Positions 1 through 64,000 of a stretch of 64,000 bases of DNA are shown piece after piece. Position numbers and translations under genes: made by a program. The number at the start of each line of letters is the position of its first letter. The first letter of the stretch is position 1. The notes under the pieces are model-generated. The model saw nothing but the letters and a program-made list of their open reading frames with translations, had not been told where the DNA came from and searched no databases. The stretch covers positions 90,597 to 154,596 of the forward strand of contig NZ_JAHPZL010000007.1 in assembly GCF_019331795.1 (NCBI RefSeq), written 5' to 3'. Source of the DNA: Austwickia sp. TVS 96-490-7B. Its GTDB lineage: Bacteria > Actinomycetota > Actinomycetes > Actinomycetales > Dermatophilaceae.

Positions 1-112
1 CCAATGATCTCAAAGCGGCCGATGTTTTTATATATGTGTATGGCGACAGGTGTGTATCGATTGTTTCCCGGAGTGTAGGGGGTGGGTCGCTAACGCCTCG
101 TGAATAACGCCC
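1..112. repeat. Right part of a 233-bp non-autonomous transposable element, cut by the window edge
   Basis: These 112 bases are identical to 33379-33490, the right part of the complete element inside the first JmjC gene. The end reads GCTCGTG-type terminal repeat (CTCGTGAATAACGCCC) and is followed by TAA, the probable 3-bp target duplication. The left end lies outside the window, so a longer autonomous copy cannot be excluded. Confidence 0.85.
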
Positions 113-466
113 TAAGGTTACCACTAAAATTATACCCCAACATGCTCAGCTGGATAACCCTAAATCATCAACGAGCCAACCCCGCTGGACTGGAGACGGC
201 GCCATCAATGCACCCTGCGAGGCTCCACGCGAATAGGATTTCCCCTTCACCAGTATCCTCGCGCCCTTAGATAGCGGAATCTGCAGTACGATGACGATGA
301 CGATGACCGTGCAGGCAATAATTGACCCATTCGCGACCCATGATAGGTCTGCATTGGGCCGCACTACCTACATGGGTATTGCCCCTCTAGGGTCCACCCC
401 TGGAGATACATGAAATTTACACATATGACACTGCAATAAAGGTAGGGGTAGATAAGAAGGAGGCGA

Positions 467-894
467 GTCGTCGACGCTGCTTTTTGCCGCGTAACGGGTG
501 TTGGACATTCTGCGATCCGGGAGATGGGGTTCCATCCGCTCGACGGGGCGCGGCACCTCCAACGCTTGGGCATCGACGATGAAATCGTGCGCCTGGTTGC
601 CTGGCATACGGGTGCGGGGTTCGAGGCCGAGCAGCGGGGGTTGATCGACGACTTGAACTGCTTTGCCCTACCGGAGCAGGTGGAACTGGACGCGTTGACG
701 ATGGTGGACTTGGCGACCGACCCAGACTGCACGGCTGTGTTGGACTCGCGACGCATCGTCGAGATGCTCAGTCGCTACGAGGACGTGATCCGGCGTATGA
801 GGCCGTCACGCGATCTACGTCGTTCCTACTGGCGTCGTCAGCGAAGGCGAAGAGGCGATTGGGGCTACCGGAGGAATGGCCCGCCGTCTGCTAG
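467..894 (+). pseudogene. Remnant of an HD-domain (phosphohydrolase-like) protein
   Basis: The reading frame carries GFHPLDGARHLQRLG, then RLVAWHTGAGFEAEQRGL and LDALTMVDLATDPD, a pattern I recognise from small actinobacterial HD-domain proteins. The first part of the domain with the HD pair is missing. Near 796-799 the frame shifts by -1; the continuation EAVTRSTSFLLASSAKAKRRLGLPEEWP ends at the TAG at 892-894. It is therefore truncated at the 5' end and frameshifted, and its tail overlaps the end of the convergent NUDIX gene. Function is presumably lost. Confidence 0.6.
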
Positions 895-1251
895 GGCATC
901 GTCGCTGGTGGCACGACTGCCGCCAATGTGCCTGGCGCGGAAGGCGGGCGAGAACTGCTGGCGCACCTCGCCGTTGTCGTAGGCCATGACGTGGTGTGGG
1001 TTGGTGTAAGTGCCGGTGGAGGTTTCGACGTCGATGTCGTAGCCCGTCTCTTCCTTGACCTCGCGGACGACGGTCTGGGTGATCGACTCGCCGGGTTCTT
1101 GGTCGGCGCCGGGGAGTGCCCACTTCTTGTTGTCGGTCTTGTGGATTAGGAGGATGCGCCCCTCATCGTCGCGAACGATCGCGACAACGGAGGGGACGAC
1201 GCTGTTGATCGCGGGGGCGTTGGGGTCGTCGATGTGGTCGATGCGGGCCAC
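865..1251 (-). CDS. NUDIX hydrolase, probably C-terminally truncated
   Basis: NUDIX proteins hydrolyse nucleoside diphosphates linked to another moiety. The box is visible as ADQEPGES followed by REVKEETGYD, so the metal-binding REVKEE core is intact, although the first glycine of the classical box is Ala. The N-terminal part (VVPSVVAIVRDDEGRILLIHK, WALPG) is typical. At 128 residues it is shorter than the usual 150-160, and the last ~15 residues look like read-through into the neighbouring decayed HD gene. The GTG start sits 6 nt after a TACGGT hexamer (minus strand, 1258-1263), a leaderless-type promoter. Activity is uncertain because of the lost C-terminus. Confidence 0.55.
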   Translation of the reverse strand: MARIDHIDDPNAPAINSVVPSVVAIVRDDEGRILLIHKTDNKKWALPGADQEPGESITQTVVREVKEETGYDIDVETSTGTYTNPHHVMAYDNGEVRQQFSPAFRARHIGGSRATSDDALADGGPFLR

Positions 1252-1750
1252 GTCTCGACCGTACCTGACATCCGCTCTCAGGGCCTGTCAGGCACCGTGC
1301 GCACGAGAGCTCGGCGGGAGGCTCTGCGCAGATGTGGTGAAGAGGAGCGGGTGGCGCGAGGGGAGAGGAGGGGAGAGCTGTTCAGAGTGGGCCAGAGTTT
1401 GTGGGGTGCCTGACGGTTAGCTCGTAGGAGCGGTAACTGGTCGCGGTGGCGAGGGGAGGCAGAACTCGACCGTTCGGTGACGTCGTTCGCTCCTGTCTTG
1501 GAGCCAGACAGATTTGGCAGCGCGTGCTTCAGGCAGCGACGGCGGCCCATCTGCCGCCATTCGCTTGAGGCCATGGTCTTCCCACCACACACCCGTACGG
1601 TCGACACGCCACCTTCCGCACAAGTGACGGCGTCTCCTGGCAACCTTCGTAAAACTGCGGGCAGCAATGACCAAGCAGCCCTAGGCTCTGCTATTGGTGG
1701 CGCTACATCGGGCCGCGCTGCTCTCTGCAGGGTGGAAGGGGGCGGGATTC
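1252..1750. other. Intergenic stretch without a recognisable gene
   Basis: Apart from the minus-strand promoter of the NUDIX gene near its left edge, I see no convincing coding sequence. Open frames on both strands have compositions unlike real proteins and no family motifs. Confidence 0.5.
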
Positions 1751-1888
1751 ATGAAGGTTACTTCTCAGGTGACGAACACGAGCAACCATGCCGCATCACT
1801 GCTGGCTGGGGGCGTGCTCTTCAACTCGTCCATAACTAAGAGATGGCTGGAAGTGAGCTGTCTAGAGACAGCAACGGTGCGTCCTTGA
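1751..1888 (+). CDS. Candidate precursor peptide for the radical SAM maturase (45 aa)
   Basis: A short open frame starts MKVTSQVTNTSNHAASLLAGG and ends SCLETATVRP. A purine-rich stretch (GGAAGGGGG, about 1733-1741) lies roughly 9 nt before the ATG. It stands about 180 nt upstream of a radical SAM/SPASM gene that has a PqqD-like N-terminus. Short peptides in this position are often substrates of such enzymes, with a leader and a modified C-terminal core. I do not recognise the peptide family, and a chance frame is possible. Assignment rests on position, length and ribosome-binding site only. Confidence 0.35.
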   Translation: MKVTSQVTNTSNHAASLLAGGVLFNSSITKRWLEVSCLETATVRP

Positions 1889-2066
1889 AGGAGTAGTAAG
1901 CGGATCGCTCAGCGGAGTGGAACTGCTAATCCGATCTGCCGCCCGTCGGGGGCCGGTGACGGCGCCTTCTTTATGCAGGCGTCGTCACCGTGCTCCGATG
2001 CCGGGTTTGATCTGCTCCAGTTGCAGCGCGCAGGACCTTACCGATTCGATCGGGACAGGAATAATA

Positions 2067-3398
2067 ATGTTCACTTTTGCGGCGGATGACTTCGCGTTCC
2101 GACAGGAATACTTTGGCGGACTATTGATTCGAAAGTCCAATAATGAAATCTTCGAAATTTCTAAATGGGACTATATCTTCTTGTCGTTAGTTCGTGAGGG
2201 AGTCTGGCCCGACCAGGCCGAATCCCTCATGTTAGGCAATTTCGGTGTCCACTTCCAGCCAGACCTCGAGGCTTATGAGCAGTCTGGATTCATTGTCGAC
2301 CAATCCACTCACGGTGCGCCATTGCCATCCGTGCCATTGGGGGACATTGACGTGAGTCGGCTGTGGCTCGATCTGCCTCCTGGCTATCTTTGTGCTCCCG
2401 CCGAGGTTTCCATCTATCCTACTCTTCGCTGTCAGTTGTCTTGTGATTTCTGCTTCGCTGCTGAGCCAATGTCGCAGGGTTCTAAACGCTCGGAGGTTTC
2501 CGCTGCCACGTGGCTGCTAACGCTTGAGTCGCTAGCAGCGGCAGGGACTTACTCTCTCAGTGTCCTGGGCGGTGAGCCCATGCAGTACGGAGAGATTGTT
2601 CCACTCCTGGACGGATTGAATGGGCTTTTCCCAAAGATGGGACTCACCTCCAATGGGCAGTCATGGAGTAAGGAGCTTGAGGAGGCGGTAATCTCGTGCG
2701 GCAATCTTGTGCCATGTTTTTCCCTGCAGTCCTTGGATGATTTCAATGTCCGGTATATGGGGAGGAACTTCAGGATTAAACGCACGACAAGCCTTATTTC
2801 TCGGCTGCTCGCAGGGGGGCGAAAGTCGCGCATTAATGCTGTATATAGCGGACAGAGTTCCGCTCAGCTTCGTGATCTCGCTGACTTCTGCGATAAGAGT
2901 GAATGCGAGGCTCTTTCCATCGCATATAGATTTGACCTAGTTCACCATGACTCCTTTCGGGAGTTTCGTAACGTCGCTGAGTCTCTGCGGGAGTACATCG
3001 ATCAGCGAGGTTACTGCTTTACCTTCCGGCCAGAGGGTTGCCTGACGTATACGGCGTACCCCGAGATTTCTGAGATCAAAGACCTAACCGCTTACCAGAA
3101 GCTTTATTTCGGATGTGACGCAGGGAAGACGCGGATGGAGATCCACCCTTCAGGGGACGCTTACGCATGCGCCGTCTTGACCGCTCCAGAAACCCGTTTG
3201 GGGAATGTCTTTGAATCGGGCTGGAGTGATGTCTGGAATGGTTCTAAGGTGGCTGCGCACTTGCGCACCGCTATGACCAAGGCAGACAAGTGTCACGGGT
3301 GCGGGTTGCTTGAAGCTTGCAACGGAGGGTGTGCAGCGGTCGTCCTGCATGCGACTGGCGAGCTGATTGGTGAAGCGGATCCCCGATGCCTCCTGTAG
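2067..3398 (+). CDS. Radical SAM/SPASM peptide maturase with PqqD-like N-terminal region
   Basis: A 443-residue protein from the ATG at 2067, chosen because AGGA lies about 7 nt upstream; a GTG at 1917 would add 50 unconvincing residues. Residues ~1-75 look like a PqqD-type peptide-recognition winged helix. The radical SAM cluster motif is C122-x3-C126-x2-C129 (RCQLSCDFC), followed by the LGGEP strand. The C-terminus holds a cysteine-rich SPASM region (FGCDAGKTRMEI, KCHGCGLLEACNGGC) for auxiliary Fe-S clusters. Such enzymes make radical crosslinks or epimerisations in ribosomal peptides. It is followed directly by an MFS transporter gene. Its substrate is unknown; the short frame at 1751-1888 is the best nearby candidate. 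Confidence 0.85.
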   Translation: MFTFAADDFAFRQEYFGGLLIRKSNNEIFEISKWDYIFLSLVREGVWPDQAESLMLGNFGVHFQPDLEAYEQSGFIVDQSTHGAPLPSVPLGDIDVSRLWLDLPPGYLCAPAEVSIYPTLRCQLSCDFCFAAEPMSQGSKRSEVSAATWLLTLESLAAAGTYSLSVLGGEPMQYGEIVPLLDGLNGLFPKMGLTSNGQSWSKELEEAVISCGNLVPCFSLQSLDDFNVRYMGRNFRIKRTTSLISRLLAGGRKSRINAVYSGQSSAQLRDLADFCDKSECEALSIAYRFDLVHHDSFREFRNVAESLREYIDQRGYCFTFRPEGCLTYTAYPEISEIKDLTAYQKLYFGCDAGKTRMEIHPSGDAYACAVLTAPETRLGNVFESGWSDVWNGSKVAAHLRTAMTKADKCHGCGLLEACNGGCAAVVLHATGELIGEADPRCLL

Positions 3399-3439
3399 GC
3401 ATGCGATGGATCGCTAGAGGGTTGTCTTCATCTAGCGGC

Positions 3440-4633
3440 ATGAACCGATCGGTCAAGCTTCTTGTCGCTTTCAAAGTTGTGTCATCAGCCTCACTGCTTC
3501 CTGTAATTTTCGTGTTGTTTCTACAGGGGCGGGGATTCAGCTTCTTTGAAATCGCGTTGGTGAATTCGTTCGGATCACTCGTTACGGTCCTTGCGGAGGT
3601 GCCAGCCGGATGGATGGGCGACCGCTACGGATTGCGGAGGTCCCTTCTGTGCGGAGTTAGCGTGTCGGGCCTGGGCATACTGGCGCTAATCGGCTCGACC
3701 GAGCTCCTTCATGCTCTGGGGGCAGAGCTCATCTTCTGCGTCGGTGCGGCGCTCATTTCTGGTGCTGACACTGCTCTGATATACAATTGTCTAGAATCTT
3801 CCGGGGAAGAGGGTTCTTTCCTTAAGGTTACCTCTCAATATCGTTCGAACTCCTACCTGGCGAGTTTTGCAGCCAAACTTGTTGCACCTCCATTGTTCGG
3901 TTTGCTGGATATTCTTCCCTTGATTGTTTCGATTGCGCTCTGCTTCGTTGGCCTCCTTCTTCTGTCCGCTGTGAAAGATCCCGCCGTGGCAGCAAAAGGG
4001 GAGGGGGACGGCTCGGGGTCAGCGCGCGGTCGCGTGTGGGGGGAGTTGAAGAGGGGAAGATATCTTCGAGCATTTGGTGGAATGTGCCTAGCTAGCAGTC
4101 TCCTAACTGTGGGGGTTAGCAACTTTTCTGTTTATGTGGCGCCCTTCCTTCAATCCCTTGGAGCGGAGTCGAGCGCCCTTGGTTTGGCGCTGGCTGTAGG
4201 TAGCCTTGGGGGGTACTGCGGGTCACGCGTCGCTCCCCTGCTCGTAAATCGGTTCAGCGAGCGAAGTGTTTTGGTGTGGTCGGCGCTCGGGGGACTCTCT
4301 ACTTTCGGCGTAGCGCCCGGGGCAGGGTCATGGCCGGTAGGGTCTGTTTTCTACTTCATAATCACCTGCTGTAGTGCCGGGTTCTATACTGTAGCTTCTC
4401 CGGTGATTAATAGGAGTATTCCTAGCCGGTGGCGGGCGACGGCCTTGTCGTCATTGGCCATGGTTGACGAGGCGATGTTCTTGTTGCTGGATCCTGTGTT
4501 CGGTTGGACTGTCGATTCGTTTGGGTATGACATTTATGCTGTGTGGGCAGCGGCTCTTGCGCCAGCTGTACTCATTCTCTTGTTGTTGGCGCTTTTCGGG
4601 CGTTTCGCTCCGGGAGGAATCGCTGGGATGTAA
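3440..4633 (+). CDS. MFS transporter, likely exporter of the radical SAM product
   Basis: About 397 residues with some 12 hydrophobic segments. The motif GWMGDRYGLRRS between segments 2 and 3 is the MFS A-motif. The ATG at 3440 gives the usual N-terminus (MNRSVKLLVAFK). Upstream in-frame ATGs at 3386 and 3401 would overlap the end of the radical SAM gene, so translational coupling from one of these is possible. Position suggests peptide export or self-resistance. A 112-bp repeat element was inserted exactly at the stop: its target duplication TAA is the stop codon, so the protein is unaffected. Confidence 0.85.
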   Translation: MNRSVKLLVAFKVVSSASLLPVIFVLFLQGRGFSFFEIALVNSFGSLVTVLAEVPAGWMGDRYGLRRSLLCGVSVSGLGILALIGSTELLHALGAELIFCVGAALISGADTALIYNCLESSGEEGSFLKVTSQYRSNSYLASFAAKLVAPPLFGLLDILPLIVSIALCFVGLLLLSAVKDPAVAAKGEGDGSGSARGRVWGELKRGRYLRAFGGMCLASSLLTVGVSNFSVYVAPFLQSLGAESSALGLALAVGSLGGYCGSRVAPLLVNRFSERSVLVWSALGGLSTFGVAPGAGSWPVGSVFYFIITCCSAGFYTVASPVINRSIPSRWRATALSSLAMVDEAMFLLLDPVFGWTVDSFGYDIYAVWAAALAPAVLILLLLALFGRFAPGGIAGM

Positions 4634-4745
4634 GGGCGTTATTCACGAGGGTTTCACCCCCTTGAGGAGAGTCAGGAAACCTGCAGGTCACAGGCCCTTG
4701 CAACGGACGGGTCGTCCGACTTCTAATCGCTCGTGAATAACGCCC
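4634..4745. repeat. 112-bp MITE-like element
   Basis: It starts GGGCGTTATTCACGAG and ends with the inverted copy CTCGTGAATAACGCCC. It is flanked by TAA on both sides (4631-4633 and 4746-4748), a 3-bp target duplication. It codes for nothing. It is almost identical to the copy at 35061-35172. The TNA duplication resembles that of the IS1031 group of the IS5 family, but no transposase in the window confirms this. Confidence 0.9.
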
Positions 4746-5586
4746 TAAGCTAATGGCTCGGCAGTTCAGTAGAAAAGGTGATGTCGGGAACTTACGGCGT
4801 GTTGATGATGGGTGGTTGTTGCCTGCCTCGATGTCGACGGGTGCGCGCTGGAGTTCGTGAAGCGATTTTGGGGGCACTTGATGCATGCCTGCATAGAAGG
4901 TCTAAGTCCAGTGGGCCCTTGTATGTGATGAGGCGCCGTCCTGATCCGTCCAACCAGGGTCAGCTTCGAATTTTTTGGCGGAGCGGTCATCCGCTGGAGC
5001 AGGCTCTTGATCATGAAGAGGTTCTTTGTAGTGGAGCTTCGGAGGTTCCTGCAGTGTCACAAGTCTGCTCGAATCCCTGCAGGTAGTGCGAGAAGTGGCG
5101 CCCGCCAGTACTTAGGCGTAGGTGGAGAACGGCAGACCGCGATGTCGGGGTGCCATAGGAGTGGCAATTGACGAGGATGTTTTCGTCGAAGCGGAAGATG
5201 AGTTGTACAAGGAGCAACCGTCCGTGCTTCGATGCCGGGGTGTCTAGGCAGGGCTTGAGGTATTTCCAGCTAAGGGCGTAGCGGTGACCGAGGGATCCGT
5301 CCTGTGCAAGTCATGCGAGCGAATGGGCTGTCGTTACGTTTCCGATCGGGTACGGACGTGAGCGCGCCGGAGGCGGAATATCTGTTCCAGAGCGTGGCCT
5401 TTCCGCGAATGGGAGAGCACTCTGTTGTTCCTTAGGGCCTGCACTTATTCAGCCGTTTTCGAGCCGCGCTCACGAAGAGCCTAGTAGTTACCACGGAGTG
5501 CGGCGGCGAGACAGTTGGGCTGGCGCTGTTTGGCGTTGTGAGACTTCGGGAGTTGAACTTGTTGGGGGGCTGCGATAGGTCGCCCC
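4746..5586. other. Probably decayed coding DNA, no intact gene recognised
   Basis: Only short frames remain. One (about 5159-5248) reads VAIDEDVFVEAEDELYKEQP, and another (about 5288-5359) contains a CKSCERMGC cluster. They look like protein fragments, but I cannot name the families. The stretch may be a degraded member of the radical SAM gene set. Confidence 0.35.
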
Positions 5587-6006
5587 GTGGTCCCCGCCGG
5601 GCTACTAAGAGCGTGGCGTCCTGGCACCGTCCAGGTCAATCGGTACTGGTGGGCTCTCATTGCTGATGAGTTGCGAGCCAGGGGTGTGCCCTTTGTGTCG
5701 CATGGAGGAGATAATGGGCTAGTTGATCCTGGGTACGTCCGCGTGCTCCTGGATAAGATGATTTGGGCAGAGCAGCTCGGAGTGCATGAGGGTGGGTCTA
5801 AGAATGACATATGGGTAAATCCGGCGTCGCCACCGTCTAGGTATGGGTTATACGCTGCCCGAGGAGGGCCGCATGGCTTGGTATTCGTCGAACTCGACAG
5901 CCAGTGTCGTTCGTTGGCGGCAGCGCTGAATGGACAAGTGGAACGCATGTTTGCTCAGGCGAGGTGGGATACTCATGAAGTTGCGCAATTCGGTTCTCAT
6001 GGATAG
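5587..6006 (+). CDS. Hypothetical protein, possibly 5'-truncated
   Basis: The frame gives 139 residues from a GTG with no clear ribosome-binding site and is open back to about 5557. The sequence from VNRYWWALIADELRARGVPF to RSLAAALNGQVERMFAQ looks like real protein rather than chance, but I do not recognise the family. Its end overlaps the start of the next MFS gene by 32 nt, so the two are probably co-transcribed. The missing start and the decayed DNA upstream suggest the N-terminus may be lost. Confidence 0.45.
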   Translation: MVPAGLLRAWRPGTVQVNRYWWALIADELRARGVPFVSHGGDNGLVDPGYVRVLLDKMIWAEQLGVHEGGSKNDIWVNPASPPSRYGLYAARGGPHGLVFVELDSQCRSLAAALNGQVERMFAQARWDTHEVAQFGSHG

Positions 6007-7210
6007 GAATTTTCGGCTCTTTCTCGTTTCTCGTGGTGTATACACGATTGCCATTTCGGGGCTTCCTGCTTTGCTGGCAGTGTCAGTGGTAAGTCAGGGG
6101 GGTGGCCCTGGTGAGTTAGGGGTGGTGCTCGGCATCGGAGCACTGCCCGCCATATTGGGTGCCATAGCCAGCCCTGCAGTACTGCGTCGGTTCGATCAGC
6201 GGGCGCTTTTCCAAGCATCTTGCGTTGTGTGGGTGGGAGGATGCCTGACGGTAGGTCTCCTGGAACTAACGAGGGGAGTTAGTTACTTCGTTTATGTACT
6301 TGTGACCTTCTGTCTTGAGCTGGTGGCAGCCATGTTGTATGGCGCGATTGGGTCGTACTTGCCCAGCATTGTGCCGGAAGGGAAGCTGCAAGAGGCGAAT
6401 GGGGTCAAATCGACTGTATTTGGTTTAGCTGGCGTCGCGGGCCCACTAATCGCTGTGCCAGTGACGGCGTCGGGTGATGGGGGCCGGTCGGCGGCTTGGT
6501 TTGGAGTGGCAGCCTTGATGTTCCTGGGGATGTTGTGTCAAACGCAACTGCCGAGTGGTAGGAGAGCCGATGGTTTGAGCGGGGAAGTTGGGAATCCCTT
6601 CTCGTCTAGTTGGGGATACCTCAGGAGATGCCCGGGAATGCTGGTGGTTATTTTCTACTCTGCGATCTGGCACGTACTGGGTTGGTCCTGCTACCTCGTG
6701 GGGATTCCGGTGTTACTCCGTCAGAACTATGACTCCCTGTGGGCGTGGGGAGTTATGCAGGCTTTCGTTTCTGGAGGGGTTGTTATTGGGGGCCTAGTCG
6801 CTGTGATGTATAAAGCCAGCACAGGGAGGGTCTGTATCACCTCCCTGTTGCCGCTTCTATTGCTCGTTCTGATGGTCGCAACTTCGGCGCCTTTATGGAG
6901 TGTCACGCTCATGTCTGCCGTGTCTGGAGTTGGACTGAGCGTCGGCGGCGTGCATTGGGCCACCCGGGTTCAGCGTGAAGTCCCGGAAGTGCTCATACCA
7001 GCCGTTTTTTCATTGGAATATGTGATGAGTGAAGGGGTTGGGCCTGTGGGTTACCTCGGCGTCCCCCTCGTGATGAGTGTTTTCGGGGTGGGTATGACGA
7101 TGTGTGCAGCCTCTACATTGGCGCTTGCGCTTGGAGTTGCGGCGGTGCTCTTTTTTCCTCGCAGGTTTGCTTATCGCGAAGCGGGCAGCCAGAAGGAGGC
7201 CCGCTTGTAA
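5975..7210 (+). CDS. MFS transporter (second in the radical SAM island)
   Basis: About 411 residues with around 12 hydrophobic segments; the start region MKLRNSVLMDRNFRLFLVSRG is typical for macrolide-efflux-like MFS proteins. The ATG at 5975 is preceded by GAGGTGGGAT; an ATG at 5930 is also in frame. It overlaps the hypothetical gene upstream. It is a distinct protein from the transporter at 3440-4633, so the island carries two exporters, perhaps one for product and one for immunity. Substrate unknown. Confidence 0.8.
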   Translation: MKLRNSVLMDRNFRLFLVSRGVYTIAISGLPALLAVSVVSQGGGPGELGVVLGIGALPAILGAIASPAVLRRFDQRALFQASCVVWVGGCLTVGLLELTRGVSYFVYVLVTFCLELVAAMLYGAIGSYLPSIVPEGKLQEANGVKSTVFGLAGVAGPLIAVPVTASGDGGRSAAWFGVAALMFLGMLCQTQLPSGRRADGLSGEVGNPFSSSWGYLRRCPGMLVVIFYSAIWHVLGWSCYLVGIPVLLRQNYDSLWAWGVMQAFVSGGVVIGGLVAVMYKASTGRVCITSLLPLLLLVLMVATSAPLWSVTLMSAVSGVGLSVGGVHWATRVQREVPEVLIPAVFSLEYVMSEGVGPVGYLGVPLVMSVFGVGMTMCAASTLALALGVAAVLFFPRRFAYREAGSQKEARL

Positions 7211-7352
7211 TCGGGTGTTAGCCAGCTTTTCTTAGTTGCCGGTCCCGCGAGTCAGGGCTGTCCAGGGGTATGTCGATGACCCATCTTCGACAACTGCTTC
7301 ATTCTTCCGATCGTGCCGGTGAACCTCTCGCCGGTGTCGTGGGAAGGCAGCA

Positions 7353-7610
7353 TCATCTGACAGGGTCACGGTGGTGGCCGGTGATTCGGCGCAGGTGGAA
7401 GCTGGCGGCGAAGGCGAGGACGTCGATCGACTCTCGGGCGTTGCGGGCCAGGGAGAACCACATGTCGTGGGGGACGGCGCCGCGGTTGGGGTAGAGGGTG
7501 ACCAGTTCGGATTGTGCGGCGGTCAGGGACTGTCGGTCCTGAGCTGTGTCGGGCTAGAGGTACACGTCGTCGCGCCCCAGGATGCGGGCTGTGCTGAGCC
7601 GGTCGGCGCG
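7353..7610 (-). pseudogene. C-terminal remnant of an XRE-type regulator with DUF5919-like domain
   Basis: The minus strand reads ARILGRDDVYL, a TAG stop, then SLTAAQSELVTLYPNRGAVP and ARNARESIDVLAFAA, which matches the sensor part of a regulator family common in streptomycetes and relatives. The in-frame TAG replaces a residue that is normally Trp. The N-terminal helix-turn-helix half is absent. It is a broken fragment between the radical SAM island and tRNA-Arg. Confidence 0.6.
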
Positions 7611-7802
7611 AACGTCAAGGTCGTTCAGCAGATGCTCGGCCACGCGTCGGCGGCGATGACGCTCGACATCTACGCCGGGTTGTTGCTCGATGGCCTCGAC
7701 CCGGTTGGGTGTGCGCTCGATGCGTGGGTGTCACAAACGTGCCGCCACGGTCCGGTCGGGGCCCTCGGGTCGGCGTCGACCGCTGACCAAAAGTGGCCGT
7801 GA
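7611..7802 (+). pseudogene. C-terminal remnant of a tyrosine integrase
   Basis: ANVKVVQQMLGHASAAMTLDIYAGL is the last conserved box of phage-type tyrosine recombinases, with the LGH histidine and the catalytic Tyr of DIYAG. The rest of the protein is missing: upstream in the same frame is antisense to the regulator remnant. The fragment ends 18 nt from the 3' end of tRNA-Arg, the usual position of an integrase beside its attachment site. It marks a former integrative element. Confidence 0.75.
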
Positions 7803-7819
7803 GCTGCGGTGATGTTCGG

Positions 7820-7892
7820 TGCCCCCGGCGCGATTCGAACGCGCGACACCCGCTTTAGGAGAGCGGTGCTCTATCCCCTGAGCTACGAGGGC
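7820..7892 (-). tRNA. tRNA-Arg (anticodon CCU)
   Basis: The reverse complement folds as a normal cloverleaf: acceptor GCCCTCG/CGGGGGC, D arm GCTC...GAGC, anticodon arm CCGCT-CTCCTAA-AGCGG, T arm GCGCG-TTCGAAT-CGCGC. The anticodon is CCU. No CCA is encoded. The 3' end faces an integrase remnant, so this gene probably served as an attachment site. Confidence 0.95.
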
Positions 7893-8128
7893 GTGACCCA
7901 CGTAGCGCGGGCACGTCGACATCCTCTCATGGACAGTGGGGTGCCTGGTCACGGTTCGCGGGGGAGTGCTCACAGGTCGTACGGCGGACGCTGGGTCGTC
8001 GCTCGAGGGCTCCTCTCGGGTCGCCTGGTGTGGTCCACCGGTCACCTGCGATGACGTCGTACTGGACGACCCGCCGACTCCGGTCGCCCTTACGGCTCTT
8101 CGGTCGCCGCGGCACGTAGCCTGTGGGA

Positions 8129-11100
8129 GTGACGCCGACTCCTCCCCAGCCTCCTTCAGGGCGCGGAAGTGATACTGCGCGCCGCCGGACGACGTCGCGT
8201 GGCAACCGCTCCTCGGGGCCGACGCCGCGTCGCCATGACGAGGACACTGCCCCGGTGATCACTGGCGATGTGGTGCCTGACGTCGCCGAGCCCGGCGCGG
8301 TCGATGATTCGATCCGGCCCGACACGGATCAATCCGACGTGCCAAACACCGCTGTTGATGCCCCCCTTCCGACTGCTGATCCGTCCGGTTTGGCCGAGCC
8401 TGACGGACTGTCATCATCCCCGTGCGTCACGGTGGTCCCGCCGGATACGCTGTCCCCCAAGACTTCCGAGAAGCCGGAAGAGCAGTTCACCGCTGTGCTT
8501 CCACTGCAGGACAGCCCCACCCCCAGTTCTCCGATCACTTTCCCTACGACGGCCACGCCCGCCGACATCGGTACGGCGAAGCCGCCCAGCCCGACGACGC
8601 CCCGGTCGCCCTCGCCGAATGCCCCCTGCGAGTCCATGTCAGACACTCCGGTCGCAGCAGATCTTTCGACCTGCGACCAGAGCCGCACGGGTCATTTGAC
8701 CAGTGACGACGGGGAGAAAGACAGCGCTCCCATCAGCACCGCGTCTCCCCTCGCGGCCGACCTGAGCCGCGTCATCGAACCCACTGAACCCTCCGTCACG
8801 TCTGGTCCTTGCGCCAGCACTGACCCGCCGGTCGTCACTGACCAGGAGGGAAGTCCATCCACGTCAGCAACACTGACTGTCGTTCCCGATCCGATACCGC
8901 AGCACGACGCGGCGGCGTCGCCGGTCTCAACGTCGCCGTACCCCACAGAGACGTCGTCCTCCCCGGCGGTCCCCCCAGCTCTGGACGCCACCTCGACGTC
9001 CACGCCGATCCGCCCGGAGATTCCCACCCGACCTATCGCGCAGCGCTACCCGACCCGCAGCGCCCGACGTACCGCCATCCTCGAACCGCATGACGATCTG
9101 GGTTATGAACCAGGCGCCACGTTGTCACGCAGCGAACGAGTCGGTGCGGCCCTGCGTCGCTGGCGAGGAGAACTCGCCCATGCCGGAGGCCCCAACGCCC
9201 TGCTGTGGTACCGAGACACCCCTGATGGGACCCTCGACCTGACCAACGCCCACCCCACGGGGGCGTCCATGCTGATGGCTGGCACGCGAGTGCGCCTGTC
9301 ACATCTGGTCCGGGAGGCGGCAGCATTCCGGGAGGCCTTAGCTACGGCGCATCGGATCCGCGCGAAAGCCCTCGAACTGCATGAGGACCACGGCCTAGAC
9401 ACGGCGCACGTCTGTGTAGGTATGGCCACCTGGGAGATCCCCGGTGCGCGGCGCCGTCCGCAAGCCCCGATCATGTTGCGCACGGTGCGTCTGCACGCGG
9501 TGGACGCTGCCGAGACTGATCTGGAGTTGCAACTGCAGGAACGAGTGGAGATCAACCCGGTCCTGCTGCATTACCTCGTCTCGGAGCAGGGGATCCGCCT
9601 TGACGGGGACGCCCTGGCCGATCTGGCCCACTCCACCGGACGATTCGACCCGCTGCCGGTGTATCGAGAAATGCGGCGGCTGCTGCTGCACGTCCCTGAG
9701 TTCACCATCTCTGACCGGCGGGTTTTGTCGACTTTCCCGATGAGTAAAATGTCGATGGTCGCTGACCTGGCGGCGTTCGCGGACCGGCTGAGCGGTAACG
9801 ATGTCATCGCAGCCTTAGCCGGAGATCCCGCTGCCGCGCAGGCGTTGCGTGCTGATGGTGATGGCGGTCTATCCGAGAGTTCGCGCCGCCGTGGTGAACC
9901 CGACCTGGCCCGTGAAGTTCTCGTCGTCGATGCGGACCCGGCACAGGCCGATGTCATCGACGTCGCTCGCAGCGGCCGCCACGTCCTCATCGACGCAGCC
10001 AGCGGCACCGGGTTGACGCAGACTTTGGTCAACATCGCAGCTGCTCTCGTCGGGTCGGACCAGCGGGTCTTGGTGATCAGTGAGAATTCCCGTCAACTCG
10101 GCGATCTGATCGGCCACCTCGAACGAGCCGGATTGTCCGATCTGGTCCTGGATGCCCGGGACCCACACGAGCTGCGGCACACCCTCCCTGGGGACATCCT
10201 GGCCCGCATCGACCCGCCCTCACCGGACACGGAGGCCCTGCACGCAGCCCCCGATCCCGCACCAGTAGCTGCCGCAGAGATCTCCAGCAGTGCAGGTGAC
10301 TCAACGACAGCGCCTTCCTCGGCGGGTCGCGTCGACTCGTGTGCGCGACCAACGAACCAACGGATGGGCGCCGATGCTTTCGGCTGGCCTGCCCCGTTTA
10401 GTGGCTCTGGCGGTCACGTCGCTGAGCGGCACTTGAGCGACCTGCGGGAACTGCTGTCGACGCATGTGGAGAGCATGCACATTCGGCGGGATCCGTGGGG
10501 CGTGACCATCGTCGAGGCCCAGACAGCTTTGGCGGCTTTGGCGGCCCGAGAGGTCGTTCCGACGTCACAGGTGCGTCTCACCCGGGAGGCGTTGACCGGG
10601 CTGACCCATGTGGAAGTAGCTCGGGTCGGCGCGGAGCTCAGCTCGCTGGCCCAAGCCGGTGCCTGGCTGGTTGATCACGGCCGATCTCGCCTCACCGTGG
10701 AGACCGCGTCCTCCAGCCGGGGATCTCATGCTGACGATGAAGACCCGTGGTGGGGCGCCAGCCTGCACACGGATACCGACGTACGTCGGGCGCTGGAACT
10801 GGTCAGAGAGCTTTCTGGCGGGCGGTTGTCAGCAGATCAGCGCGCTTTGGACGCCGCTCTTGCCGACGCTGGGTTACCAGCGGCGCATTCGGCGTCGGAT
10901 TGGGAGACAGCTTTCGTCTTATGTGAAGCGGTCCGTGAAACGTTGGGCACCTTCCGGGAGTCGGTCTTCGCCCAACCGTTGCGTCCGTTGATTGCGGCGA
11001 CCGATCCGAGTTCGATTTCCGGGGCACGGTGGTGGTCCCGCAACGGAGCCAAAAAGACCGCTCGGTCGCTGCTGTTGCCGCACGCGCAGGTCGACTCGTT

Positions 11101-13003
11101 GTATGAGGCGTTGTGTGAAGCTGAGCGGCAACGTGAAGACTGGGTGAGCTTGGCAGGAGCGGATGCTGAGCCGCGCCTGCCGCGAGGGTACGACGCTGCC
11201 GCGGCACGGTGGGCAGCTTTGCACTATGACCTGCGGTGGCTCGATGAGGTGCTCGCCGGGACTCGGGACGGCGCTAGCCTGCTGGATCGAGGATTGGACG
11301 CGACGCGAGAACGGCTGGCGTTGTTGGCGGCGTCGCCGCGTCGTGCCGGGGTGCTGCCCAAAGTCCGGGACAGATTGGACGCATTGACCGGCCGAGGGCT
11401 GGGCGAACTTCTCGACGATCTTGCCGCCCGCAGAGTGCCTGCCGATCAGGTCCCCGCTGAAGTCGAGTTCGTCTGGTGGCGTTCGATCCTGGAGGTCGTC
11501 GCTGAGGACGATACGACGTACCGGTCGCATGACGGCGGGGCGCTGCGTGACCTTGTTGATCGCTATGTCCGTGCCGATCACAGCCTGTTGCAGCGCCGCG
11601 CCCGTCAGGTAGCGGCCCGCGCCCAGGCCCACGCGCGAGTGGAGATCACGACTCGTGGTGACCAGGTGGCTGCGTTGCGCGAAGCGGCACGGTCGGTCAA
11701 ACCACCACGGCCGACCCGGACCTTGCTCGCGGAGACGGGTGAATTGGTGGCCGCCGTCGCCCCGATCTGGGTGATGAGCCCGTTGACGTTGGCCTCCATG
11801 GTGCCCACCCATCTGGTCTTTGACGTGGTCATCATCGATGATGCTGGTCGGATGCCCGTGGCGCATGCGGTGTCCGCGCTGGCCAGGGCGGTGCGTGTGG
11901 TCGCTGGTGGCGACTTGTGTGGTGTGGGTCCGCGTCCGTTCCGTACGTTGGCTTCAGCGGAGGAGGACGAACCACCCTCGGGTGTCCCCTCGGTGCTGGA
12001 AGAGTTGGCCAGACACCTTCCAGTGCGGCATCTTCCGCGGGCCTACGACGACCGGGATCCGCGTATCGGCGGCTTTGCGTGGCAGCAGCGGGAGGACACG
12101 GTCCAGGCGTGGCCGGTGGCGGGACGCGGTCCGGCGTTGCGACTGTTGCGCACCTGCGCGGTGATTTCGTCAGTCGATCAGGACGGCGAAGCTGAGAGCC
12201 GGGAAAACACGCGGATCGTCGAGGCTGTCCTCGACCACGCCAGACGGCGGCCAGACACCTCGCTGGCGGTGTTGACGGTCACGGCGGCGCAGGCAGACGC
12301 GCTCGGGCAGGAGATCAGACACGCGCTGAGCCGTGATGAGAAAGCCGCGGGGGCAGCGATGCTCGCCGAGGACTTCGATGAGCGTCTGCTGGTGTGCACG
12401 GTGGATGCCGCTGCCGGTCGGACCCGGCATACGGTGATTTTTGCCACGGGGTTGGCGCCGGGACCTGGGATGCACCTGAGGTCGCCGGAGCGATTGCAGC
12501 GTGCCGATGGGGCGGCGTTGATCGATCAGGTGGCGGTGATTGCGCGACGTCGGTTGGAGATCGTCAGTGCGTTGACCGCTGCCGATCTGGGTCGGATGGC
12601 GGATGTCTCGGTGGGGGTGGCCCGGTTGGCGCAGTTGTTGCGTCATGCAGAAGCAGACGGCTCAGTGGGGGATGAGGAGCCGGTGCAGCCGCTGCTTGCG
12701 GAGGTCTGTGCGCGGTTGCGTCAAGAAGGTCTGGTCGTGCGGCACGGATACGGCGTCGGCGCGTGTCGGCTGGATCTGGTGGTGGAGGATCCCTACGACC
12801 CGGGATGTTTGTCAGTGGCGGTCCTCACTGATGGGGTCCGTCATGCGGCGGTGCCGACGGTGCGAGAACGAGAACGTCTCATGCCGGAACAGCTCGCCAG
12901 GCGAGGCTGGCGGACGGTGCGGGTGTCCAGCACGGAGCTCTTCCGTGATCCGGCCCGGGATGTCGGCCGGATCGTGGAGACGGCTCGTCGGGAGCTGTCC
13001 TGA
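8129..13003 (+). CDS. Very large helicase-like protein with degenerate ATPase motifs and a C-terminal nuclease-like domain
   Basis: About 1,624 residues. The first ~300 are Pro/Ser/Thr-rich and probably disordered. The middle resembles superfamily 1 (DNA2/NAM7-type) helicases: SGTGLTQT at residues 625-632 sits where Walker A belongs but has Leu629 in place of Lys, and VVIIDDAGR (D1237-D1238) replaces the usual DEA. The last ~100 residues (LDLVVEDPYDPG, RERERLMPEQLARRGWRTVRV) resemble the Vsr/DUF559-like endonuclease fold. The GTG at 8129 is 6 nt after TAGCCT, a leaderless arrangement; GTG 8123 is the alternative. DNA repair or defence is possible, but ATP hydrolysis is doubtful. Confidence 0.7.
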   Translation: MTPTPPQPPSGRGSDTARRRTTSRGNRSSGPTPRRHDEDTAPVITGDVVPDVAEPGAVDDSIRPDTDQSDVPNTAVDAPLPTADPSGLAEPDGLSSSPCVTVVPPDTLSPKTSEKPEEQFTAVLPLQDSPTPSSPITFPTTATPADIGTAKPPSPTTPRSPSPNAPCESMSDTPVAADLSTCDQSRTGHLTSDDGEKDSAPISTASPLAADLSRVIEPTEPSVTSGPCASTDPPVVTDQEGSPSTSATLTVVPDPIPQHDAAASPVSTSPYPTETSSSPAVPPALDATSTSTPIRPEIPTRPIAQRYPTRSARRTAILEPHDDLGYEPGATLSRSERVGAALRRWRGELAHAGGPNALLWYRDTPDGTLDLTNAHPTGASMLMAGTRVRLSHLVREAAAFREALATAHRIRAKALELHEDHGLDTAHVCVGMATWEIPGARRRPQAPIMLRTVRLHAVDAAETDLELQLQERVEINPVLLHYLVSEQGIRLDGDALADLAHSTGRFDPLPVYREMRRLLLHVPEFTISDRRVLSTFPMSKMSMVADLAAFADRLSGNDVIAALAGDPAAAQALRADGDGGLSESSRRRGEPDLAREVLVVDADPAQADVIDVARSGRHVLIDAASGTGLTQTLVNIAAALVGSDQRVLVISENSRQLGDLIGHLERAGLSDLVLDARDPHELRHTLPGDILARIDPPSPDTEALHAAPDPAPVAAAEISSSAGDSTTAPSSAGRVDSCARPTNQRMGADAFGWPAPFSGSGGHVAERHLSDLRELLSTHVESMHIRRDPWGVTIVEAQTALAALAAREVVPTSQVRLTREALTGLTHVEVARVGAELSSLAQAGAWLVDHGRSRLTVETASSSRGSHADDEDPWWGASLHTDTDVRRALELVRELSGGRLSADQRALDAALADAGLPAAHSASDWETAFVLCEAVRETLGTFRESVFAQPLRPLIAATDPSSISGARWWSRNGAKKTARSLLLPHAQVDSLYEALCEAERQREDWVSLAGADAEPRLPRGYDAAAARWAALHYDLRWLDEVLAGTRDGASLLDRGLDATRERLALLAASPRRAGVLPKVRDRLDALTGRGLGELLDDLAARRVPADQVPAEVEFVWWRSILEVVAEDDTTYRSHDGGALRDLVDRYVRADHSLLQRRARQVAARAQAHARVEITTRGDQVAALREAARSVKPPRPTRTLLAETGELVAAVAPIWVMSPLTLASMVPTHLVFDVVIIDDAGRMPVAHAVSALARAVRVVAGGDLCGVGPRPFRTLASAEEDEPPSGVPSVLEELARHLPVRHLPRAYDDRDPRIGGFAWQQREDTVQAWPVAGRGPALRLLRTCAVISSVDQDGEAESRENTRIVEAVLDHARRRPDTSLAVLTVTAAQADALGQEIRHALSRDEKAAGAAMLAEDFDERLLVCTVDAAAGRTRHTVIFATGLAPGPGMHLRSPERLQRADGAALIDQVAVIARRRLEIVSALTAADLGRMADVSVGVARLAQLLRHAEADGSVGDEEPVQPLLAEVCARLRQEGLVVRHGYGVGACRLDLVVEDPYDPGCLSVAVLTDGVRHAAVPTVRERERLMPEQLARRGWRTVRVSSTELFRDPARDVGRIVETARRELS

Positions 13004-13056
13004 CCCCTGGCGGGAAGGTCGGGCGGCCGGTCAGGTGGTGCGGGGACAATGAGTGC

Positions 13057-13329
13057 GTGAATGATGCTGCTCGTGAGGAACCGTCAAATGCTGTGGTGGA
13101 CTCTGCTTCGGCGAGTCGTCCTCCGGTACGCCGGGTAGGGCGCCGCCGGGTAGTCACCTCGGATATGCCGGGGGTGTGTCCGCAGCTCGACCCGACGTAC
13201 GACGATCGACCCGCTGATGGTGACCGAGGAGATGAGCCATCTCCCACGGCGGGGACGTCGTCGGGGGAGCCTGCGTTGGACGCGAGGGACCGGTGGATCG
13301 TGGAGCAGCGACCTCCGCATTGGGGATGA
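13057..13329 (+). CDS. Small conserved-type protein ending in EQRPPHWG (90 aa)
   Basis: A polar, Arg/Pro-rich protein whose tail RDRWIVEQRPPHWG resembles the end of short actinobacterial hypothetical proteins I have seen. The GTG start lies 6 nt after GACAAT (13045-13050), another leaderless-type arrangement, which supports a real gene. No domain or catalytic motif is visible. It runs in the same direction as the helicase-like gene and ends just before a terminator shared with mscL. Confidence 0.6.
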   Translation: MNDAAREEPSNAVVDSASASRPPVRRVGRRRVVTSDMPGVCPQLDPTYDDRPADGDRGDEPSPTAGTSSGEPALDARDRWIVEQRPPHWG

Positions 13330-13357
13330 ACGGGTCTGCATTGCGTGGACATGGCGA

Positions 13358-13388
13358 AGGGGTCCCACTGTGGTCAGATGGGACCCCT
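13358..13388. terminator. Bidirectional hairpin between convergent genes
   Basis: AGGGGTCCCA (13358-13367) and TGGGACCCCT (13379-13388) form a 10-bp perfect stem with an 11-nt loop. It lies between the plus-strand small gene and the minus-strand mscL, and could end transcripts from both. Confidence 0.7.
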
Positions 13389-13436
13389 CCGCTGGGTGTG
13401 CGCAGTGGCTGCGCGGGCGCTCGCGTCGCGTGGTGA

Positions 13437-13829
13437 TCAGTTGCGGGCGCGCAGGGCGTCGCGGATCTCCTGCAGCAGCAAGACCTCTTCGGAGGGAGCC
13501 TTCGGCTCCGGCTCAACGCCGGCTTTACGCCGTTCGGAGAGTTTGTTCATCGGGACGACAAACACGAAGTAGACGACGGCGGCAGTCATCACAAACACGA
13601 TGACTGAGTTGATGATGGTGGAGAAGTTGATCAGGGTGTTGGGTTTACCTGCGACGAGCTGGAATCCCCACCCTTCAACCTTTGCTCCGGGCATGGCGTT
13701 CAGCAGCGGCGTGATGATGGCGGTCACGAAGCTGTCGACGACTTTCTGGAAAGCACCACCGACGACGACCGCGATGGCCAGTTCGACGACGTTGCCGCGC
13801 AGAATGAAGTCCTTGAATCCCTTGAGCAT
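13437..13829 (-). CDS. mscL: Large-conductance mechanosensitive channel MscL
   Basis: A 130-residue inner-membrane protein that opens under membrane tension after osmotic downshock. The start MLKGFKDFILRGNVVELAIAVVVGGAFQKVVDSFV is the conserved N-terminal helix and TM1. TM2 is IINSVIVFVMTAAVVYFVFVVPMNKL. The C-terminal charged helix (EVLLLQEIRDALRARN) is intact and the length is normal. The ATG at 13829 fits the family start. It is transcribed alone, with a terminator downstream. Confidence 0.97.
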   Translation of the reverse strand: MLKGFKDFILRGNVVELAIAVVVGGAFQKVVDSFVTAIITPLLNAMPGAKVEGWGFQLVAGKPNTLINFSTIINSVIVFVMTAAVVYFVFVVPMNKLSERRKAGVEPEPKAPSEEVLLLQEIRDALRARN

Positions 13830-14023
13830 GATTGTCCTGTTCTGGGGAGAGGGGGAGTAGTGATCGTCCGCTGACCCGGAATTCCACCTCATTGTGCGGT
13901 GCGGCACGACCGCGTAGATCGTACCGGGGGTTGACGTCATGCTGCGGTCGTCGGTCTTGTCGTGCCTGAAAGTGGGCGTTGTGAGCGCTGACTGGTGCGC
14001 GTCAGCGGGTGATCCCACCGGAA

Positions 14024-14743
14024 TCAAGGGTGACGGGAAACAATGTGTACGCCGCCACGAGATGCATTTCCAGCGGATAGCGCGGCTGAGGTTAACGGCC
14101 CGACTCGGTCGGCTGGAACCGCTACAGAGAGCCCTCGAGTGGTGCCGCTCTCCGCGACAAGGGAGGTGGAAGAAGGCCGGTCCACGTCAACGACCACCAC
14201 ATCTGAGGCGACCACAGTGCCGGTGGCGACGGCGATGACATCCACGTGATGGCCAGCGCCTAAACGGTGTAACGAGGCGGTGTCAAGAAGGGGGAGATGG
14301 ACGACCCGCGTTGACGGTGTCATCCCGGTCAGGGCAGCCCCAGCGGTAATCCGTGGTTCGGTGAGGACTTCACTCTGGCTCACCGCTGCGGTGAGGCTTT
14401 GACCGACGGCAGCCCGAAGATCCCGCACTGCGCGGGAGGGCGCCGCACCTGCCGGCAGCATCCGCATCGTCAGATCCTGTTCAGTGAGGACGTGCCCCAA
14501 CGGGAGATCGGCTCCGGCCACGACCACGCGCGTCCCGGAAGATGACGGGTCAGTTGTCAGCGGTCCCAACGCGATCCAGCACGCCACCGACAAGCAGATG
14601 CCAGCCAGAGTCCGCCGTAACACCAGTCGACGCCATATCGCGGCCCGTCCTGGCGGGCGGCGCCGAAGCTGACTGGGCGACGTTCGGGCGGTGCTTGATG
14701 CGCGGTGGGCAGTGGGCAACGACAAGAACGAAGGGCGGCTCAT
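14024..14743 (-). CDS. SAF-domain protein of the CpaB/RcpC pilus-assembly type
   Basis: A 239-residue protein with an N-terminal membrane anchor (about residues 42-64) and a SAF domain beginning VVVAGADLPLGHVLTEQDL, followed by a beta-rich part ending SVAVPADRVGPLTSAALSAG. This is the layout of actinobacterial Flp/Tad pilus CpaB-like proteins. No other tad genes are nearby, so a pilus role is only inferred. The ATG at 14743 is 6 nt after TAGCCT on the minus strand (plus 14750-14755), a leaderless arrangement. Confidence 0.75.
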   Translation of the reverse strand: MSRPSFLSLPTAHRASSTARTSPSQLRRRPPGRAAIWRRLVLRRTLAGICLSVACWIALGPLTTDPSSSGTRVVVAGADLPLGHVLTEQDLTMRMLPAGAAPSRAVRDLRAAVGQSLTAAVSQSEVLTEPRITAGAALTGMTPSTRVVHLPLLDTASLHRLGAGHHVDVIAVATGTVVASDVVVVDVDRPSSTSLVAESGTTRGLSVAVPADRVGPLTSAALSAGNASRGGVHIVSRHP

Positions 14744-14841
14744 GGCGGCAGGCTAGGCAGCGGTACGTCGGTGCCACTGTCTGCGCGGACCGCAGATGTG
14801 GACGACCTCATCGACGCCTTGAGGGTGTGGACGAGGTCAGC

Positions 14842-15153
14842 TCAGGACGCCGCAGTGGTGCCAGCCGAGGCGCTGCTTGAGGCGGATGAGCCGGACGAGG
14901 TCGTGCTGCTTCCCGACGTGGTGGAGCTGCTGTCTGATGACGTGGATGACGTCGAACTGGCCGGGATTGACCCCCCTGACCGAGAGTCGGTGCGGTAGAA
15001 ACCCGAACCCTTGAAGACCACGCCGACCGCGTTGAACAGCTTGCGTAGCCGCCCGGTGCATTCGGGGCAATCGGTGAGAGCGTCGTCGGAGAACGACTGG
15101 CGCACTTCAAATTGGTGCTCGCACTCGGTGCAGGCGTAGGCATACGTGGGCAT
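14842..15153 (-). CDS. FmdB-family zinc-ribbon protein
   Basis: A 103-residue protein starting MPTYAYACTECEHQFEVRQS with a second pair CPEC, giving the CxxC...CxxC zinc ribbon of the FmdB putative regulatory family. From about residue 63 it is almost only Ser, Thr, Gly and Ala, a low-complexity tail common in actinobacterial members. GGAG precedes the ATG. Its molecular role is not established. Confidence 0.9.
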   Translation of the reverse strand: MPTYAYACTECEHQFEVRQSFSDDALTDCPECTGRLRKLFNAVGVVFKGSGFYRTDSRSGGSIPASSTSSTSSDSSSTTSGSSTTSSGSSASSSASAGTTAAS

Positions 15154-15203
15154 GCAGCATCTCCGTGGGGTGGTCGGGGTTCCTGGACAATTCTACCGTC
15201 GGC

Positions 15204-16790
15204 TCACCCAGGGCTTGTGCCGCGGTGCAGGTCACGCCCTGAAAGCTGCTGGTGATCAGGACACCTGCCCTGCTGGGGTAGCCACCCTGCGAGACGACCC
15301 CGGGCATCAATGGCATGCAACTGCCACTCCGCCTGACGCCGGGTGCCAGGAGCCGCCACGATCAACAACTGATCCCGATGACGCAACACCGTCGTCGGTG
15401 TGGGGACCAGTGCTTGCTGATCACGCACGATCAACGCGACCTGCGCGCCCACTGGGAGCCGCAGTTCAAACACTTCGGTCCCATGCAGATGGGAATGCTC
15501 ACCGATACGGACCTGCAACAAGTCGGCACCCACCTCCTCCAACGGAACGGCGTCGACCTCCAACGCAGTGGTCCGCTCCGTGACGGTCACCCGCAACCAT
15601 CGGGCCACCCAGGGCAGCGTCGGCCCTTGCACCACCGTAAACACCACTACCAGCACAAAGACCAGGTCAAAGAGCCAATTCACGCCGCGTACCCCAGAGA
15701 TGAAAGGCACCGTCGCTAGGACGATCGGCACGGCCCCGCGCAAGCCAGCCCAGGACAAGAACACTTGATCGCGCCAGGTCAGACCGGATCCCCAGCAGGA
15801 AACGAAGACCGACGTCGGCCTGGCCACCAGCAAGAGCACCAGCCCTAAAACCACCGCTGGAACCAACTGGTGCACCAGATGTGACGGTGTGACCAGCAAC
15901 CCCAACATCACGAACAACCCGATTTGGGCCAGCCATCCAGTCGCCTGCGCGAAACCCCGCACTGCCAGTCGGTGCGGCAACGCCATGTTGCCGAGCAACA
16001 AACCCGCGACGTACACGGCGATGAACCCGGAGGTGTGGGCCACCGATGCCGCGCCGTAAGCCACCATCACCCACGCCAACACCCCGAGGGGAAATAGCCC
16101 GGCATGCCCGGCGACGATCCTGCTCATCACTTGCGCGCCGCACCACCCCACCACTGCGCCGATGACCACGCCGCCGACCAGCTCCATCACGATCGATCCA
16201 ATCAGCAGAGCGACCGTCCCCACGCTCCACTGCCCGGCGCCACCGGAGGCTTGCTCGGACAAGGCCACCACCACGAGAACCACCGGGGCGTCGTTGAAAC
16301 CGGACTCCGCCTCCAAGATCCCGGTCAGTCGATGTGGCAGCGGCAACGACCGCAACACAGAAAACACAGCTGCGGCGTCGGTGGACGCCAGAATCGCGCC
16401 CAGGAGCAAGGCCACCGGCGCATCGATTCTCAAAATCAGATGGGCAGCTGCGCCGACAACTAACACGGACAAGGCCACGCCGACGGTCGATAACAACGCA
16501 GCTGGCGCCACGGACGCACGGATCTCGTCCCAATCAGTGGTCAGGCCGCCTTCGGCAAGGATCAACGCCAACGCGAGATATCCCAATACCCTGGTCAACG
16601 CCATCGATTCGAATTGCACGCCGAAGCCTTCGCCGCCCAGGGCCACTCCGATCAGCAGGTAGATCAGCAAGGAGGGCAGCCCGGTCCGGGTCGACAGGCG
16701 CACCGCAGCAACCGCGACGACTACGACGGCAGCGCCGACAAGCAACCAGACCCCCAAGTCCCACACGGTGACACTTTCCAGGGTCGACAG
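15204..16790 (-). CDS. Cation/proton antiporter (CPA1, NhaP2/CvrA-like) with RCK_C domain
   Basis: Some 12-13 membrane segments from VWDLGVWLLVGAAVVV onward; LASTDAAAVFSVLR and AESGFNDAPVVLVV are conserved transport-core motifs of K+/Na+:H+ antiporters. The C-terminal ~130 residues (RIGEHSHLHGTEVFELRLP) resemble a TrkA-C/RCK_C regulatory domain. The upstream extension of the frame overlaps the next gene and is not real. I place the start at a CTG (16790) 6 nt after AAGGAG; a GTG at 16766 is the alternative. It likely regulates cytoplasmic K+ and pH. Confidence 0.85.
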   Translation of the reverse strand: MSTLESVTVWDLGVWLLVGAAVVVVAVAAVRLSTRTGLPSLLIYLLIGVALGGEGFGVQFESMALTRVLGYLALALILAEGGLTTDWDEIRASVAPAALLSTVGVALSVLVVGAAAHLILRIDAPVALLLGAILASTDAAAVFSVLRSLPLPHRLTGILEAESGFNDAPVVLVVVALSEQASGGAGQWSVGTVALLIGSIVMELVGGVVIGAVVGWCGAQVMSRIVAGHAGLFPLGVLAWVMVAYGAASVAHTSGFIAVYVAGLLLGNMALPHRLAVRGFAQATGWLAQIGLFVMLGLLVTPSHLVHQLVPAVVLGLVLLLVARPTSVFVSCWGSGLTWRDQVFLSWAGLRGAVPIVLATVPFISGVRGVNWLFDLVFVLVVVFTVVQGPTLPWVARWLRVTVTERTTALEVDAVPLEEVGADLLQVRIGEHSHLHGTEVFELRLPVGAQVALIVRDQQALVPTPTTVLRHRDQLLIVAAPGTRRQAEWQLHAIDARGRLAGWLPQQGRCPDHQQLSGRDLHRGTSPG

Positions 16791-16824
16791 ATCCGTCTCC
16801 TTCGACGATGGACGTGCAGTCGGC

Positions 16825-17472
16825 TCACTTATTCTGACAAACAGCTGCCTGCTCTGGCAGGAACGTCCATCCAGCGGTGGGTCGGACGACCGCCTGCACC
16901 GGCAGGTCATGAGCGTCTGTGGGGACTTCATCGACCAGAGCATCGTCGTCAACGAGCGCGATGACCGGCGCGTCAGGAGAACGACGAGTCAACGCCCGGT
17001 CATAACACCCGCCGCCCTGCCCCAACCGCATCCCGCGCCGGTCGATCCGTAACGCCGGGACCATCACCATGTCGGCATCCGCGATAGCACCGACTCCCAA
17101 CAAAGGCGGATCAACCTCCTCGGCAGGCCACCACGTCCATTCGAGGTCCAAGTCAGGTAGCACCACTGGCACCATGATGCGCACTCCCGCTGCGTGCCAG
17201 CGCTCATGCAAGGCGGTGGTCGGCGGCTCCCCCGGCATCGACACGTACGACGTGACCGTCTCCACTCGCCGTACCCGTCCGGCATCCTGCAACGCCTGCA
17301 CCAACTGAGCCATGGTCTCTGCCACGGCTTGCGCCTCCTGGAGTCGGGCGGGGGAGTCCGGTGGCAGCGCGGCTCGGACCCGGCGCTGGGAGCGCACCTC
17401 CCGCCGCGCCACTCGTTTGGCGTCCATGATGTCCACAGCAAGGGAATCAGCAGTGTCACGTTCGTCGCTCAC
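16825..17472 (-). CDS. 5-formyltetrahydrofolate cyclo-ligase
   Basis: Converts 5-formyl-THF to 5,10-methenyl-THF with ATP. The motifs MVMVPALRIDRRGMRLGQGGGCYDRAL (phosphate and folate site) and VVRPTAGW are diagnostic. The GTG at 17472 is preceded at 6 nt by CAGACT on the minus strand (plus 17479-17484), a leaderless promoter, giving 215 residues; the ATG at 17427 would give a more usual 200. The gene diverges from the moeA unit, as in many Actinomycetota. A longer open frame reaching 18063 is an artefact over moeA. Confidence 0.93.
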   Translation of the reverse strand: MSDERDTADSLAVDIMDAKRVARREVRSQRRVRAALPPDSPARLQEAQAVAETMAQLVQALQDAGRVRRVETVTSYVSMPGEPPTTALHERWHAAGVRIMVPVVLPDLDLEWTWWPAEEVDPPLLGVGAIADADMVMVPALRIDRRGMRLGQGGGCYDRALTRRSPDAPVIALVDDDALVDEVPTDAHDLPVQAVVRPTAGWTFLPEQAAVCQNK

Positions 17473-17506
17473 TGGTCCAGTCTGCCCGCGCCGATAAGGT
17501 GCAGAC
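17473..17506. promoter_or_regulatory. Compact divergent promoter pair
   Basis: Two -10-like hexamers lie back to back: CAGACT on the minus strand (17479-17484) for the folate gene and TAAGGT on the plus strand (17495-17500) for the molybdopterin operon. Each is 6 nt from a start codon (GTG 17472, ATG 17507). The whole divergent region is only 34 bp. Confidence 0.65.
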
Positions 17507-17566
17507 ATGTCGTCCCGCACCTGTCTTCCCGCCATCTCTCCCCTCCAGCTGGAGGTGACACGGTGA
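17507..17566 (+). CDS. Possible leaderless upstream ORF coupled to moeA (19 aa)
   Basis: MSSRTCLPAISPLQLEVTR starts 6 nt after TAAGGT, so the mRNA probably begins at or next to its ATG. Its stop overlaps the moeA start (GTGA at 17563-17566), which would couple the two translations. A GGAGG site for moeA lies inside it. The peptide itself shows no family resemblance. It may only guide ribosomes to moeA. Confidence 0.45.
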   Translation: MSSRTCLPAISPLQLEVTR

Positions 17567-18813
17567 TCAGCGTCGAGCAACACCTGGAACGCATCCTGGC
17601 CAGCGTCGAACCGCTGCGCCCCAGCAGGCTTCGACTGCTCGACGCACAAGGGTGTGTGCTCGCCGAAGACATCGAAGCTCTGGTGGATCTGCCTGGCTTC
17701 GACAATTCCGCGATGGACGGGTATGCGGTGGGGCAGGAGGAGGTGATGGGAGCCGACCGGGAACACCCCGTCTATCTCGATGTCGTCGGTGACATCGCTG
17801 CCGGCGACACCCGCCGCATCACCTTGCCCCCCGGCCGGACCTATCGCATCATGACCGGGGCGCCCGTTCCCGATGGTGCCGAGGCCATCGTCCCGGTAGA
17901 AGATACCGACGGCGGAGTCGACGTCGTCGCCATCAGGGACGAGCCGCTGCCTGGCCGACACATCCGCCGTACCGGCGACGACGTACGGCGCGGCGATATT
18001 GTGGCCCGCTGCGGCACCCGGCTCGGGCCACGCCAGCTTGCTGTGATTGCCGCCGCTGGCCACGGTGACGTCGTGGTCATCCCGCCGCCGCGAGTGGTGG
18101 TGATCAGCACCGGCGACGAACTCGTCGAGCCAGGAATACTGCCCGGCCTGGGACAGGTCGTCGACAGCAATTCGCTGATGCTGGTCGCCGCGGTCCGCGA
18201 ACTCGGCGCCCTGCCCTACCGAGTCAGCGGTGTCGCCGATGACGCGGAGACTTTCCTACGCACGTTGCAGTCCCAACTGGTGCGGGCCGACGCGATCATC
18301 ACCACCGGGGGAGTGTCAATGGGAGCTTTTGACGTGGTCAAGGAAGGACTATCCCGGCTGGGCACGGTTCACTTCGACCAGGTCGCGATGCAACCGGGCA
18401 AACCTCAAGGCTTCGGCACCATCGGCCGTGACGACACCCCTGTCTTCACCCTGCCCGGCAACCCGGTCAGCGCCCTGGTCTCCTTCGAAGCGTTTGTCGC
18501 CCCGGCGTTGCGGGTCATGGCAGGCCGGTCTGCCCGTGAGGGAGAACTCGTCAGGGCCACCGTCACTGATGGATGGACCTCACCCGCAGGGAAGGTGCAA
18601 TACGCCCGGGTCTATCTGACCCGCACCCCCACTCGCCACCAGGTGCGGCTGGCGGGCGCCCAGGGAAGTCACATCCTGGGAGGACTCGCCGAAGCCAACG
18701 CATTGGCAGTCGTCCCTGCCGATGTCACCGAGGTCTGCGTCGGTGATGTGCTGCCATGCCTCCCCATCGGCCCCGTGGAGGACGCCCGCGAGGAACAAGG
18801 CGGACCAGCATGA
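17563..18813 (+). CDS. moeA: Molybdopterin molybdenumtransferase MoeA (gephyrin-like)
   Basis: A 416-residue protein that inserts molybdate into adenylylated molybdopterin. Conserved stretches include PGFDNSAMDGYAV, IMTGAPVPDGAEAIVPVE, ISTGDELV, the MoCF-fold TTGGVSMGAFDVVK and LPGNPVSALVSFEAFV. The GTG start has GGAGGT about 6 nt upstream. It heads an operon with moaC, mog, an acetyltransferase and a SepX/GlpR-like membrane gene. In corynebacteria a MoeA-like protein (Glp) acts in cell division with its receptor GlpR, so a similar second role is possible here. Confidence 0.95.
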   Translation: MISVEQHLERILASVEPLRPSRLRLLDAQGCVLAEDIEALVDLPGFDNSAMDGYAVGQEEVMGADREHPVYLDVVGDIAAGDTRRITLPPGRTYRIMTGAPVPDGAEAIVPVEDTDGGVDVVAIRDEPLPGRHIRRTGDDVRRGDIVARCGTRLGPRQLAVIAAAGHGDVVVIPPPRVVVISTGDELVEPGILPGLGQVVDSNSLMLVAAVRELGALPYRVSGVADDAETFLRTLQSQLVRADAIITTGGVSMGAFDVVKEGLSRLGTVHFDQVAMQPGKPQGFGTIGRDDTPVFTLPGNPVSALVSFEAFVAPALRVMAGRSAREGELVRATVTDGWTSPAGKVQYARVYLTRTPTRHQVRLAGAQGSHILGGLAEANALAVVPADVTEVCVGDVLPCLPIGPVEDAREEQGGPA

Positions 18814-19292
18814 CCGAGCCTCGAACCGACCTCACCCACGTCAGGCCGGACGGGACAGCCCACATGGTCGACGTCACTGCCAAACAGATCACCGCCCGCA
18901 GCGCCACCGCCGTCGGCACCGTCCTTCTCGACGCCGCGGCAGTCACCGCGCTGCGTCACGGCGCCGTCCCCAAAGGCGACGCACTCGCCGTCGCTCGAAT
19001 CGCGGGGATTCAAGCCGCCAAACGCTGCCCCGATCTGATCCCGCTCGCCCACCCCATCGGCGTCCACGGCGTCGAAGTGGACCTTGAGGTGCAGGACGAC
19101 GGCGTGCACCTCCGAGCCACCTGCCGCACCGCCGACCGCACCGGCATCGAAATGGAAGCGTTGACCTGCGTCACCGTGGCCGCCTTGACCGTGATTGACA
19201 TGGTCAAGGCCGTCGACCGACACGCCCGGATCACCGACGTCCGGGTCGTCGCCAAATCCGGTGGCCGCTCCGGAGATTGGAGCGAATCATGA
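18810..19292 (+). CDS. moaC: Cyclic pyranopterin monophosphate synthase MoaC
   Basis: A 160-residue enzyme of the first molybdenum-cofactor stage. MVDVTAK, KGDALAVARIAGIQAAKRCPDLIPLAHP, and TGIEMEALTCVTVAALTVIDMVKA are the family signatures. It overlaps moeA by ATGA, so translation is coupled. MoaA, its partner that makes the substrate, is not in the window. Confidence 0.96.
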   Translation: MTEPRTDLTHVRPDGTAHMVDVTAKQITARSATAVGTVLLDAAAVTALRHGAVPKGDALAVARIAGIQAAKRCPDLIPLAHPIGVHGVEVDLEVQDDGVHLRATCRTADRTGIEMEALTCVTVAALTVIDMVKAVDRHARITDVRVVAKSGGRSGDWSES

Positions 19293-19804
19293 CCGACACT
19301 GAATCGCAGGACCATCAACTCGGATGCCAAGGACGCCGGGCACGTGTCGTGGTCGCCTCCACCCGCGCAGCCGCCGGAGTTTACGCCGACCGCAGCGGCG
19401 CCCTCGCGGTGCGCCAACTGCGGGACTGGGGCATGGACTGCCCCGACGCGATCGTGGTCGTCGATGGCGAACCCGTCGGCCAGGCCCTGCGTGCTGCCCT
19501 CAACGATGAGGTCGATCTGGTGCTGACCAGCGGCGGCACCGGTCTGTCCCCGACCGACCGCACTCCGGAATACACCGCTGCGCTCGTGGACCGGCAGATC
19601 CCCGGACTGGCTGACGCGATCCGGCGCATCGGCGCCGACAACGGCGTGCCCACCGCCGTACTCTCCCGAGGCATCGCCGGCATCGCCGGCCGCACCGTCG
19701 TGGTCAACCTTCCCGGATCCACCGGCGGAGTCAAAGACGGACTGCGCGCCCTTGAACCGATCCTCGCCCACCTGCTCGACCAAGTCCGTGGCGGCGATCA
19801 TTGA
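19289..19804 (+). CDS. mog: Molybdopterin adenylyltransferase, MoaB/Mog family
   Basis: A 171-residue MoCF-fold protein that adenylylates molybdopterin before metal insertion. LVLTSGGTGLSPTDRTPE is the nucleotide/pterin-binding motif and NLPGSTGGVKDGL closes the site. It overlaps moaC by ATGA. Whether it is called mog or moaB cannot be settled from this window. Confidence 0.93.
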   Translation: MTDTESQDHQLGCQGRRARVVVASTRAAAGVYADRSGALAVRQLRDWGMDCPDAIVVVDGEPVGQALRAALNDEVDLVLTSGGTGLSPTDRTPEYTAALVDRQIPGLADAIRRIGADNGVPTAVLSRGIAGIAGRTVVVNLPGSTGGVKDGLRALEPILAHLLDQVRGGDH

Positions 19805-20421
19805 GCGGTATATGGCCCAGCACCGTGCACGTCCGGGCGACAGCTCACCGCCCTGGGCTAGTGCTGCGCGCACTGACCACCCGGGACCGGCGCGCCTGGG
19901 AAGCACTCCGCGCGGCGAACGCTGACTGGCTGCGCCCCTGGGAAGCGAGCTCACCACTGCCCACCCGCCGTATGTCCTTCTCCCAACTGGTCCGTCACCT
20001 CGACCGGGAAGGTCGAGCAGGCCGAGCCCAGCCCTTCGTCATCGAATACGACGGCCGCCTCATCGGCCAGATGCACCTGAGCCAGATGCTCTGGGGCGCA
20101 TCCCGCAGTGCCCGAGCTGGATACTGGATAGATCACCAGATGGCAGGACAAGGCATCGCACCCACTGCGCTCGCTGCCGCCGTCGATCACGCCTTCGTCG
20201 GACTGGGCCTGCACCGGGTGGCTGTGGACGTGCGCGTCGACAATGCCCCGAGTGTGCGGATGGTCCGCAAACTCGGTTTCCGCGATGAAGGCATCAGACG
20301 CGCGGCGCTCTACGTCGACGGCCAATGGCGCGACCATCACGAGTTCGCCCTCACCGTCGAAGACCTCGACGGTGAATCTCTCGTGCACCGATGGAACCTT
20401 CGGGCAGCTCTGGAACGTTAA
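19801..20421 (+). CDS. GNAT acetyltransferase, RimJ/RimL-like
   Basis: A 206-residue acetyltransferase starting at a TTG that overlaps the mog stop. GYWIDHQMAGQGIAPTALAAAVDHAF is the acetyl-CoA-binding region and VDNAPSVRMVRKLGFRDEG the conserved C-terminal part of RimJ/RimL-type N-acetyltransferases. In Actinomycetota a gene of this kind commonly lies between moeA-type and SepX/GlpR-type genes; its substrate there is not known to me. Confidence 0.88.
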   Translation: MSGIWPSTVHVRATAHRPGLVLRALTTRDRRAWEALRAANADWLRPWEASSPLPTRRMSFSQLVRHLDREGRAGRAQPFVIEYDGRLIGQMHLSQMLWGASRSARAGYWIDHQMAGQGIAPTALAAAVDHAFVGLGLHRVAVDVRVDNAPSVRMVRKLGFRDEGIRRAALYVDGQWRDHHEFALTVEDLDGESLVHRWNLRAALER

Positions 20422-20534
20422 TCTGGACCTTCCAGAGCGCCTTCCCCGTCATGACGTCGGAAAACACACAGTTGTAAGTAAATTCGCTGAGAAAACGGTG
20501 TGTCACCGGCGTTGCTCGATATCGAGGCCGTAAC

Positions 20535-21635
20535 GTGATCTTCGTGTCCCCGAGCAGTGTCATCCTGGTGGTCGTCCTCCTGATATGGGCGGCCTATTGG
20601 CTCCTGGACGTGTTGCGCCGCAAAGACCACTCGTCCGCTTCCCGGTCAGTGGACCGGTTCTCGGCGCAGATGCGCGTCCTAGAGCGTCGAAGCGTCTCCT
20701 CCGTGCCGCGATCCGTGCTGCACTCTTCCTCCGGGGCGACCCGCACTTCCCTCCTAGCTGCCGGTGCCATGAACGGCGAACAAGGCCAGGCCTACGCCGC
20801 GGCACCAACCCCCGCCGCTGCCGCGACCCGCCCCCAAAATGCCACCGTCGAAGCCGCCGACATAGGCGCCAGCGACGAACTCAACGAGATCGTCCACGGA
20901 CACTCCCACCAGGACCACCAGACGCCGTACGGCCACCACACCGACACCATCACCACCGAGACACCCACCACCGCCGTCCCCGGCGCAGCACCCAGCGATC
21001 CCGCGCGACGGCGCGTCATCACGCTTAGCCGCGCTCGCGGTGTCACGCTCTTGGGGTTCGCTGGCGCCAGCCTGGCCACCGCGCTGGCTGCGGTCCTCGG
21101 CAATGCGCCATGGAACGTGCCACTGAGTTGCGCTGTCATCACCGTCGCCCTCTTCACCTGGGTGCGCCAAGATCGTCTGGCGGCACAGACTCGCCGCGCT
21201 CAACAGCAGCGGATGGCCGCGGCTCGCCTGCGCGTCGAAGCTGCCCGGACTGCCTCCCATCCGAGCGTCACCACCGCCCCCATGACCCAATGGCGTCCTC
21301 AGCCGCGGACCGCCCCCACCGCGCGTCCTCGCACTGTGCCGCGCGAGCAGGTGCCTTTTGATGTCGCCGCCTACGACGCCCCGCCACGTCAGAGCGAGTC
21401 AGGTCTTTCCCCTTCGGATCCTGCCGATGTCACCGTGCCGGTCCCGGTAGGAGTCGGAGCCGACGATCCCCTCGTCCGTGAGGACAGCTGGCAGCCCGCC
21501 CCCGTGCCTCGACCGACGTACGCCGTCAAGGCCCGGGCTGCGCACAGTGACCTGCCGGTGCCGGTGCCCATCGACATTGAGGACGACCCCTCGGAGGACT
21601 TCTTGCCTCCGCCAGCCCGCGCAGTGGGCAGCTGA
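20535..21635 (+). CDS. SepX/GlpR-like single-pass membrane protein (cell division)
   Basis: A 366-residue protein with an N-terminal membrane segment (SSVILVVVLLIWAAYWLLDVL), a long low-complexity cytoplasmic linker, a second hydrophobic pair around residues 165-210 (GVTLLGFAGASLATALAAVLG, LSCAVITVALFTWV) and a Pro-rich C-terminus. Position directly after moeA-like and RimJ-like genes matches Streptomyces SepX and its corynebacterial relative GlpR, which bind the gephyrin-like Glp at division sites. The family call rests on topology and gene order more than on sequence motifs. Confidence 0.7.
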   Translation: MIFVSPSSVILVVVLLIWAAYWLLDVLRRKDHSSASRSVDRFSAQMRVLERRSVSSVPRSVLHSSSGATRTSLLAAGAMNGEQGQAYAAAPTPAAAATRPQNATVEAADIGASDELNEIVHGHSHQDHQTPYGHHTDTITTETPTTAVPGAAPSDPARRRVITLSRARGVTLLGFAGASLATALAAVLGNAPWNVPLSCAVITVALFTWVRQDRLAAQTRRAQQQRMAAARLRVEAARTASHPSVTTAPMTQWRPQPRTAPTARPRTVPREQVPFDVAAYDAPPRQSESGLSPSDPADVTVPVPVGVGADDPLVREDSWQPAPVPRPTYAVKARAAHSDLPVPVPIDIEDDPSEDFLPPPARAVGS

Positions 21636-21737
21636 CGTCGGATGCATGGTGGGAGGATGGTTCTTCGCTGACGAGGGCTCTCCAGCCAGGGATTTCGGTG
21701 GATCCCACGCTGGATGCTAAGGTGTCACTCGCACCAA

Positions 21738-21813
21738 GGGGCTGTAGCGCAGCTGGTAGCGCACCTCGTTCGCAACGAGGGGGTCAGGGGTTCGAGTCCC
21801 CTCAGCTCCACCA
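21738..21813 (+). tRNA. tRNA-Ala (anticodon CGC)
   Basis: Standard cloverleaf: acceptor GGGGCTG/CAGCTCC, anticodon arm CCTCG-TTCGCAA-CGAGG, T arm AGGGG-TTCGAGT-CCCCT. CCA is encoded (21811-21813). A TAAGGT -10-like hexamer lies upstream (about 21718-21723). Confidence 0.97.
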
Positions 21814-21821
21814 CCTCTTTC

Positions 21822-21859
21822 AATCCGGGCTCATCGTCATGATGGGGCCGGATTTTTTT
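21822..21859 (+). terminator. Rho-independent terminator of tRNA-Ala
   Basis: AATCCG and CGGATT close a stem that continues inward (GGCTCATC / GATGGGGC with a small mismatch) around a short loop. The stem is followed by a run of seven T. Confidence 0.85.
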
Positions 21860-22369
21860 GTCTCGCTGCTGTCCGAGCGACCCGGACGTCCCTGCAGGTC
21901 CGCCGCTCGGCGAAAGGCCAACCGGTCAGTAGGGGGCACGTGATATGGTCCTCCGCAGGTGTCGTCCTGTGTACGCCGAAAATCATCTGTGGGCCCCGAG
22001 TTCTCGGGGCCCACGATTCATTCCTGGGCCGTCAGATCCCAGCCCGTGGTGCCATCGGTCGGGCTGGTGGGCTTCCACACTCACGGCGCCCGATGCCTCG
22101 CGATCGCCCTGCGCAGATCCCCGATCGGGCTAGCCCTGCATGGAACACTGGAACACGTGGCCCTGTCATCAGCGGACCTGCCCTCACCACCGCCGCCGGA
22201 CTCCTGGCCCGGTGCACACGGGCGACGATCTGTCGCTCCCGAGGTGCCATCCTGGCCTGGCCAGAAAACAGGACCCGCCGGTGCGAGCTGGCCTGGCGCG
22301 ACCCAGCCGACTCGCCATCGTCCCCCCACACTGACCGCAGGTCGGCGCCCCGGCGGTGTCGCCCTCATC
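21860..22369. other. Intergenic stretch with one strong hairpin
   Basis: The only clear structure is a perfect 12-bp inverted repeat at 21989-22014 (GTGGGCCCCGAG, 2-nt loop, complement), which has no T run. No convincing gene; the open frames here have chance-like composition. Confidence 0.5.
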
Positions 22370-22534
22370 ATGCTGCCTGCGCTGGTCGGTCTCGTCTTGA
22401 TGGCCCTGATCGGGATCTGGGCGTGGCTTGATGGCGAGCGCCGAGCTGTTCAGGCCGTGCTCGTGCTGGTCATTGCTCTCGGCGCGCTCGTGATGTTGGG
22501 GATGGTCGCTCTGCGGCAACGGACCCGCAGGTGA
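22370..22534 (+). CDS. Possible small membrane protein (54 aa)
   Basis: From the ATG at 22370 the frame encodes two hydrophobic helices (MLPALVGLVLMALIGIWAWL and AVQAVLVLVIALGALVMLGMVAL) joined by DGERRA and ending RQRTRR, which is a plausible two-pass membrane protein. No ribosome-binding site is obvious. It is convergent with the mannosyltransferase gene. No family recognised. Confidence 0.4.
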   Translation: MLPALVGLVLMALIGIWAWLDGERRAVQAVLVLVIALGALVMLGMVALRQRTRR

Positions 22535-22546
22535 TTGAGGTTTCTC

Positions 22547-24187
22547 TCAGATCCATGACGGGAACCACATGTGCCATTGCCACTGTTCGTAGGGGATCAC
22601 CTGCGCGGTCCAGATTGGCCACCACAGCACGAAGAACACCGCAGTGAGCACCACATAACTGCCGGACAGGGCCACCCCCCATCGGCGGCGTCGTACTGAG
22701 GCATCGATGCGACCGACGATCAGCCCCAGCACATACACCACGGCCAACACGATCCATGGCACGAATGCCACCGCGTAGAACGCGTAGATCGTACGCTCCT
22801 GGAACAGGAACCACGGGAACCACCCCGCAAACAATCCTGCCAGCACCGCTCCGGCCCGCCAGTCACGACGCAGTGCCCAACAGAAAAACACGATCGGGAT
22901 GGCGATGGCGGCAGCCCACCAGATGGGGATGGTGCCGATGTTGGTGATCGCTTTGCTGCACTGGGCGACGGCGCATCCTTGCTCGCCGAGCTTGGGGCTT
23001 TCGTAGTAAAAGCTGGTCGGGCGACCCATCACGATCCACGACCAGGGGTTGGATTGGTAGGTGTGGGGTTGTGACAGCCCCACATTGAACGCCCACACCT
23101 GTTGTTCGTAGTACCACAATGAGCGCAACGCGTCTGGGACCAGGCCGCCCAAGGCAGTCTGGGGCGGGTTGGTTTGTGCCCAATGCCGCCCCCAGCCGTC
23201 GTTGCTGAGGAACCAGCCCGTCCAGCTCGCGATGTACACCACGAGTGATGTCCCGACCATCAGGAATCCCGCGGGGACTGCGTCACGCAGGAAAGTCCCT
23301 GCTACCCAGTGCTTCACCCGGATCGATCGGCGCGCCCCGAGGTCCCAGGCCACTGTCATCAATCCGAACACCGCCAAGAACCACAGCCCTGACCATTTCG
23401 TGCCGATGCACAATCCCAGGCACACCGCGGCCACCCACCGCCACGGCCGCCATCCGGTCCACGGGCCGAGACCGTCCAGATCCGCGCCACCGGCGACGGC
23501 CACCGCTAGCCGGTCCCGGGTGCGATCCCGGTCGATGAGCAGCGCGCAAAACGCCGCCAGGGCGAAGAACATCACGATTAGATCGAGGATCCCGATCCGG
23601 CTCATCGTCAGGTGCATCCCGTCGAATGCCAACAGCAACGCGGCGCAGGTGGCCAGGTACGTCGACCCGAACAGTCGGCGTGCGGCGCGACCCAGCATCA
23701 GGATTGACAGGGTGCCCATCACTGCGACGGCGAATCGCCAGCCAAACGGGTTGTTGATCCCGAAGAGCCACTCGCCGGCACCGATGACCCACTTCCCGAC
23801 GGGGGGGTGCACCACGAAATCGCCGTCGTGGCTGAGGAAGATCTTGGACGGATCGAACGTCCCGGCGTTCCACAGGACGTTTTCCTTGTTGACCTGGTTG
23901 TCCCGGAGCTCGACGCCGTACAACATCATCGAGTAGCCCTCTTTGACGTAATACGTTTCGTCGAAGATGAGCGTGTTGATCCGCCCTAGCTCCCAGAACC
24001 TCAAGAATCCGCCGATGACCGCCGCCATCAACGGACCTAACCATCCGAGGAGCCGGTCAGAGGGCCGGACCCCCGATAACCTCAGGCGCCACGTCTGCGC
24101 ATCGAAACCCGGGCGTGCCCCGTCGCGGCAGCCTGAAGCTGCGGGGGCACGCCGTGCCGAGGAGGGATTCGCGTCCACCGCCGTCAT
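22547..24187 (-). CDS. Protein O-mannosyltransferase (PMT family)
   Basis: A 546-residue polytopic membrane enzyme that moves mannose from polyprenyl-phosphate mannose to Ser/Thr of secreted proteins. The early loop FDETYYVKEGYS contains the conserved Asp-Glu catalytic pair, and HPPVGKWVIGAGEWLFG and LLAFDGMHLTMSRIGILD are family motifs. The C-terminal block has several further membrane segments. The ATG at 24187 is 6 nt after TACCCT (plus 24194-24199), a leaderless arrangement. It diverges from rsmI, an arrangement common in Actinomycetota. Confidence 0.93.
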   Translation of the reverse strand: MTAVDANPSSARRAPAASGCRDGARPGFDAQTWRLRLSGVRPSDRLLGWLGPLMAAVIGGFLRFWELGRINTLIFDETYYVKEGYSMMLYGVELRDNQVNKENVLWNAGTFDPSKIFLSHDGDFVVHPPVGKWVIGAGEWLFGINNPFGWRFAVAVMGTLSILMLGRAARRLFGSTYLATCAALLLAFDGMHLTMSRIGILDLIVMFFALAAFCALLIDRDRTRDRLAVAVAGGADLDGLGPWTGWRPWRWVAAVCLGLCIGTKWSGLWFLAVFGLMTVAWDLGARRSIRVKHWVAGTFLRDAVPAGFLMVGTSLVVYIASWTGWFLSNDGWGRHWAQTNPPQTALGGLVPDALRSLWYYEQQVWAFNVGLSQPHTYQSNPWSWIVMGRPTSFYYESPKLGEQGCAVAQCSKAITNIGTIPIWWAAAIAIPIVFFCWALRRDWRAGAVLAGLFAGWFPWFLFQERTIYAFYAVAFVPWIVLAVVYVLGLIVGRIDASVRRRRWGVALSGSYVVLTAVFFVLWWPIWTAQVIPYEQWQWHMWFPSWI

Positions 24188-24265
24188 GGCCCCAGGGTAC
24201 GGGCCCGTCCTGACAATCTTCGGGGGAGCACGAGGATCATCCGTCGACCTGGCAAGATGCCGTGC

Positions 24266-25096
24266 ATGGATGACGGTCTCCTCATTTTGGCAGCCACCCC
24301 TATCGGGGACCCTGGTGATGCGTCACCCCGGCTGCGGGCCGCCATCGCCGATGCTGCCGTGGTCGCGGCGGAGGACACCCGTCGATTGCACCGGCTCTGC
24401 ACTGAACTTCAGGTGCGTCCGCGGGGGGAGGTGGTCTCCTACCACGAACATAACGAAGCTGCCCGCACCGGTGATCTGCTCACCGCGCTCCGCGAAGGCC
24501 GACACGTGCTTGTCGTCACGGATGCGGGGATGCCCAGTGTCTCCGATCCGGGATATCGCTTGGTCACCGCGGCGGTGGAGGCGGGGGTCCGCGTCACCTG
24601 TGTTCCGGGGCCGAGTGCAGTGCTCATGGCGTTGGCGGTGTCCGGTCTGCCGGTGGACCGGTTCTGCTTCGAGGGGTTTCTGCCTCGCAAGGGCGGTGAA
24701 CGGGCGCGTGCGTTAGCTGACCTTGCTGATGAACGACGTACCCTCGTCTTTTTTGAGGCACCGCACCGGCTGGCGGCCACCCTTGAGGCGATGGCGCAGG
24801 CTTTCGGCGCCGATCGACGTGCCGCGGTCTGTCGTGAACTGACGAAGACCTACGAGGAGATCCGTCGCGGCACGCTCACTGAACTCACTGAGTGGGCTCA
24901 GGAGCAGGTGCGTGGAGAGATCACGGTGGTCGTCGCGGGGGCTGCGGCCCGCAGTCTCGACATAGCGACGGCGACCGCACGGGTCCAGGATCGTGTCGCC
25001 GCTGGTGAACGACTCAAGGACGCGTGCAAAGCTGTCGCTGCTGAAGGTGGGCTCTCGAGCAAAGAGCTGTACGCCGCTGCGCTGTCCTCACGGTGA
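24266..25096 (+). CDS. rsmI: 16S rRNA (cytidine1402-2'-O)-methyltransferase RsmI
   Basis: A 276-residue SAM-dependent enzyme. LILAATPIGDPGDASPRLRAAI, AAEDTRR, VTDAGMPSVSDPGY, VPGPSAVLMALAVSGLP and EAPHRLAATLEAM are typical of this tetrapyrrole-methylase-fold family. CAAGAT (24253-24258) lies 7 nt before the ATG at 24266, so a leaderless start there is preferred; the ATG at 24257 overlaps the hexamer. It diverges from the mannosyltransferase gene. Confidence 0.94.
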   Translation: MDDGLLILAATPIGDPGDASPRLRAAIADAAVVAAEDTRRLHRLCTELQVRPRGEVVSYHEHNEAARTGDLLTALREGRHVLVVTDAGMPSVSDPGYRLVTAAVEAGVRVTCVPGPSAVLMALAVSGLPVDRFCFEGFLPRKGGERARALADLADERRTLVFFEAPHRLAATLEAMAQAFGADRRAAVCRELTKTYEEIRRGTLTELTEWAQEQVRGEITVVVAGAAARSLDIATATARVQDRVAAGERLKDACKAVAAEGGLSSKELYAAALSSR

Positions 25097-25259
25097 AGAA
25101 GCCTCATCTGTCACGGTGACGTGTGGTGGCGCACAATCTGACTGAATCGCCTGACGGGAGGCGGCGCTATTCCTAGGCTCGCTTTGTAGCGGGGGACACC
25201 CGCGATACGCCGTCGCAGTACCGGCGCCACGAGCACAGGTCGCATTCAGGAGGGTCGCA

Positions 25260-26375
25260 GTGAAGATCGGCATTCCGACCGAGGTCAAAAACAACGAGTT
25301 CCGCGTGGGGATCACCCCGGTGGGCGTCCATGAGCTCGTCCGCCACGGGCACACCGTCTACGTCCAGGAGGGCGCCGGGCTCGGGTCGTCCATCACGGAC
25401 GAGGAGTACGTCGCAGAGGGTGCGACCATCCTGCCCACCGCCGATGAGGTGTGGGGTCAGTCGCAGATGGTCATGAAAGTCAAGGAACCGGTCGCTGAGG
25501 AATATCACCGGCTTCGTGATGATTTGCTGCTGTTCACCTACCTCCACCTGGCGGCTGACCGCCCGCAGACTGAGGAGCTGTTGGCGAAGGGCACCACGGC
25601 GATTGCGTACGAGACCGTTCAGCAGCCCAGCGGCCTGTTGCCGTTGCTCTACCCGATGTCAGAGGTTGCTGGCTGTCTAGCTCCTCAGGTTGGCGCGCAC
25701 GCCCTGATGAAAGCTCAGGGGGGCCGTGGTGTCCTGATGGGTGGCGTCGGTGGAGTGGCCAATGCCAAGGTCGTCGTCCTCGGTGGGGGCGTCGCTGGGC
25801 AGAATGCCGCGAACATTGCTCTGGGCATGGGCGCCGACGTGACGATCTTGGACACTGACCTCGATAAGTTGCGGATGAGCTTCTGGCGATACAGCAACCG
25901 TGTCCACGGATTGGCCTCCTCAACCCTGGCTATTAAACAGCAGGTGATGCAGGCAGATCTGGTCATCGGTGCCGTCCTGATTCCTGGGGCGAAGGCTCCC
26001 CGGTTGGTCACGAATGAGCTGGTGGCACAGATGAAACCGGGAAGTGTCCTCGTCGATATCGCCATCGACCAGGGGGGCTGTTTCGAGGACTCCCGCCCCA
26101 CCACGCACGCTGATCCCACTTTCGCAGTCCACAGCTCGACCTTCTACTGTGTGGCCAACATGCCCGGCGCTGTCCCTAACACCTCAACGTGGGCGCTGAC
26201 CAACGCAACGCTTCCTTATGCGTTGCGGTTGGCAGATCAGGGATGGAAGAAGGCCTGTCAGGACGACCGCGCCCTCGCTCTGGGGTTGAACACCTTCGGC
26301 GGCGAGATCACTTGTCCAGGAGTTGCCGACGCTTTCGATATGTCGTTGACCCCCCTGGAGAAGGTGCTTGCCTGA
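25260..26375 (+). CDS. ald: Alanine dehydrogenase
   Basis: A 371-residue NAD-dependent enzyme interconverting alanine and pyruvate plus ammonia. MKIGIPTEVKNNEFRVGITPVGV, MKVKEPVAEEY, FTYLHLAAD (substrate-site Lys and His) and GGVGGVANAKVVVLGGGVAGQNAA (Rossmann) are diagnostic. The GTG start has a very good AGGAGGGT site 5-6 nt upstream. A strong terminator follows. Confidence 0.97.
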   Translation: MKIGIPTEVKNNEFRVGITPVGVHELVRHGHTVYVQEGAGLGSSITDEEYVAEGATILPTADEVWGQSQMVMKVKEPVAEEYHRLRDDLLLFTYLHLAADRPQTEELLAKGTTAIAYETVQQPSGLLPLLYPMSEVAGCLAPQVGAHALMKAQGGRGVLMGGVGGVANAKVVVLGGGVAGQNAANIALGMGADVTILDTDLDKLRMSFWRYSNRVHGLASSTLAIKQQVMQADLVIGAVLIPGAKAPRLVTNELVAQMKPGSVLVDIAIDQGGCFEDSRPTTHADPTFAVHSSTFYCVANMPGAVPNTSTWALTNATLPYALRLADQGWKKACQDDRALALGLNTFGGEITCPGVADAFDMSLTPLEKVLA

Positions 26376-26390
26376 TACCTGTCACCGCAG

Positions 26391-26425
26391 GTGGGGGCCG
26401 GTCGTTGCCGACGACCGGCCCCCAC
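26391..26425 (+). terminator. Terminator after ald
   Basis: A perfect 15-bp stem (left arm GTGGGGGCCGGTCGT, loop TGCCG, right arm complementary) begins 15 nt after the ald stop. Confidence 0.8.
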
Positions 26426-26483
26426 CGGCGTACAGGGCTGTCATCCGACGATGATGGCCCGTGAACAGGAAAGGACCAGCCTC

Positions 26484-27734
26484 GTGACCGCTGTACCGCC
26501 GTCGCGTCCCTTCGAGCAGACTGTTCCGAGCATGCTGGGCTCGCTCGAGCACATGGCTTTGAGTGAGCGTTTCGCAGCCCGAAACTATTTGCCTCTCCCC
26601 GTGGTGCTGCGTAGCGGATCCGGCGCCTGGGTGATCGATGTCGACGGGCGACGTTATCTGGATTGTCTGGCTGGGTATTCAGCGCTGAATTTTGGGCATT
26701 GTCATCCGCGGATCTTAGCCAGAGCTATGGAGCAACTGACTCGGATCACTTTGACCTCGAGGGCATTTCATCATGACCAGTTCGGCGCTTTCGTGACCGA
26801 CCTGGCTCGGTTGACTGGCAAGGAATCGGTGCTGCCGATGAACAGCGGCGCCGAGGCGGTCGAAGCCGCGGTGAAGGTGGCCCGCAGATGGGGCCGCCGA
26901 GTGAAGGGCGTCCCGGAGAACTCCGGGACGATCATCACGATGAGCGGGAATTTCCACGGTGGGACCACCAGCGTCGTCTCCTTCTCGACCGATGAGACGG
27001 TGCGGGCTGATTTCGGGCCGTTCACGCCCGGTTTTCGGCCGGTGCCCTATGGCAATCTGGCGATCCTGGACGCTGCGATGACCAGCGATGTGGTGGCGGT
27101 GATCCTGGAGCCCATCCAAGGCGAAGCCGGAGTGATCATCCCGCCGCCAGGCTACTTGCAGGCGGTCCGGGAGCTGTGCACCGCCCGGGGGGTGTTGATG
27201 ATTGCCGACGAGATCCAGTCCGGTCTGGGGCGTACCGGCCGACTATTCGCCTGTGATCACGAGCAGGTCGTTCCGGACGTCTATGTTTTGGGGAAATCCT
27301 TGGGGGGCGGGGTCGTTCCCGTGTCAGCAGTGGTGGCGGATAACCCGGTGATGTCGATGTTCACTCCGGGGTCTCATGCCTCCACCTTCGGGGGGAATCC
27401 GTTGGGGTGCGCAGTCGCTCATGAAGTGGTCGGGTTGTTGGCTGAGGGGGATCTCATTCGGCGTGGGGCGATGTTGGGGGAGCGCTTGGCTTCCGGGTTG
27501 TTCCCACTGATCGGACGGGGGCTGACCGAGGTGCGGATGCGGGGGTTGTGGGCCGGAATCGATGTGGACCCCTCGGTGGGTACCGCCCGAGCTGTCTCAG
27601 AAAGGCTTCTTCAGGCAGGAGTGCTGGCCAAAGAGACGCAAGGCTTCACATTGCGATTGGCGCCGCCGCTCGTCATCTCGGAAGCTGAGATCGATCTGCT
27701 CATCGATGCGTTGAGAACCGCGGTGTCAGGCTGA
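26484..27734 (+). CDS. rocD: Class III aminotransferase, ornithine aminotransferase-like
   Basis: A 416-residue PLP enzyme. LDCLAGYSALNFGHCHPRI, MNSGAEAVEAAVKVARRW, GNFHGGTTSVVSFS, ADEIQSGLGRTGR and LGKSLGGGVVPVSAV (PLP-binding Lys) match ornithine-oxo-acid aminotransferase. The GTG at 26484 has AGGAAAGGA about 8 nt upstream and is preferred over earlier in-frame ATGs. It stands alone between terminators; no arginase or proline genes are near, so the exact substrate is inferred. Confidence 0.88.
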   Translation: MTAVPPSRPFEQTVPSMLGSLEHMALSERFAARNYLPLPVVLRSGSGAWVIDVDGRRYLDCLAGYSALNFGHCHPRILARAMEQLTRITLTSRAFHHDQFGAFVTDLARLTGKESVLPMNSGAEAVEAAVKVARRWGRRVKGVPENSGTIITMSGNFHGGTTSVVSFSTDETVRADFGPFTPGFRPVPYGNLAILDAAMTSDVVAVILEPIQGEAGVIIPPPGYLQAVRELCTARGVLMIADEIQSGLGRTGRLFACDHEQVVPDVYVLGKSLGGGVVPVSAVVADNPVMSMFTPGSHASTFGGNPLGCAVAHEVVGLLAEGDLIRRGAMLGERLASGLFPLIGRGLTEVRMRGLWAGIDVDPSVGTARAVSERLLQAGVLAKETQGFTLRLAPPLVISEAEIDLLIDALRTAVSG

Positions 27735-28027
27735 TCGGCATAGGGACTTTCGGCACGATTCCAGTGCTGGAGCGAGGAATACCCGCAGGGACGATCTAGG
27801 ATTGAAGCGGCAGCAGGGCATGGGCGAAGGGAGCGGCGATGACATGTCGACGCACCGTCGGGGTTACCTCGCCCTTGTCTGGCGGCACCTACGGTGTCGA
27901 TACCGGCTGAGAAGTGCGACGGTCGGGTATGCCCACAGCCCCGGCCGGCGAGTCAAAGCAACCGGTATTCCGACCGCCGTGGGCACCGACAATCCGTAAT
28001 CCCACTAGAACAGGGCAGACTGCGCTC

Positions 28028-28759
28028 GTGGCTACTTCGACTGTGACTCCCTCTCGGCCGAGTCCGACCCATTCGTCCGTCTGGATGAAAATCGCGATGG
28101 CGATCTCGGGTCTGTACTTCGTCTTCTTCGTGCTGTTCCACATGTATGGGAACCTCAAGATCTTGTACGCCGGGGTGACCGGGTACGACGAGTACGCCCA
28201 TCACCTCCGGACGATGTTCGAGCCGATCCTTCCGTACCAGGGTTTCCTCTGGATCTTCCGTATGTCCCTGATCCTGGCGATCATCGTGCACGTCTGGTCG
28301 GCGTCCCAGCTGTGGCGTCGCGCCAAGCAGGCCCGTCCCGTCCAGTACGCCGCCACCCCGACCGTCAAGAAGGGCGTGTCCACCCTGGCCATGCGCTGGG
28401 GCGGTGTCGCGCTGCTGCTGTTCATCGTGTTCCACCTGCTGCAGTTCACGGTTGTGAAGTTCAACGTCAACACCGCTGTCCCGCAGAGCGACCTGATGAT
28501 CAACGGAGTGGAGAGCCCCGGCAAGCTGCTCATCGCCAGCTTCCAGGTGTGGTGGCTCTTCGTGGTCTACGCGATCGCACTGCTCGCTCTCGGTGTCCAC
28601 CTGAACCACGGCACGTGGAGCGCCATCCAGACGCTCGGCTGGACCAACACCGCGAAGTCCCGGGCCATCGCCAAGACGTGCGCCATGGCTATCGCAGTGG
28701 TCGTGGTGGTGGGCTTCCTGATCCCGCCGTTCCTGATCCTCGTCGGCGTCATCAAGTAA
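28028..28759 (+). CDS. sdhC: Succinate dehydrogenase cytochrome b558 subunit
   Basis: A 243-residue membrane subunit of the b558 type, with five hydrophobic helices and conserved His in FHMYGNLKI, VHVWSASQLW, FHLLQFT and GVHLNHG for haem b. It anchors the flavoprotein and iron-sulphur subunits encoded next. The GTG start is 6 nt after CAGACT (28016-28021), a leaderless arrangement. First gene of sdhCAB. Confidence 0.94.
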   Translation: MATSTVTPSRPSPTHSSVWMKIAMAISGLYFVFFVLFHMYGNLKILYAGVTGYDEYAHHLRTMFEPILPYQGFLWIFRMSLILAIIVHVWSASQLWRRAKQARPVQYAATPTVKKGVSTLAMRWGGVALLLFIVFHLLQFTVVKFNVNTAVPQSDLMINGVESPGKLLIASFQVWWLFVVYAIALLALGVHLNHGTWSAIQTLGWTNTAKSRAIAKTCAMAIAVVVVVGFLIPPFLILVGVIK

Positions 28760-28774
28760 GGGTTGATTCGACTC

Positions 28775-30784
28775 ATGACTGAACTGATCAACGGCCTCTA
28801 CCGTGAGGGTGAGCCGGTCAAGGACACCAAGGCCCCCGGTGGGCCGATCGAGCAGCGCTGGACCAAGCGCAAGTTCGAGGCCAAGCTGGTTAACCCTGCG
28901 AACCGTCGCAAACTGACCGTCATCATGGTGGGCACCGGTCTGGCCGGTGGTGCCGCTGCGGCCACCCTCGGCGAAGCCGGATACAACGTCAAGGTGTTCT
29001 GCTACCAGGACAGCCCGCGGCGCGCGCACTCCATTGCCGCGCAGGGTGGAATCAACGCCGCGAAAAACTACAAGGAAGACGGCGACTCGACGTTCCGTCT
29101 CTTCTACGACACCGTCAAGGGCGGTGACTACCGCGCTCGGGAAAACAACGTCTACCGACTCGCCGAGGTCAGCGCCAACATCATTGACCAGTGCGTCGCC
29201 CAAGGCGTCCCGTTCGCCCGCGACTACGGCGGCCTGCTGGACAACCGCTCCTTTGGTGGTGTCCAGGTCTCTCGCACCTTCTACGCCCGTGGCCAGACCG
29301 GTCAGCAGCTGCTGATTGGCGCCTACCAGGCGTTGGAGCGTCAGGTGAAGGGCCCGGACAACACGACCGGCACGGTCGAGATGTTCTCCCGCCACGAGAT
29401 GGTCGAGCTGATCGTCGTTGACGGTCGCGCTCGCGGCATCATCGCCCGTGACATGGTCACTGGTGAGGTCGAAACTCACCTCGCTGACGCGGTCGTCCTG
29501 GCCACCGGTGGATACGGCAACGTGTTCTTCCTGTCGACCAACGCGATGGGCTGCAACGGTACGGCGATCTGGCGGGCCCACCGCAAGGGCGCCTACTTCG
29601 GCAACCCGTGCTTCACCCAGATCCACCCGACCTGCATTCCGGTGCACGGCGACCAGCAGTCCAAGCTGACGCTGATGTCGGAGTCGCTGCGCAACGATGG
29701 TCGTATCTGGGTGCCTAAGCGCGCCGAGGACTGCGACAAGGACCCGCGTCAGATCGCTGAGGAGGACCGCGACTACTACCTGGAGCGGATCTACCCGGCC
29801 TTCGGCAACCTGGTCCCGCGTGACATCGCTTCCCGGCAGGCGAAGAACATGTGCGACGAAGGTCGCGGCGTCGGCCCAGAGGTCCTTGAGCGTGACCTCG
29901 ACGGCAACGAACGTCGTGTCCGCCGTGGCGTGTACCTCGACTTCGCCGACGCCATCGCCCGGCTCGGCAAGGACGCGGTGTCCGCCAAGTACGGCAACCT
30001 GTTCGACATGTACGCCGAGATCACCGGCGAAGACCCGTACAGCACGCCGATGCGGATCTACCCCGCGGTGCACTACACCATGGGTGGCCTGTGGGTCGAC
30101 TACGACCTGCAGTCCTCGGTGCCAGGCCTGTTCGTGACCGGAGAAGCCAACTTCTCCGACCACGGCGCCAACCGGCTGGGTGCATCTGCGCTCATGCAGG
30201 GACTGTCCGACGGATACTTCGTGCTGCCGAACACGATCCGCGATTACCTGGCTTCCGGGCCGTACCCCGCGGTCGACGCCAACCACCCTGCGGTGGTCGA
30301 AGCGGCGGAGAATGTCCGGGCCCGCCTGGCGCACTTCCTGTCCAGCAATGGCACCCGCTCCGTCGACAGCTACCACAAGGAGCTCGGCGCGATCATGTGG
30401 GAGTACTGCGGCATGGAGCGCAGCGAATCCGGGCTGAAGATCGCGATTGAGAAGATCCGCGAGCTCCGCAAGGAGTTCTGGTCCAACCTGCGGGTCCTCG
30501 GCAAGGCCGACGAGCTCAACCAGTCTCTGGAGAAGGCCGGGCGCGTCGCCGACTTCCTGGAGCTCGGTGAGCTCATGTGCATCGACGCGCTGCACCGCCG
30601 TGAGTCCTGCGGTGGTCACTTCCGCGCCGAGAGCCAGACAGAAGATGGCGAAGCACTGCGCCACGACGACCAGTTCTGCTACGTCGCGGCCTGGGAATGG
30701 GGCGGGGAGAACGAGGCCCCGGTCCTGCACAAGGAAGACCTGGTCTACGAGTTCATCGAGTTGAAGCAGCGGAGCTACAAGTGA
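28775..30784 (+). CDS. sdhA: Succinate dehydrogenase/fumarate reductase flavoprotein subunit
   Basis: A 669-residue FAD subunit. [22 protein letters not shown] is the FAD-binding Rossmann motif, [21 protein letters not shown] the covalent-flavin region, and [11 protein letters not shown] and [41 protein letters not shown] the substrate/FAD region. It follows sdhC by 15 nt and overlaps sdhB by GTGA. The b558 arrangement is typical of Actinomycetota and Bacillota. Confidence 0.97.
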
Positions 30785-31518
30785 AAATCACTCTGAAGAT
30801 CTGGCGTCAGGCGGGCCCGCACGCCCAGGGGAAGCTGGCCACCTACCAGGTGGACAACATCTCGCCCGACATGTCCTTCCTCGAGATGCTCGACCAGCTC
30901 AATGAGGACCTGAACGCGCGTGGTGAAGAGCCAGTGGCTTTTGACAGCGACTGCCGTGAGGGCATCTGCGGCATGTGTGGCGTGGTCATCAACGGCCGCC
31001 CACACGGCAAGAAGGGTGTCACCACCTGTCAGCTGCACATGCGCAACTTCAACGATGGCGACGAGGTCATCGTGGAACCATGGCGGGCTACCGCCTTCCC
31101 GGTGTTGCGTGACCTGGTCGTCGACCGGAACGCGCTGGACCGGATCATCGGTGCGGGCGGCTTCATCTCCGCGAACACTGGTTCAGCACCTGAAGCGAAC
31201 TCACTTCCGGTCGGTAAAAACCTAGCGCTCCGTTCTTTCCATGCGGCTGAGTGTATCGGCTGTGGCGCGTGTGTCGCGGCCTGTCCGAACGCTGCCGCGA
31301 TGCTCTTCATGGGTGCCAAGGTGACGCATCTGGGTCTGTTGCCCCAGGGCCAGCCGGAGCGATGGACCAGGGTCAAGGCGATGGTCAAGCGGCACGACGC
31401 CGAGGGCTTTGGTGGCTGCACCAACGTCGGCGCCTGCGCCGATGCGTGCCCGAAGGAGATCCCGATGGACATGATTTCCTTCCTGAACAAAGACGTACGT
31501 CGGTCGTCTGTGCACTGA
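30781..31518 (+). CDS. sdhB: Succinate dehydrogenase/fumarate reductase iron-sulphur subunit
   Basis: A 245-residue subunit with three cluster sites: [16 protein letters not shown]...CQLH for 2Fe-2[14 protein letters not shown] and [16 protein letters not shown] for the 4Fe-4S and 3Fe-4S clusters. It passes electrons from FAD to the membrane haem/menaquinone. The start overlaps the sdhA stop, and a strong terminator follows. Confidence 0.97.
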
Positions 31519-31545
31519 CCTGACTCGTCTCACACGTTCGATCCA

Positions 31546-31579
31546 CCGAGGCCCACGCTGAAATCAGCGTGGGCCTCGG
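31546..31579 (+). terminator. Terminator after sdhCAB
   Basis: CCGAGGCCCACGCTG and its exact complement form a 15-bp stem around AAAT, followed by TGTCCTTT. It marks the left edge of the accessory JmjC island. Confidence 0.88.
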
Positions 31580-31689
31580 TGTCCTTTATCTCGATACATT
31601 GACTGTTCGATGATGAGGCTGTGCTGATTGTCCTCGTTACTAACATAGAAGAACGAAGGTGAACAGCTGGGGATTTAGACGCTCCTGAG

Positions 31690-32210
31690 ACTTGAGTGTG
31701 GCTTTATGGGGTGGGTCTATTGGCGAGGAGCAGGCAAGGTAGGGGAAGTTGCCGCGGTTGGGGAAACCTCGGACGATGCGTTGGTGGAGCTTAATGAGAC
31801 CATTGTCAGCTTCGGTGCCACCGTTGGATGCCCCGTCGGCGTCGATGTATGCGAGCAGGGGTCCAGCCCACTGCGCTTCAGGATGTGACCGAGTCGACGG
31901 ACATTCAGGATGGGACAGGCAGTCAGGATCCTCGGGAGTCGTTGCACCGCGGCCTTGCCCTGGACGAGGGTGGGGTGTGGGACAGGGCCCGCACGTCCTG
32001 GGCGACCTGCCGGGAGACCGCGAGTTCCATGTTGGACTTATGCGCGGTGAACACTGCTGTGAGGTCAGCGAGTTGGTGGTCGGTGGGGTTCTCGATGCGC
32101 GCGCAGAAGCATTCGCGCGTCGTGCGAGGGGTCGCTCCTGCTGTCACGGTGTCCCTGGGTGTCCTGCTGCACGCGGCGACGCCTTCCAGTTCCCCACCGC
32201 CGGACACTTC
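31690..32210 (-). pseudogene. ISL3-type transposase remnant
   Basis: The minus strand reads HQLADLTAVFTAHKSNMELAVSRQVAQDVRAL, RLGHILKR and, in a shifted frame, LLAYIDADGASNGGTEADNGLI followed by RIVRGFPNRGNF. This is the C-terminal region of ISL3-family transposases (DGASNGGTEA and the RGFxNRxN motif). Several frameshifts and a missing N-terminal half make it inactive. It lies at the junction between the sdh operon and the JmjC island. Confidence 0.7.
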
Positions 32211-32864
32211 GCCGCACTCATATGCCTGTCACGACGCCGCTGTGACGTCCTGTTCACCAGGATCATGGAAAGAAGATTCTTACCGAGCATCCGCTCCGAC
32301 CCTATAACCATCACGTATGCCCCTCACCGCTTGACGAGAGACATAGAGACACATCCACACACGGCCCGATCACTCCGCTTTGCGTAACCCACACTTAAAT
32401 CCACAAGAGCCGGGTAGCCAGAGAAACAAAGGCAAACTATATCATCTCCACTCCATCACAAACCTGGATTAGGCGTGCATCAAAATTTCACTGACTTCAT
32501 CCTTCAAAATGGTTCTACGGACTGTGATTTTGCCCACTTGGCATAACGCCGCTTCAAGTTCTAGACGAAGTCTTTGCTATGAGTTTGCTCATTTATGACT
32601 CTTGTTCGCCTATCTTATCGAATAAGGGGGTATTCACGGGCGGGTCGTCCGACTTCTAACCGCTCGTGAATAACGCCCAAAGAAGAAATAGGCAACCAAC
32701 GGAGTCTTCGCTTATCTAGTATTTCTAATATGCCCTAAAAGCAGAACGTGCAGTAAAAGCATTATTCGGTGCGGAAAAAGATGGTCCAGGCAAGCTTGCA
32801 GCAAAACAAGCTCTGTTCTAAAGAGATCAGTTACTATCAGAACTCATCAAGGAGAATGAAAGCC
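32211..32864. other. Low-GC stretch without a recognisable gene
   Basis: Base composition drops sharply here, marking entry into foreign DNA. It contains a deleted repeat copy (32626-32678) and only short frames; one reads KALFGAEKDGPGKLAAKQALF before a stop, which may be the tail of a lost gene. GGAG at 32851-32854 serves the first JmjC gene. Confidence 0.5.
32626..32678. repeat. Internally deleted copy of the 112-bp element
   Basis: GGGGGTATTCACG, a shortened left end, is joined directly to the right part (GGGTCGTCCGACTTCTAACC...CTCGTGAATAACGCCC) seen in the copies at 4634 and 35061. The central part is missing. Confidence 0.75.
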
Positions 32865-33904
32865 GTGAAACAGTTTCTTCCTGAAGGCGACATTGATGCA
32901 ATCAAATCGAATTGGGGTCGAAGTTTAACGCATTTTAGGTTAAATGAATCGCTAGGTTCATGGGATCAACAAACTGTCATCGATTTAATTTCAAGACCTT
33001 CTTATTTTGAAAAATTCCCTGTCTTTGCTCGCAACCATAAAGAGGAATTAAATGGGCGGCTTCACGATCTCTGTTCATGCATTGAAGCGATTAACTTAGG
33101 TTGTAGTCTCCAATTGCGAAATATAGAAGGAGCCCTAAGTGTATTTAACCCTATTAATTGCCTCGCTAGTGAGCTAGAAAAATTAGGTAAATTACCGCTC
33201 TCCACCATCACATTATTCTATACCCCCCCGGGAGAAAAAGCGCTTCCTATGCACTCAGGGCGTTATTCACGAGGCATTTCCAGGTCATTCTTGGCTACCA
33301 GCCAAGTCGATAGAGCTCGAGTCGGGTAATGACGGCAATGATATCGGGGAGTTCTGTGAGTCTGCCTCGATGTCTAACCCAATGATCTCAAAGCGGCCGA
33401 TGTTTTTATATATGTGTATGGCGACAGGTGTGTATCGATTGTTTCCCGGAGTGTAGGGGGTGGGTCGCTAACGCCTCGTGAATAACGCCCTCAGATGAGA
33501 CAGAAGTAATTGCGATACAAATATCTGGGAGTAAAATCTGGAAGATCGACGGTTATAGACACATATTAAAACTTTCACCAGGTCAAGGACTATATATTCC
33601 ATCCGATGTGATGCATGAAGTTGTTAGTTCTGCAGATGAAGCATCAATCAGCCTAGCCATAGCATTTAGCAATATCACGATTGGCGAAATTTTGACAACT
33701 GCACTCAAAACCCAAATTGGAGACGAATTGTACTATAAGCCTGTCTCGGCACGATTCACTCAAGGTGATCCTGAATCATTATTAAGCACATCGATATCAC
33801 AACATTTCCAAGAATGTTTTTCAGATACACATTTGATGAAGTCAGCTCTAAAATTAGCGCAATCAAAGTGGATTTATTCCGAAAATCTCATTCCAAAAAA
33901 CTGA
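32865..33904 (+). pseudogene. JmjC/cupin-like oxygenase 1, interrupted by a 233-bp element
   Basis: Removing the element at 33258-33490 and one TCA restores a single 267-codon frame, VKQFLPEGDIDAIKSN ... to ENLIPKN. The junction reads ALPMHS|DETEVIAIQISGSKIWKI, matching HFDENHVFTLQISGTKVWRF of the next protein. The insertion therefore separates H130 from D132, two of the three expected iron ligands; the third is H172 in DVMHEV. Translation now stops at 33329. The GTG at 32865 is preferred (GGAG 10 nt upstream). The intact ancestor would be an Fe(II)/2-oxoglutarate oxygenase of the JmjC/cupin_4/8 type. Low GC suggests recent transfer. Confidence 0.8.
33258..33490. repeat. 233-bp non-autonomous element inserted in JmjC gene 1
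   Basis: Ends GGGCGTTATTCACGAGGC and GCCTCGTGAATAACGCCC, flanked by TCA duplications (33255-33257, 33491-33493). Its right 112 bases are identical to 1-112. The minus strand of its left part could encode ELPDIIAVITRLELYRLGW before a stop, possibly the tail of the parent transposase. Confidence 0.93.
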
Positions 33905-33918
33905 AAGGAAATACCGAT

Positions 33919-35049
33919 ATGCTTCCTGAGTTAATTGAGTTCTCTAACCTCAATCTCAGTAACATTGTTGAATCATCAGAAGAATGGTGGGATAAGTCTG
34001 TAGTTTTATGGAAAAAGTGCGCTTCCCCCCAAATATTTAATTACAAACTATTCGAAAGTCTTCTCAACATGCCAGTTCCATATAATGAAAAAAATATAAG
34101 ACTAGCATCATGGCCCAGAACTGATAATTCAATTAATAATGATATAGTAGTACTTAGTCCTCGTGAACTATTGTTAAATATATCTTATGGTAAATCAATT
34201 GTACTTAATCATATGGACCGATATTTATATCAAAATCATGAGCTTATGGAATTATATAGAGATCTTTCAATGCACACAGGTACTGTAGCCCATGCAGGGC
34301 AGCTTGCCGCTTTTTATACTCCTGAGTCATCACAAGCATTTGGTAGTCATTTTGATGAAAATCACGTATTCACCTTGCAGATAAGTGGTACTAAAGTATG
34401 GAGATTCGGCGTAGAAGATGCTATAAACGTAAATTTATCAAGTGGTGATGTCTTGTATGTTCCGTACGGATTACACCATGAAGTTTTGACTACAGCGGAG
34501 CCAAGTCTCTCAGTGGCAATTATCCTTGAAGCACCAAGCCGTTCTTGGTTCAATGGTGAAATGGCTGCCAGAACTGCATATTTATCAGCTTCAGAAGGAG
34601 TAAAAGGAAGTATAGGTTCTGACTGGATGCATCTGCCTTCAGGGTTTAATGAAATCCCAATTTGCCAAATTGAACCCAAATTATTACACCAAACACAAAA
34701 CTCTCTAATAGGAGAAATATGGGAGGGGTTGCCATGTAATTATTATGATTTTTTCGCAGATTCATATTCAAGATCTAGCTCTCAATCAAGTCTATTTACA
34801 AAATATAGTTTAAGATTAGGCAATCGTGCTGATATTTATTCAATAAATGAAGATTGGTACATCAGGTCTCCTGGGCTCAGTCCGGTGTTGTTGCCAAATC
34901 GCTACAAACAAGTCTGGAAATCGCTTGCAGTTGATAAAAAGGCGACATTGCAGTGCAGTCTCAATGATTCTCATGAATTAAATAAGTTATTAAATCATTT
35001 GCGCATTGGCGCCTACTTGTATGCGGATGGAGAATACTATGATAAATAG
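33919..35049 (+). CDS. JmjC/cupin-like oxygenase 2 (intact)
   Basis: A 376-residue protein with GAAAGGAA 8 nt before the ATG. The double-stranded beta-helix core is visible: H144-x-D146 in FGSHFDENHV, LQISGTKVWRF, then GDVLYVPYGLHHEV with the distal His (H186 or H187). This is the metal triad of JmjC/cupin_4-type Fe(II)/2-oxoglutarate hydroxylases, some of which hydroxylate protein side chains (ribosomal oxygenases, FIH). Helical parts lie on both sides. It is the only undamaged JmjC gene of the three and lies upstream of a repeat peptide gene, so peptide hydroxylation is the likely role. Strongly AT-rich compared with the host. Confidence 0.78.
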   Translation: MLPELIEFSNLNLSNIVESSEEWWDKSVVLWKKCASPQIFNYKLFESLLNMPVPYNEKNIRLASWPRTDNSINNDIVVLSPRELLLNISYGKSIVLNHMDRYLYQNHELMELYRDLSMHTGTVAHAGQLAAFYTPESSQAFGSHFDENHVFTLQISGTKVWRFGVEDAINVNLSSGDVLYVPYGLHHEVLTTAEPSLSVAIILEAPSRSWFNGEMAARTAYLSASEGVKGSIGSDWMHLPSGFNEIPICQIEPKLLHQTQNSLIGEIWEGLPCNYYDFFADSYSRSSSQSSLFTKYSLRLGNRADIYSINEDWYIRSPGLSPVLLPNRYKQVWKSLAVDKKATLQCSLNDSHELNKLLNHLRIGAYLYADGEYYDK

Positions 35050-35050
35050 T

Positions 35051-36052
35051 ATGGAGATCAGGGCGTTATTCACGGGGGTTTTACCCCCTTAAGGAGAGTT
35101 AGAAAACCTGCAGGTCACAGGCCCTTGCAGCGGGCGGGTCGTCCGACTTCTAACCGCTCGTGAATAACACCCTCAGTAAAATTTCAGCCAATTTTGAGTC
35201 GAGTCGCATGTCACACTTTGCTATTGATCCGTCATTTATAAATAGCGTCATTGAAGAGTTTAGTCTCGATGCAAAGGAAGGCTTATATGATTTCTTGAAA
35301 AACAGAATGCGCGAGCTACTTTATTCAAAGAGGTAAGTAGTGTTGATGTACAAGAAGTTGTTAATGTGCGAGATTTAAGTTGGCAGGATATCACTTCGGG
35401 CACATTGGTTATTGAAGATATAGGTAAATGCAGTATGCAAATTCAAGAAGTTGCTGGCTGGCTTCATCATAATCTAGGTTATGCAAATGATGCTGGGTCG
35501 GTCGCTTTGACTATCACGGCTCCTAATCACACGGTCCCTCTTCATTACGATGGCTGCGAAGTCTTAACTTTACAGCTCACCGGTGAAAAAAAATGGTCAG
35601 TTGGCCGCGCCTATGAAGTTGATTGGCCCGATAGAGCCCTTTTTCTAAACTCACGTGATTCTGGGGCGCGCGATGGTAATCAACCGCCGAAGATATCACT
35701 TCCAGCGAATTTTTATTCCATCAATGAACTTGATGAATTTATTTTGACTGCAGGGTTTGGGGTGGCATTGCCGAGGGGGTGGTGGCACAGTACTAAAGCG
35801 GGAAATCCCAATAGAACAGGCGTAAGCGCGGGATTAATATTCAAGATTCCATCGCTATCCCTAGCTCAAAGAATCACACCTTTAATCGGCGATGAGTTAT
35901 CCAGGATTCCTAATTTCAGACGCCCATATTTGACGGGTGGAAAAAGTCGACACGGCTTGTTAGATGGAGGTGATGCTGCATCATTGATTCAAGTCGTCTC
36001 TAACATTGCTAATTCTTTGTGTTATGAGACGTCTATAGAGTTGTCTGAGTAG
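35051..36052 (+). pseudogene. JmjC/cupin-like oxygenase 3, broken by an element and a frameshift
   Basis: Removing the element at 35061-35172 with one TCA gives MEISKISANFESSRMSHF in frame from the ATG at 35051, one base after the stop of gene 2. Near 35311-35330 the frame must shift by -1 to pass from KNRMRELLY to FKEVSSVDVQEVVNVRDL. The core follows: VPLHYDG (HxD), LTLQLTGEKKWSV and PRGWWHST for the distal His. A shorter product from the GTG at 35366 (228 aa) would keep the whole metal triad and might still be made. Related to, but clearly diverged from, genes 1 and 2. Confidence 0.72.
35061..35172. repeat. 112-bp MITE-like element in JmjC gene 3
   Basis: Same length and nearly the same sequence as 4634-4745, with one change in the right terminal repeat (AACACCC for AACGCCC). 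TCA duplications flank it (35058-35060, 35173-35175). It sits after codon 3 of the third JmjC gene. Confidence 0.9.
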
Positions 36053-36081
36053 ATCAGAGATGATTAGAAGGAGTCTAGTAG

Positions 36082-36222
36082 ATGACTAGCAATATTGCGG
36101 CGAACCGGAACAACAACTGGGGTTCTGAGGTTGGTGCGGCGAACCGGAACAACAACTGGGGTTCTGAGGTTGGTGCGGCGAACCGGAACAACAACTGGGG
36201 TTCTGAGGTGGTGCATCCCTAG
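36082..36222 (+). CDS. Repeat peptide, candidate RiPP precursor (46 aa)
   Basis: The frame encodes MTSNI, two full copies of AANRNNNWGSEVG and a third ending AANRNNNWGSEVVHP. AAGGAG at 36068-36073 is 8 nt from the ATG, an excellent ribosome-binding site. The three DNA units are identical, so they are kept or were copied recently. There is almost no leader. It follows three JmjC-type oxygenase genes and precedes a hairpin and an MFS exporter, the usual order maturase, precursor, exporter. The Asn-rich NRNNNW core could be hydroxylated. No known precursor family is recognised; the RiPP reading is inference. Confidence 0.65.
   Translation: MTSNIAANRNNNWGSEVGAANRNNNWGSEVGAANRNNNWGSEVVHP
36097..36210 (+). 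repeat. Three tandem 39-bp coding repeats
   Basis: Units at 36097-36135, 36136-36174 and 36175-36210 (the last ends one codon early). Units 1 and 2 are identical over 39 bases; unit 3 is identical for 35 bases, then differs in the last base of its Val codon. Each encodes AANRNNNWGSEV(G). Confidence 0.95.
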
Positions 36223-36259
36223 CCACTGGTATATTTGTCAGATTTTCATGCAAGATATG

Positions 36260-36310
36260 ACTAGGCCCGGAGATACCAGCGAATTGTTCGCTGGTATCTC
36301 CGGGCCTAGT
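36260..36310 (+). terminator. Very strong hairpin between peptide gene and exporter
   Basis: Left arm 36260-36283 and right arm 36287-36310 are perfectly complementary over 24 bp (arms begin ACTAGGCCCGGAG), with a TTG loop, followed by TGTACTTTAAT. It would stop most transcripts after the peptide gene, so that little mRNA reaches the exporter, or protect the 3' end of the peptide mRNA. Confidence 0.85.
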
Positions 36311-36346
36311 TGTACTTTAATACTGATTCTTGCTGTGGAGGATTTG

Positions 36347-37555
36347 GTGGAGGGTTTTTTGGTTTTGCGCCAGCATGCCGCGTTGAGGTATCTACTGCTG
36401 GCTCAAGTGATCACTAATTTCGGTAACGGCTTAGCGCCAGTGGCGGTGGTGTTCTATGTGATGGATCGCAACCTTGGTCCTGAAATTCTTGGCATAGCCG
36501 GAGGGATCTATGGGTGCTGTCTTGCCGTCATGCTGCTCATAGGCGGTCATATAGGAGATTCATATGACCGCTTAACGGTGGCTTCTCGTCTCAGCCTAGT
36601 TCGAGGAATTACTCAAGGCGGTATTGCCTTATATCTTCTCTGTGTCGCGGATGGGACTTTCGGTCTTTATCTGGGGAACGGGATCCTGGGAGCTGCTGCG
36701 GGTTTGTCCATTCCATCCTCGCAGGGTGCAATGCGAGAGGTTCTCCCTCGCGAGCAGATTCATATAGGAGTCAAATTACGTTCAATTCTCCAAGAAGGTT
36801 CTCGTGTCGCTGGGACGGGGTTGGCTGGGCCGTTGTGTATTTTGGTGGGAGCCCCGGCAGTTCTCTTCGTGGATGCGCTCACGTTTTTGATCGCCTGCGT
36901 GGGATTTTGGTTAGCATCGCAGCGCAGGGTTGATACGGTTCAGCGGCGAGAGGGTGCCACCATTCGCCTGTCGGACGGTTTTCATGAAATCCGGAAAACG
37001 ACATGGCTGATGGTGCTCATGATTCAGAGCGTCATCACTCAGCTGTGCTTTTCAGGTATTGAGTCAGGGCTCCTGCCGGTCTGGGTAGGGTCCCGCTACG
37101 GAGTTGAAGTCTGGTCGGTGACCAGTGCGCTGATGATGGCGGGGAGTATTGTCGCTGGGGTGGCGCTCCTCAGGTTTGACACGCGCCCATCGCCAGCAAG
37201 TGCTTGCCTGTGGCTTGGTTTAGGATGTGCCTCCGCTCTCCTTTTCGTCCCGCCATTACCAGTCTGGGTGATTTGGGCATGTGCGTTGTCGCAAGGAGTC
37301 CTGGTGCAAATCTACAACATCCAGTGGGATATTCTTGTCATGGCCCGCATTCCATCCGATCGCTTGAGCGGTGTGATTGGTTCTTATCAAAGTGTGAACT
37401 TCATGGGGCGTCCTGCTGGATTGTTTGCTTTTTCTGTAGCCATAGGGAGTGTGGGGCAGGCTCGATGGCTTGTCATCGCTTCCCTGGTGAGCGCTTTAGT
37501 CCCACTGTGTGCTGCATTGTATCTTTGGGGGAAGAGCCAGGTGGCAAAGAGGTAG
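36347..37555 (+). CDS. MFS transporter, likely peptide exporter of the JmjC cluster
   Basis: A 402-residue protein with about 12 membrane segments (from LRYLLLAQVITNFGNGLAPVAVVFYVMD; GGHIGDSYDRLTVASR is the A-motif). The GTG at 36347 has GGAGG 5 nt upstream; an extension back over the peptide gene is an artefact. It resembles antibiotic-efflux MFS proteins. Its composition is closer to the host than that of the JmjC genes, so the cluster may be a mosaic. Product export or immunity is inferred from position. Confidence 0.82.
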   Translation: MEGFLVLRQHAALRYLLLAQVITNFGNGLAPVAVVFYVMDRNLGPEILGIAGGIYGCCLAVMLLIGGHIGDSYDRLTVASRLSLVRGITQGGIALYLLCVADGTFGLYLGNGILGAAAGLSIPSSQGAMREVLPREQIHIGVKLRSILQEGSRVAGTGLAGPLCILVGAPAVLFVDALTFLIACVGFWLASQRRVDTVQRREGATIRLSDGFHEIRKTTWLMVLMIQSVITQLCFSGIESGLLPVWVGSRYGVEVWSVTSALMMAGSIVAGVALLRFDTRPSPASACLWLGLGCASALLFVPPLPVWVIWACALSQGVLVQIYNIQWDILVMARIPSDRLSGVIGSYQSVNFMGRPAGLFAFSVAIGSVGQARWLVIASLVSALVPLCAALYLWGKSQVAKR

Positions 37556-37665
37556 GGCTGACGACACCTAGGTAGATCTGACTTGCTTTCGGTTTGCGAC
37601 AGGCTGCCGCCACTGCTGGTGTTCTTCAGCCTCGACGTACCGCCTGTTCGGAGGAGGATGAAGGT

Positions 37666-38340
37666 ATGGAGATCACTGTGGTCGGCTACAAGAGAGCGAG
37701 CGTCCCTGCGGAGCGGGCCACCGTTCATCTGATGGCGGGGTTCGAATCCGGTGACAAGAGCGAAGCGATGACCAGGGCGACGTCCCTGGTTGGCAAGCTC
37801 ACCGCGCATATCCAGGTTTTGGAAGGCGCCGGAAGCTCACCTATCACCTGGTATGCCGTCCTCCCGATGGAGACTCGATCCTGGCGGCCCCATTCGGACA
37901 GCGGGGCGATCCTGCCGCTACGTCATCAGGTCTCCGCGGAGGTCAAGGTCAAGTTCCGGGACTTCGCCGCCCTGGCGCATTTTGTCCAACAGGTCGGCGG
38001 GACAGCTGGCGTGACGTTGCACCACGTGGAGTGGACGTTGACAGAAGTCACTCAGGAGCGACTGCGTCAACAACTTTTGGCTCAAGCAGTCGCGGAAGCT
38101 ACGTCGCGGGCGGTGACCCTCGCGACCGCAGCAGGGGCGGCAGAAGTTGTTCCTCTCGAGATCGCAGACCCTGGGCTGTTGTCTGGGGTGGGTGGGGCCA
38201 TGACGACGCTGTCGGTAGGTGGGACCTCTTGGCGCGGCGCCCATTTGAGTGATTCCTCCCCCTCGGGGGAAGGAGTGCGGGTCCTCCCTGAAGACATCGT
38301 CCTCGAGGCTGAGGTGCACGCCCGTTTTGGCGCGACCTGA
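37666..38340 (+). CDS. SIMPL-domain protein
   Basis: A 224-residue protein starting MEITVVGYKRASVPAERATVHL with the duplicated SIMPL fold; QEVTQERLRQQLLAQAVAEATSRAVTLATAAG (with preceding TLTEV) is the conserved helical part. SIMPL proteins have no settled function; some are periplasmic, but no signal peptide is visible here. GGAGGA lies upstream of the ATG. It is the first host-type gene after the JmjC island. Confidence 0.8.
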   Translation: MEITVVGYKRASVPAERATVHLMAGFESGDKSEAMTRATSLVGKLTAHIQVLEGAGSSPITWYAVLPMETRSWRPHSDSGAILPLRHQVSAEVKVKFRDFAALAHFVQQVGGTAGVTLHHVEWTLTEVTQERLRQQLLAQAVAEATSRAVTLATAAGAAEVVPLEIADPGLLSGVGGAMTTLSVGGTSWRGAHLSDSSPSGEGVRVLPEDIVLEAEVHARFGAT

Positions 38341-38390
38341 GAGGGTCGCTGACGGCCCTGGCCGCGGCGGAAGGTGCGGTAGCGCGCCAC

Positions 38391-38403
38391 TAGACTCATG
38401 GTC
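38391..38403 (+). promoter_or_regulatory. Leaderless promoter of metG
   Basis: TAGACT at 38391-38396 is a good actinobacterial -10. Transcription would start at or next to the ATG at 38404, and this decides against the ATG at 38398. Confidence 0.65.
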
Positions 38404-40254
38404 ATGACCAAGGTGCTCTCCGCTGTCGCGTGGCCGTATGCCAATGGCCCCCGCCACATCGGGCATGTCGCAGGTTTCGGCGTGCCCTCCGACGTCTTTA
38501 GCCGGTACATGCGAATGTCCGGGCATGACGTGTTGATGGTCAGTGGCACCGACGAGCACGGCACACCCATCTTGGTTGCTGCGGATCAAGCTGGAGTGAC
38601 TCCACGGGAATTGGCCGACGTCAATAACCGCATCATCGTGGAAGACCTGGTCAACCTGGGTCTGTCCTACGATCTGTTCACCCGCACCACCACCCGCCAC
38701 CACTATGCCGTCGTCCAGGAGCTGTTCCGCCAGGTCCACGCCAACGGCTACATGATCGAGCAGACGACGTACGGGGCGATCTCCCCGAGCACGGGACGGA
38801 CCCTGCCAGACCGATACATCGAAGGCACCTGCCCGATTTGTGGAGCCACGGATGCCCGCGGTGACCAGTGCGACAGCTGCGGCAATCAGCTCGACCCCAC
38901 TGACCTCATCAATCCGAAGAGCCGCATCAACGGGGAAACCCCGAAGTTTGTCGAGTCCCAGCACTTCTTCTTGGACTTGCCTGCTTTGGCGGATGCGCTG
39001 GCCGGATGGTTGGGGGAGCGGGAAGCTGACGGGTCGTGGCGCCCCAATGTCATCCGTTTCTCCCAAGGTCTGCTCAAAGACATGAAGCCGCGAGCGATGA
39101 CCCGCGACATTGACTGGGGCATCCCGATCCCGCTGGACGGCTGGCGCGACCAGCCCGGCAAACGGTTGTATGTCTGGTTCGACGCGGTCATCGGTTATCT
39201 CTCCGCGTCCATCGAATGGGCCCGCCGGACTGGGGACCCCGAGCGGTGGCGCGAATGGTGGAACGACCCGGCGGCCGTGTCTTACTACTTCCAAGGTAAG
39301 GACAACATCACCTTCCACTCTCAGATTTGGCCAGCAGAGCTACTCGGGTCGATGGGTCGGGGAGACAAAGGCGGCACACCGGGTGTTTTCGGTGAACTGA
39401 ACCTGCCCACCGAGGTCGTGGCCAGTGAGTTCATGACGATGGAAGGCAAACAGTTCTCCAGCTCCCGTGGCGTGGTCATCTATGTGCGCGACATGCTGTC
39501 CCGTTATCAGCCGGACGCATTGCGATATTTCATCTGTGCCGCCGGGCCGGAATCCAGCGACTCCGATTTCACCTGGGCCGAGTTCGTCACCCGCACTAAC
39601 TCTGAACTGGTCGCAGGTTGGGGCAACCTGGTCAACCGCACGGCCACGATGATCGCGAAGAACTTCGGGGAGATCCCCGCATGTGGTCCGTTAGAAGCTG
39701 GTGACGAGGAGGTGCTCACCGCAGTCCGAGGTGGCTTCGACGTCGTCGGTGATCTCATCGGGCGACACCGCCAGCGGGCCGCGATCGCTGAGGCGATGCG
39801 CCTGGTCGGTGAGGTCAACGCCTACATTTCCCGGACCGAACCATTCAAGCTCAAGAGCGCCGATCAGCGGGAACGCCTCGGCACGATCCTGCATGTAGTG
39901 GCACAGTGCGTCGCTGACCTCAACGTGATGCTCAGCCCGTTCCTGCCGCACTCGTCCAACCAGGTCCACCGGGCGTTGGGAGGCGACGGCACCTTGACCC
40001 CGATGCCGCGCATTGAGGAAGTCACCGACTTCGACGACGAGGTCGAAGGCATCGACGGGCAGTTGCACACCTACCCGATCATTACCGGCGACTACACCGG
40101 CCCTCACGGGTTCCGCAACTGGGCCTCGACGCCCATCGTGGTGGGGACGCCGGTCGCGAAGCCCAGCCCGATTTTCACCAAACTCGATCCATCAGTGGTC
40201 GAGGAGGAGACAGCCCGGCTGCGCGGTGACGTCACGGACGGCGCACCAGCGTGA
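38404..40254 (+). CDS. metG: Methionyl-tRNA synthetase
   Basis: A 616-residue class I synthetase. [15 protein letters not shown] carries the HIGH motif, [18 protein letters not shown] the zinc knot, and KQFSSSRG replaces [22 protein letters not shown] and [13 protein letters not shown] are typical. There is no C-terminal tRNA-binding OB domain, as in actinobacterial enzymes. Its stop overlaps the tatD start (GTGA), so the two are coupled. Confidence 0.97.
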
Positions 40255-41090
40255 GCGCGGCCGATGGACCGTTGCGGCCCGCTGACCCGCTGCCCCTGCC
40301 AGTCGTTGACAACCACTGTCACCTCGACATGGGCCGAGCGGGAGAAACACCTCCGGACGTAGCGGAGGTGCTGCGGGCCGCCCGGGCCGTCGGCGTGGAC
40401 CGGGTGGTCCACATCGGATGCGACCGACCCGCCATTGCCGCAGCGGTGGCCTTGGCTGAGCAGCATCCCCGCCTGGTGGCTGGAGTAGCGATCCACCCCA
40501 ACGAGGCGCCGGAACTGGCCGCTCAAGGCCACCTCGCGTCCGCCTTGGATGACGTGGAACTCGCCGCTCGACATCCACGGGTACGGGTCGTCGGTGAGAC
40601 AGGTCTGGACTATTTCCGCACCGAACCCTCCGGGCGGGCAGCGCAGCAGGAGGCATTCCGGGCGCATATTGACATTGCCAAGCGCTGTGAACTGCCGTTG
40701 CAGATCCATGACCGGGATGCCCACGACGATGTCTTGCGGATCCTCGCCGCAGAGGGCGCGCCAGCACACACCGTGCTGCACTGCTTCTCCGGGGGGATCG
40801 ACATGGCCCGAGAGTGCGTGGACCGCGGCTACTATCTCAGCTTCTCCGGCACGGTGACCTTTAAAAACGCCCGCGAGCTGCGAGACGCACTCGCAGTGGT
40901 GCCCTTGGGGCAGTTGCTGGTGGAGACGGACGCGCCGTACCTAGCGCCGACGCCGTATCGGGGGCGAACGAATGCGCCAGCGCTGGTGCCGTTTACGGTC
41001 CGGGTGATGGCATCGGTGAAGGCCGTGGATGTGCCGACGATGTGCGCGGCGCTCTCTGACAACGCGGAGCGACTGTACGGCCCGTGGTGA
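40251..41090 (+). CDS. tatD: TatD-family metal-dependent hydrolase
   Basis: A 279-residue TIM-barrel nuclease. [10 protein letters not shown] gives the first metal ligands, [40 protein letters not shown] and [12 protein letters not shown] complete the active site. TatD proteins act as 3'-5' DNases in repair. It is coupled to metG. In many Actinomycetota a resuscitation-promoting factor gene follows; here inositol-type genes do. Confidence 0.95.
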
Positions 41091-41352
41091 TCCACGAGGG
41101 CTAGCCCCCTCCGCCGAAGGCGCCAGGCAGACCCATCCTGGCCCATGCGGCATCGTCTCCCTTGTCGAAGTAGCCCAAGCATCAGCGGCGAGACGAAGGA
41201 CTCCCGGCCTTGACAGGACATGCTCACAAACTGTCGACTAGTGCCTTGACGGTCGTCGATGTCCTGTCCACTGGCCGTTCACTGCACCGTGCGCTCCTTC
41301 CGAGCGCATGCACCAGTGCCCTCGGGGGCACGACGACGAAGGAGTTGTCACG

Positions 41353-42369
41353 ATGGCCGAGCGCGTACGAGTAGGTCTTCTCGGCATCGGACGAATCGGC
41401 ATTGGACACGCCCAAGCGCTCCGGGACCTGCCCCGCGTCGAAGAGCTCGTCCTCGCCGACGTGGCACCAGGACGCGCCGCCCAGGTCGCTGCCCAACTAG
41501 GCGTCTCCCACGGGGATGTCGACGACGTCTTCGACACCTCCCGAGTCGACGCCTTAATCATTGCCACCGGCACCGACACCCACGCCGACCTGCTGATCAG
41601 GGCTGCCCACGCCACGATGCCAGTGTTCTGCGAAAAACCAGTCGCGATGGACATCGCCGAAGCCCGCCGAGCCATCGAAGCCCTCGAAACCGCTGGCATC
41701 CTCAACCACATCGGCTTCCACCGCCGCTTCGACGCCGGATACCTCGAAGCCAAACGACGACTCAGCTCCGGAGAACTCGGCGAACTCCGCCGAGTGCACA
41801 TGCTCACCTGCGACATGGACACCCCGGACCCTTCGTTCATCCCCACCTCAGGCGGCATCTTCCGGGACTGCCTCATCCACGACTTCGACATCCTGCGATG
41901 GATGACCGGGCAGCGGATCGAAACGGTCTACGCCCTCGGCACCGCTAAAGGAGACCCCGTCTACCAAGCCTCCCACGATGCCTCCGACGCCGTACTCGTG
42001 CTGACCCTGGAAGACGGAACCCTCGGCACCGCACACACCTCCCGCTATAACGGGGCCGGTCACGACGTACGAATGGAACTCTCCGGCACCCGAGGCGGCG
42101 CCATCGTCGGCCTTGACTCCCGCGCACCACAGTTCTCCACCGAACCCGGCCACACCGACCTCCCCGGGCCGGTCTGGGTGAACTTCCTAGAACGGTTCGA
42201 ACCGTGTTACGCCGCAGAACTCGCCGCTTTCATCGACGCCGTCTGTGATGGCACCCCCAGCCCATGCACCGCCGCCGACGCCCTGGAAGCCCTCTACGTC
42301 GCGATGGCCGCGACAGTCTCCTTCACCGAAGGACGACCCGTCCACGTCGACGAGATTCGACGCTCCTGA
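41353..42369 (+). CDS. Gfo/Idh/MocA oxidoreductase (inositol-type)
   Basis: A 338-residue NAD(P)-dependent dehydrogenase. GLLGIGRIGIGHAQAL is the Rossmann motif, FCEKPVAMD carries the catalytic Lys, and GGIFRDCLIHDFDILRWM is the conserved Asp-His helix. It resembles IolG-like enzymes that oxidise inositol or related polyols, but differs clearly from the next gene, so the two may act on different isomers. GGAG precedes the ATG. First of three genes in one direction. Confidence 0.85.
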   Translation: MAERVRVGLLGIGRIGIGHAQALRDLPRVEELVLADVAPGRAAQVAAQLGVSHGDVDDVFDTSRVDALIIATGTDTHADLLIRAAHATMPVFCEKPVAMDIAEARRAIEALETAGILNHIGFHRRFDAGYLEAKRRLSSGELGELRRVHMLTCDMDTPDPSFIPTSGGIFRDCLIHDFDILRWMTGQRIETVYALGTAKGDPVYQASHDASDAVLVLTLEDGTLGTAHTSRYNGAGHDVRMELSGTRGGAIVGLDSRAPQFSTEPGHTDLPGPVWVNFLERFEPCYAAELAAFIDAVCDGTPSPCTAADALEALYVAMAATVSFTEGRPVHVDEIRRS

Positions 42370-42430
42370 CACACCCCCAGCACCACCTCTACCCATCACC
42401 GCATCACACCTTCAGTCAAGGGAGACCGAC

Positions 42431-43420
42431 ATGGTGAACGTCGCCGTCATCGGCGCAGGCCGCATCGGAACTGTGCACGCCCGGGCCGTGGCCGATAACC
42501 CGCACACCCGGCTGACCCTGATCGCCGATCCGTTTGGCGACGGCGCACAACGCCTGGGAGAGCAGTACGGCGCTCGCCACACAACCGAGGTGGATGATGT
42601 TTTCGCTGCCGACGACGTGGATGCCGTCATCATCGGATCCCCCACGCCACTGCACGTCGATCACATCCTCGCCGCCGCCGCCGCGGGGAAGAAAATCATG
42701 TGTGAGAAGCCCGTCGACCTGGACATCGCCCGTGTCGACGAGTGCATCGCCACCTTGGGTGAGCGCGCCGCGCAGGTGATGATCGGGTTCAACCGCCGCT
42801 TCGACCCGGGGTTCGCGCAGATCCAGGCGCGCGCTGCAGCCGGTGAGATCGGAGAGATTGAGCAGGTCACCATCATCAGCCGGGACCCGGCAGCACCTCC
42901 AGCCAGCTATGTCGCTCAGTCCGGTGGCATCTTCCGGGACATGACCATCCACGACTTCGACATGGCCCGGTTCCTGGTGGGTGACATTGTCGAGGTCAGC
43001 GCCGTGGGGCAAAACCTGGACCCGCAGATCAAAGCAGCAGGTGATTTCGACGCTGCGGTCGTCACGTTGACTGCGGCATCCGGTGCGGTTGCCACGATCA
43101 TCAACAATCGGCACTGCCCGTCGGGCTATGACCAGCGGTTGGAAGTCAGCGGATCCACCGGCATGTTGGACGCGGCGAACCACCGGGCGACCTCAGTGCG
43201 CTATTCGGGCGCGCGGTACACCGAAGCCGCCGCACCGTATCTTGACTTCTTCCTGGAGCGGTACACCGCCGCGTACGCTGCGGAACTGGCAGCTTTTGTC
43301 GCATCCTGCGAATCCGGTGGCCCGGTGACCCCCAATGTCCTTGACGGTCGCGCCGCCCTGGCGCTGGCCGACGCCGCGACCCACAGCGCGCGAACTGGGG
43401 AGCGGGTCCGTCTGTCTTGA
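42431..43420 (+). CDS. iolG: Inositol 2-dehydrogenase-like protein
   Basis: A 329-residue Gfo/Idh/MocA enzyme. VAVIGAGRIGTVHARAV binds NAD, MCEKPVDLD has the catalytic Lys, GFNRRFDPGF and GGIFRDMTIHDFDMARFL match inositol 2-dehydrogenases closely. GGAG lies 7-8 nt before the ATG. The neighbouring gene for a sugar-phosphate-isomerase-type protein supports a myo-inositol route, but iolB, C, D genes are not in the window. Confidence 0.85.
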   Translation: MVNVAVIGAGRIGTVHARAVADNPHTRLTLIADPFGDGAQRLGEQYGARHTTEVDDVFAADDVDAVIIGSPTPLHVDHILAAAAAGKKIMCEKPVDLDIARVDECIATLGERAAQVMIGFNRRFDPGFAQIQARAAAGEIGEIEQVTIISRDPAAPPASYVAQSGGIFRDMTIHDFDMARFLVGDIVEVSAVGQNLDPQIKAAGDFDAAVVTLTAASGAVATIINNRHCPSGYDQRLEVSGSTGMLDAANHRATSVRYSGARYTEAAAPYLDFFLERYTAAYAAELAAFVASCESGGPVTPNVLDGRAALALADAATHSARTGERVRLS

Positions 43421-43489
43421 CGGGTCCGGCCCCCGCGCCGTCCCGTGCGTTCCCCGAGTTGAATCGTCTTGTTGCAAAGGAGCACGTCC

Positions 43490-44347
43490 ATGAAGATCGC
43501 CGGTGCCCCCATCTCTTGGGGTGTGTGTGAGGTTCCCGGTTGGGGCTACCAACTGACGCCGGAGCGAGTCCTGACCGAGATGAAAGAGGTCGGTTTGACC
43601 GCCACCGAGTTCGGCCCGCAGGGCTGGCTCCCCGAAGCGCCCGCAGAGCGCGCGGCCGCATTGACGCCGTACGGTCTGGCGGCAGTGGGGGCCTTCGTGC
43701 CGGTCGTGTTGCACGACCCGGACCACGACCCGGTCCCAGAGGTGGCGCGAGAGCTGGACAGCTTTGAGGCGGCGGGCGGCGACGTCCTGGTTTTGGCGGC
43801 AGCGACCGGTCAGGACGGGTACGACGACCGTCCGGTCCTCGACGACTCCGGGTGGGCGGCGTTGTTGGGCAACCTGGACCGGTTGAAGGAGCTGGCGGAG
43901 TCGCGGGGCGTCAAAGCCACCTTGCACCCCCACGTCGGCACCATGGTCGAGAAAGCCGACGAGGTCGAGCGGGTCATGGCGGGTTCGCAGATCGGGCTGT
44001 GCTTGGACACCGGTCACCTGATGATCGGTGGGACCGACCCGGTGGATCTGGTCCGCCGGTATGCGGGCCGGGTCAACCACGTGCACACCAAGGACGTCCG
44101 CAAGGATGTGGTGGCGCAGGTGCAGTCCGGTGAGTTGACCTACACCGACGCGGTGCGCGCCGGGATCTATGTCCCACTGGGCACGGGAGACGTGGACTTC
44201 GCTTCGATCATCGGCGATTTGAACGCTGCTGGGTTCGACGGTTGGTATGTCTTGGAGCAGGACACCATCCTGCCGGGCGAGCCGGAAGGCGAGGGCCCCG
44301 TTGCCGACGTACGAGCGTCGATCGCCTATTTGACGAGCCTGGCCTGA
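43490..44347 (+). CDS. Sugar phosphate isomerase/epimerase, IolE-like
   Basis: A 285-residue TIM-barrel protein starting MKIAGAPISWGVCEVPGWGYQL, the typical start of inosose dehydratase-like enzymes. HPHVGTMVEKADEVERVM, LCLDTGHLMIGG and VNHVHTKDV supply the metal ligands. It probably acts after the two dehydrogenases (inosose dehydration or isomerisation). AAAGGAG is 6-7 nt before the ATG, and a terminator follows. Confidence 0.85.
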   Translation: MKIAGAPISWGVCEVPGWGYQLTPERVLTEMKEVGLTATEFGPQGWLPEAPAERAAALTPYGLAAVGAFVPVVLHDPDHDPVPEVARELDSFEAAGGDVLVLAAATGQDGYDDRPVLDDSGWAALLGNLDRLKELAESRGVKATLHPHVGTMVEKADEVERVMAGSQIGLCLDTGHLMIGGTDPVDLVRRYAGRVNHVHTKDVRKDVVAQVQSGELTYTDAVRAGIYVPLGTGDVDFASIIGDLNAAGFDGWYVLEQDTILPGEPEGEGPVADVRASIAYLTSLA

Positions 44348-44364
44348 GGATCTGTCACTCATCT

Positions 44365-44403
44365 CGGTGGGTGCGCCCTGGATGTGTCGGGGCGCACCCA
44401 CCG
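44365..44403 (+). terminator. Terminator after the inositol-type genes
   Basis: CGGTGGGTGCGCC and GGCGCACCCACCG form a perfect 13-bp stem with a 13-nt loop. Confidence 0.75.
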
Positions 44404-44472
44404 GGGGTGTCCGGGTGCTGGTGAGCGCGCGACGGTCAGCAGGTGGTGGCCACCCTGGATAGGCTGGTGACC

Positions 44473-45438
44473 ATGTCGTACACCGAACCTGGGGACCGTG
44501 CCGCTGAGGACCTGACTGGTCAGGAAGCCGCTTTGGTGCATTCGGGGCATGAGTTGTTGGGGGCCGCGTCGATCCGAGAGATTGCCGGTCGGTTGGGGAT
44601 TCGACCGACGAAACAGTGGGGGCAAAACTTCGTCGTTGATGCCAACACGGTGCGGCGGATCGTCCGGTTGGCGGGGGTGGGTCCGCAGGACAGCGTCGTG
44701 GAGATCGGTCCGGGGTTGGGATCGTTGACATTGGCCCTGTTGGAAGTTGCTGAGCAGGTCACGGCGGTGGAGATCGATCCGGTGCTGGCAGCGGAGTTGC
44801 CGCACACCGTGGCACGGCTGCAAGCGGCGCATGCGGGGCGGTTGCAGGTGGTGCAGGCTGATGCGATGACCGTGACGGAGCTGCCGGGGGCGGCGCCGAC
44901 AGCGTTAGTGGCGAATCTGCCGTATAACGTGTCCGTCCCGGTGTTGTTGACGTTTTTGGAGCGCTTTTCGTCGTTGCAGCGGGCGTTGGTGATGGTGCAG
45001 TGGGAGGTCGCTGAGCGGTTGGCGGCTCGTCCGGGCAGCAAGGCGTACGGCGTGCCCAGTGTGAAAGCTGCCTGGTACGGCGATGTCCGGTTGGCGGGGA
45101 CGGTGCCTCGAGCGATTTTTTGGCCGATTCCGCACGTCGATTCGGGATTGGTGGAGTTTGTCCGTCGCCCGGGGCCGTTGGCGGTGCAGGATCGTGATGG
45201 GCAGCCAGTGTCGCCGCCACGTTCGGCGGTGTTTTCGTGTGTGGATGCGGCGTTCGCGCAGCGTCGTAAGACCTTGCGGGCGGCCTTGGCAGGGTGGGCT
45301 GGCGGAGCGGATCGCGCGGAAGCAGCATTAGTGGCGGCGGGAGTGGATCCGCGGACCAGGGGGGAGCAGCTGGGTGTGGAGGACTTTGTGCGGGTGGCTG
45401 CTGCGCATGGTGAGGGGCGGGGCGGCGCGAGCGCATAG
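44473..45438 (+). CDS. rsmA: 16S rRNA dimethyladenosine transferase
   Basis: A 321-residue SAM-dependent enzyme (KsgA) that dimethylates A1518 and A1519. [32 protein letters not shown] (SAM site), [16 protein letters not shown] (catalytic NLPY) and [10 protein letters not shown] are diagnostic. TAGGCT (44460-44465) lies 7 nt before the ATG at 44473, a leaderless promoter, so the longer GTG start is rejected. Confidence 0.96.
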
Positions 45439-45447
45439 GGTGGGCCC

Positions 45448-46386
45448 ATGAGCAGCGCCCTTCCGAGTTCGGTGACCGTGCGGGTCCCCGCCAAGATCAA
45501 CCTAGAACTCGTGGTGGGGCCGTTGCGCCCGGATGGGTATCACGACCTGTCGACGGTGTTTCATGCAGTGAGTGTCTTCGACGAGGTGACGGTGACTCCT
45601 GCTCCCGCATGGTCGGTGCAGGTCAGCGGGCCGTACGCCGATCTGGTGCCGGTGGGCGATGACAATCTGGTGGTGCGGGCAGGCCGGTTGCTGGCCGAGC
45701 GGTGCGGCGCGGCGGAGGCGGGGCCCGCGCTCGTGCATATCGCCAAGGAGATCCCGGTGGCGGGGGGGATGGCTGGCGGATCGGCGGACGCGGCGGCGAC
45801 GTTGGTGGCTTTGGACCACCTGTGGGGTGTGGGTGGGCGGCGTGATCTGTGGGATGAGTGCGCCGCAGAGTTAGGCAGTGACGTGAATTTCGCGTTGGTG
45901 GGGGGGACGGCGATCGGGTCGGGACGGGGTGAGCAGATCGCTCCGGTGTTGGGGCGGGGTCGCTACCACTGGGTGCTGGTGCCCAGTGCACAGGGTTTGT
46001 CGACGCCGACGGTCTTCGCGGAATTGGACCGGATGCGGGGTGCGGAGGCCACCACGGTGGCGCAGCCGCGGCCGGGGGAGTCGATGATGCAGGCGCTGCG
46101 TTCTGGTGAGGTGGAGGCATTGGCGGCGGCGCTGCGTAATGACCTGCAAGAACCAGCGTGTGTGTTGCAGCCTCGGCTGCGTGAGGTGGTGGCGGCGGGG
46201 CAGGAGTTTGGTGCCCTGGGTGCGGTGGTGTCAGGGTCGGGTCCGACGGTGGCTTTCCTGGTGGACGGCCCGGAAGGGGCCTTGGACCTGGCGGTGGCGT
46301 TGACGGCGTCTGGGGTTGCCGATGAGGTGGTCCGGGCGGTGGGTCCGGTGCATGGTGCGCATGTGGTGACATCGGCGACGCCCTGA
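45448..46386 (+). CDS. ispE: 4-diphosphocytidyl-2-C-methyl-D-erythritol kinase
   Basis: A 312-residue GHMP kinase of the non-mevalonate isoprenoid route. VPAKINLELVVGPLRPDGYHDLSTVF and IPVAGGMAGGSADAAATLVAL (ATP loop) are conserved, as is VSGSGPTVAFLV. TAGGGT (45436-45441) overlaps the rsmA stop and is 6 nt from the ATG, suggesting its own leaderless promoter. Confidence 0.95.
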   Translation: MSSALPSSVTVRVPAKINLELVVGPLRPDGYHDLSTVFHAVSVFDEVTVTPAPAWSVQVSGPYADLVPVGDDNLVVRAGRLLAERCGAAEAGPALVHIAKEIPVAGGMAGGSADAAATLVALDHLWGVGGRRDLWDECAAELGSDVNFALVGGTAIGSGRGEQIAPVLGRGRYHWVLVPSAQGLSTPTVFAELDRMRGAEATTVAQPRPGESMMQALRSGEVEALAAALRNDLQEPACVLQPRLREVVAAGQEFGALGAVVSGSGPTVAFLVDGPEGALDLAVALTASGVADEVVRAVGPVHGAHVVTSATP

Positions 46387-46458
46387 CGTGGTGTTTCAGT
46401 CCGGTGATGAGTCTCGGCCGCCCCGGTGGGTGCGGCCCCGTGTGGAAACGAAGGATGT

Positions 46459-48288
46459 ATGGCGAATCTGATCTCGGTGGAGAAAGCCGATCTGTCCCTG
46501 GGAACGACGCATCTGCTTGATGAGGTGTCCTTGGGTGTGGCTACCGGCGACCGGATCGGGGTGGTGGGTCGCAATGGGGGCGGCAAGTCCACGTTGTTGC
46601 GGGTGCTCAGCGGAGACCGGGAGATCGATTCTGGGCGGGTGGCACGGACGACGGGTCTGACCATGGGGGTGTTGCAGCAGAGCGACGCCCTCGATCCGTC
46701 CTGGACAGTACGCCGCGCGGTGCTGGGTGAGCAGGCCGAGCATGAGTGGGCCGCTGATCCGAGGGTGCGCACGATTTTGGATGGGCTGCTCGGCGGGATC
46801 GACGCAGCTGGCGTGGGTGGGTTGGATTCAGTGATCGGGCCCATGTCTGGTGGGGAGCGACGCCGGATCGCGTTGGCGGCTTTGCTGGTCGCTGACCCGG
46901 ATGTGTTGCTGCTCGACGAGCCGACCAACCATTTGGATGTCGAAGGGGTGGCGTGGTTGGCGTCGTACCTCTCGCAGGTGCGTTCCCGTGGTGACGCGGC
47001 GCTGGTGGTGGTCACGCACGACCGGTGGTTCTTGGATGCGGTGGCGACATCCACCTGGGAGGTCGTTGACGGGCGAGTCGAGTCGTACGAAGGTGGTTAT
47101 GCGGCGTACGTGCTGGCTAAAGCGGAACGGGCGCGGATCGCGTCGGTGACTGCAGAACGGCGGGACAACCTGCTGCGTAAGGAACTGGCGTGGCTGCGCC
47201 GGGGTGCGCCAGCTCGGACGAGCAAACCGAAATTCCGTATCGAAGCGGCCAGCGCGCTCATCGACGACGAGCCACCGCCCCGCGACGAGGTGTCGTTGGT
47301 GAGTTTCGCAACCCGGCGTCTCGGCAAGGACGTCATCGACCTGCTCGACGCGACAATCCGGTGGGGCGAACGGACTTTGCTGGATCGGGTGACGTGGCGA
47401 CTCGCGCCCGGCGACCGAGTCGGCATCGTTGGTGTCAACGGCGCCGGGAAATCCACTCTGCTGCGGGCGTTCCTCGGCGAGGTCGACCTGACCGCGGGGC
47501 GCCGTAAAGTCGGCAAGACCGTCGTGACGGCGTTCTTATCTCAGGAAGTCACCGAACTCGAGCGCCTCGCCGACACTAAAGTCATTGACGCCATCAGCGA
47601 GGTCCGCAGCTACATCGCCCTCGGCAAAGGCGAGATCAGTGCTAGCCAACTCGCGCAGCGGCTCGGGTTCACTGGGTTGCGCCAGCAATCTCTGGTGGGT
47701 GAACTCTCCGGTGGGGAACGTCGCCGCTTGCAGTTTCTCCGGCTGCTCATGACCGAACCCAACGTGTTGGTCCTCGACGAGCCGACCAACGATCTGGACA
47801 TTGAGACGCTCACCTCCATGGAAGACGTTTTAGACGGCTGGGCTGGCACGCTCCTAGTCGTCAGTCACGACCGTTACCTGCTGGAACGCATGTGTGACCG
47901 GCAGGTGGCGCTGCTCGGTGACGGCAAAGTCCGTGACCTGCCCGGTGGTGTCGAGCAGTATTTGGAGTTGCGGCATCAGATGGCGGCCAGCAGCACCGGC
48001 AGCGGGGGGGCCAGTGGCGGCGGCAGCGCTGGCAGGGCACCAGCAGCGTCGGGGGCAGCCCCGTCCACTCAGGCGCAGATTCGTGAAGCGCGGCGCGAAC
48101 TCAACCGGGTCGATCGGCAGCTGTCCAAACTGTCGCAGGCTGAGGAAAAACTGCACACTCAGATGGTGGCGCAGGCCGCTGACCACGCGGCCGTCTTGGA
48201 GCTCAACGAGAAGTTGCGAGCCATCGTCGAGGAACGTGAAGAGCTGGAACTGGCGTGGCTGGAAGCTGCGGAGATCGCCGAACCCTGA
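46459..48288 (+). CDS. ABC-F family ATPase (ribosome-associated type)
   Basis: A 609-residue soluble protein with two ABC domains: GRNGGGKSTLL / SGGERRRIALAALL / LLLDEPTNHLD and GVNGAGKSTLL / LSGGERRRLQFLRLL / LVLDEPTNDLD. No membrane segments. After a Gly/Ser/Ala-rich linker the C-terminus (QIREARRELNRVDRQLSKLSQAEEKLH...) is a coiled coil as in Uup-type proteins. ABC-F proteins act on the ribosome in translation or antibiotic protection. Gene order after ispE is typical for Actinomycetota. Confidence 0.95.
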   Translation: MANLISVEKADLSLGTTHLLDEVSLGVATGDRIGVVGRNGGGKSTLLRVLSGDREIDSGRVARTTGLTMGVLQQSDALDPSWTVRRAVLGEQAEHEWAADPRVRTILDGLLGGIDAAGVGGLDSVIGPMSGGERRRIALAALLVADPDVLLLDEPTNHLDVEGVAWLASYLSQVRSRGDAALVVVTHDRWFLDAVATSTWEVVDGRVESYEGGYAAYVLAKAERARIASVTAERRDNLLRKELAWLRRGAPARTSKPKFRIEAASALIDDEPPPRDEVSLVSFATRRLGKDVIDLLDATIRWGERTLLDRVTWRLAPGDRVGIVGVNGAGKSTLLRAFLGEVDLTAGRRKVGKTVVTAFLSQEVTELERLADTKVIDAISEVRSYIALGKGEISASQLAQRLGFTGLRQQSLVGELSGGERRRLQFLRLLMTEPNVLVLDEPTNDLDIETLTSMEDVLDGWAGTLLVVSHDRYLLERMCDRQVALLGDGKVRDLPGGVEQYLELRHQMAASSTGSGGASGGGSAGRAPAASGAAPSTQAQIREARRELNRVDRQLSKLSQAEEKLHTQMVAQAADHAAVLELNEKLRAIVEEREELELAWLEAAEIAEP

Positions 48289-48332
48289 TCGGTGACGCGT
48301 GGCCTGGCGGGGTCAGTGTTCGCACAGCCAGG

Positions 48333-48848
48333 TCAGTGCTCGAAAGCCGCCATGATTCGGGCGAGCATCGCTGCGAGCTGGCGACGCTCGTCCGGATCGA
48401 GGTCTTCCAGCAGGCCCCGTTCATGGTCAAGGAGCCCCGCCAGGGCATCCTCGGTGATGCGGCACCCTTGGGTGGTCAGCCGCACCCGCACGCCACGACG
48501 GTCGGCGGGGTCGGGGCGGCGGTCAACGAGGCCGCGCCGGGCCAGCCGGTCGATGCGGTTGGTCATGGTGCCGCTGGTGGACAGGGTCGCCTTCACCAGG
48601 TCGCCGGGGGAGAGCTCGTACGGCGCTCCAGAGCGTCGTAGCGCCGACATCACGTCGAACTCCCATACTTCTAAGCCGTGCTCGGCGAACGCGGTCCGAC
48701 GGGCGAGATCGAGGTGCCGTGCGAGCCGCGTGAGTCGGGATAAGACGTGGAGCGGTTCGACGTCAAGATCCGGTGCTTCACGGTGCCACGCCGCGACGAT
48801 CGTGTCGACCTCGTCGTTCCCGGTGCTGCTCGACCGCTGGTGACTCAT
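48333..48848 (-). CDS. MarR-family transcriptional regulator
   Basis: A 171-residue winged-helix repressor. The DNA-binding part is WEFDVMSALRRSGAPYELSPGDLVKATLSTSGTMTNRIDRLARRGLVDRRPDPADRRGVRVRLT split over the usual helix-turn-helix and wing. The ATG at 48848 is 6 nt after TAGGCT on the minus strand (plus 48855-48860), a leaderless arrangement. Ligand and targets are unknown; it converges on the ABC-F gene. Confidence 0.93.
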   Translation of the reverse strand: MSHQRSSSTGNDEVDTIVAAWHREAPDLDVEPLHVLSRLTRLARHLDLARRTAFAEHGLEVWEFDVMSALRRSGAPYELSPGDLVKATLSTSGTMTNRIDRLARRGLVDRRPDPADRRGVRVRLTTQGCRITEDALAGLLDHERGLLEDLDPDERRQLAAMLARIMAAFEH

Positions 48849-48924
48849 GTCGACAGCCTAACGAGCGGGTCTGTCGGCCCACCGCTCCGGAGGCCTCTCG
48901 AGGTGGAATATCTCGATATCAAGA

Positions 48925-49593
48925 TCAACTGGGGTGGGAACGCTGGTCCTCCCCAGGCCGACGCTCCCGCAATCGCGGGTTCGGTTCCACCCGGGACAGG
49001 CCATTCCACGCGAGGTTCACCACATGCGCGGCAACCTCCTCTTTCGGGCGGCGAGGTGAGTCCAACCACCACTGCCCACACAACGCGACCATGCCCACCA
49101 ACATCTGCGCATACATCGGCGCCGTCAACGGATCCAACCCCCGCTGGCGGAACTCCTCAACCAGCAGATACTCCACTTGCCGGGTGATGTCGCTGATCAA
49201 CGTGGCGAAACTTCCCGTGGACTGCCCCATCGGAGAATCCCGCACCAAGATCCGGAAGCCATCACTGGACGACTCGATATAGTCCAGCAGCGCCAACGCG
49301 GCCCGCTCCACCAAGGCATACGGGCTACCAGCGCTCGTCAGCGCTTTCGTGATCAACCCCAGCAGCACCTCCATCTCCCGGTCCACGACCACGGCATACA
49401 ACCCCTCCTTGCCACCGAAGTGCTCGTAGACCACCGGCTTGCTCACGCGAGCCTGCGCCGCGATCTCCTCCACCGTGGTCCCCTCGAAGCCCTTCTGAGC
49501 AAACAAAGTCCGCCCGATGCCCAAGAGTTGCTCACGTCGCTGCTTCCCGGTCATCCGTGCACGGGGCAAGGGCGTGCCTTTCGTCGTCGTCAC
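48925..49593 (-). CDS. TetR-family transcriptional regulator
   Basis: A 222-residue regulator; GIGRTLFAQKGFEGTTVEEIAAQ and ARVSKPVVYEHFGGKEGLYAVVV form the TetR helix-turn-helix. The remainder is helical, as expected for ligand binding. GTG at 49593 gives an 18-residue basic lead; the ATG 13 codons later is an alternative start. No obvious target is adjacent. Confidence 0.93.
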   Translation of the reverse strand: MTTTKGTPLPRARMTGKQRREQLLGIGRTLFAQKGFEGTTVEEIAAQARVSKPVVYEHFGGKEGLYAVVVDREMEVLLGLITKALTSAGSPYALVERAALALLDYIESSSDGFRILVRDSPMGQSTGSFATLISDITRQVEYLLVEEFRQRGLDPLTAPMYAQMLVGMVALCGQWWLDSPRRPKEEVAAHVVNLAWNGLSRVEPNPRLRERRPGEDQRSHPS

Positions 49594-49732
49594 TCAGCCA
49601 TTCTCTCCCGAGGACCGGAGTCGTTCGCGCACCTCCAGTTTCGGGACGGTGACGTTCGTGCAGCGGAACGTGGTCCAAGGCACTCTCGGACTCGACTAGG
49701 CTGTGGGGGTCGTCGCTACGGCGAAGACACCT

Positions 49733-49814
49733 TCCCCGGTTGGTCTGCTGGCAGGGCCCGCCTGACTTTGAATCAGGACTAGCGACGATGGTTCGATTCC
49801 ATCCCGGGGAACCA
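49733..49814 (+). tRNA. tRNA with anticodon UUG (Gln codon) and unusual body
   Basis: Acceptor TCCCCGG/CCGGGGA (an eighth T-A pair is possible), anticodon arm CCTGA-CTTTGAA-TCAGG, T arm GATGG-TTCGATT-CCATC, CCA encoded. The anticodon UUG would read CAA. Two features are odd: two bases between D stem and anticodon stem, and a 9-nt variable region (ACTAGCGAC) in place of 4-5. The D arm can extend towards 6 bp with a CTGG loop, reminiscent of selenocysteine or allo-tRNA shapes. It may be a normal lineage-specific tRNA-Gln, or a decoupled extra tRNA. An integrase tail lies just beyond its 3' end. Confidence 0.75.
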
Positions 49815-49883
49815 CTCACGTAGGTCAGCGTCTCGCGATGGCCTACGGTCTCGGCGTACCTGGGCGCCTTGCTAGCAGCAGCC

Positions 49884-50040
49884 TCACCGAGACAACTCCT
49901 CATCGCGCAGATCGGCGAACGACTGCGCCGCGTTCCACGTCTGATCCCGCAACACGTGGGCATACACGCGCAGGGTGATCTCCAGGTCCATATGCCCCAG
50001 TCGAGCCGCGACGACATGCACCGGGACGCCGACAGCAGCG
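49884..50040 (-). pseudogene. C-terminal remnant of a tyrosine integrase
   Basis: The minus strand reads VGVPVHVVAARLGHMDLEITLRVYAHV and ends FADLRDEELSR. LGH and the Tyr of RVYAHV are the last catalytic residues of tyrosine recombinases. Nothing recognisable remains upstream. Its 3' end is 70 nt from the tRNA 3' end, so this is the relic of an element that used the tRNA as attachment site. Confidence 0.75.
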
Positions 50041-50069
50041 CGGTCTGGTATCGCGTGGGCCTCGACCTC

Positions 50070-50144
50070 GCACTCAGCTCCTGTTTTTCACACTCAGCCC
50101 CCGGTCGATGACGGCGGGGAGTGGTAGGAACAGGAGCTGAGTGC
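50070..50144. repeat. 16-bp perfect inverted repeat with 43-nt spacer
   Basis: GCACTCAGCTCCTGTT (50070-50085) and AACAGGAGCTGAGTGC (50129-50144). Too widely spaced for an ordinary terminator. It could be a recombinase arm-site pair or the ends of a lost small element. Confidence 0.6.
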
Positions 50145-50159
50145 GGCATGCTCAGGCGG

Positions 50160-50203
50160 GCTGAGGTGGGCGGCAGGATAGCACCGACGTCGCCCGCCTC
50201 AGC
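50160..50203 (-). terminator. Hairpin after the ABC importer operon
   Basis: GCTGAGGTGGGCGGC and GTCGCCCGCCTCAGC pair over about 13 of 15 positions, just beyond the minus-strand stop at 50218. Confidence 0.55.
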
Positions 50204-50217
50204 TGACGGATCTCAGG

Positions 50218-51234
50218 TCAGTTGTGGTTCTTCGCGAGCCAGGCGCCAAATTTTTCTGCGCCATCGATGTTGCGGGGCCCGGAGATGCATTCGTTGTAGT
50301 CGATGACATAAAACTTGTCGTTTTTCACGGCGGCGACCTTAGCCAAGGCAGGGTTCGCTTTGAGTGCGGCGATCTTTTCCTCAGCGGGCTTGTCGCGGTA
50401 AGACATGATCATGATGACGTCCGGGTCAGCTTTGACCACGGATTCCCAGCTGGTTTTGGTCCACCGTTGGTTGAGGTCGGCGTAAATGTTGGTCCCACCG
50501 GCGGCGTCGATGATTTCTTGCACAGGCACCTGGTTGCCTGCGGTGGCGGGCTGGTCAGTGCCGGAGTCGTACAGGAAAACTTTCGGTTTGCTGGGCAGTT
50601 CGGATCCGGTTTTGCGGACCTTGTCCATGCGGTCCTTGAATTCGTTGACTTTGGCGGTGGCGCGGTCCTCGACGTGGAAGATCTTTCCCAAGCGTTCAAA
50701 ATCGGCGTAGAGCGCGGGGAGCGGTTTCATCGTCTCGGGGTGGCCGGGGTAGGCGAAGCACGATTCGGTGTGCATAAAACTGGCGATGCCTAGCCCGTCG
50801 AGGATCTTCGGGGTGATCCCGCGTTTTTCAGAGAAGCCGGAGTTCCATCCGGCGATGACCATGTCGGCTTTCTTGTCGACGACCAGTTCCTTGTTGAGCA
50901 GGTCGGAAGACAGCAACGGCACTTTCGCGTAGTCCGCGGCGTACGGCGAGGTGGCCGGGTCAGGGTTGGTGGGGGTCATCACGTAGCCGAGGACCCGATC
51001 AGTGAGGCCCAGGGCAAACATTTTGTCGGCGGAGCCACCTTCATAGGCGATGACTTTGCGCGGGTCACGGTAGGTGACGGTTTCGCCGCACCGTTGGACC
51101 TGGACTTCGGCGGCGGTGGAGCTGCTGCCGCCGGCATTGTCGGCGACGGTCGCGCCGCAGGAGGTGGTCATGGCCAGCCCAGCGATCAGCGCGAGGGCGG
51201 TGGCGGTACGGCGGGATGCCCGGGCTGTGCTCAT
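50218..51234 (-). CDS. Periplasmic-binding lipoprotein of a FecBCD-type ABC importer
   Basis: A 338-residue protein with a lipoprotein signal: basic N-terminus, hydrophobic TALALIAGLAMTTSC, then C as the lipid-anchored residue. The mature part (VIAYEGGSADKMFALGLTDRVLGY, DPDVIMIMSYRD) is a class III binding fold for siderophores, haem, cobalamin or similar. It is last in the operon and overlaps the ATPase gene. Some Micrococcales relatives are named F420-0 transporters; substrate cannot be told from sequence alone. Confidence 0.88.
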   Translation of the reverse strand: MSTARASRRTATALALIAGLAMTTSCGATVADNAGGSSSTAAEVQVQRCGETVTYRDPRKVIAYEGGSADKMFALGLTDRVLGYVMTPTNPDPATSPYAADYAKVPLLSSDLLNKELVVDKKADMVIAGWNSGFSEKRGITPKILDGLGIASFMHTESCFAYPGHPETMKPLPALYADFERLGKIFHVEDRATAKVNEFKDRMDKVRKTGSELPSKPKVFLYDSGTDQPATAGNQVPVQEIIDAAGGTNIYADLNQRWTKTSWESVVKADPDVIMIMSYRDKPAEEKIAALKANPALAKVAAVKNDKFYVIDYNECISGPRNIDGAEKFGAWLAKNHN

Positions 51235-52019
51235 CGGGTTCGCTCCAGGGGTTCGAGGGTGTGCAGGATTTGGGGTCGGCCGGTGACGGGGTGTTCGACG
51301 ATGAGGACGTCGACGTCGTAGACCTGTCGGATGATCGGTGTGGTGATGACCTCGGCCGGGGTGCCAGAGGCGACGATCCGGCCGTCGTGGAGGAGATAGA
51401 TGCGGTCGCACGCTGCCGCGGCGAGGTTGATGTCGTGCAAGACCGCCAGGACGGTGGTGGTCCCACCGCGCAGCAGCGACAGCAGTCGCAACTGGTGGGT
51501 GATGTCGAGGTGGTTGGTGGGTTCGTCGAGGACGAGCAGGGTGGGTTCTTGGACCAGGGCGCGGGCGATGAGGACGCGTTGACGTTCACCGCCGGACAGG
51601 CTGAGGATCCCGCGGTGGCGCAGATGGCTGACACCGAGACGGTCCATGGCGGTGTCAGCCAGGTCGAGTTCGCGGGTGGTGAGGCGGCGTCCGCGGTCTT
51701 GGTGGGGGCTGCGGCCGAGCCGGACGATCTCTTCGACGGTGAAGTCCAGGTCGGAGCTGCTGTCTTGGGCGAGTGCAGCGACCCGTCGGGCGCTATCGCG
51801 GAGCGATAACGAGGTCAGGTCGTCGCCGTCCAGCACGAGCGCTCCGGCGTGTGGGGTTAGTGACCGGTAGACGGTGCGGAGCAGGGTGGATTTGCCGCTG
51901 CCGTTCGGTCCGAGGAGTCCGACGATGTCGCCGGCGGGGACGTTCAGGGTGAGGTCGCGGACGATGTCGTGGCCGCCGAGGCGGACGGTCAGGTCGCGAA
52001 TGTCCAGCTGACCGGTCAT
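51231..52019 (-). CDS. ABC importer ATPase, FecE/BtuD-like
   Basis: A 262-residue ATPase: GLLGPNGSGKSTLLRTVY (Walker A), LSGGERQRVLIARALVQEP (signature), LLVLDEPTNHLDI (Walker B), AVLHDINLAAAACDRI (H-loop). It energises the permease encoded upstream and overlaps both neighbours by 4 nt, so the three are one translational unit. Confidence 0.95.
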   Translation of the reverse strand: MTGQLDIRDLTVRLGGHDIVRDLTLNVPAGDIVGLLGPNGSGKSTLLRTVYRSLTPHAGALVLDGDDLTSLSLRDSARRVAALAQDSSSDLDFTVEEIVRLGRSPHQDRGRRLTTRELDLADTAMDRLGVSHLRHRGILSLSGGERQRVLIARALVQEPTLLVLDEPTNHLDITHQLRLLSLLRGGTTTVLAVLHDINLAAAACDRIYLLHDGRIVASGTPAEVITTPIIRQVYDVDVLIVEHPVTGRPQILHTLEPLERTR

Positions 52020-53131
52020 CGGTGGCCTCCGAGGATGTGACCGCGCCGCCGGAGTAGCACGATAAAGACGGGGACGCCGATGAGGGCGGTGATGGCGCTG
52101 AGGGGGAGTTCGCGCGGGGCGACGAGGGTGCGGGCGATCAGGTCAACCCAGACCATCAGGATCGCACCGACGAGAGGAGCGACAGCTAGCACGCGAGCGT
52201 GGGTGGCGCCGACGAGCATCCGCACGATGTGGGGGACGACGAGTCCCACGAAGCCGATGCAGCCGCTGACGGCGGTGACTGCGCCGGTGGTCAGCGAGAG
52301 GACGACAAAGAGAGTACGGCGGGCCGCGGTGGCGTCGACGCCGAGGCTGGCGGCAGTTTCGTCGCCAAGGGAGAGGACGTCGAGGGTGGAGGCGTGGCGG
52401 CGGTAGACCACGAGGCCGAGGGCCACGAAGACGGTGACGACCGGCAGGAGCGCCCAGGCAGCAGCCCCGAAGGAGCCCATTGACCAGAACAGCACCGTGG
52501 AGGTGGATTCGGTGTCGGGGACGAGATAGATGAGCACGCTCATGATCGCTTGGAATCCGGCGGCGAGGACCACCCCGGTCAGGACGAGTCGCACCGGGGT
52601 CACGCCGCTGTCGCGTTGCCAGGATGCCGCCCAGACGAGGGCGCTGGCGCCGAGAGCACCGAGGAAGGCGCCGCCGGTGACGAAGAAGACGCCGAGGGTG
52701 GAGGCTAAAGCGCCCATTCCCAGGGAGCTCATGCCGACGGCGGCGAGGGTGACACTGACGGCTCCGACGGAGGCTCCGGAGCTGACGCCAAGCAGGAACG
52801 GGTCGGCGAGGACATTGCGGACCATGGCTTGGATGACGGCGCCGGTGGCGCTGAGTGCAGCACCGACGAGGGCGGCAAGAAGGACGCGGGGCGTGCGTAC
52901 CTGCCAAATGATTTGGTATGACGACACCTCGTCCCGGGCGATGGTGCCGCCGGTGATGGCCTGGGTCAGGTAGTGCACGGTCTGCGACAGGGATACGTCG
53001 GCGCCACCGCTGGCGATGGCGGTCACGATGGACACGCCCAGCAACACGGCCAATGCGAGACACAGCAGCGGGAGGCGGGCTGGGCGGTCGATCCAGCGGG
53101 GGGCGGGGGGAGCAAGAGCCTGGGCCGACAC
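52016..53131 (-). CDS. FecCD-family permease of the ABC importer
   Basis: About 371 residues with around ten membrane helices. RTPRVLLAALVGAALSATGAVIQAMVRNVLADPFLLGVSSGAS and CIGFVGLVVPHIVRMLVG are FecCD signatures. The GTG at 53131 is 7 nt after TACGAT (plus 53139-53144), a leaderless promoter; a longer frame from 53173 is less likely. First gene of permease-ATPase-binding protein. Confidence 0.92.
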   Translation of the reverse strand: MSAQALAPPAPRWIDRPARLPLLCLALAVLLGVSIVTAIASGGADVSLSQTVHYLTQAITGGTIARDEVSSYQIIWQVRTPRVLLAALVGAALSATGAVIQAMVRNVLADPFLLGVSSGASVGAVSVTLAAVGMSSLGMGALASTLGVFFVTGGAFLGALGASALVWAASWQRDSGVTPVRLVLTGVVLAAGFQAIMSVLIYLVPDTESTSTVLFWSMGSFGAAAWALLPVVTVFVALGLVVYRRHASTLDVLSLGDETAASLGVDATAARRTLFVVLSLTTGAVTAVSGCIGFVGLVVPHIVRMLVGATHARVLAVAPLVGAILMVWVDLIARTLVAPRELPLSAITALIGVPVFIVLLRRRGHILGGHR

Positions 53132-53398
53132 GTCGCCGATCGTACCTTCATCGAATATGAGAATCATGCGCAACAGGCGTCCAGTTCAGTGGGCTCGTTC
53201 CTGCACCCGACGTGCAGGTCCCCCACGGATGGACGCACACCGTCCCAGTTCGACGGGTGAGGCAGGTTCGGAGCCGCCCCGGCGGTACGATGACGAGCGG
53301 TGCTGGCGCTCCAGACCAGGTCCGGGCGTCTTCAGTCCGTTCCCGTTCAGATGGTCACGCCACGCTGCCCGTCTACCCCCGACCTCCGGAGCACGCCT

Positions 53399-54871
53399 GT
53401 GACCACCAGTCGTCCCGCCGCTGTCGTCATCCTCGCCGCAGGCGAGGGGACGCGCATGAAGTCCTCCACACCCAAGGTGTTGCATCCGATCGGGGGTCGC
53501 TCCCTCCTCGGCCACGCCATCGCCGCTGCTCGCGGTCTCCAACCACACCACCTGGCCGTTGTCGTCCGCCACGAGCGTGACCGCGTCGCCGCGCATGTCG
53601 CCGACGTCGCACCAGACGCTGTCATCGCCGACCAAGACGAGGTCAAAGGCACCGGGCGTGCCACCGAATGCGGTTTGGACGCCCTTCCCAGCCCATTGAC
53701 CGGCACTGTCCTGGTCACGTACGGCGACGTACCGCTGTTGACCACCGACACCTTGGCCGCGCTGCTCGACCGCCACGACAGCGCCGGTTGCGCTGCCACC
53801 GTCCTGACCGCCCACGTCCAAGACCCCACCGGCTACGGCCGAATCCTGCGGGACTCTGATGGCACCGTGACAGGGATCGTCGAGCAAAAAGACGCCACCG
53901 AAGAGCAGCGGCAGATCACCGAGATCAACTCCGGGATCTACGCTTTCGACGGTGACCTGTTACGCGATGCGCTCGCGGAGGTCGGCACTGACAACGTCCA
54001 GGGCGAGAAATACCTCACGGATGTCCTGGGGCTGGCGCGGTCCCGCGGCTTGAGCGTGCAGACCCACCTCATCGAAGACCTCTGGCAGACCGAAGGCGTC
54101 AACGACCGGGTGCAGCTGGCCCGGATGGGCGCTGAGCTCAACCGTCGAGTCGTCGAGTCGCATCAGCGCGCCGGGGTGACCATCGTGGATCCGGCGACCA
54201 CGTGGATCGACGTGGACGTCACCATCGGGCAGGACACGGTGATCCAGCCCAACTGCCAGTTGTTGGGGGCGACGAGCATCGGCACCGAGGCTCGTATCGG
54301 GCCGGACTGCACGATCGAGTCCTGCGAGATTGGCGACGGGGCGGAGGTCAAACGCACCGAAGCTCATCACGCAGTGATCGGGGATGGCGCGACTGTCGGG
54401 CCGTTCAGCTACCTGCGTCCCGGCACCGAGTTGGGTGTCAAGGGCAAGATCGGTGGATTCGTCGAGACCAAGAACGCCCAGATCGGGGATGGCGCGAAGG
54501 TGCCGCACCTCACGTATTGCGGTGATGCTGTCATTGGTCCTGGGGCCAACATCGGCGCTGGCACGATCTTCGCCAACTACGACGGGGTCGCCAAACACCA
54601 GACGTACGTCGGTGCGGATTCCTTCGTGGGGTCCCAGACCGTCCTGGTGGCGCCAGTGTCTGTCGCCGATGGGTGTTACGTCGCCGCAGGATCTGCGCTG
54701 ACCGATGACACTCAGCCTGGGCAGATCGCCGTAGCGAGGGGCAGACAACGCAATATCGATGGGTGGGTGGCTCGACGTCGCGCCGGCACCAGGACCGATG
54801 CGTCCGCGCGAGCGGCGGCAGCGGCGACCGAGCAGACCGGCCAGACGACTTCGCAGGAGACCCAGAAGTGA
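53399..54871 (+). CDS. glmU: Bifunctional UDP-GlcNAc pyrophosphorylase/GlcN-1-P acetyltransferase
   Basis: A 490-residue enzyme making UDP-GlcNAc for peptidoglycan. The first half has VVILAAGEGTRMKSSTPKVLHPIGG, the second a left-handed beta helix of hexapeptide repeats (VIQPNCQLLGATSIGTEARIGPD and on) with the active-site region EAHHAVIGDGATVGPFSYLRPG. The GTG at 53399 gives the family-standard start TTSRPAAVV. TACGAT at 53286-53291 suggests a transcript start near 53299, leaving a ~100-nt leader. Overlaps prs by GTGA. Confidence 0.96.
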   Translation: MTTSRPAAVVILAAGEGTRMKSSTPKVLHPIGGRSLLGHAIAAARGLQPHHLAVVVRHERDRVAAHVADVAPDAVIADQDEVKGTGRATECGLDALPSPLTGTVLVTYGDVPLLTTDTLAALLDRHDSAGCAATVLTAHVQDPTGYGRILRDSDGTVTGIVEQKDATEEQRQITEINSGIYAFDGDLLRDALAEVGTDNVQGEKYLTDVLGLARSRGLSVQTHLIEDLWQTEGVNDRVQLARMGAELNRRVVESHQRAGVTIVDPATTWIDVDVTIGQDTVIQPNCQLLGATSIGTEARIGPDCTIESCEIGDGAEVKRTEAHHAVIGDGATVGPFSYLRPGTELGVKGKIGGFVETKNAQIGDGAKVPHLTYCGDAVIGPGANIGAGTIFANYDGVAKHQTYVGADSFVGSQTVLVAPVSVADGCYVAAGSALTDDTQPGQIAVARGRQRNIDGWVARRRAGTRTDASARAAAAATEQTGQTTSQETQK

Positions 54872-55848
54872 CCTCGTTGAAACGCACCACCGAGAAGAGC
54901 CTGATGATCCTGTCCGGCCGAGCGCATCCTGCGCTGGCTGATGAGGTCGCCGAATGTCTGGGTATCCACCCTGTCCCCACCACGGCTTATGAGTTTGCTA
55001 ACTCTGAGATCTATGTCCGTTTCGAAGAGTCGGTTCGTGGTTCGGATGCTTTCTGCATCCAGAGCCATACGGCGCCGATTAACGAGTGGATCATGGAGCA
55101 TCTGATCATGGTCGACGCCCTGAAACGGGCTTCGGCGAAGCGCATCACCGTGGTGCTGCCGTTCTACGGTTATGCCCGTCAGGACAAGAAGCACCGTGGT
55201 CGTGAGCCCATCTCCGCCCGATTGATGGCTGACCTCTTTAAGGCCGCCGGAGCTGATCGGCTCATCTGCGTGGATCTGCATACTGCGCAGATCCAAGGAT
55301 TTTTTGACGGACCGGTCGATCATCTGCAGGCGTTGCCGATCCTGTCTGATTATGTCGCCGGAAAATATGGCCATGAGCAGTTGGCCGTAGTCTCCCCGGA
55401 TGCCGGACGTATCAAGGTGGCCGAGCAGTGGAGCAAACGGCTCGGCGGGGCGCCGCTGGCGTTTATCCATAAGACTCGCGACATCACCCGGCCTAACCAG
55501 TCCGTGGCCAACAGGGTCGTCGGTGATGTCAAGGACCGGATGTGTGTGCTCGTCGACGACATGATCGACTCTGGGGGCACGATTTGTCAGGCCGCCGATG
55601 CCTTGCTGGCTGCTGGGGCCAGTGGAGTGGTCATCGCCGCGACCCACGCGATCTTCTCTGACCCAGCTGTCGAACGGTTGCGTCGTTCGCCGGTGCAGGA
55701 AGTGATCGTGACCAATACGCTGCCTATTCCTGCCGAGAAGCATTTCGACAAGTTGCAGGTGCTCTCGATTGCCCCACTGATCAGCCAAGCGATTCACGAG
55801 GTGTTTGAAGACGGATCGGTCACGAGCCTGTTTGATGCCCCCAACTGA
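54868..55848 (+). CDS. prs: Ribose-phosphate pyrophosphokinase
   Basis: A 326-residue PRPP synthase. FANSEIYVRFEESVRGSDAF, FYGYARQDKKHRGREPISARLMADL, DLHTAQIQGFFDGPVDHL and CVLVDDMIDSGGTICQAADAL (PRPP loop) are diagnostic. Coupled to glmU, the standard actinobacterial order. Confidence 0.97.
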   Translation: MTSLKRTTEKSLMILSGRAHPALADEVAECLGIHPVPTTAYEFANSEIYVRFEESVRGSDAFCIQSHTAPINEWIMEHLIMVDALKRASAKRITVVLPFYGYARQDKKHRGREPISARLMADLFKAAGADRLICVDLHTAQIQGFFDGPVDHLQALPILSDYVAGKYGHEQLAVVSPDAGRIKVAEQWSKRLGGAPLAFIHKTRDITRPNQSVANRVVGDVKDRMCVLVDDMIDSGGTICQAADALLAAGASGVVIAATHAIFSDPAVERLRRSPVQEVIVTNTLPIPAEKHFDKLQVLSIAPLISQAIHEVFEDGSVTSLFDAPN

Positions 55849-56151
55849 TCCGCCCGAACCCGGTCGGTTCGCACGGCATACGTCGTCGGGACCGGCCTCG
55901 GCTCGGATTTCTGGTGCTGTCCTCGGAGCAGATACCATGAACCGTTGCCTCGGCGAGGGATGATGCGCGGCCGCTCTGCGGTCTAGTGATCCGTGATCGA
56001 CGCGGCCCGGTTCGGGCATGGCCTTGTGGTTTGTGCTCGCTGCGGCGTCCGCGTGATGTCCCATTCCGAGGCTGCGTGACACTCACACCGGACGTTCCGG
56101 TGCCGTATCTGGGCAGGGTCGATGCCTTGTCCGTCCCCGAGGAGGTCGGCT
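55849..56151. other. Intergenic region between prs and rplY
   Basis: No gene or strong hairpin is visible. GAGGAGG at its right end (about 56139-56145) is the rplY ribosome-binding site; a promoter for rplY presumably lies here, but I cannot place it. Confidence 0.45.
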
Positions 56152-56754
56152 ATGGCCGAGAACACCACGATCGCTGCTGAGAAGCGCACCGAGTTTGGCA
56201 AGGGCGCGGCCCGTCGCGTCCGGCGTGAGCACAAGATCCCCGCCGTCCTGTACGGCCACGGCTCCGACCCGATCCACCTGAACCTGCCCGGCCACGAGAT
56301 GATGCTGGCCGTGAAGGTCCCCAACGCCGTGTTGACATTCGTCGTTGACGGTGAGGAGCACTTGGCCCTGGTCAAGGAGGTCCAGCGGGACGTCATCAAG
56401 CCGATCATCAAGCACATCGACCTGGTCGCGGTGCGTCGGGGCGAGAAGGTCGTCGTCGACCTGGTTGTCTCCACCGTGGGTGATGCAGCTCCGGAGACTG
56501 TCGTCAACGTGGAGACGCAGACCGTTCACGTCCAGGCGGAGGCCACGCACATCCCCACCGGCCTTGAGGTTTCGGTTGAGGGCTTGGCACCAGGCACCCA
56601 GATTCACGCCCGTGACTTGGTCCTGCCGACTGGCGTTGAGCTCGTCACCGAGCCTGACACCCTCGTCGTGAACGTCAGCCAGGCGATCTCCGCCGAAGCG
56701 CTGGAAGCAGAGCTGGGTGAGGCTGCGGAGTCAGACGAGGACGCCGAGGCCTGA
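56152..56754 (+). CDS. rplY: 50S ribosomal protein L25 (general stress protein Ctc type)
   Basis: A 200-residue protein of the long TL5/CTC form: residues ~1-90 bind 5S rRNA (EKRTEFGKGAARRVRREHKIPAVLYG), the rest is the beta C-terminal domain, ending in an acidic tail (LGEAAESDEDAEA). GGAGG precedes the ATG. A strong terminator separates it from pth. Confidence 0.96.
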   Translation: MAENTTIAAEKRTEFGKGAARRVRREHKIPAVLYGHGSDPIHLNLPGHEMMLAVKVPNAVLTFVVDGEEHLALVKEVQRDVIKPIIKHIDLVAVRRGEKVVVDLVVSTVGDAAPETVVNVETQTVHVQAEATHIPTGLEVSVEGLAPGTQIHARDLVLPTGVELVTEPDTLVVNVSQAISAEALEAELGEAAESDEDAEA

Positions 56755-56800
56755 TCTGGTCGAGAGGGAGGGTGGCCCAGGCTGCACTCCGACATCAGAG

Positions 56801-56838
56801 CTGAAGGGGGTGACCGTCGTGACGGTCACCCCCTTCAG
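56801..56838 (+). terminator. Terminator between rplY and pth
   Basis: CTGAAGGGGGTGACCGTC (56801-56818) is perfectly complementary to 56821-56838 with a 2-nt centre. Confidence 0.85.
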
Positions 56839-56902
56839 GGTGCAAAGCCTGGTGCCATCAGCCGTGGTCGGTGGCGTCGGCGTCCCCCGATAATCTGGGG
56901 CT

Positions 56903-57511
56903 GTGACCGAGATCTCAGCTACGAAGCCTCTGGACCCGGCATTGGTCGTGGGGCTGGGCAATCCGGGTGGGCAGTACGCCGGGAACCGACACAACGTGGG
57001 GGCAATGGTCCTGGATGCCATTGCCGAGCAGCATGGGGCCACGCTGCGCCGGCATCGGGCGCGGGCTTCTATCGCCCAGATTCGATGGGGCACCCTCCCC
57101 GGGGGACGCCCTGGCCCACAGGTGATCTTGGCGCGGCCGACGACCTACATGAATGAGTCTGGTGGCCCGGTGAAGGCCCTAGCGACGTACTATTCAGTGG
57201 CTTCGCCAGCAGTCGTGGTCGTGCATGACGACCTGGAGTTGGCCTTCGGTGAGGTGCGGTTAAAACGTGGCGGTGGTGAGGCAGGGCACAACGGGTTGAG
57301 GTCGGTCTCCTCGGCGCTGGGATCACGTGACTACTGTCGATTGCGCGTCGGGGTGGGTCGCCCGCCGGGGCGTCAATCTCCCGGCGATTTCGTACTGCGA
57401 GATTTCACTCCCGCTGAGCGCAAGGAGCTGCCGTTCGTCGTTGCGGATGCGGCGGAGTTGCTGGAAGCGTTGATCGTCCGAGGTCACACTGTGCTCGACC
57501 TCCCGCGGTGA
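56903..57511 (+). CDS. pth: Peptidyl-tRNA hydrolase
   Basis: A 202-residue enzyme that rescues peptidyl-tRNA. LVVGLGNPGGQYAGNRHNVGAMVLD (catalytic His), RPTTYMNESGGPV (Asn), VVHDDLEL and LKRGGGEAGHNGLRS are the family motifs. TAATCT (56891-56896) is 6 nt from the GTG start, a leaderless promoter. Confidence 0.96.
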   Translation: MTEISATKPLDPALVVGLGNPGGQYAGNRHNVGAMVLDAIAEQHGATLRRHRARASIAQIRWGTLPGGRPGPQVILARPTTYMNESGGPVKALATYYSVASPAVVVVHDDLELAFGEVRLKRGGGEAGHNGLRSVSSALGSRDYCRLRVGVGRPPGRQSPGDFVLRDFTPAERKELPFVVADAAELLEALIVRGHTVLDLPR

Positions 57512-57871
57512 CTGGGCATCGTCCGTCCGCGCATTCCCTTTGCGACCAGGGATGCTCATGTCGCGGTCCTGGCGTTGGCGCTGTGTGAGCACGGAGATGG
57601 CCCTCAACCAGATGCTGAGTCTGGGGATGCCTCTCGGCCCGTTCTGTCCGTCGGTCAGGGTACTCTTGGACCGGCGTTCGGCTGCCACTTCCGAACCGTC
57701 TGGGGAGACTTCTGGGGGTGCTTCGTCCATAGGGCGATGCGGTTCCAGGTGGTGAGTGGGAAGAGGGATCCGGCCATTCCTAGGTCCTGTCGTTGGGGGT
57801 AACGACAGGACCTGTTCGGGGAGGACGGCATCCATGCAGTGCATCTGTTCCAACTGGGAGGGGTTGGCAAC
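57512..57871. other. Intergenic region with a hairpin
   Basis: A 13-14 bp stem at 57781-57814 (TAGGTCCTGTCGTT, loop GGGGGT, complement) is the only clear structure. It stands about 270 nt after pth and 58 nt before the next gene, so it may be a terminator or a leader element of the exopolysaccharide gene. No gene seen. Confidence 0.5.
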
Positions 57872-59431
57872 GTGTCGATTCATGAGCGCGACATCGCACG
57901 ACACAATGATCGCGCCAGGCATCGTTCAGAGCGTCGGGGCGCCATGGTGGAGCGGCTGGAGGTGCCGGTCAACTCCACCGAGATCTTCGCACCGAGCTTA
58001 GGGGGGACACCGGAGCGAATCTCTCTGCGTAATGGCTGGTCACGTGCTTATCTGACCAGGTTGATCATCGTGGATGTCGCTGTCGGAGTCCTGTGCAGTG
58101 TGGCGGCGGCCATGATTCGCTTTGGGGATTCGGATCTGCAGGAGCCCTACCTGTGGATCGTCCCGGTCGTCGGCTTGTGTTGGGTGGCAGCGTTGGCCAT
58201 GGCCAATGCGTATGAACGCCGATATCTGGGCATCTCCACCGAGGAGTATCGCTCCGTTGGACGAGCCGTAGTGGGGATGCTGGCGCTGCTGGCGGTGGCG
58301 TCGTTCTTGACTAACTGGCAGTTGGCGCGGGCGTACGTTCTGGTATTGATGCCGTTGCTTCTGGTGAGTGGCCTCGCTACCCGCAGGCAAATGCGCCTGT
58401 GGTTGGGGCGACGCCGGGAAAAGGGCGAACTCATGCAGCGCACCGTGGTGGTGGGGCGTGCTGATGCGGCGGCGTCGTTGTTGCGCAGCATGCAGAACGA
58501 ACCGACCCAAGGGCTGTTGCCGGTGGCGGTATGCGCCTCAGGGATGGATGCCAGTTGGGATGCCACGAGTTCGATTGAAGGCGTCCCGGTGATGGGGACT
58601 CCGCGCGATGCGATCTCTGCAGCAGACTTGTACGACGCCGAGGTCGTCGCGGTGGCTTCACACCCTGACTTGGCGGGGAAAGCATTGCGGCGTTTGGCGT
58701 GGGCATTGGAAGAGCGCGGCGTCGAGTTGATCGTTTCTCCTGGGCTCCTTGACGTGGCTGGTCCTCGGATGTCGATCCGCCCGTCAAACAATTTGTCGCT
58801 GCTGCATGTGGAGCGGCCAGCCCATGCGACCCGGTCGATGTTCCTCAAGAGTGTGATGGACCGGACGTTGGCTTTCCTGCTGGTCTTGTTTCTCTCGCCG
58901 CTGCTGTTGACAGTCGCATTGCTGATCAAGATCACCGATCCAGGCCCGGTCTTTTTCATGCAAAAACGGGTCGGAGTCCGTGGCGAAATTTTCTTCATCT
59001 ACAAGTTCCGCACGATGTGTGTGGACGCTGAGAAGCGCTTGGAGGCGTTGCGCGCGCAGAGCGATGGCAATGGTGTCCTCTTCAAGATGAAGGACGACCC
59101 ACGAGTCACCCGGGTCGGCAAGGTGTTGCGGCGGTTCTCGATTGACGAGCTACCTCAGCTGTTGAATGTGCTCTTCGGCGATATGTCTTTGGTGGGTCCC
59201 CGTCCGCCGCTTCCGGCAGAGGTGGAGCAGTACGAGCCGGATGCGTTACGACGCCTGCATGTGCGACCGGGTATGACCGGGCTGTGGCAGGTTTCTGGCC
59301 GCAGCGATCTGAGCTGGGAGGAGTCTCTCCGATTGGATCTGCGGTACGTCGATAACTGGTCGCCGATTGGTGATCTGCATATTCTGATTCGCACGTTCCG
59401 TGCCGTGACGCACAGCTCTGGGGCCTACTGA
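57872..59431 (+). CDS. Polyprenyl-phosphate sugar phosphotransferase (exopolysaccharide priming enzyme)
   Basis: A 519-residue protein with about five membrane helices and a C-terminal bacterial sugar transferase domain: FFMQKRVGVRGEIFFIYKFRTM, RFSIDELPQLLNVLFGDMSLVGPRPPLP, RPGMTGLWQVSGRSDLSWEE. It transfers a sugar-1-phosphate to undecaprenyl phosphate to start polysaccharide synthesis (WbaP/WcaJ-like). The GTG at 57872 has GGGAGGGG upstream. No other polysaccharide genes are in the window. Confidence 0.93.
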   Translation: MSIHERDIARHNDRARHRSERRGAMVERLEVPVNSTEIFAPSLGGTPERISLRNGWSRAYLTRLIIVDVAVGVLCSVAAAMIRFGDSDLQEPYLWIVPVVGLCWVAALAMANAYERRYLGISTEEYRSVGRAVVGMLALLAVASFLTNWQLARAYVLVLMPLLLVSGLATRRQMRLWLGRRREKGELMQRTVVVGRADAAASLLRSMQNEPTQGLLPVAVCASGMDASWDATSSIEGVPVMGTPRDAISAADLYDAEVVAVASHPDLAGKALRRLAWALEERGVELIVSPGLLDVAGPRMSIRPSNNLSLLHVERPAHATRSMFLKSVMDRTLAFLLVLFLSPLLLTVALLIKITDPGPVFFMQKRVGVRGEIFFIYKFRTMCVDAEKRLEALRAQSDGNGVLFKMKDDPRVTRVGKVLRRFSIDELPQLLNVLFGDMSLVGPRPPLPAEVEQYEPDALRRLHVRPGMTGLWQVSGRSDLSWEESLRLDLRYVDNWSPIGDLHILIRTFRAVTHSSGAY

Positions 59432-59666
59432 CCTGGTCGGGGGTGAACCGTGGTCGGCCCTGGACGCGTCGAGACGACGTACCGGCCGGTCACAGACCTG
59501 TCGGGGGATCCAGATACTCTGAACGACGTCCGAGAAGCTGCTGGCGTCACCTGTGGGGTGACGCATTGGAGCGTAAGCCGTGGTGGGCTCACCGGTGACG
59601 GTGAGCCGTCGCGGTCAGCCGTCATTTCACGAGCACGCTGTGCTGTGATCCCTGACAGGAGAGCCG

Positions 59667-62600
59667 ATGACCCTGGAGTGTCTGGCGACCGCCTTGCTTG
59701 CCGACCAGGGGGTCCAGCGTGCGGTTGATCTGGCCGAGTCGGGGCAGTCGCTAGTCGACGTGGCAGTCGCTCCAGGGGCGCGTCCACCGTTAGCGGCGGT
59801 CCTTGCTGGAAGGCAGCCGGTAGGGGCGCCTTTAGTGCTCGTCACCGCGACAGGTCGCGAAGCCGATGACACCGTGACGGCGCTGCGGTCTTTCCTGCCG
59901 GCCGATGACGTCGTCCTCATGCCTAGTTGGGAGACGCTGCCGCACGAGAGGCTAAGCCCGCGCAGCGATACCGTCGGGCGGCGTCTGGCGGTGCTGCGTC
60001 GCATGGTGCATCCCGATCCGGAGGACTCGACGTACGGGCCGGTGCGGGTCGTGGTGGTGCCCGTCCGGGCGCTGCTTCAACCAGTGGTGACCGGGTTGGC
60101 GGAGCTGACGCCGGTGTCGGTGCGGGTCGGGCAGCACCATGACCTATCCGCCGTGGTCGAAGCTCTGGTGGCTGCGGCGTACGTGCGGACCGACTTGGTT
60201 GAGCGGCGCGGTGAGTTCGCGGTGCGGGGAGGGATCCTGGATGTGTTCCCGCCGACAGAAGATCACCCGGTGCGGGTCGAGTTTTTTGGCGACGAGGTTG
60301 AGCAGATCAGATTTTTCACGGTCGCCGATCAACGCTCTGTTGGTCTGGCCACGCATGGGCTGTGGGCGCCACCGTGCCGGGAGATTCTGCTCACTGACGC
60401 GGTCCGCGAGCGGGCCGCCGCCCTGATGAGTCAGCTTCCCGGAGTGGCTGACATGCTCGGCAAGATTGCCGCAGGGATTGCTGTGGAGGGAATGGAGTCG
60501 CTGGGGCCAGTCCTGGTGGAGGGAATGGAATCTCTCTTAGATGTCCTGCCGAAGGACTCCCGGGTCGTGGTGATCGAGCCTGAACGAGTGCGCGCCAGAG
60601 CACGAGACCTGGTGGCCACCAGTCAGGAGTTTCTACAGGCCAGCTGGGCCGGGGCCGCCGCTGGCGGAGCGGTACCCGTGGATCTGGAGTCGATGCTCGG
60701 CACCGGATCGTTCTGGACATTGGCGCAGACCCGCGAGCGGGCCATAGAGCTGGGGCTGCCCTGGTGGACCTTGACCGCGTTTGCCGCTGACGACGAACTG
60801 GTGGGCGACCTTGGCGGTGACGACGCCGTCGCTGTCACGGTGCCCAGTCGGGACCTCGATGGGTATCACGGCGATGGAGAGGCCATCCGGGCAGATCTGC
60901 GACGTTGGGCAGTGGAGGAACATCAGCGAGTTGTCGTTGTCACCGAAGGCGCCGGGCTAGGGCAGCGTCTCGCTGAGGTGCTTGCCGATCAGGGGGTGCC
61001 TGCCACCGTTGGTGAGATCGACCCGACGTCTGGACCGGTAGCAGGCGGGGTGCACCTGACCACCGGCTGCCTCCAGCGTGGTTTTGTCGCGCGGGGAGCC
61101 GACCTGGTCGTGGTCACTGAGGCTGATCTCCTCGGGCAGACTGGCACGGCCACAGCTGGTGGGTCGACCAGGGACATGCGGCGTATGCCGTCTCGACGCC
61201 GTCAGCAAGTCGACCCGTTGCAGCTGCGGCCTGGCGACTTCGTGGTGCACGAGCAGCACGGAGTGGGCCGGTTTGTGGAAATGACCCAACGCACTGTGCA
61301 GGGGGCAACCCGGGAATATCTGGTCCTCGAATATGCCTCCTCCAAGCGTGGGCAGCCGGGCGATCGACTGTTTGTCCCCACTGACCAGCTTGATCAGGTC
61401 ACTCGGTATGTCGGGGGAGAAGCTCCCACGCTGAACAAACTCGGCGGGTCGGACTGGTCTAAGACCAAGTCGCGAGCGAAGCGGCATGTCAAGGAGATTG
61501 CTGGCGAGCTGATCCGACTCTATTCGGCGCGGATGGCCACCCGCGGACACGCCTTCGCTGCGGACACGCCCTGGCAACGTGAGCTGGAGGACGCCTTCGC
61601 GTATATCGAGACCCCGGACCAGCTGAGTTCGATCGACGAGGTCAAAGCTGACATGGAGAAGGAGGTCCCCATGGATCGCCTGATCTGCGGGGACGTCGGC
61701 TATGGCAAGACCGAGATCGCGGTGCGCGCCGCCTTCAAAGCGATCCAAGACGGCAAGCAGGTCGCGGTGTTGGTGCCCACCACCTTGCTTGTTCAGCAGC
61801 ACCTGGTGACTTTCTCTGAGCGGTACGCCCAATTCCCGGTGCGGGTCAAAGCGCTGTCCCGGTTCCAGACCCCAGCTGAGTCGAGCGCGGTGATCGACGG
61901 TTTGGCGGACGGATCGGTGGATGTGGTGATCGGCACACATCGGCTGCTCAGCAGCAGCATTCGCTTCAAAGATCTCGGCTTGGTGGTCATCGACGAAGAG
62001 CAACGATTTGGTGTGGAACACAAAGAGCAGCTCAAAGCGCTGCGGACCAATGTGGATGTCTTGGCCATGTCAGCCACGCCGATCCCACGCACGCTGGAGA
62101 TGGCGGTGACCGGCATCCGAGAGATGTCGACCTTGGCCACTCCGCCGGAAGAGCGGCATCCGGTGCTCACTTTCGTCGGGGCGTACGACGAGAAGCAGGT
62201 GACTGCCGCGATTCGCCGGGAGCTGTTGCGCGAGGGGCAGGTGTTCTTCGTGCACAACCGTGTTCAGTCCATCGACAAGACAGCGGCCCGGCTGCGAGAA
62301 CTGGTGCCGGAAGCGCGTATCGGGACAGCGCACGGTCAAATGGGTGAGTCGCGCTTGGAGCAGGTCGTGGTGGATTTCTGGGAAAAGCGGTACGACGTCC
62401 TGGTGTGCACGACCATTGTCGAGACTGGTCTGGACGTGAGTAACGCCAACACTCTGATCGTGGATCGCGCCGATGTCCTGGGGTTGTCCCAATTGCATCA
62501 GCTGCGAGGCCGGGTGGGGCGAGGTCGGGAGCGGGCCTACGCCTACTTCCTGTATCCCGCAGGTCACACCTTGACGGAGACCGCCCATGACCGGCTGGCC

Positions 62601-63296
62601 ACGATCGCGTCACATACCGATCTGGGGGCCGGGATGGCGGTGGCGATGAAAGACCTGGAAATTCGTGGTGCAGGCAACCTCCTCGGCGGAGAACAATCGG
62701 GGCATATCGCTGGGGTCGGTTTTGATCTCTATGTCAGGCTCGTGGGGGAAGCTGTCGCGGACTTCCGAGACCCAGACCGGGTCGAGCAGCCCGTGGAGAT
62801 CAAGATCGAGCTGCCCGTGGATGCGCACCTACCCCACGAATACGTCCCAGGGGAGCGGTTGCGTCTAGAGGCATACAAGAAACTCGCTCAGGTCACTGAC
62901 GAAGCAGAACTCGACGAGATCGTCGCAGAACTCGTCGACCGGTATGGCCCGCTCCCGACGGCAGCGGAGAACCTTGTCGACGTGGCGCGGCTCCGAACCG
63001 TGGCCCGCGCGGCCGGGGTCGGCGACGTAGGGGTGCAGGGCCAATTCATCCGCTTTGGTCCGGTGGACCTCCCGGAGAGCAAGATCATGAGGTTGCAGCG
63101 ACTGTATAAGGGCACGGTCGTCAAAGCAGCGACCCGTACCATCCTGGTCCCCACCCCTAAGACAGCGCCGGTGGGTGGGCGACCGCTGCGGGACAAAGCC
63201 GTGCTTGACTGGGCCGCCCAACTCATCCGCACGGTGTTACTCACCGACCTGACCGTCACTGGGACGGCACCGACTCCGTCACGTGGAAAGCGTTGA
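59667..63296 (+). CDS. mfd: Transcription-repair coupling factor
   Basis: A 1,209-residue translocase that removes stalled RNA polymerase and recruits UvrA. The UvrB-like N-terminal part (EFAVRGGILDVFPPTEDHPVRVEFFGDEVE) is followed by the polymerase-interaction domain (QLRPGDFVVHEQHGVGRF), the helicase core with GDVGYGKTE (near residue 675), DEEQ, SATPIPRTLEMA and RGRVGRG, and a C-terminal TRCF domain. GGAGAG precedes the ATG. Confidence 0.97.
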   Translation: MTLECLATALLADQGVQRAVDLAESGQSLVDVAVAPGARPPLAAVLAGRQPVGAPLVLVTATGREADDTVTALRSFLPADDVVLMPSWETLPHERLSPRSDTVGRRLAVLRRMVHPDPEDSTYGPVRVVVVPVRALLQPVVTGLAELTPVSVRVGQHHDLSAVVEALVAAAYVRTDLVERRGEFAVRGGILDVFPPTEDHPVRVEFFGDEVEQIRFFTVADQRSVGLATHGLWAPPCREILLTDAVRERAAALMSQLPGVADMLGKIAAGIAVEGMESLGPVLVEGMESLLDVLPKDSRVVVIEPERVRARARDLVATSQEFLQASWAGAAAGGAVPVDLESMLGTGSFWTLAQTRERAIELGLPWWTLTAFAADDELVGDLGGDDAVAVTVPSRDLDGYHGDGEAIRADLRRWAVEEHQRVVVVTEGAGLGQRLAEVLADQGVPATVGEIDPTSGPVAGGVHLTTGCLQRGFVARGADLVVVTEADLLGQTGTATAGGSTRDMRRMPSRRRQQVDPLQLRPGDFVVHEQHGVGRFVEMTQRTVQGATREYLVLEYASSKRGQPGDRLFVPTDQLDQVTRYVGGEAPTLNKLGGSDWSKTKSRAKRHVKEIAGELIRLYSARMATRGHAFAADTPWQRELEDAFAYIETPDQLSSIDEVKADMEKEVPMDRLICGDVGYGKTEIAVRAAFKAIQDGKQVAVLVPTTLLVQQHLVTFSERYAQFPVRVKALSRFQTPAESSAVIDGLADGSVDVVIGTHRLLSSSIRFKDLGLVVIDEEQRFGVEHKEQLKALRTNVDVLAMSATPIPRTLEMAVTGIREMSTLATPPEERHPVLTFVGAYDEKQVTAAIRRELLREGQVFFVHNRVQSIDKTAARLRELVPEARIGTAHGQMGESRLEQVVVDFWEKRYDVLVCTTIVETGLDVSNANTLIVDRADVLGLSQLHQLRGRVGRGRERAYAYFLYPAGHTLTETAHDRLATIASHTDLGAGMAVAMKDLEIRGAGNLLGGEQSGHIAGVGFDLYVRLVGEAVADFRDPDRVEQPVEIKIELPVDAHLPHEYVPGERLRLEAYKKLAQVTDEAELDEIVAELVDRYGPLPTAAENLVDVARLRTVARAAGVGDVGVQGQFIRFGPVDLPESKIMRLQRLYKGTVVKAATRTILVPTPKTAPVGGRPLRDKAVLDWAAQLIRTVLLTDLTVTGTAPTPSRGKR

Positions 63297-63436
63297 TCAT
63301 CGAGCGATTTCCCCGCTGATCCTCTTCCGTCCACCCGAGTGGGCTGGCAGGGTGGGAGCACTGATCTCAGGTCGGACTCCCTATGTCCACACCTGAGACG
63401 TGATGCTGCCCGTGTGCCCCAGCCAGGAGGATGTCC

Positions 63437-64000
63437 GTGCGACGACGAGCCATGACCTGGAGCGGACTCTGCTTGGCGACCACCCTGGTGATGTCGTCGA
63501 CTCCGCTTGTTTACGCCGCCGAGGCCAACCGACCCCAACCACCCAAGGTCCCCACCGCTGTCGGGACTGGAGGCGCTGTCACCACGGTGGATAACTATGC
63601 GACCGAGGTCGGGCTGTCCGTGCTCCGTGACGGCGGCAACGCTGTGGATGCTGCCGTCGCCACCGCCGCTGCACTGGGAGTGACCGAGCCCTACAGCGCT
63701 GGCATTGGTGGCGGCGGATACTTCATGTATTACGAGGCCAAAACCAAGACGGTGCACACCCTTGACGGGCGGGAAACTGCCCCCCGCGCGATCCGACCGG
63801 ATGCGTTCATCGACCCCAAGACCGGCAAGCCTTACCAGTTCACGCCGCATCTGGTCACCAGTGGTGTCAGTGTCGGAGTCCCCGGCACTCCCGCTACCTG
63901 GGAAGACGCCGTACGACGTTGGGGCACTAAGAAACTGGGCCAGGTCCTTGAACCTGCTGCAAAACTCGCCCACGACGGTTTTGTCGTCGACGAAACCTTC
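63437..64000 (+). CDS. ggt: Gamma-glutamyltranspeptidase, 5' part
   Basis: Secreted glutathione hydrolase/transpeptidase, cut by the window end. The signal peptide (RRRAMTWSGLCLATTLVMSSTPLVYAAEA region) is followed by the conserved N-terminal GGT block: VTTVDNYATEVGLSVLRDGGNAVDAAVATAAALGVTEPYSAGIGGGG, GRETAP and GVSVGVPGTPATWE. AGGAGG at 63425-63430 touches the ATG at 63431, so the GTG at 63437, 6 nt away, is the better start. The catalytic Thr lies outside the window. Confidence 0.9.
   Translation, partial: MRRRAMTWSGLCLATTLVMSSTPLVYAAEANRPQPPKVPTAVGTGGAVTTVDNYATEVGLSVLRDGGNAVDAAVATAAALGVTEPYSAGIGGGGYFMYYEAKTKTVHTLDGRETAPRAIRPDAFIDPKTGKPYQFTPHLVTSGVSVGVPGTPATWEDAVRRWGTKKLGQVLEPAAKLAHDGFVVDETF

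Follow-up and report, generated by a model that had tools for sequence, protein, structure and literature searches.

The window, that is the whole stretch of 64,000 nucleotides analysed here, carries between sdhB and a SIMPL gene a low-GC island that was absent from the same site in three sister species (present in one of four species). Only JmjC genes, a peptide gene and an MFS gene, all read on the plus strand, were recognised between these two borders; inspection of the ORFs by eye revealed no protease gene there, and no MNIO, B12 radical SAM or arginase genes were recognised in the same interval. The first gene, JmjC1, was found broken within its HxD motif. Its 5' part (32865..33257) is an open frame with the first His near its end, followed by a 233-bp MITE-like element (33258..33490) with inverted ends GGGCGTTATTCACG and TCA on both sides, and then by the 3' part (33491..33904), also an open frame, with the Asp, the 2OG-Lys and the second His. 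Elsewhere in the genome the element has one other near-full copy (95%), and each of its ends recurs many times (53 genome matches). The JmjC1 pieces gave no Pfam match, and blastp of the 5' part against the other JmjC rows was empty at E 0.01; the 3' part shared 44% identity with JmjC2 residues 145-202 in a search of its own genome. JmjC2 (33919..35049, 376 aa) is an intact PF08007 oxygenase (4.3e-14, 52.6 bits, cut-off 22) with the residues H144, D146, K159, which we take to be the 2OG-binding Lys, and H187. All four were invariant in nine rows, JmjC2 and eight aligned relatives, each relative stemming from a locus with a repeat peptide or of RiPP-like kind. JmjC3 (35173..36052) carries a second MITE-like element of 112 bp (about 35061-35172) at its 5' end and a frame change near 35330. 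The frame is open from 35366 to 36052, where PF08007 was matched at 1.8e-9 (37.6 bits, cut-off 22), and HxD...K...H is retained by eye. The initial annotation had listed three JmjC genes with an HxD...H motif, which holds for JmjC2 and, by eye, for JmjC3, while in JmjC1 the motif is split by the insert. It had also counted on three working enzymes; with two of the three genes damaged, JmjC2 alone is intact. Due to the damage to JmjC1 and JmjC3 the product may be only partly modified in this strain, or the locus may be decaying.

Downstream of the enzymes lies an ORF for a precursor-like peptide of 46 aa (36082..36222), which consists of MTSNI and three copies of AANRNNNWGSEV(G). The array is made of three 13-residue units encoded by 39-bp copies of 100/100/95%, and each unit carries NRNNNW, including a Trp and one Arg, the latter a known target of YcfD. 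A Shine-Dalgarno sequence AAGGAG (36068..36073) sits 8 nt upstream of the ATG. In a repeat scan of 624 ORFs of 30-220 aa from both strands of the window, 4 reached a repeat score of 8, and each of the four is a reading frame of this one array. The strict 6-base Shine-Dalgarno sequence was found at one of 152 ATG ORFs (30-120 aa) in the window, the peptide ORF. It is followed by a perfect 24-bp inverted repeat forming a terminator-like hairpin (36260..36310; -54.1 kcal/mol, z -13), single in the genome, and by a gene for an MFS exporter-like protein (36335..37555), for which GTG at 36335 or 36347 was chosen as start by eye. The MFS protein matched PF07690 in Pfam (5.9e-20) and TIGR00900 in NCBIfam (3.7e-30, below the family cut-off). 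The repeat ORF with its strong ribosome-binding site, the hairpin and the MFS gene had all been named in the initial annotation and were confirmed. A short precursor-like gene next to a candidate modifying enzyme is what is seen in RiPP loci; since just five residues stand ahead of the first unit, in place of the leader expected of a RiPP, the locus was filed as RiPP-like.

Homologues of the peptide were not found: it is present in one of four genomes of the genus, and the plasmids contained none. The search for NRNNNW-like repeat ORFs beside JmjC genes elsewhere, which had been proposed with the initial annotation, returned no second NRNNNW repeat peptide from the genus genomes, plasmids or viral_contigs. 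NRNNNWG occurred in 20 stretches of viral_contigs with one match apiece, which was taken as chance. The exact pairing of JmjC and NRNNNW peptide is thus known from one genome. For JmjC2, 12 pattern matches in genome_contigs yielded 0 relatives and no close relative, and JmjC3 gave no match against the plasmids.

Profile and fold searches placed JmjC2 nearest to the solved structures of NO66, MINA, YxbC and YcfD, and L16 arginine hydroxylases were among the matches. YcfD hydroxylates an Arg of ribosomal protein L16. The initial annotation had compared the enzymes with FIH, and entries of FIH with ankyrin-repeat peptides did appear in the fold search, however, below NO66, YxbC, MINA and YcfD, and FIH was missing from the profile matches. 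An FIH-like origin was consequently rejected in favour of the ribosomal oxygenases and YxbC as nearest solved folds. The JmjC2 model is weak outside a core of about residues 80-205. As to a possible C-terminal winged-helix/RRE-like domain, a modelled relative from the first clade described below shows strand3-helix3 order (pLDDT 93); the JmjC2 model there is mostly below pLDDT 50. In the tree JmjC2 was unplaced; with its branch long and unresolved, common inheritance of the peptide habit is without tree support. JmjC3 grouped with the JmjC protein of a YcaO cluster (support 88/90, long branch).

Two clades of distant relatives were analysed, for which we coined the names DGTD and GAD as no published name was found. 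In the DGTD clade, sampled with 80 of 229 relatives, an Asp-rich tandem-repeat ORF adjoined the JmjC gene in 79 of the 80 loci. A strict filter found 70 and a revised one 75 of these, and four (L090, L095, L141, L144) were added by eye. The sole locus without a repeat ORF, L117, has 56 bp of upstream sequence. The repeat ORF ended at a median of 4 bp before the JmjC gene, and its cores are composed of D.38, G.26, T.16, A.09 and S.08, with Arg at.005. As a control covering the loci of this clade, 6 of 695 sequence windows elsewhere in the 80 loci contained a repeat ORF, compared to 70 of 77 windows directly upstream of the JmjC gene. Other JmjC loci of the family were rejected as negative control because repeat ORFs were present there, too; 55 loci from this attempt overlap the 121 loci of the second clade and were not counted in addition.

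The GAD clade comprised 121 of 125 listed places, the other four belonging to the DGTD clade. By repeat score a tandem-repeat ORF was found in 92 of the 121 loci; the script had given 93, and L277 was dropped as masked bases. Of the 93, 86 were Asp-rich in the scored frame. Among the 28 loci missed, 7 have less than 300 bp upstream (positions approximate). A post hoc word count found repeat words in 104 of 121 loci, the 17 misses being 6 with less than 300 bp upstream, the masked L277 and ten without repeats; in L282 and L288 an acidic ORF lacking repeats occupies that place. About a tenth of the loci with upstream sequence have no such repeat, which counts against the explanation favoured below. 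The cores contain G.43, A.22 and D.20, with Arg outside the twelve commonest residues, and among the frequent residues Asp alone has a side chain obviously open to oxidation. In the Pfam and NCBIfam scans performed, the peptides of the JmjC/repeat-peptide pairs stayed below the curated cut-offs.

Other relatives lie beside two cupins, YcaO and a TfuA-like gene; beside YcaO and a nitroreductase; beside an arginase family gene, two cupins and MFS; and beside two cupins, MFS and an M13 peptidase, where a conserved ORF of 31 aa that lacks annotation lies upstream. The plasmid contexts stem from six of 8 matching records (Klebsiella and one more Pantoea record were left out), and inspection of two Pantoea records brought no recognisable precursor peptide to light.

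On balance, we lean towards a horizontally gained RiPP-like locus in which JmjC2 hydroxylates the repeat units, most likely at Asn, and the product is cut and exported. The 46-residue peptide would be an almost leaderless multi-core precursor. JmjC2, as a putative Fe(II)/2-oxoglutarate oxygenase of ribosomal-oxygenase fold, would hydroxylate side chains of each NRNNNW unit, probably an Asn, with Arg as the second candidate, and JmjC1 and JmjC3 may originally have aided it. A host protease could cleave between the units, and the MFS protein may export the product. We infer production, modification, cleavage and export of the peptide as well as the residue changed. This explanation draws on the prominence of the array and its Shine-Dalgarno sequence in the window, on the invariant residues of JmjC2, on the repeat ORFs of the two clades, on the RiPP-like surroundings of other relatives and on BipG as a precedent. 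The sister-clade cores, mostly of Gly, Ala and Asp and in the DGTD clade also of Thr and Ser, point to Asp/Asn chemistry; Asn as the target in the window we likewise infer. The action of JmjC on a repeat peptide, the core of the initial annotation, gains indirect support from the repeat ORFs adjoining distant relatives and from their rarity in the control, while for the NRNNNW peptide itself a second case is missing. JmjC homologues that never neighbour such peptides had been named as the counter-case; for repeat peptides in general, neighbourhood was the finding at 79/80 and 92/121 loci. It counts against the favoured explanation that the window peptide lies 3' of its enzymes without a leader, while the sister-clade ORFs lie 5' and bear leaders. 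The occurrence of the peptide in a single genome, the damage to JmjC1 and JmjC3, the failure to recognise a protease gene in the island and the long branch of JmjC2 also weigh against it.

An Arg as the hydroxylated residue, with the same RiPP logic, appears unlikely, yet it is the strongest competitor. There is one Arg per unit, the matches include enzymes that hydroxylate an arginine of L16, and BipG, a JmjC-type hydroxylase of biphenomycin-type RiPPs, acts on Orn (PMC12707348, PMC12257519), while Arg is rare in DGTD cores and outside the twelve commonest residues in GAD cores. We rate it as improbable, somewhat more so than Arg, that the array is a functionless slippage product in a decaying import with JmjC genes as remnants: the MITE-like elements, the frame change in JmjC3 and the occurrence of the island in one of four species fit such decay, but JmjC2 and the MFS frame are intact, and so are the hairpin and the peptide with its Shine-Dalgarno sequence. 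Little credence is given to cross-linking instead of hydroxylation (oxidative macrocyclisation, e.g., via Trp or Asn), for which the Trp in every unit speaks, as no aromatic partner is available in the sister-clade cores of Asp, Gly and Ala. Equally doubtful to us is a ribosomal or other host protein as the substrate, with the peptide an unmodified neighbour. The fold is that of the ribosomal oxygenases NO66, MINA and YcfD, but repeat-peptide ORFs adjoin most relatives of both clades, and several other relatives reside in RiPP-like clusters.

Beyond the favoured Asn hydroxylation by JmjC2, we tentatively propose, with less confidence, that in actinomycetes JmjC oxygenases from at least three lineages are devoted to the modification of multi-core tandem-repeat peptides, yielding poly-beta-hydroxylated Asp/Asn products, possibly metal-binding; the window would hold a leader-poor member of Asn type that has three enzymes and an exporter of its own. 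The JmjC/repeat-peptide loci hint at a little-described bacterial route to oxidised peptides. If true, a gene pair in many actinomycetes would make hydroxylated repeat peptides, the substrates of many bacterial JmjC enzymes of ribosomal-oxygenase fold would become testable via co-expression with the neighbour, a route to peptide tailoring that starts at ribosomal oxygenases would be shown, and the repeats might be usable as scaffold for programmed hydroxylation.

Compared to known systems, JmjC2 resembles NO66, MINA and YcfD (PF08007) in fold and in the spacing of HxD...H and Lys; their substrates are ribosomal proteins, whereas the JmjC2 gene shares its locus with genes for a repeat peptide and for an exporter. 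FIH, which hydroxylates Asn in repeats, shares the JmjC fold with the window enzymes. The biphenomycin-type clusters have in common with the window a JmjC-type 2OG oxygenase, which in those clusters hydroxylates a precursor side chain, as with the JmjC/cupin hydroxylases BipG and PbsQ, and in the window would do so, and in the case of pbs an MFS gene. They differ in the target, Orn from arginase, and in the presence of MNIO and B12 radical SAM enzymes, none of which was recognised between sdhB and the SIMPL gene, and the available text on them describes no multi-core repeat array, unlike the window (PMC12707348, PMC12257519). With JmjC hydroxylases in RiPP clusters already published, the "new RiPP class" of the initial annotation was too strong, and repeat-peptide cassettes of such a form were not found in print. 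The DGTD/GAD cassettes have Asp-rich cores, an N-terminal leader-like part, the peptide 5' of one JmjC gene and, in 3/3 tested, a Suc_Fer-like gene next to it instead of MFS. The window falls outside this Asp-rich type, with an Asn-rich peptide 3' of the JmjC genes and an MFS gene, the ORF list and Pfam showing no Suc_Fer-like gene at the locus. Common to the window and these cassettes is a PF08007 enzyme adjoining a tandem-repeat peptide ORF.

The three JmjC-type oxygenase genes lie in an island of low GC content (35–47% across the JmjC genes versus 60–66% outside) that carries, all on the + strand, JmjC1, JmjC2, JmjC3, the ORF of a 46-residue peptide and an MFS gene, with a hairpin (no strand) between the last two. 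It is flanked on the left by an ORF ending at 31518, by name read as sdhB, and on the right by a SIMPL/DUF541 gene (PF04402 match), about 6.15 kb apart. As the distance between the same two flanking proteins is 197, 197 and 2015 bp in the other three Austwickia genomes, the island is, judged from these sequence comparisons, an insertion in the lineage of this strain. The 2015-bp gap of the sister species holds an ORF (comparison locus L301:434-1951), read solely by its sequence as purine permease-like, at the site of the island.

JmjC2 (33919-35049, 376 aa) is intact and matched PF08007 of Pfam (4.3e-14). In JmjC1 (32865-33904) the HxD motif is broken by a 233-bp MITE-like element (33258-33490) with inverted ends and TCA on each side; the part behind the element shows 44% identity with JmjC2 residues 145-202. 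MITE-like elements with shared ends were also found at the 5′ end of JmjC3 (35061-35172, 112 bp) and at about 32622-32678. One more near-complete copy of the JmjC1 element exists in the genome, where its two ends also recur many times (53 matches); several end pairs are about 860 bp apart, as expected if the element were a MITE that arose from a longer insertion sequence. JmjC3 (35173-36052) changes frame near 35330, where a sequencing error is possible. The initial annotation of the locus was mostly confirmed, except for its three working enzymes: JmjC1 is interrupted, JmjC3 frame-changed and JmjC2 intact.

The peptide (ORF 36082-36222) reads MTSNI-AANRNNNWGSEVG-AANRNNNWGSEVG-AANRNNNWGSEV-VHP, its repeat units being encoded by three 39-bp copies with identities of 100, 100 and 95%. 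With both strands of the window considered, 4 of 624 ORFs of 30–220 aa reached an internal-repeat score of at least 8, all of them frames of the peptide array, and among 152 ATG ORFs of 30–120 aa in the window the peptide ORF was the one with a strict six-base Shine-Dalgarno sequence in place. The hairpin starts 37 bases past the peptide stop (-54.1 kcal/mol, z -13), occurs once in the genome and was terminator-like by scan.

Close relatives were found neither for the peptide (genus genomes, plasmids, viral contigs) nor for JmjC2 (order and class genomes, genome_contigs). The peptide occurs at one place in its own genome and in one of the four genus genomes, had no match at E 10 among 72,556 plasmid records, and its pattern matched 20 times in viral contigs, single each. 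At E 1e-8, JmjC2 matched in 2/396 order and 9/394 class genomes, its own genome counted in each; no relatives in genome_contigs were confirmed. The locus is a single orphan, partly damaged case.

Distant relatives of JmjC2 have repeat-peptide ORFs as neighbours. At the four strongest JmjC2-matching places in the family, own genome aside, a DGTDG-type repeat ORF lies immediately 5′ of the JmjC gene. A profile search of genome_contigs with this first (DGTD) clade yielded 229 relatives, of which 80 (L065-L144) were retained, with names that include Nocardioides, Aeromicrobium, Marmoricola, Micropruina, Propioniciclava, Microlunatus and others. Directly 5′ of the PF08007 gene, 79/80 loci carry a D-rich ORF with DGTDG tandem repeats and a similar N-terminal part (75 by script, 4 by eye; the exception, L117, has 56 bp upstream), at a median distance of 4 bp. 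A loose leader expression matched 72 of 75 of these ORFs. For the control, ten windows of 700 bp were placed in other parts of these loci; a repeat ORF occurred in 6/695 control windows, versus 70/77 windows just upstream of JmjC.

Enzymes of the second (GAD) clade, about 410 aa long, are common in Dermatophilaceae; 122 of 186 family genomes matched at E 1e-20, 3 of these via the first clade only. These loci (L180-L300) were intended as negative control and dropped as such, since repeat ORFs are present there as well: by repeat score, a DGGADGG-type ORF lies upstream in 92/121 loci (the script printed 93, one being a masked run), 86 being Asp-rich in the scored frame, with cores of 43% G, 22% A and 20% D. 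A word count devised afterwards found repeat words in 104/121 loci and none in ten loci with unmasked upstream sequence. In two loci (L282, L288) the position of the repeat peptide, immediately ahead of JmjC, is taken by an acidic ORF without repeats. The first and second clades came out separately in a 27-row tree (support 100/99 and 96/100). The gene 3′ of JmjC was Suc_Fer-like (PF06999) in 3/3 tested, two from the first clade and one from the second.

Of eight matching plasmid records with other JmjC2 relatives, six were examined. The Streptomyces NBC_00435 and NBC_00503 plasmids encode two cupins, an MFS protein and an M13 peptidase; in the gap ahead of these genes, both plasmids have a similar 31-aa ORF that lacks annotation (L030:4273-4368, L031:4197-4292), ends ATSYY-NIQ and looks like a precursor peptide. 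On the Streptomyces NBC_01006 plasmid (L032:4343-9076), a short peptide ORF accompanies two cupin genes, a YcaO gene and a TfuA-like gene. Two Pantoea plasmids combine two cupins and MFS with a gene of the arginase family (a PF00491 match in the single plasmid tested), and a Dolichospermum record has a short ORF in which a Gly-Gly site and also a short repeat are present. At L063:4271-7857, the locus of a JmjC3 relative, YcaO, nitroreductase and JmjC genes follow in a row, possibly an azole-type RiPP cluster; JmjC3 groups with this JmjC in the 27-row tree (support 88/90, long branch).

The idea that JmjC enzymes act on the repeat peptide is plausible and supported by the class-level association of JmjC genes with repeat ORFs. 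Most likely, JmjC2 would bind the peptide and hydroxylate one side chain per NRNNNW unit. Asp is the main candidate residue in the cores of both sister clades, and its beta-hydroxylation is chemically similar to that of Asn, which favours Asn as target; the main alternative is that Arg, also present in each unit, is hydroxylated instead. The peptide would also be cut between its units and exported through the MFS protein, and the product of this strain may lack the JmjC1 and JmjC3 steps.

A profile of JmjC2 and 24 first-clade relatives matched NO66 (5e-25), MINA and YxbC, and YcfD chains weakly. The predicted JmjC2 model (mean pLDDT 59) was good in the core only, with NO66 and YxbC as top fold matches; that of the first-clade enzyme L065 was good throughout (pLDDT 93, pTM 0.86; NO66 match with TM 0.74). 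At its C-terminal end the L065 model predicts strands 308-312, 315-319 and 324-328, then helices 329-340, 347-350 and 356-368, the same strand3-helix3 order that RiPP recognition elements require according to PMC12710340. That paper also describes some eukaryotic RRE-JmjC (PF08007) fusions, the closest bacterial homologs of which occur in RiPP-like contexts. The literature searched (titles and abstract openings, most subscription papers lying outside) held no description of cassettes of JmjC and repeat-peptide genes, so their novelty is unproven. According to PMC12707348 and PMC12257519, BipG is a JmjC protein serving as gamma-Orn hydroxylase in biphenomycin biosynthesis and PbsQ a cupin hydroxylase acting on Orn in a related pathway; as both act in RiPP pathways, JmjC-type RiPP enzymes are already known.

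Follow-up and report, generated by a model that had tools for sequence, protein, structure and literature searches.

In the 64,000-nucleotide stretch of DNA analyzed here (the window), a 46-residue open reading frame (ORF) built of three head-to-tail repeat units follows three genes for JmjC_2 (PF08007) oxygenases, and we consider it moderately probable that this ORF encodes the substrate of a small cluster for peptide modification, to which the oxygenases belong. The initial annotation had proposed a precursor of the multi-core RiPP type from the repeat and had not noticed the JmjC_2 oxygenase setting; its proposal is still the best reading, and it is partly supported by the oxygenases upstream, a hairpin and an exporter gene downstream, and the presence of homologous oxygenases beside repeat peptides elsewhere. 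The repeat, the gene order, the oxygenase family with an intact metal motif, the island that holds the genes and the recurring pairing of oxygenase and repeat peptide were all directly observed. The features of the ORF are as follows.

36068 to 36073, forward strand: AAGGAG, probable ribosome-binding site as judged from the sequence, 8 nt ahead of the ATG of the peptide ORF.
36082 to 36222, forward strand: peptide ORF of 46 amino acids, ATG to TAG, consisting of MTSNI and three AANRNNNWGSEVG-type units, the last of which ends in VVHP.
36096 to 36212, forward strand: tandem array of three 39-bp units, with a T missing at the end of the third.

The peptide ORF is a real in-frame triple repeat, for which a chance origin is excluded. 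Its 46 codons read MTSNI-AANRNNNWGSEVG-AANRNNNWGSEVG-AANRNNNWGSEV-VHP, and tandem repeat analysis by TRF delimited an array at 36096–36214 with a period of 39, 3.1 copies and a score of 231, the sole other array in the 64 kb scoring 54. Exact tandem identity extended over 75 bases at this array, compared with 14 elsewhere in the window and 10–12 in three shuffles. The frame and the AAGGAG ahead of it had been reported in the initial annotation and were found in the sequence as described. It had also reported three identical units: three in-frame 39-bp units are indeed present, but the third carries GAGGTGGT in place of GAGGTTGGT, and it is through this missing T that the frame closes as VVHP and a stop codon right behind the unit. 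The recent duplication that had been suggested fits the DNA identity of the units. Each AANRNNNWGSEVG unit holds four Asn, so that the core is Asn-rich. The peptide had no family match in Pfam and NCBIfam, and no relatives of the 13-residue unit were found in three sister species, plasmids, phages or viral contigs.

With respect to the features of multi-core RiPP precursors, a repeated core (three units) is contained in one small ORF and a tailoring enzyme gene lies alongside (gene B intact, genes A and C broken), and there is no leader or follower for enzyme recognition. The ATG is immediately preceded by an in-frame TAG, which makes an in-frame leader impossible and leaves MTSNI as the only five residues ahead of unit 1, in agreement with the lack of a leader noted earlier; moreover, a leader motif scan of every frame of 31520–38000 found none. 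We regard the ORF as a probable multi-core precursor without a leader. The third-position GC of the peptide ORF, 0.70, is closer to the host value than that of genes A–C (0.28–0.48), and because of this difference the peptide and genes A–C may not have a common history.

The three oxygenase genes lie in a row on the same strand and end 30 nt upstream of the peptide ORF; they are accompanied by IS5-like mini-elements.

32628 to 32681, forward strand: lone mini-element end of the same element type, upstream of gene A.
32856 to 33904, forward strand: gene A, JmjC_2-like oxygenase, disrupted.
33258 to 33490, forward strand: IS5-like mini-element 1, 233 bp, with a TCA target duplication, inside gene A.
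33919 to 35049, forward strand: gene B, intact JmjC_2 oxygenase of 376 amino acids with an HFD...H metal motif.
35051 to 36052, forward strand: gene C, JmjC_2 oxygenase with a retained HYD...WWH motif, its 5' end cut and its frame shifted.
35061 to 35172, forward strand: mini-element 2, 112 bp, with a TCA target duplication, near the third codon of gene C.

Gene B scored 52.3 bits (E 5e-14) and the gene C frame 37.6 bits against the JmjC_2 profile, both above the curated cut-off of 22. Gene B also has the HxD...H metal triad of the family, and its residues H178, D180 and H221 (numbering from 33817) were invariant among 27 aligned sequences, namely gene B and 26 homologues. The AlphaFold model of gene B was good in the JmjC core (pLDDT of about 90 for residues 160–240) and poor in the C-terminal part; its best structure match was NO66 (Z 18.6, rmsd 3.0 over 209 residues), with YcfD and YxbC also matched, all three being folds of oxygenases that act on proteins or peptides, so that the model has a JmjC fold of the ribosomal oxygenase (ROX) type represented by NO66, MINA53 and YcfD. 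The second half of gene A (33491–33901) had 44% identity to gene B over 57 amino acids. A search for gene B in viral contigs gave no match, and gene C as a query gave nothing beyond itself across the order, and 52 pattern matches with no true relative in one GTDB scan.

Gene B is the only whole gene of the three. In gene A, mini-element 1 separates the H codon from the D codon of the iron-binding HxD motif, and the reading frame of gene C shifts between about 35290 and 35335. The insertions look real because their target duplications match; the frameshift may have arisen from misassembly. As only one of the three oxygenase genes is unbroken, function of the cluster is probably impaired in the present strain. 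The genome holds 53 matches to mini-element 1, the terminal inverted repeat of the element type being GGGCGTTATTCACGAG, and some end matches occur in the genome as pairs spaced by about 860 bp, which suggests a parent IS. Immediately ahead of gene A, at 32729–32821 of the window, an open stretch lacking a start codon reads YALKAERAVKALFGAEKDGPGKLAAKQALF up to a stop; it may be what is left of a leader or of some other gene.

Downstream of the peptide ORF are the following two features.

36260 to 36310, forward strand: hairpin, a perfect 24-bp inverted repeat with a 3-nt loop (z -10.2), probable terminator of the peptide ORF.
36347 to 37555, forward strand: MFS exporter gene beyond the hairpin, with an inferred start codon.

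The hairpin was found at a single locus genome-wide. The oxygenase genes, the peptide ORF and the MFS gene lie together in an AT-rich island bounded by sdhB and a SIMPL gene, the GC content being 37–43% in genes A–C versus 62% in the window, and no protease gene lies within the island. Sister species keep the order sdhA, sdhB, SIMPL and, where the stretch extends that far, metG. In three of them the oxygenases and the MFS gene of the island were not present between these genes, the peptide was absent from the genomes, and the MFS exporter had no orthologue (best identity, 27%).

JmjC_2 genes were recurrently found beside repeat peptides in other genomes. Among the best-scoring homologues of gene B in the phylum whose loci were fetched, six of nine were immediately preceded, in the same orientation, by a short ORF that combines a leader with Asp/Gly repeats, as exemplified by MQVDGLRDEDIVTHDSG...(GTDAN)n and MRVEGLTDQDIETVP...(SSDGDATD)n. 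Leader-plus-repeat ORFs also preceded JmjC_2 genes in five genomes from the family to which the window belongs, and at some of the loci sampled across the class. A composition scan detected Asp/Gly-repeat stretches upstream of 18 of 102 JmjC_2 domains versus 4 of 812 control stretches (odds ratio 43, P 9e-15), in a non-random sample in which one locus was counted twice (L033 = L089); a stricter count of repeat ORFs gave 6/44 versus 0/400 controls. Those of the JmjC_2-associated repeat peptides that were scanned against Pfam and NCBIfam had no earnest family match. In Actinokineospora, a JmjC_2 gene is immediately preceded by an ORF with a leader and two copies of VIADNDPSDPVL, and genes for an S9 peptidase and an ABC exporter are close by. 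The two units of this ORF differ by five bases, all of them synonymous; since the amino acids are thus unchanged, the sequence points to selection on this peptide. The combination of a repeat peptide and a JmjC_2 hydroxylase is a recurring and apparently undescribed arrangement, no description of JmjC_2-paired repeat peptides having been found in the open-access literature.

The window peptide resembles the Asp/Gly repeat peptides of Actinomycetota (for example L164, L165, L168 and L169) in being a short head-to-tail repeat ORF that adjoins a JmjC_2 homologue of gene B. It differs from them in that their leader carries a DD[DE][MI]xT-like motif and their ORFs lie upstream of the enzyme gene, whereas the window peptide is leaderless and lies downstream, and in that their cores are Asp/Gly-rich rather than Asn-rich. 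An acidic leader motif such as LSDDDMTT was present in 17 of the 19 repeat peptides compared and absent from the window peptide, which thus falls outside the class defined by an LSDDDMxT-like leader motif and Asp/Gly repeats. The Actinokineospora precursor (L127/L133) likewise has identical tandem units, of 12 residues, adjoining a JmjC_2 gene, but it has a leader, an unrelated core, and an S9 peptidase and an ABC exporter rather than an MFS protein.

Several other JmjC_2 and cupin loci were observed. Tandem pairs of JmjC_2 genes at L048, L050 and L052 adjoin ORFs of about 65–130 amino acids ending in AGCG(D/A)CYPDV(I/M), which represent another RiPP-like precursor type associated with JmjC_2, one in which a single core is conserved. 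A Dolichospermum plasmid (L047:6310-8795) carries a GG-type leader peptide with terminal RSSAQLN-like repeats, followed by a hypothetical protein and a JmjC/cupin gene; a Klebsiella plasmid (L045:5708-11090) has a cluster of arginase, two cupin, GNAT and MFS genes, with relatives of the cupins on Pantoea plasmids; and 7.9-kb mobilizable plasmids of E. coli (L088:577-2567) have an ABC gene and then a JmjC_2 gene.

JmjC_2 proteins are mainly known as ribosomal oxygenases. The window enzymes have the JmjC fold and the HxD...H metal site in common with NO66, MINA53, YcfD and YxbC of B. subtilis, at about 15–22% identity, and differ from the ROX enzymes, whose substrates are ribosomal proteins, in that their genes are clustered with one for a peptide. 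A JmjC–RiPP link in general is not new, because bacterial PF08007 proteins in RiPP-like contexts have already been noted (PMC12710340), and RiPP cases of JmjC_2 are few in the open literature searched (PMC12707348). One of these is BipG, a JmjC protein that acts on a ribosomal peptide as the ornithine hydroxylase of biphenomycin biosynthesis; its cluster has a JmjC oxygenase gene and an MFS gene like that of the window, and adds genes for an MNIO, a radical SAM enzyme, an HExxH hydroxylase and a metallopeptidase, none of which is present in the window cluster (PMC12707348). Nitrilobacillin, considered for its peptide Asp hydroxylation, was set aside, as the hydroxylases involved belong to the MNIO and HExxH types and not to JmjC.

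In the mechanism we propose, translation would yield three head-to-tail copies of AANRNNNWGSEVG, in every one of which gene B, as an Fe(II)/2-oxoglutarate JmjC_2 oxygenase, would hydroxylate side chains, formerly with the help of genes A and C. By analogy with FIH/ROX chemistry and with BipG, the sites would most likely be Asn or Arg. The units would then be cleaved from each other by a protease encoded outside the cluster, and the product would be exported by the MFS protein. The absence of a leader had been taken in the initial annotation to mean that recognition must use the repeat itself. Such a conclusion is not compelled, because related repeat peptides have a leader and most of the enzyme genes here are broken, so that leader loss is an equally good reason. 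The fuller proposal of a working leaderless multi-core precursor, whose 13-residue repeat is itself recognized by the JmjC_2 hydroxylase and which belongs to a wide undescribed class of JmjC_2-paired repeat peptides, appears unlikely.

Decay is a serious rival for the window peptide, because the leader motif is absent, no homologue was found and the enzyme genes beside the ORF are broken. It is a doubtful but substantial possibility that the ORF was once longer or had a leader and is no longer a working precursor. The disruption of genes A and C by mini-elements, the frameshift of gene C, the lone element end upstream, the base lacking in the third unit and the want of a leader motif anywhere nearby are all consistent with such a history, whereas the ORF has a good ribosome-binding site of its own, begins 14 nt ahead of the array and is framed by the hairpin, gene B is intact, and the identity of the units leaves little time since copying.

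That the array is non-coding, lying between two genes as a tandem repeat that has no connection with the oxygenases and is open in frame by accident, seems distinctly unlikely: its period of 39 preserves the frame, the ends of the ORF match those of the array within 14 nt (start) and 10 nt (end) with AAGGAG in place, and homologous oxygenases recurrently adjoin repeat ORFs. However, because the array is also open in other reading frames, an open frame alone is poor proof of coding here; the codon composition is unlike that of genes A–C, and identical DNA units give no handle on protein-level selection. A repeat peptide that stays unmodified and is active in its own right, for instance as a signal or as a small bacteriocin that the MFS protein exports, would accord with the absent leader and the nearby exporter gene, but is very improbable given that the hairpin separates the ORF from the MFS gene, the oxygenases are near neighbours and the ORF has no signal sequence.

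The pairing suggests repeat-built peptides, of kinds absent from the family libraries scanned, as the substrates of many JmjC_2 enzymes in actinobacteria, and it offers a direct test of what these enzymes hydroxylate. The window peptide, in turn, would test whether a JmjC_2 enzyme can work without a leader.
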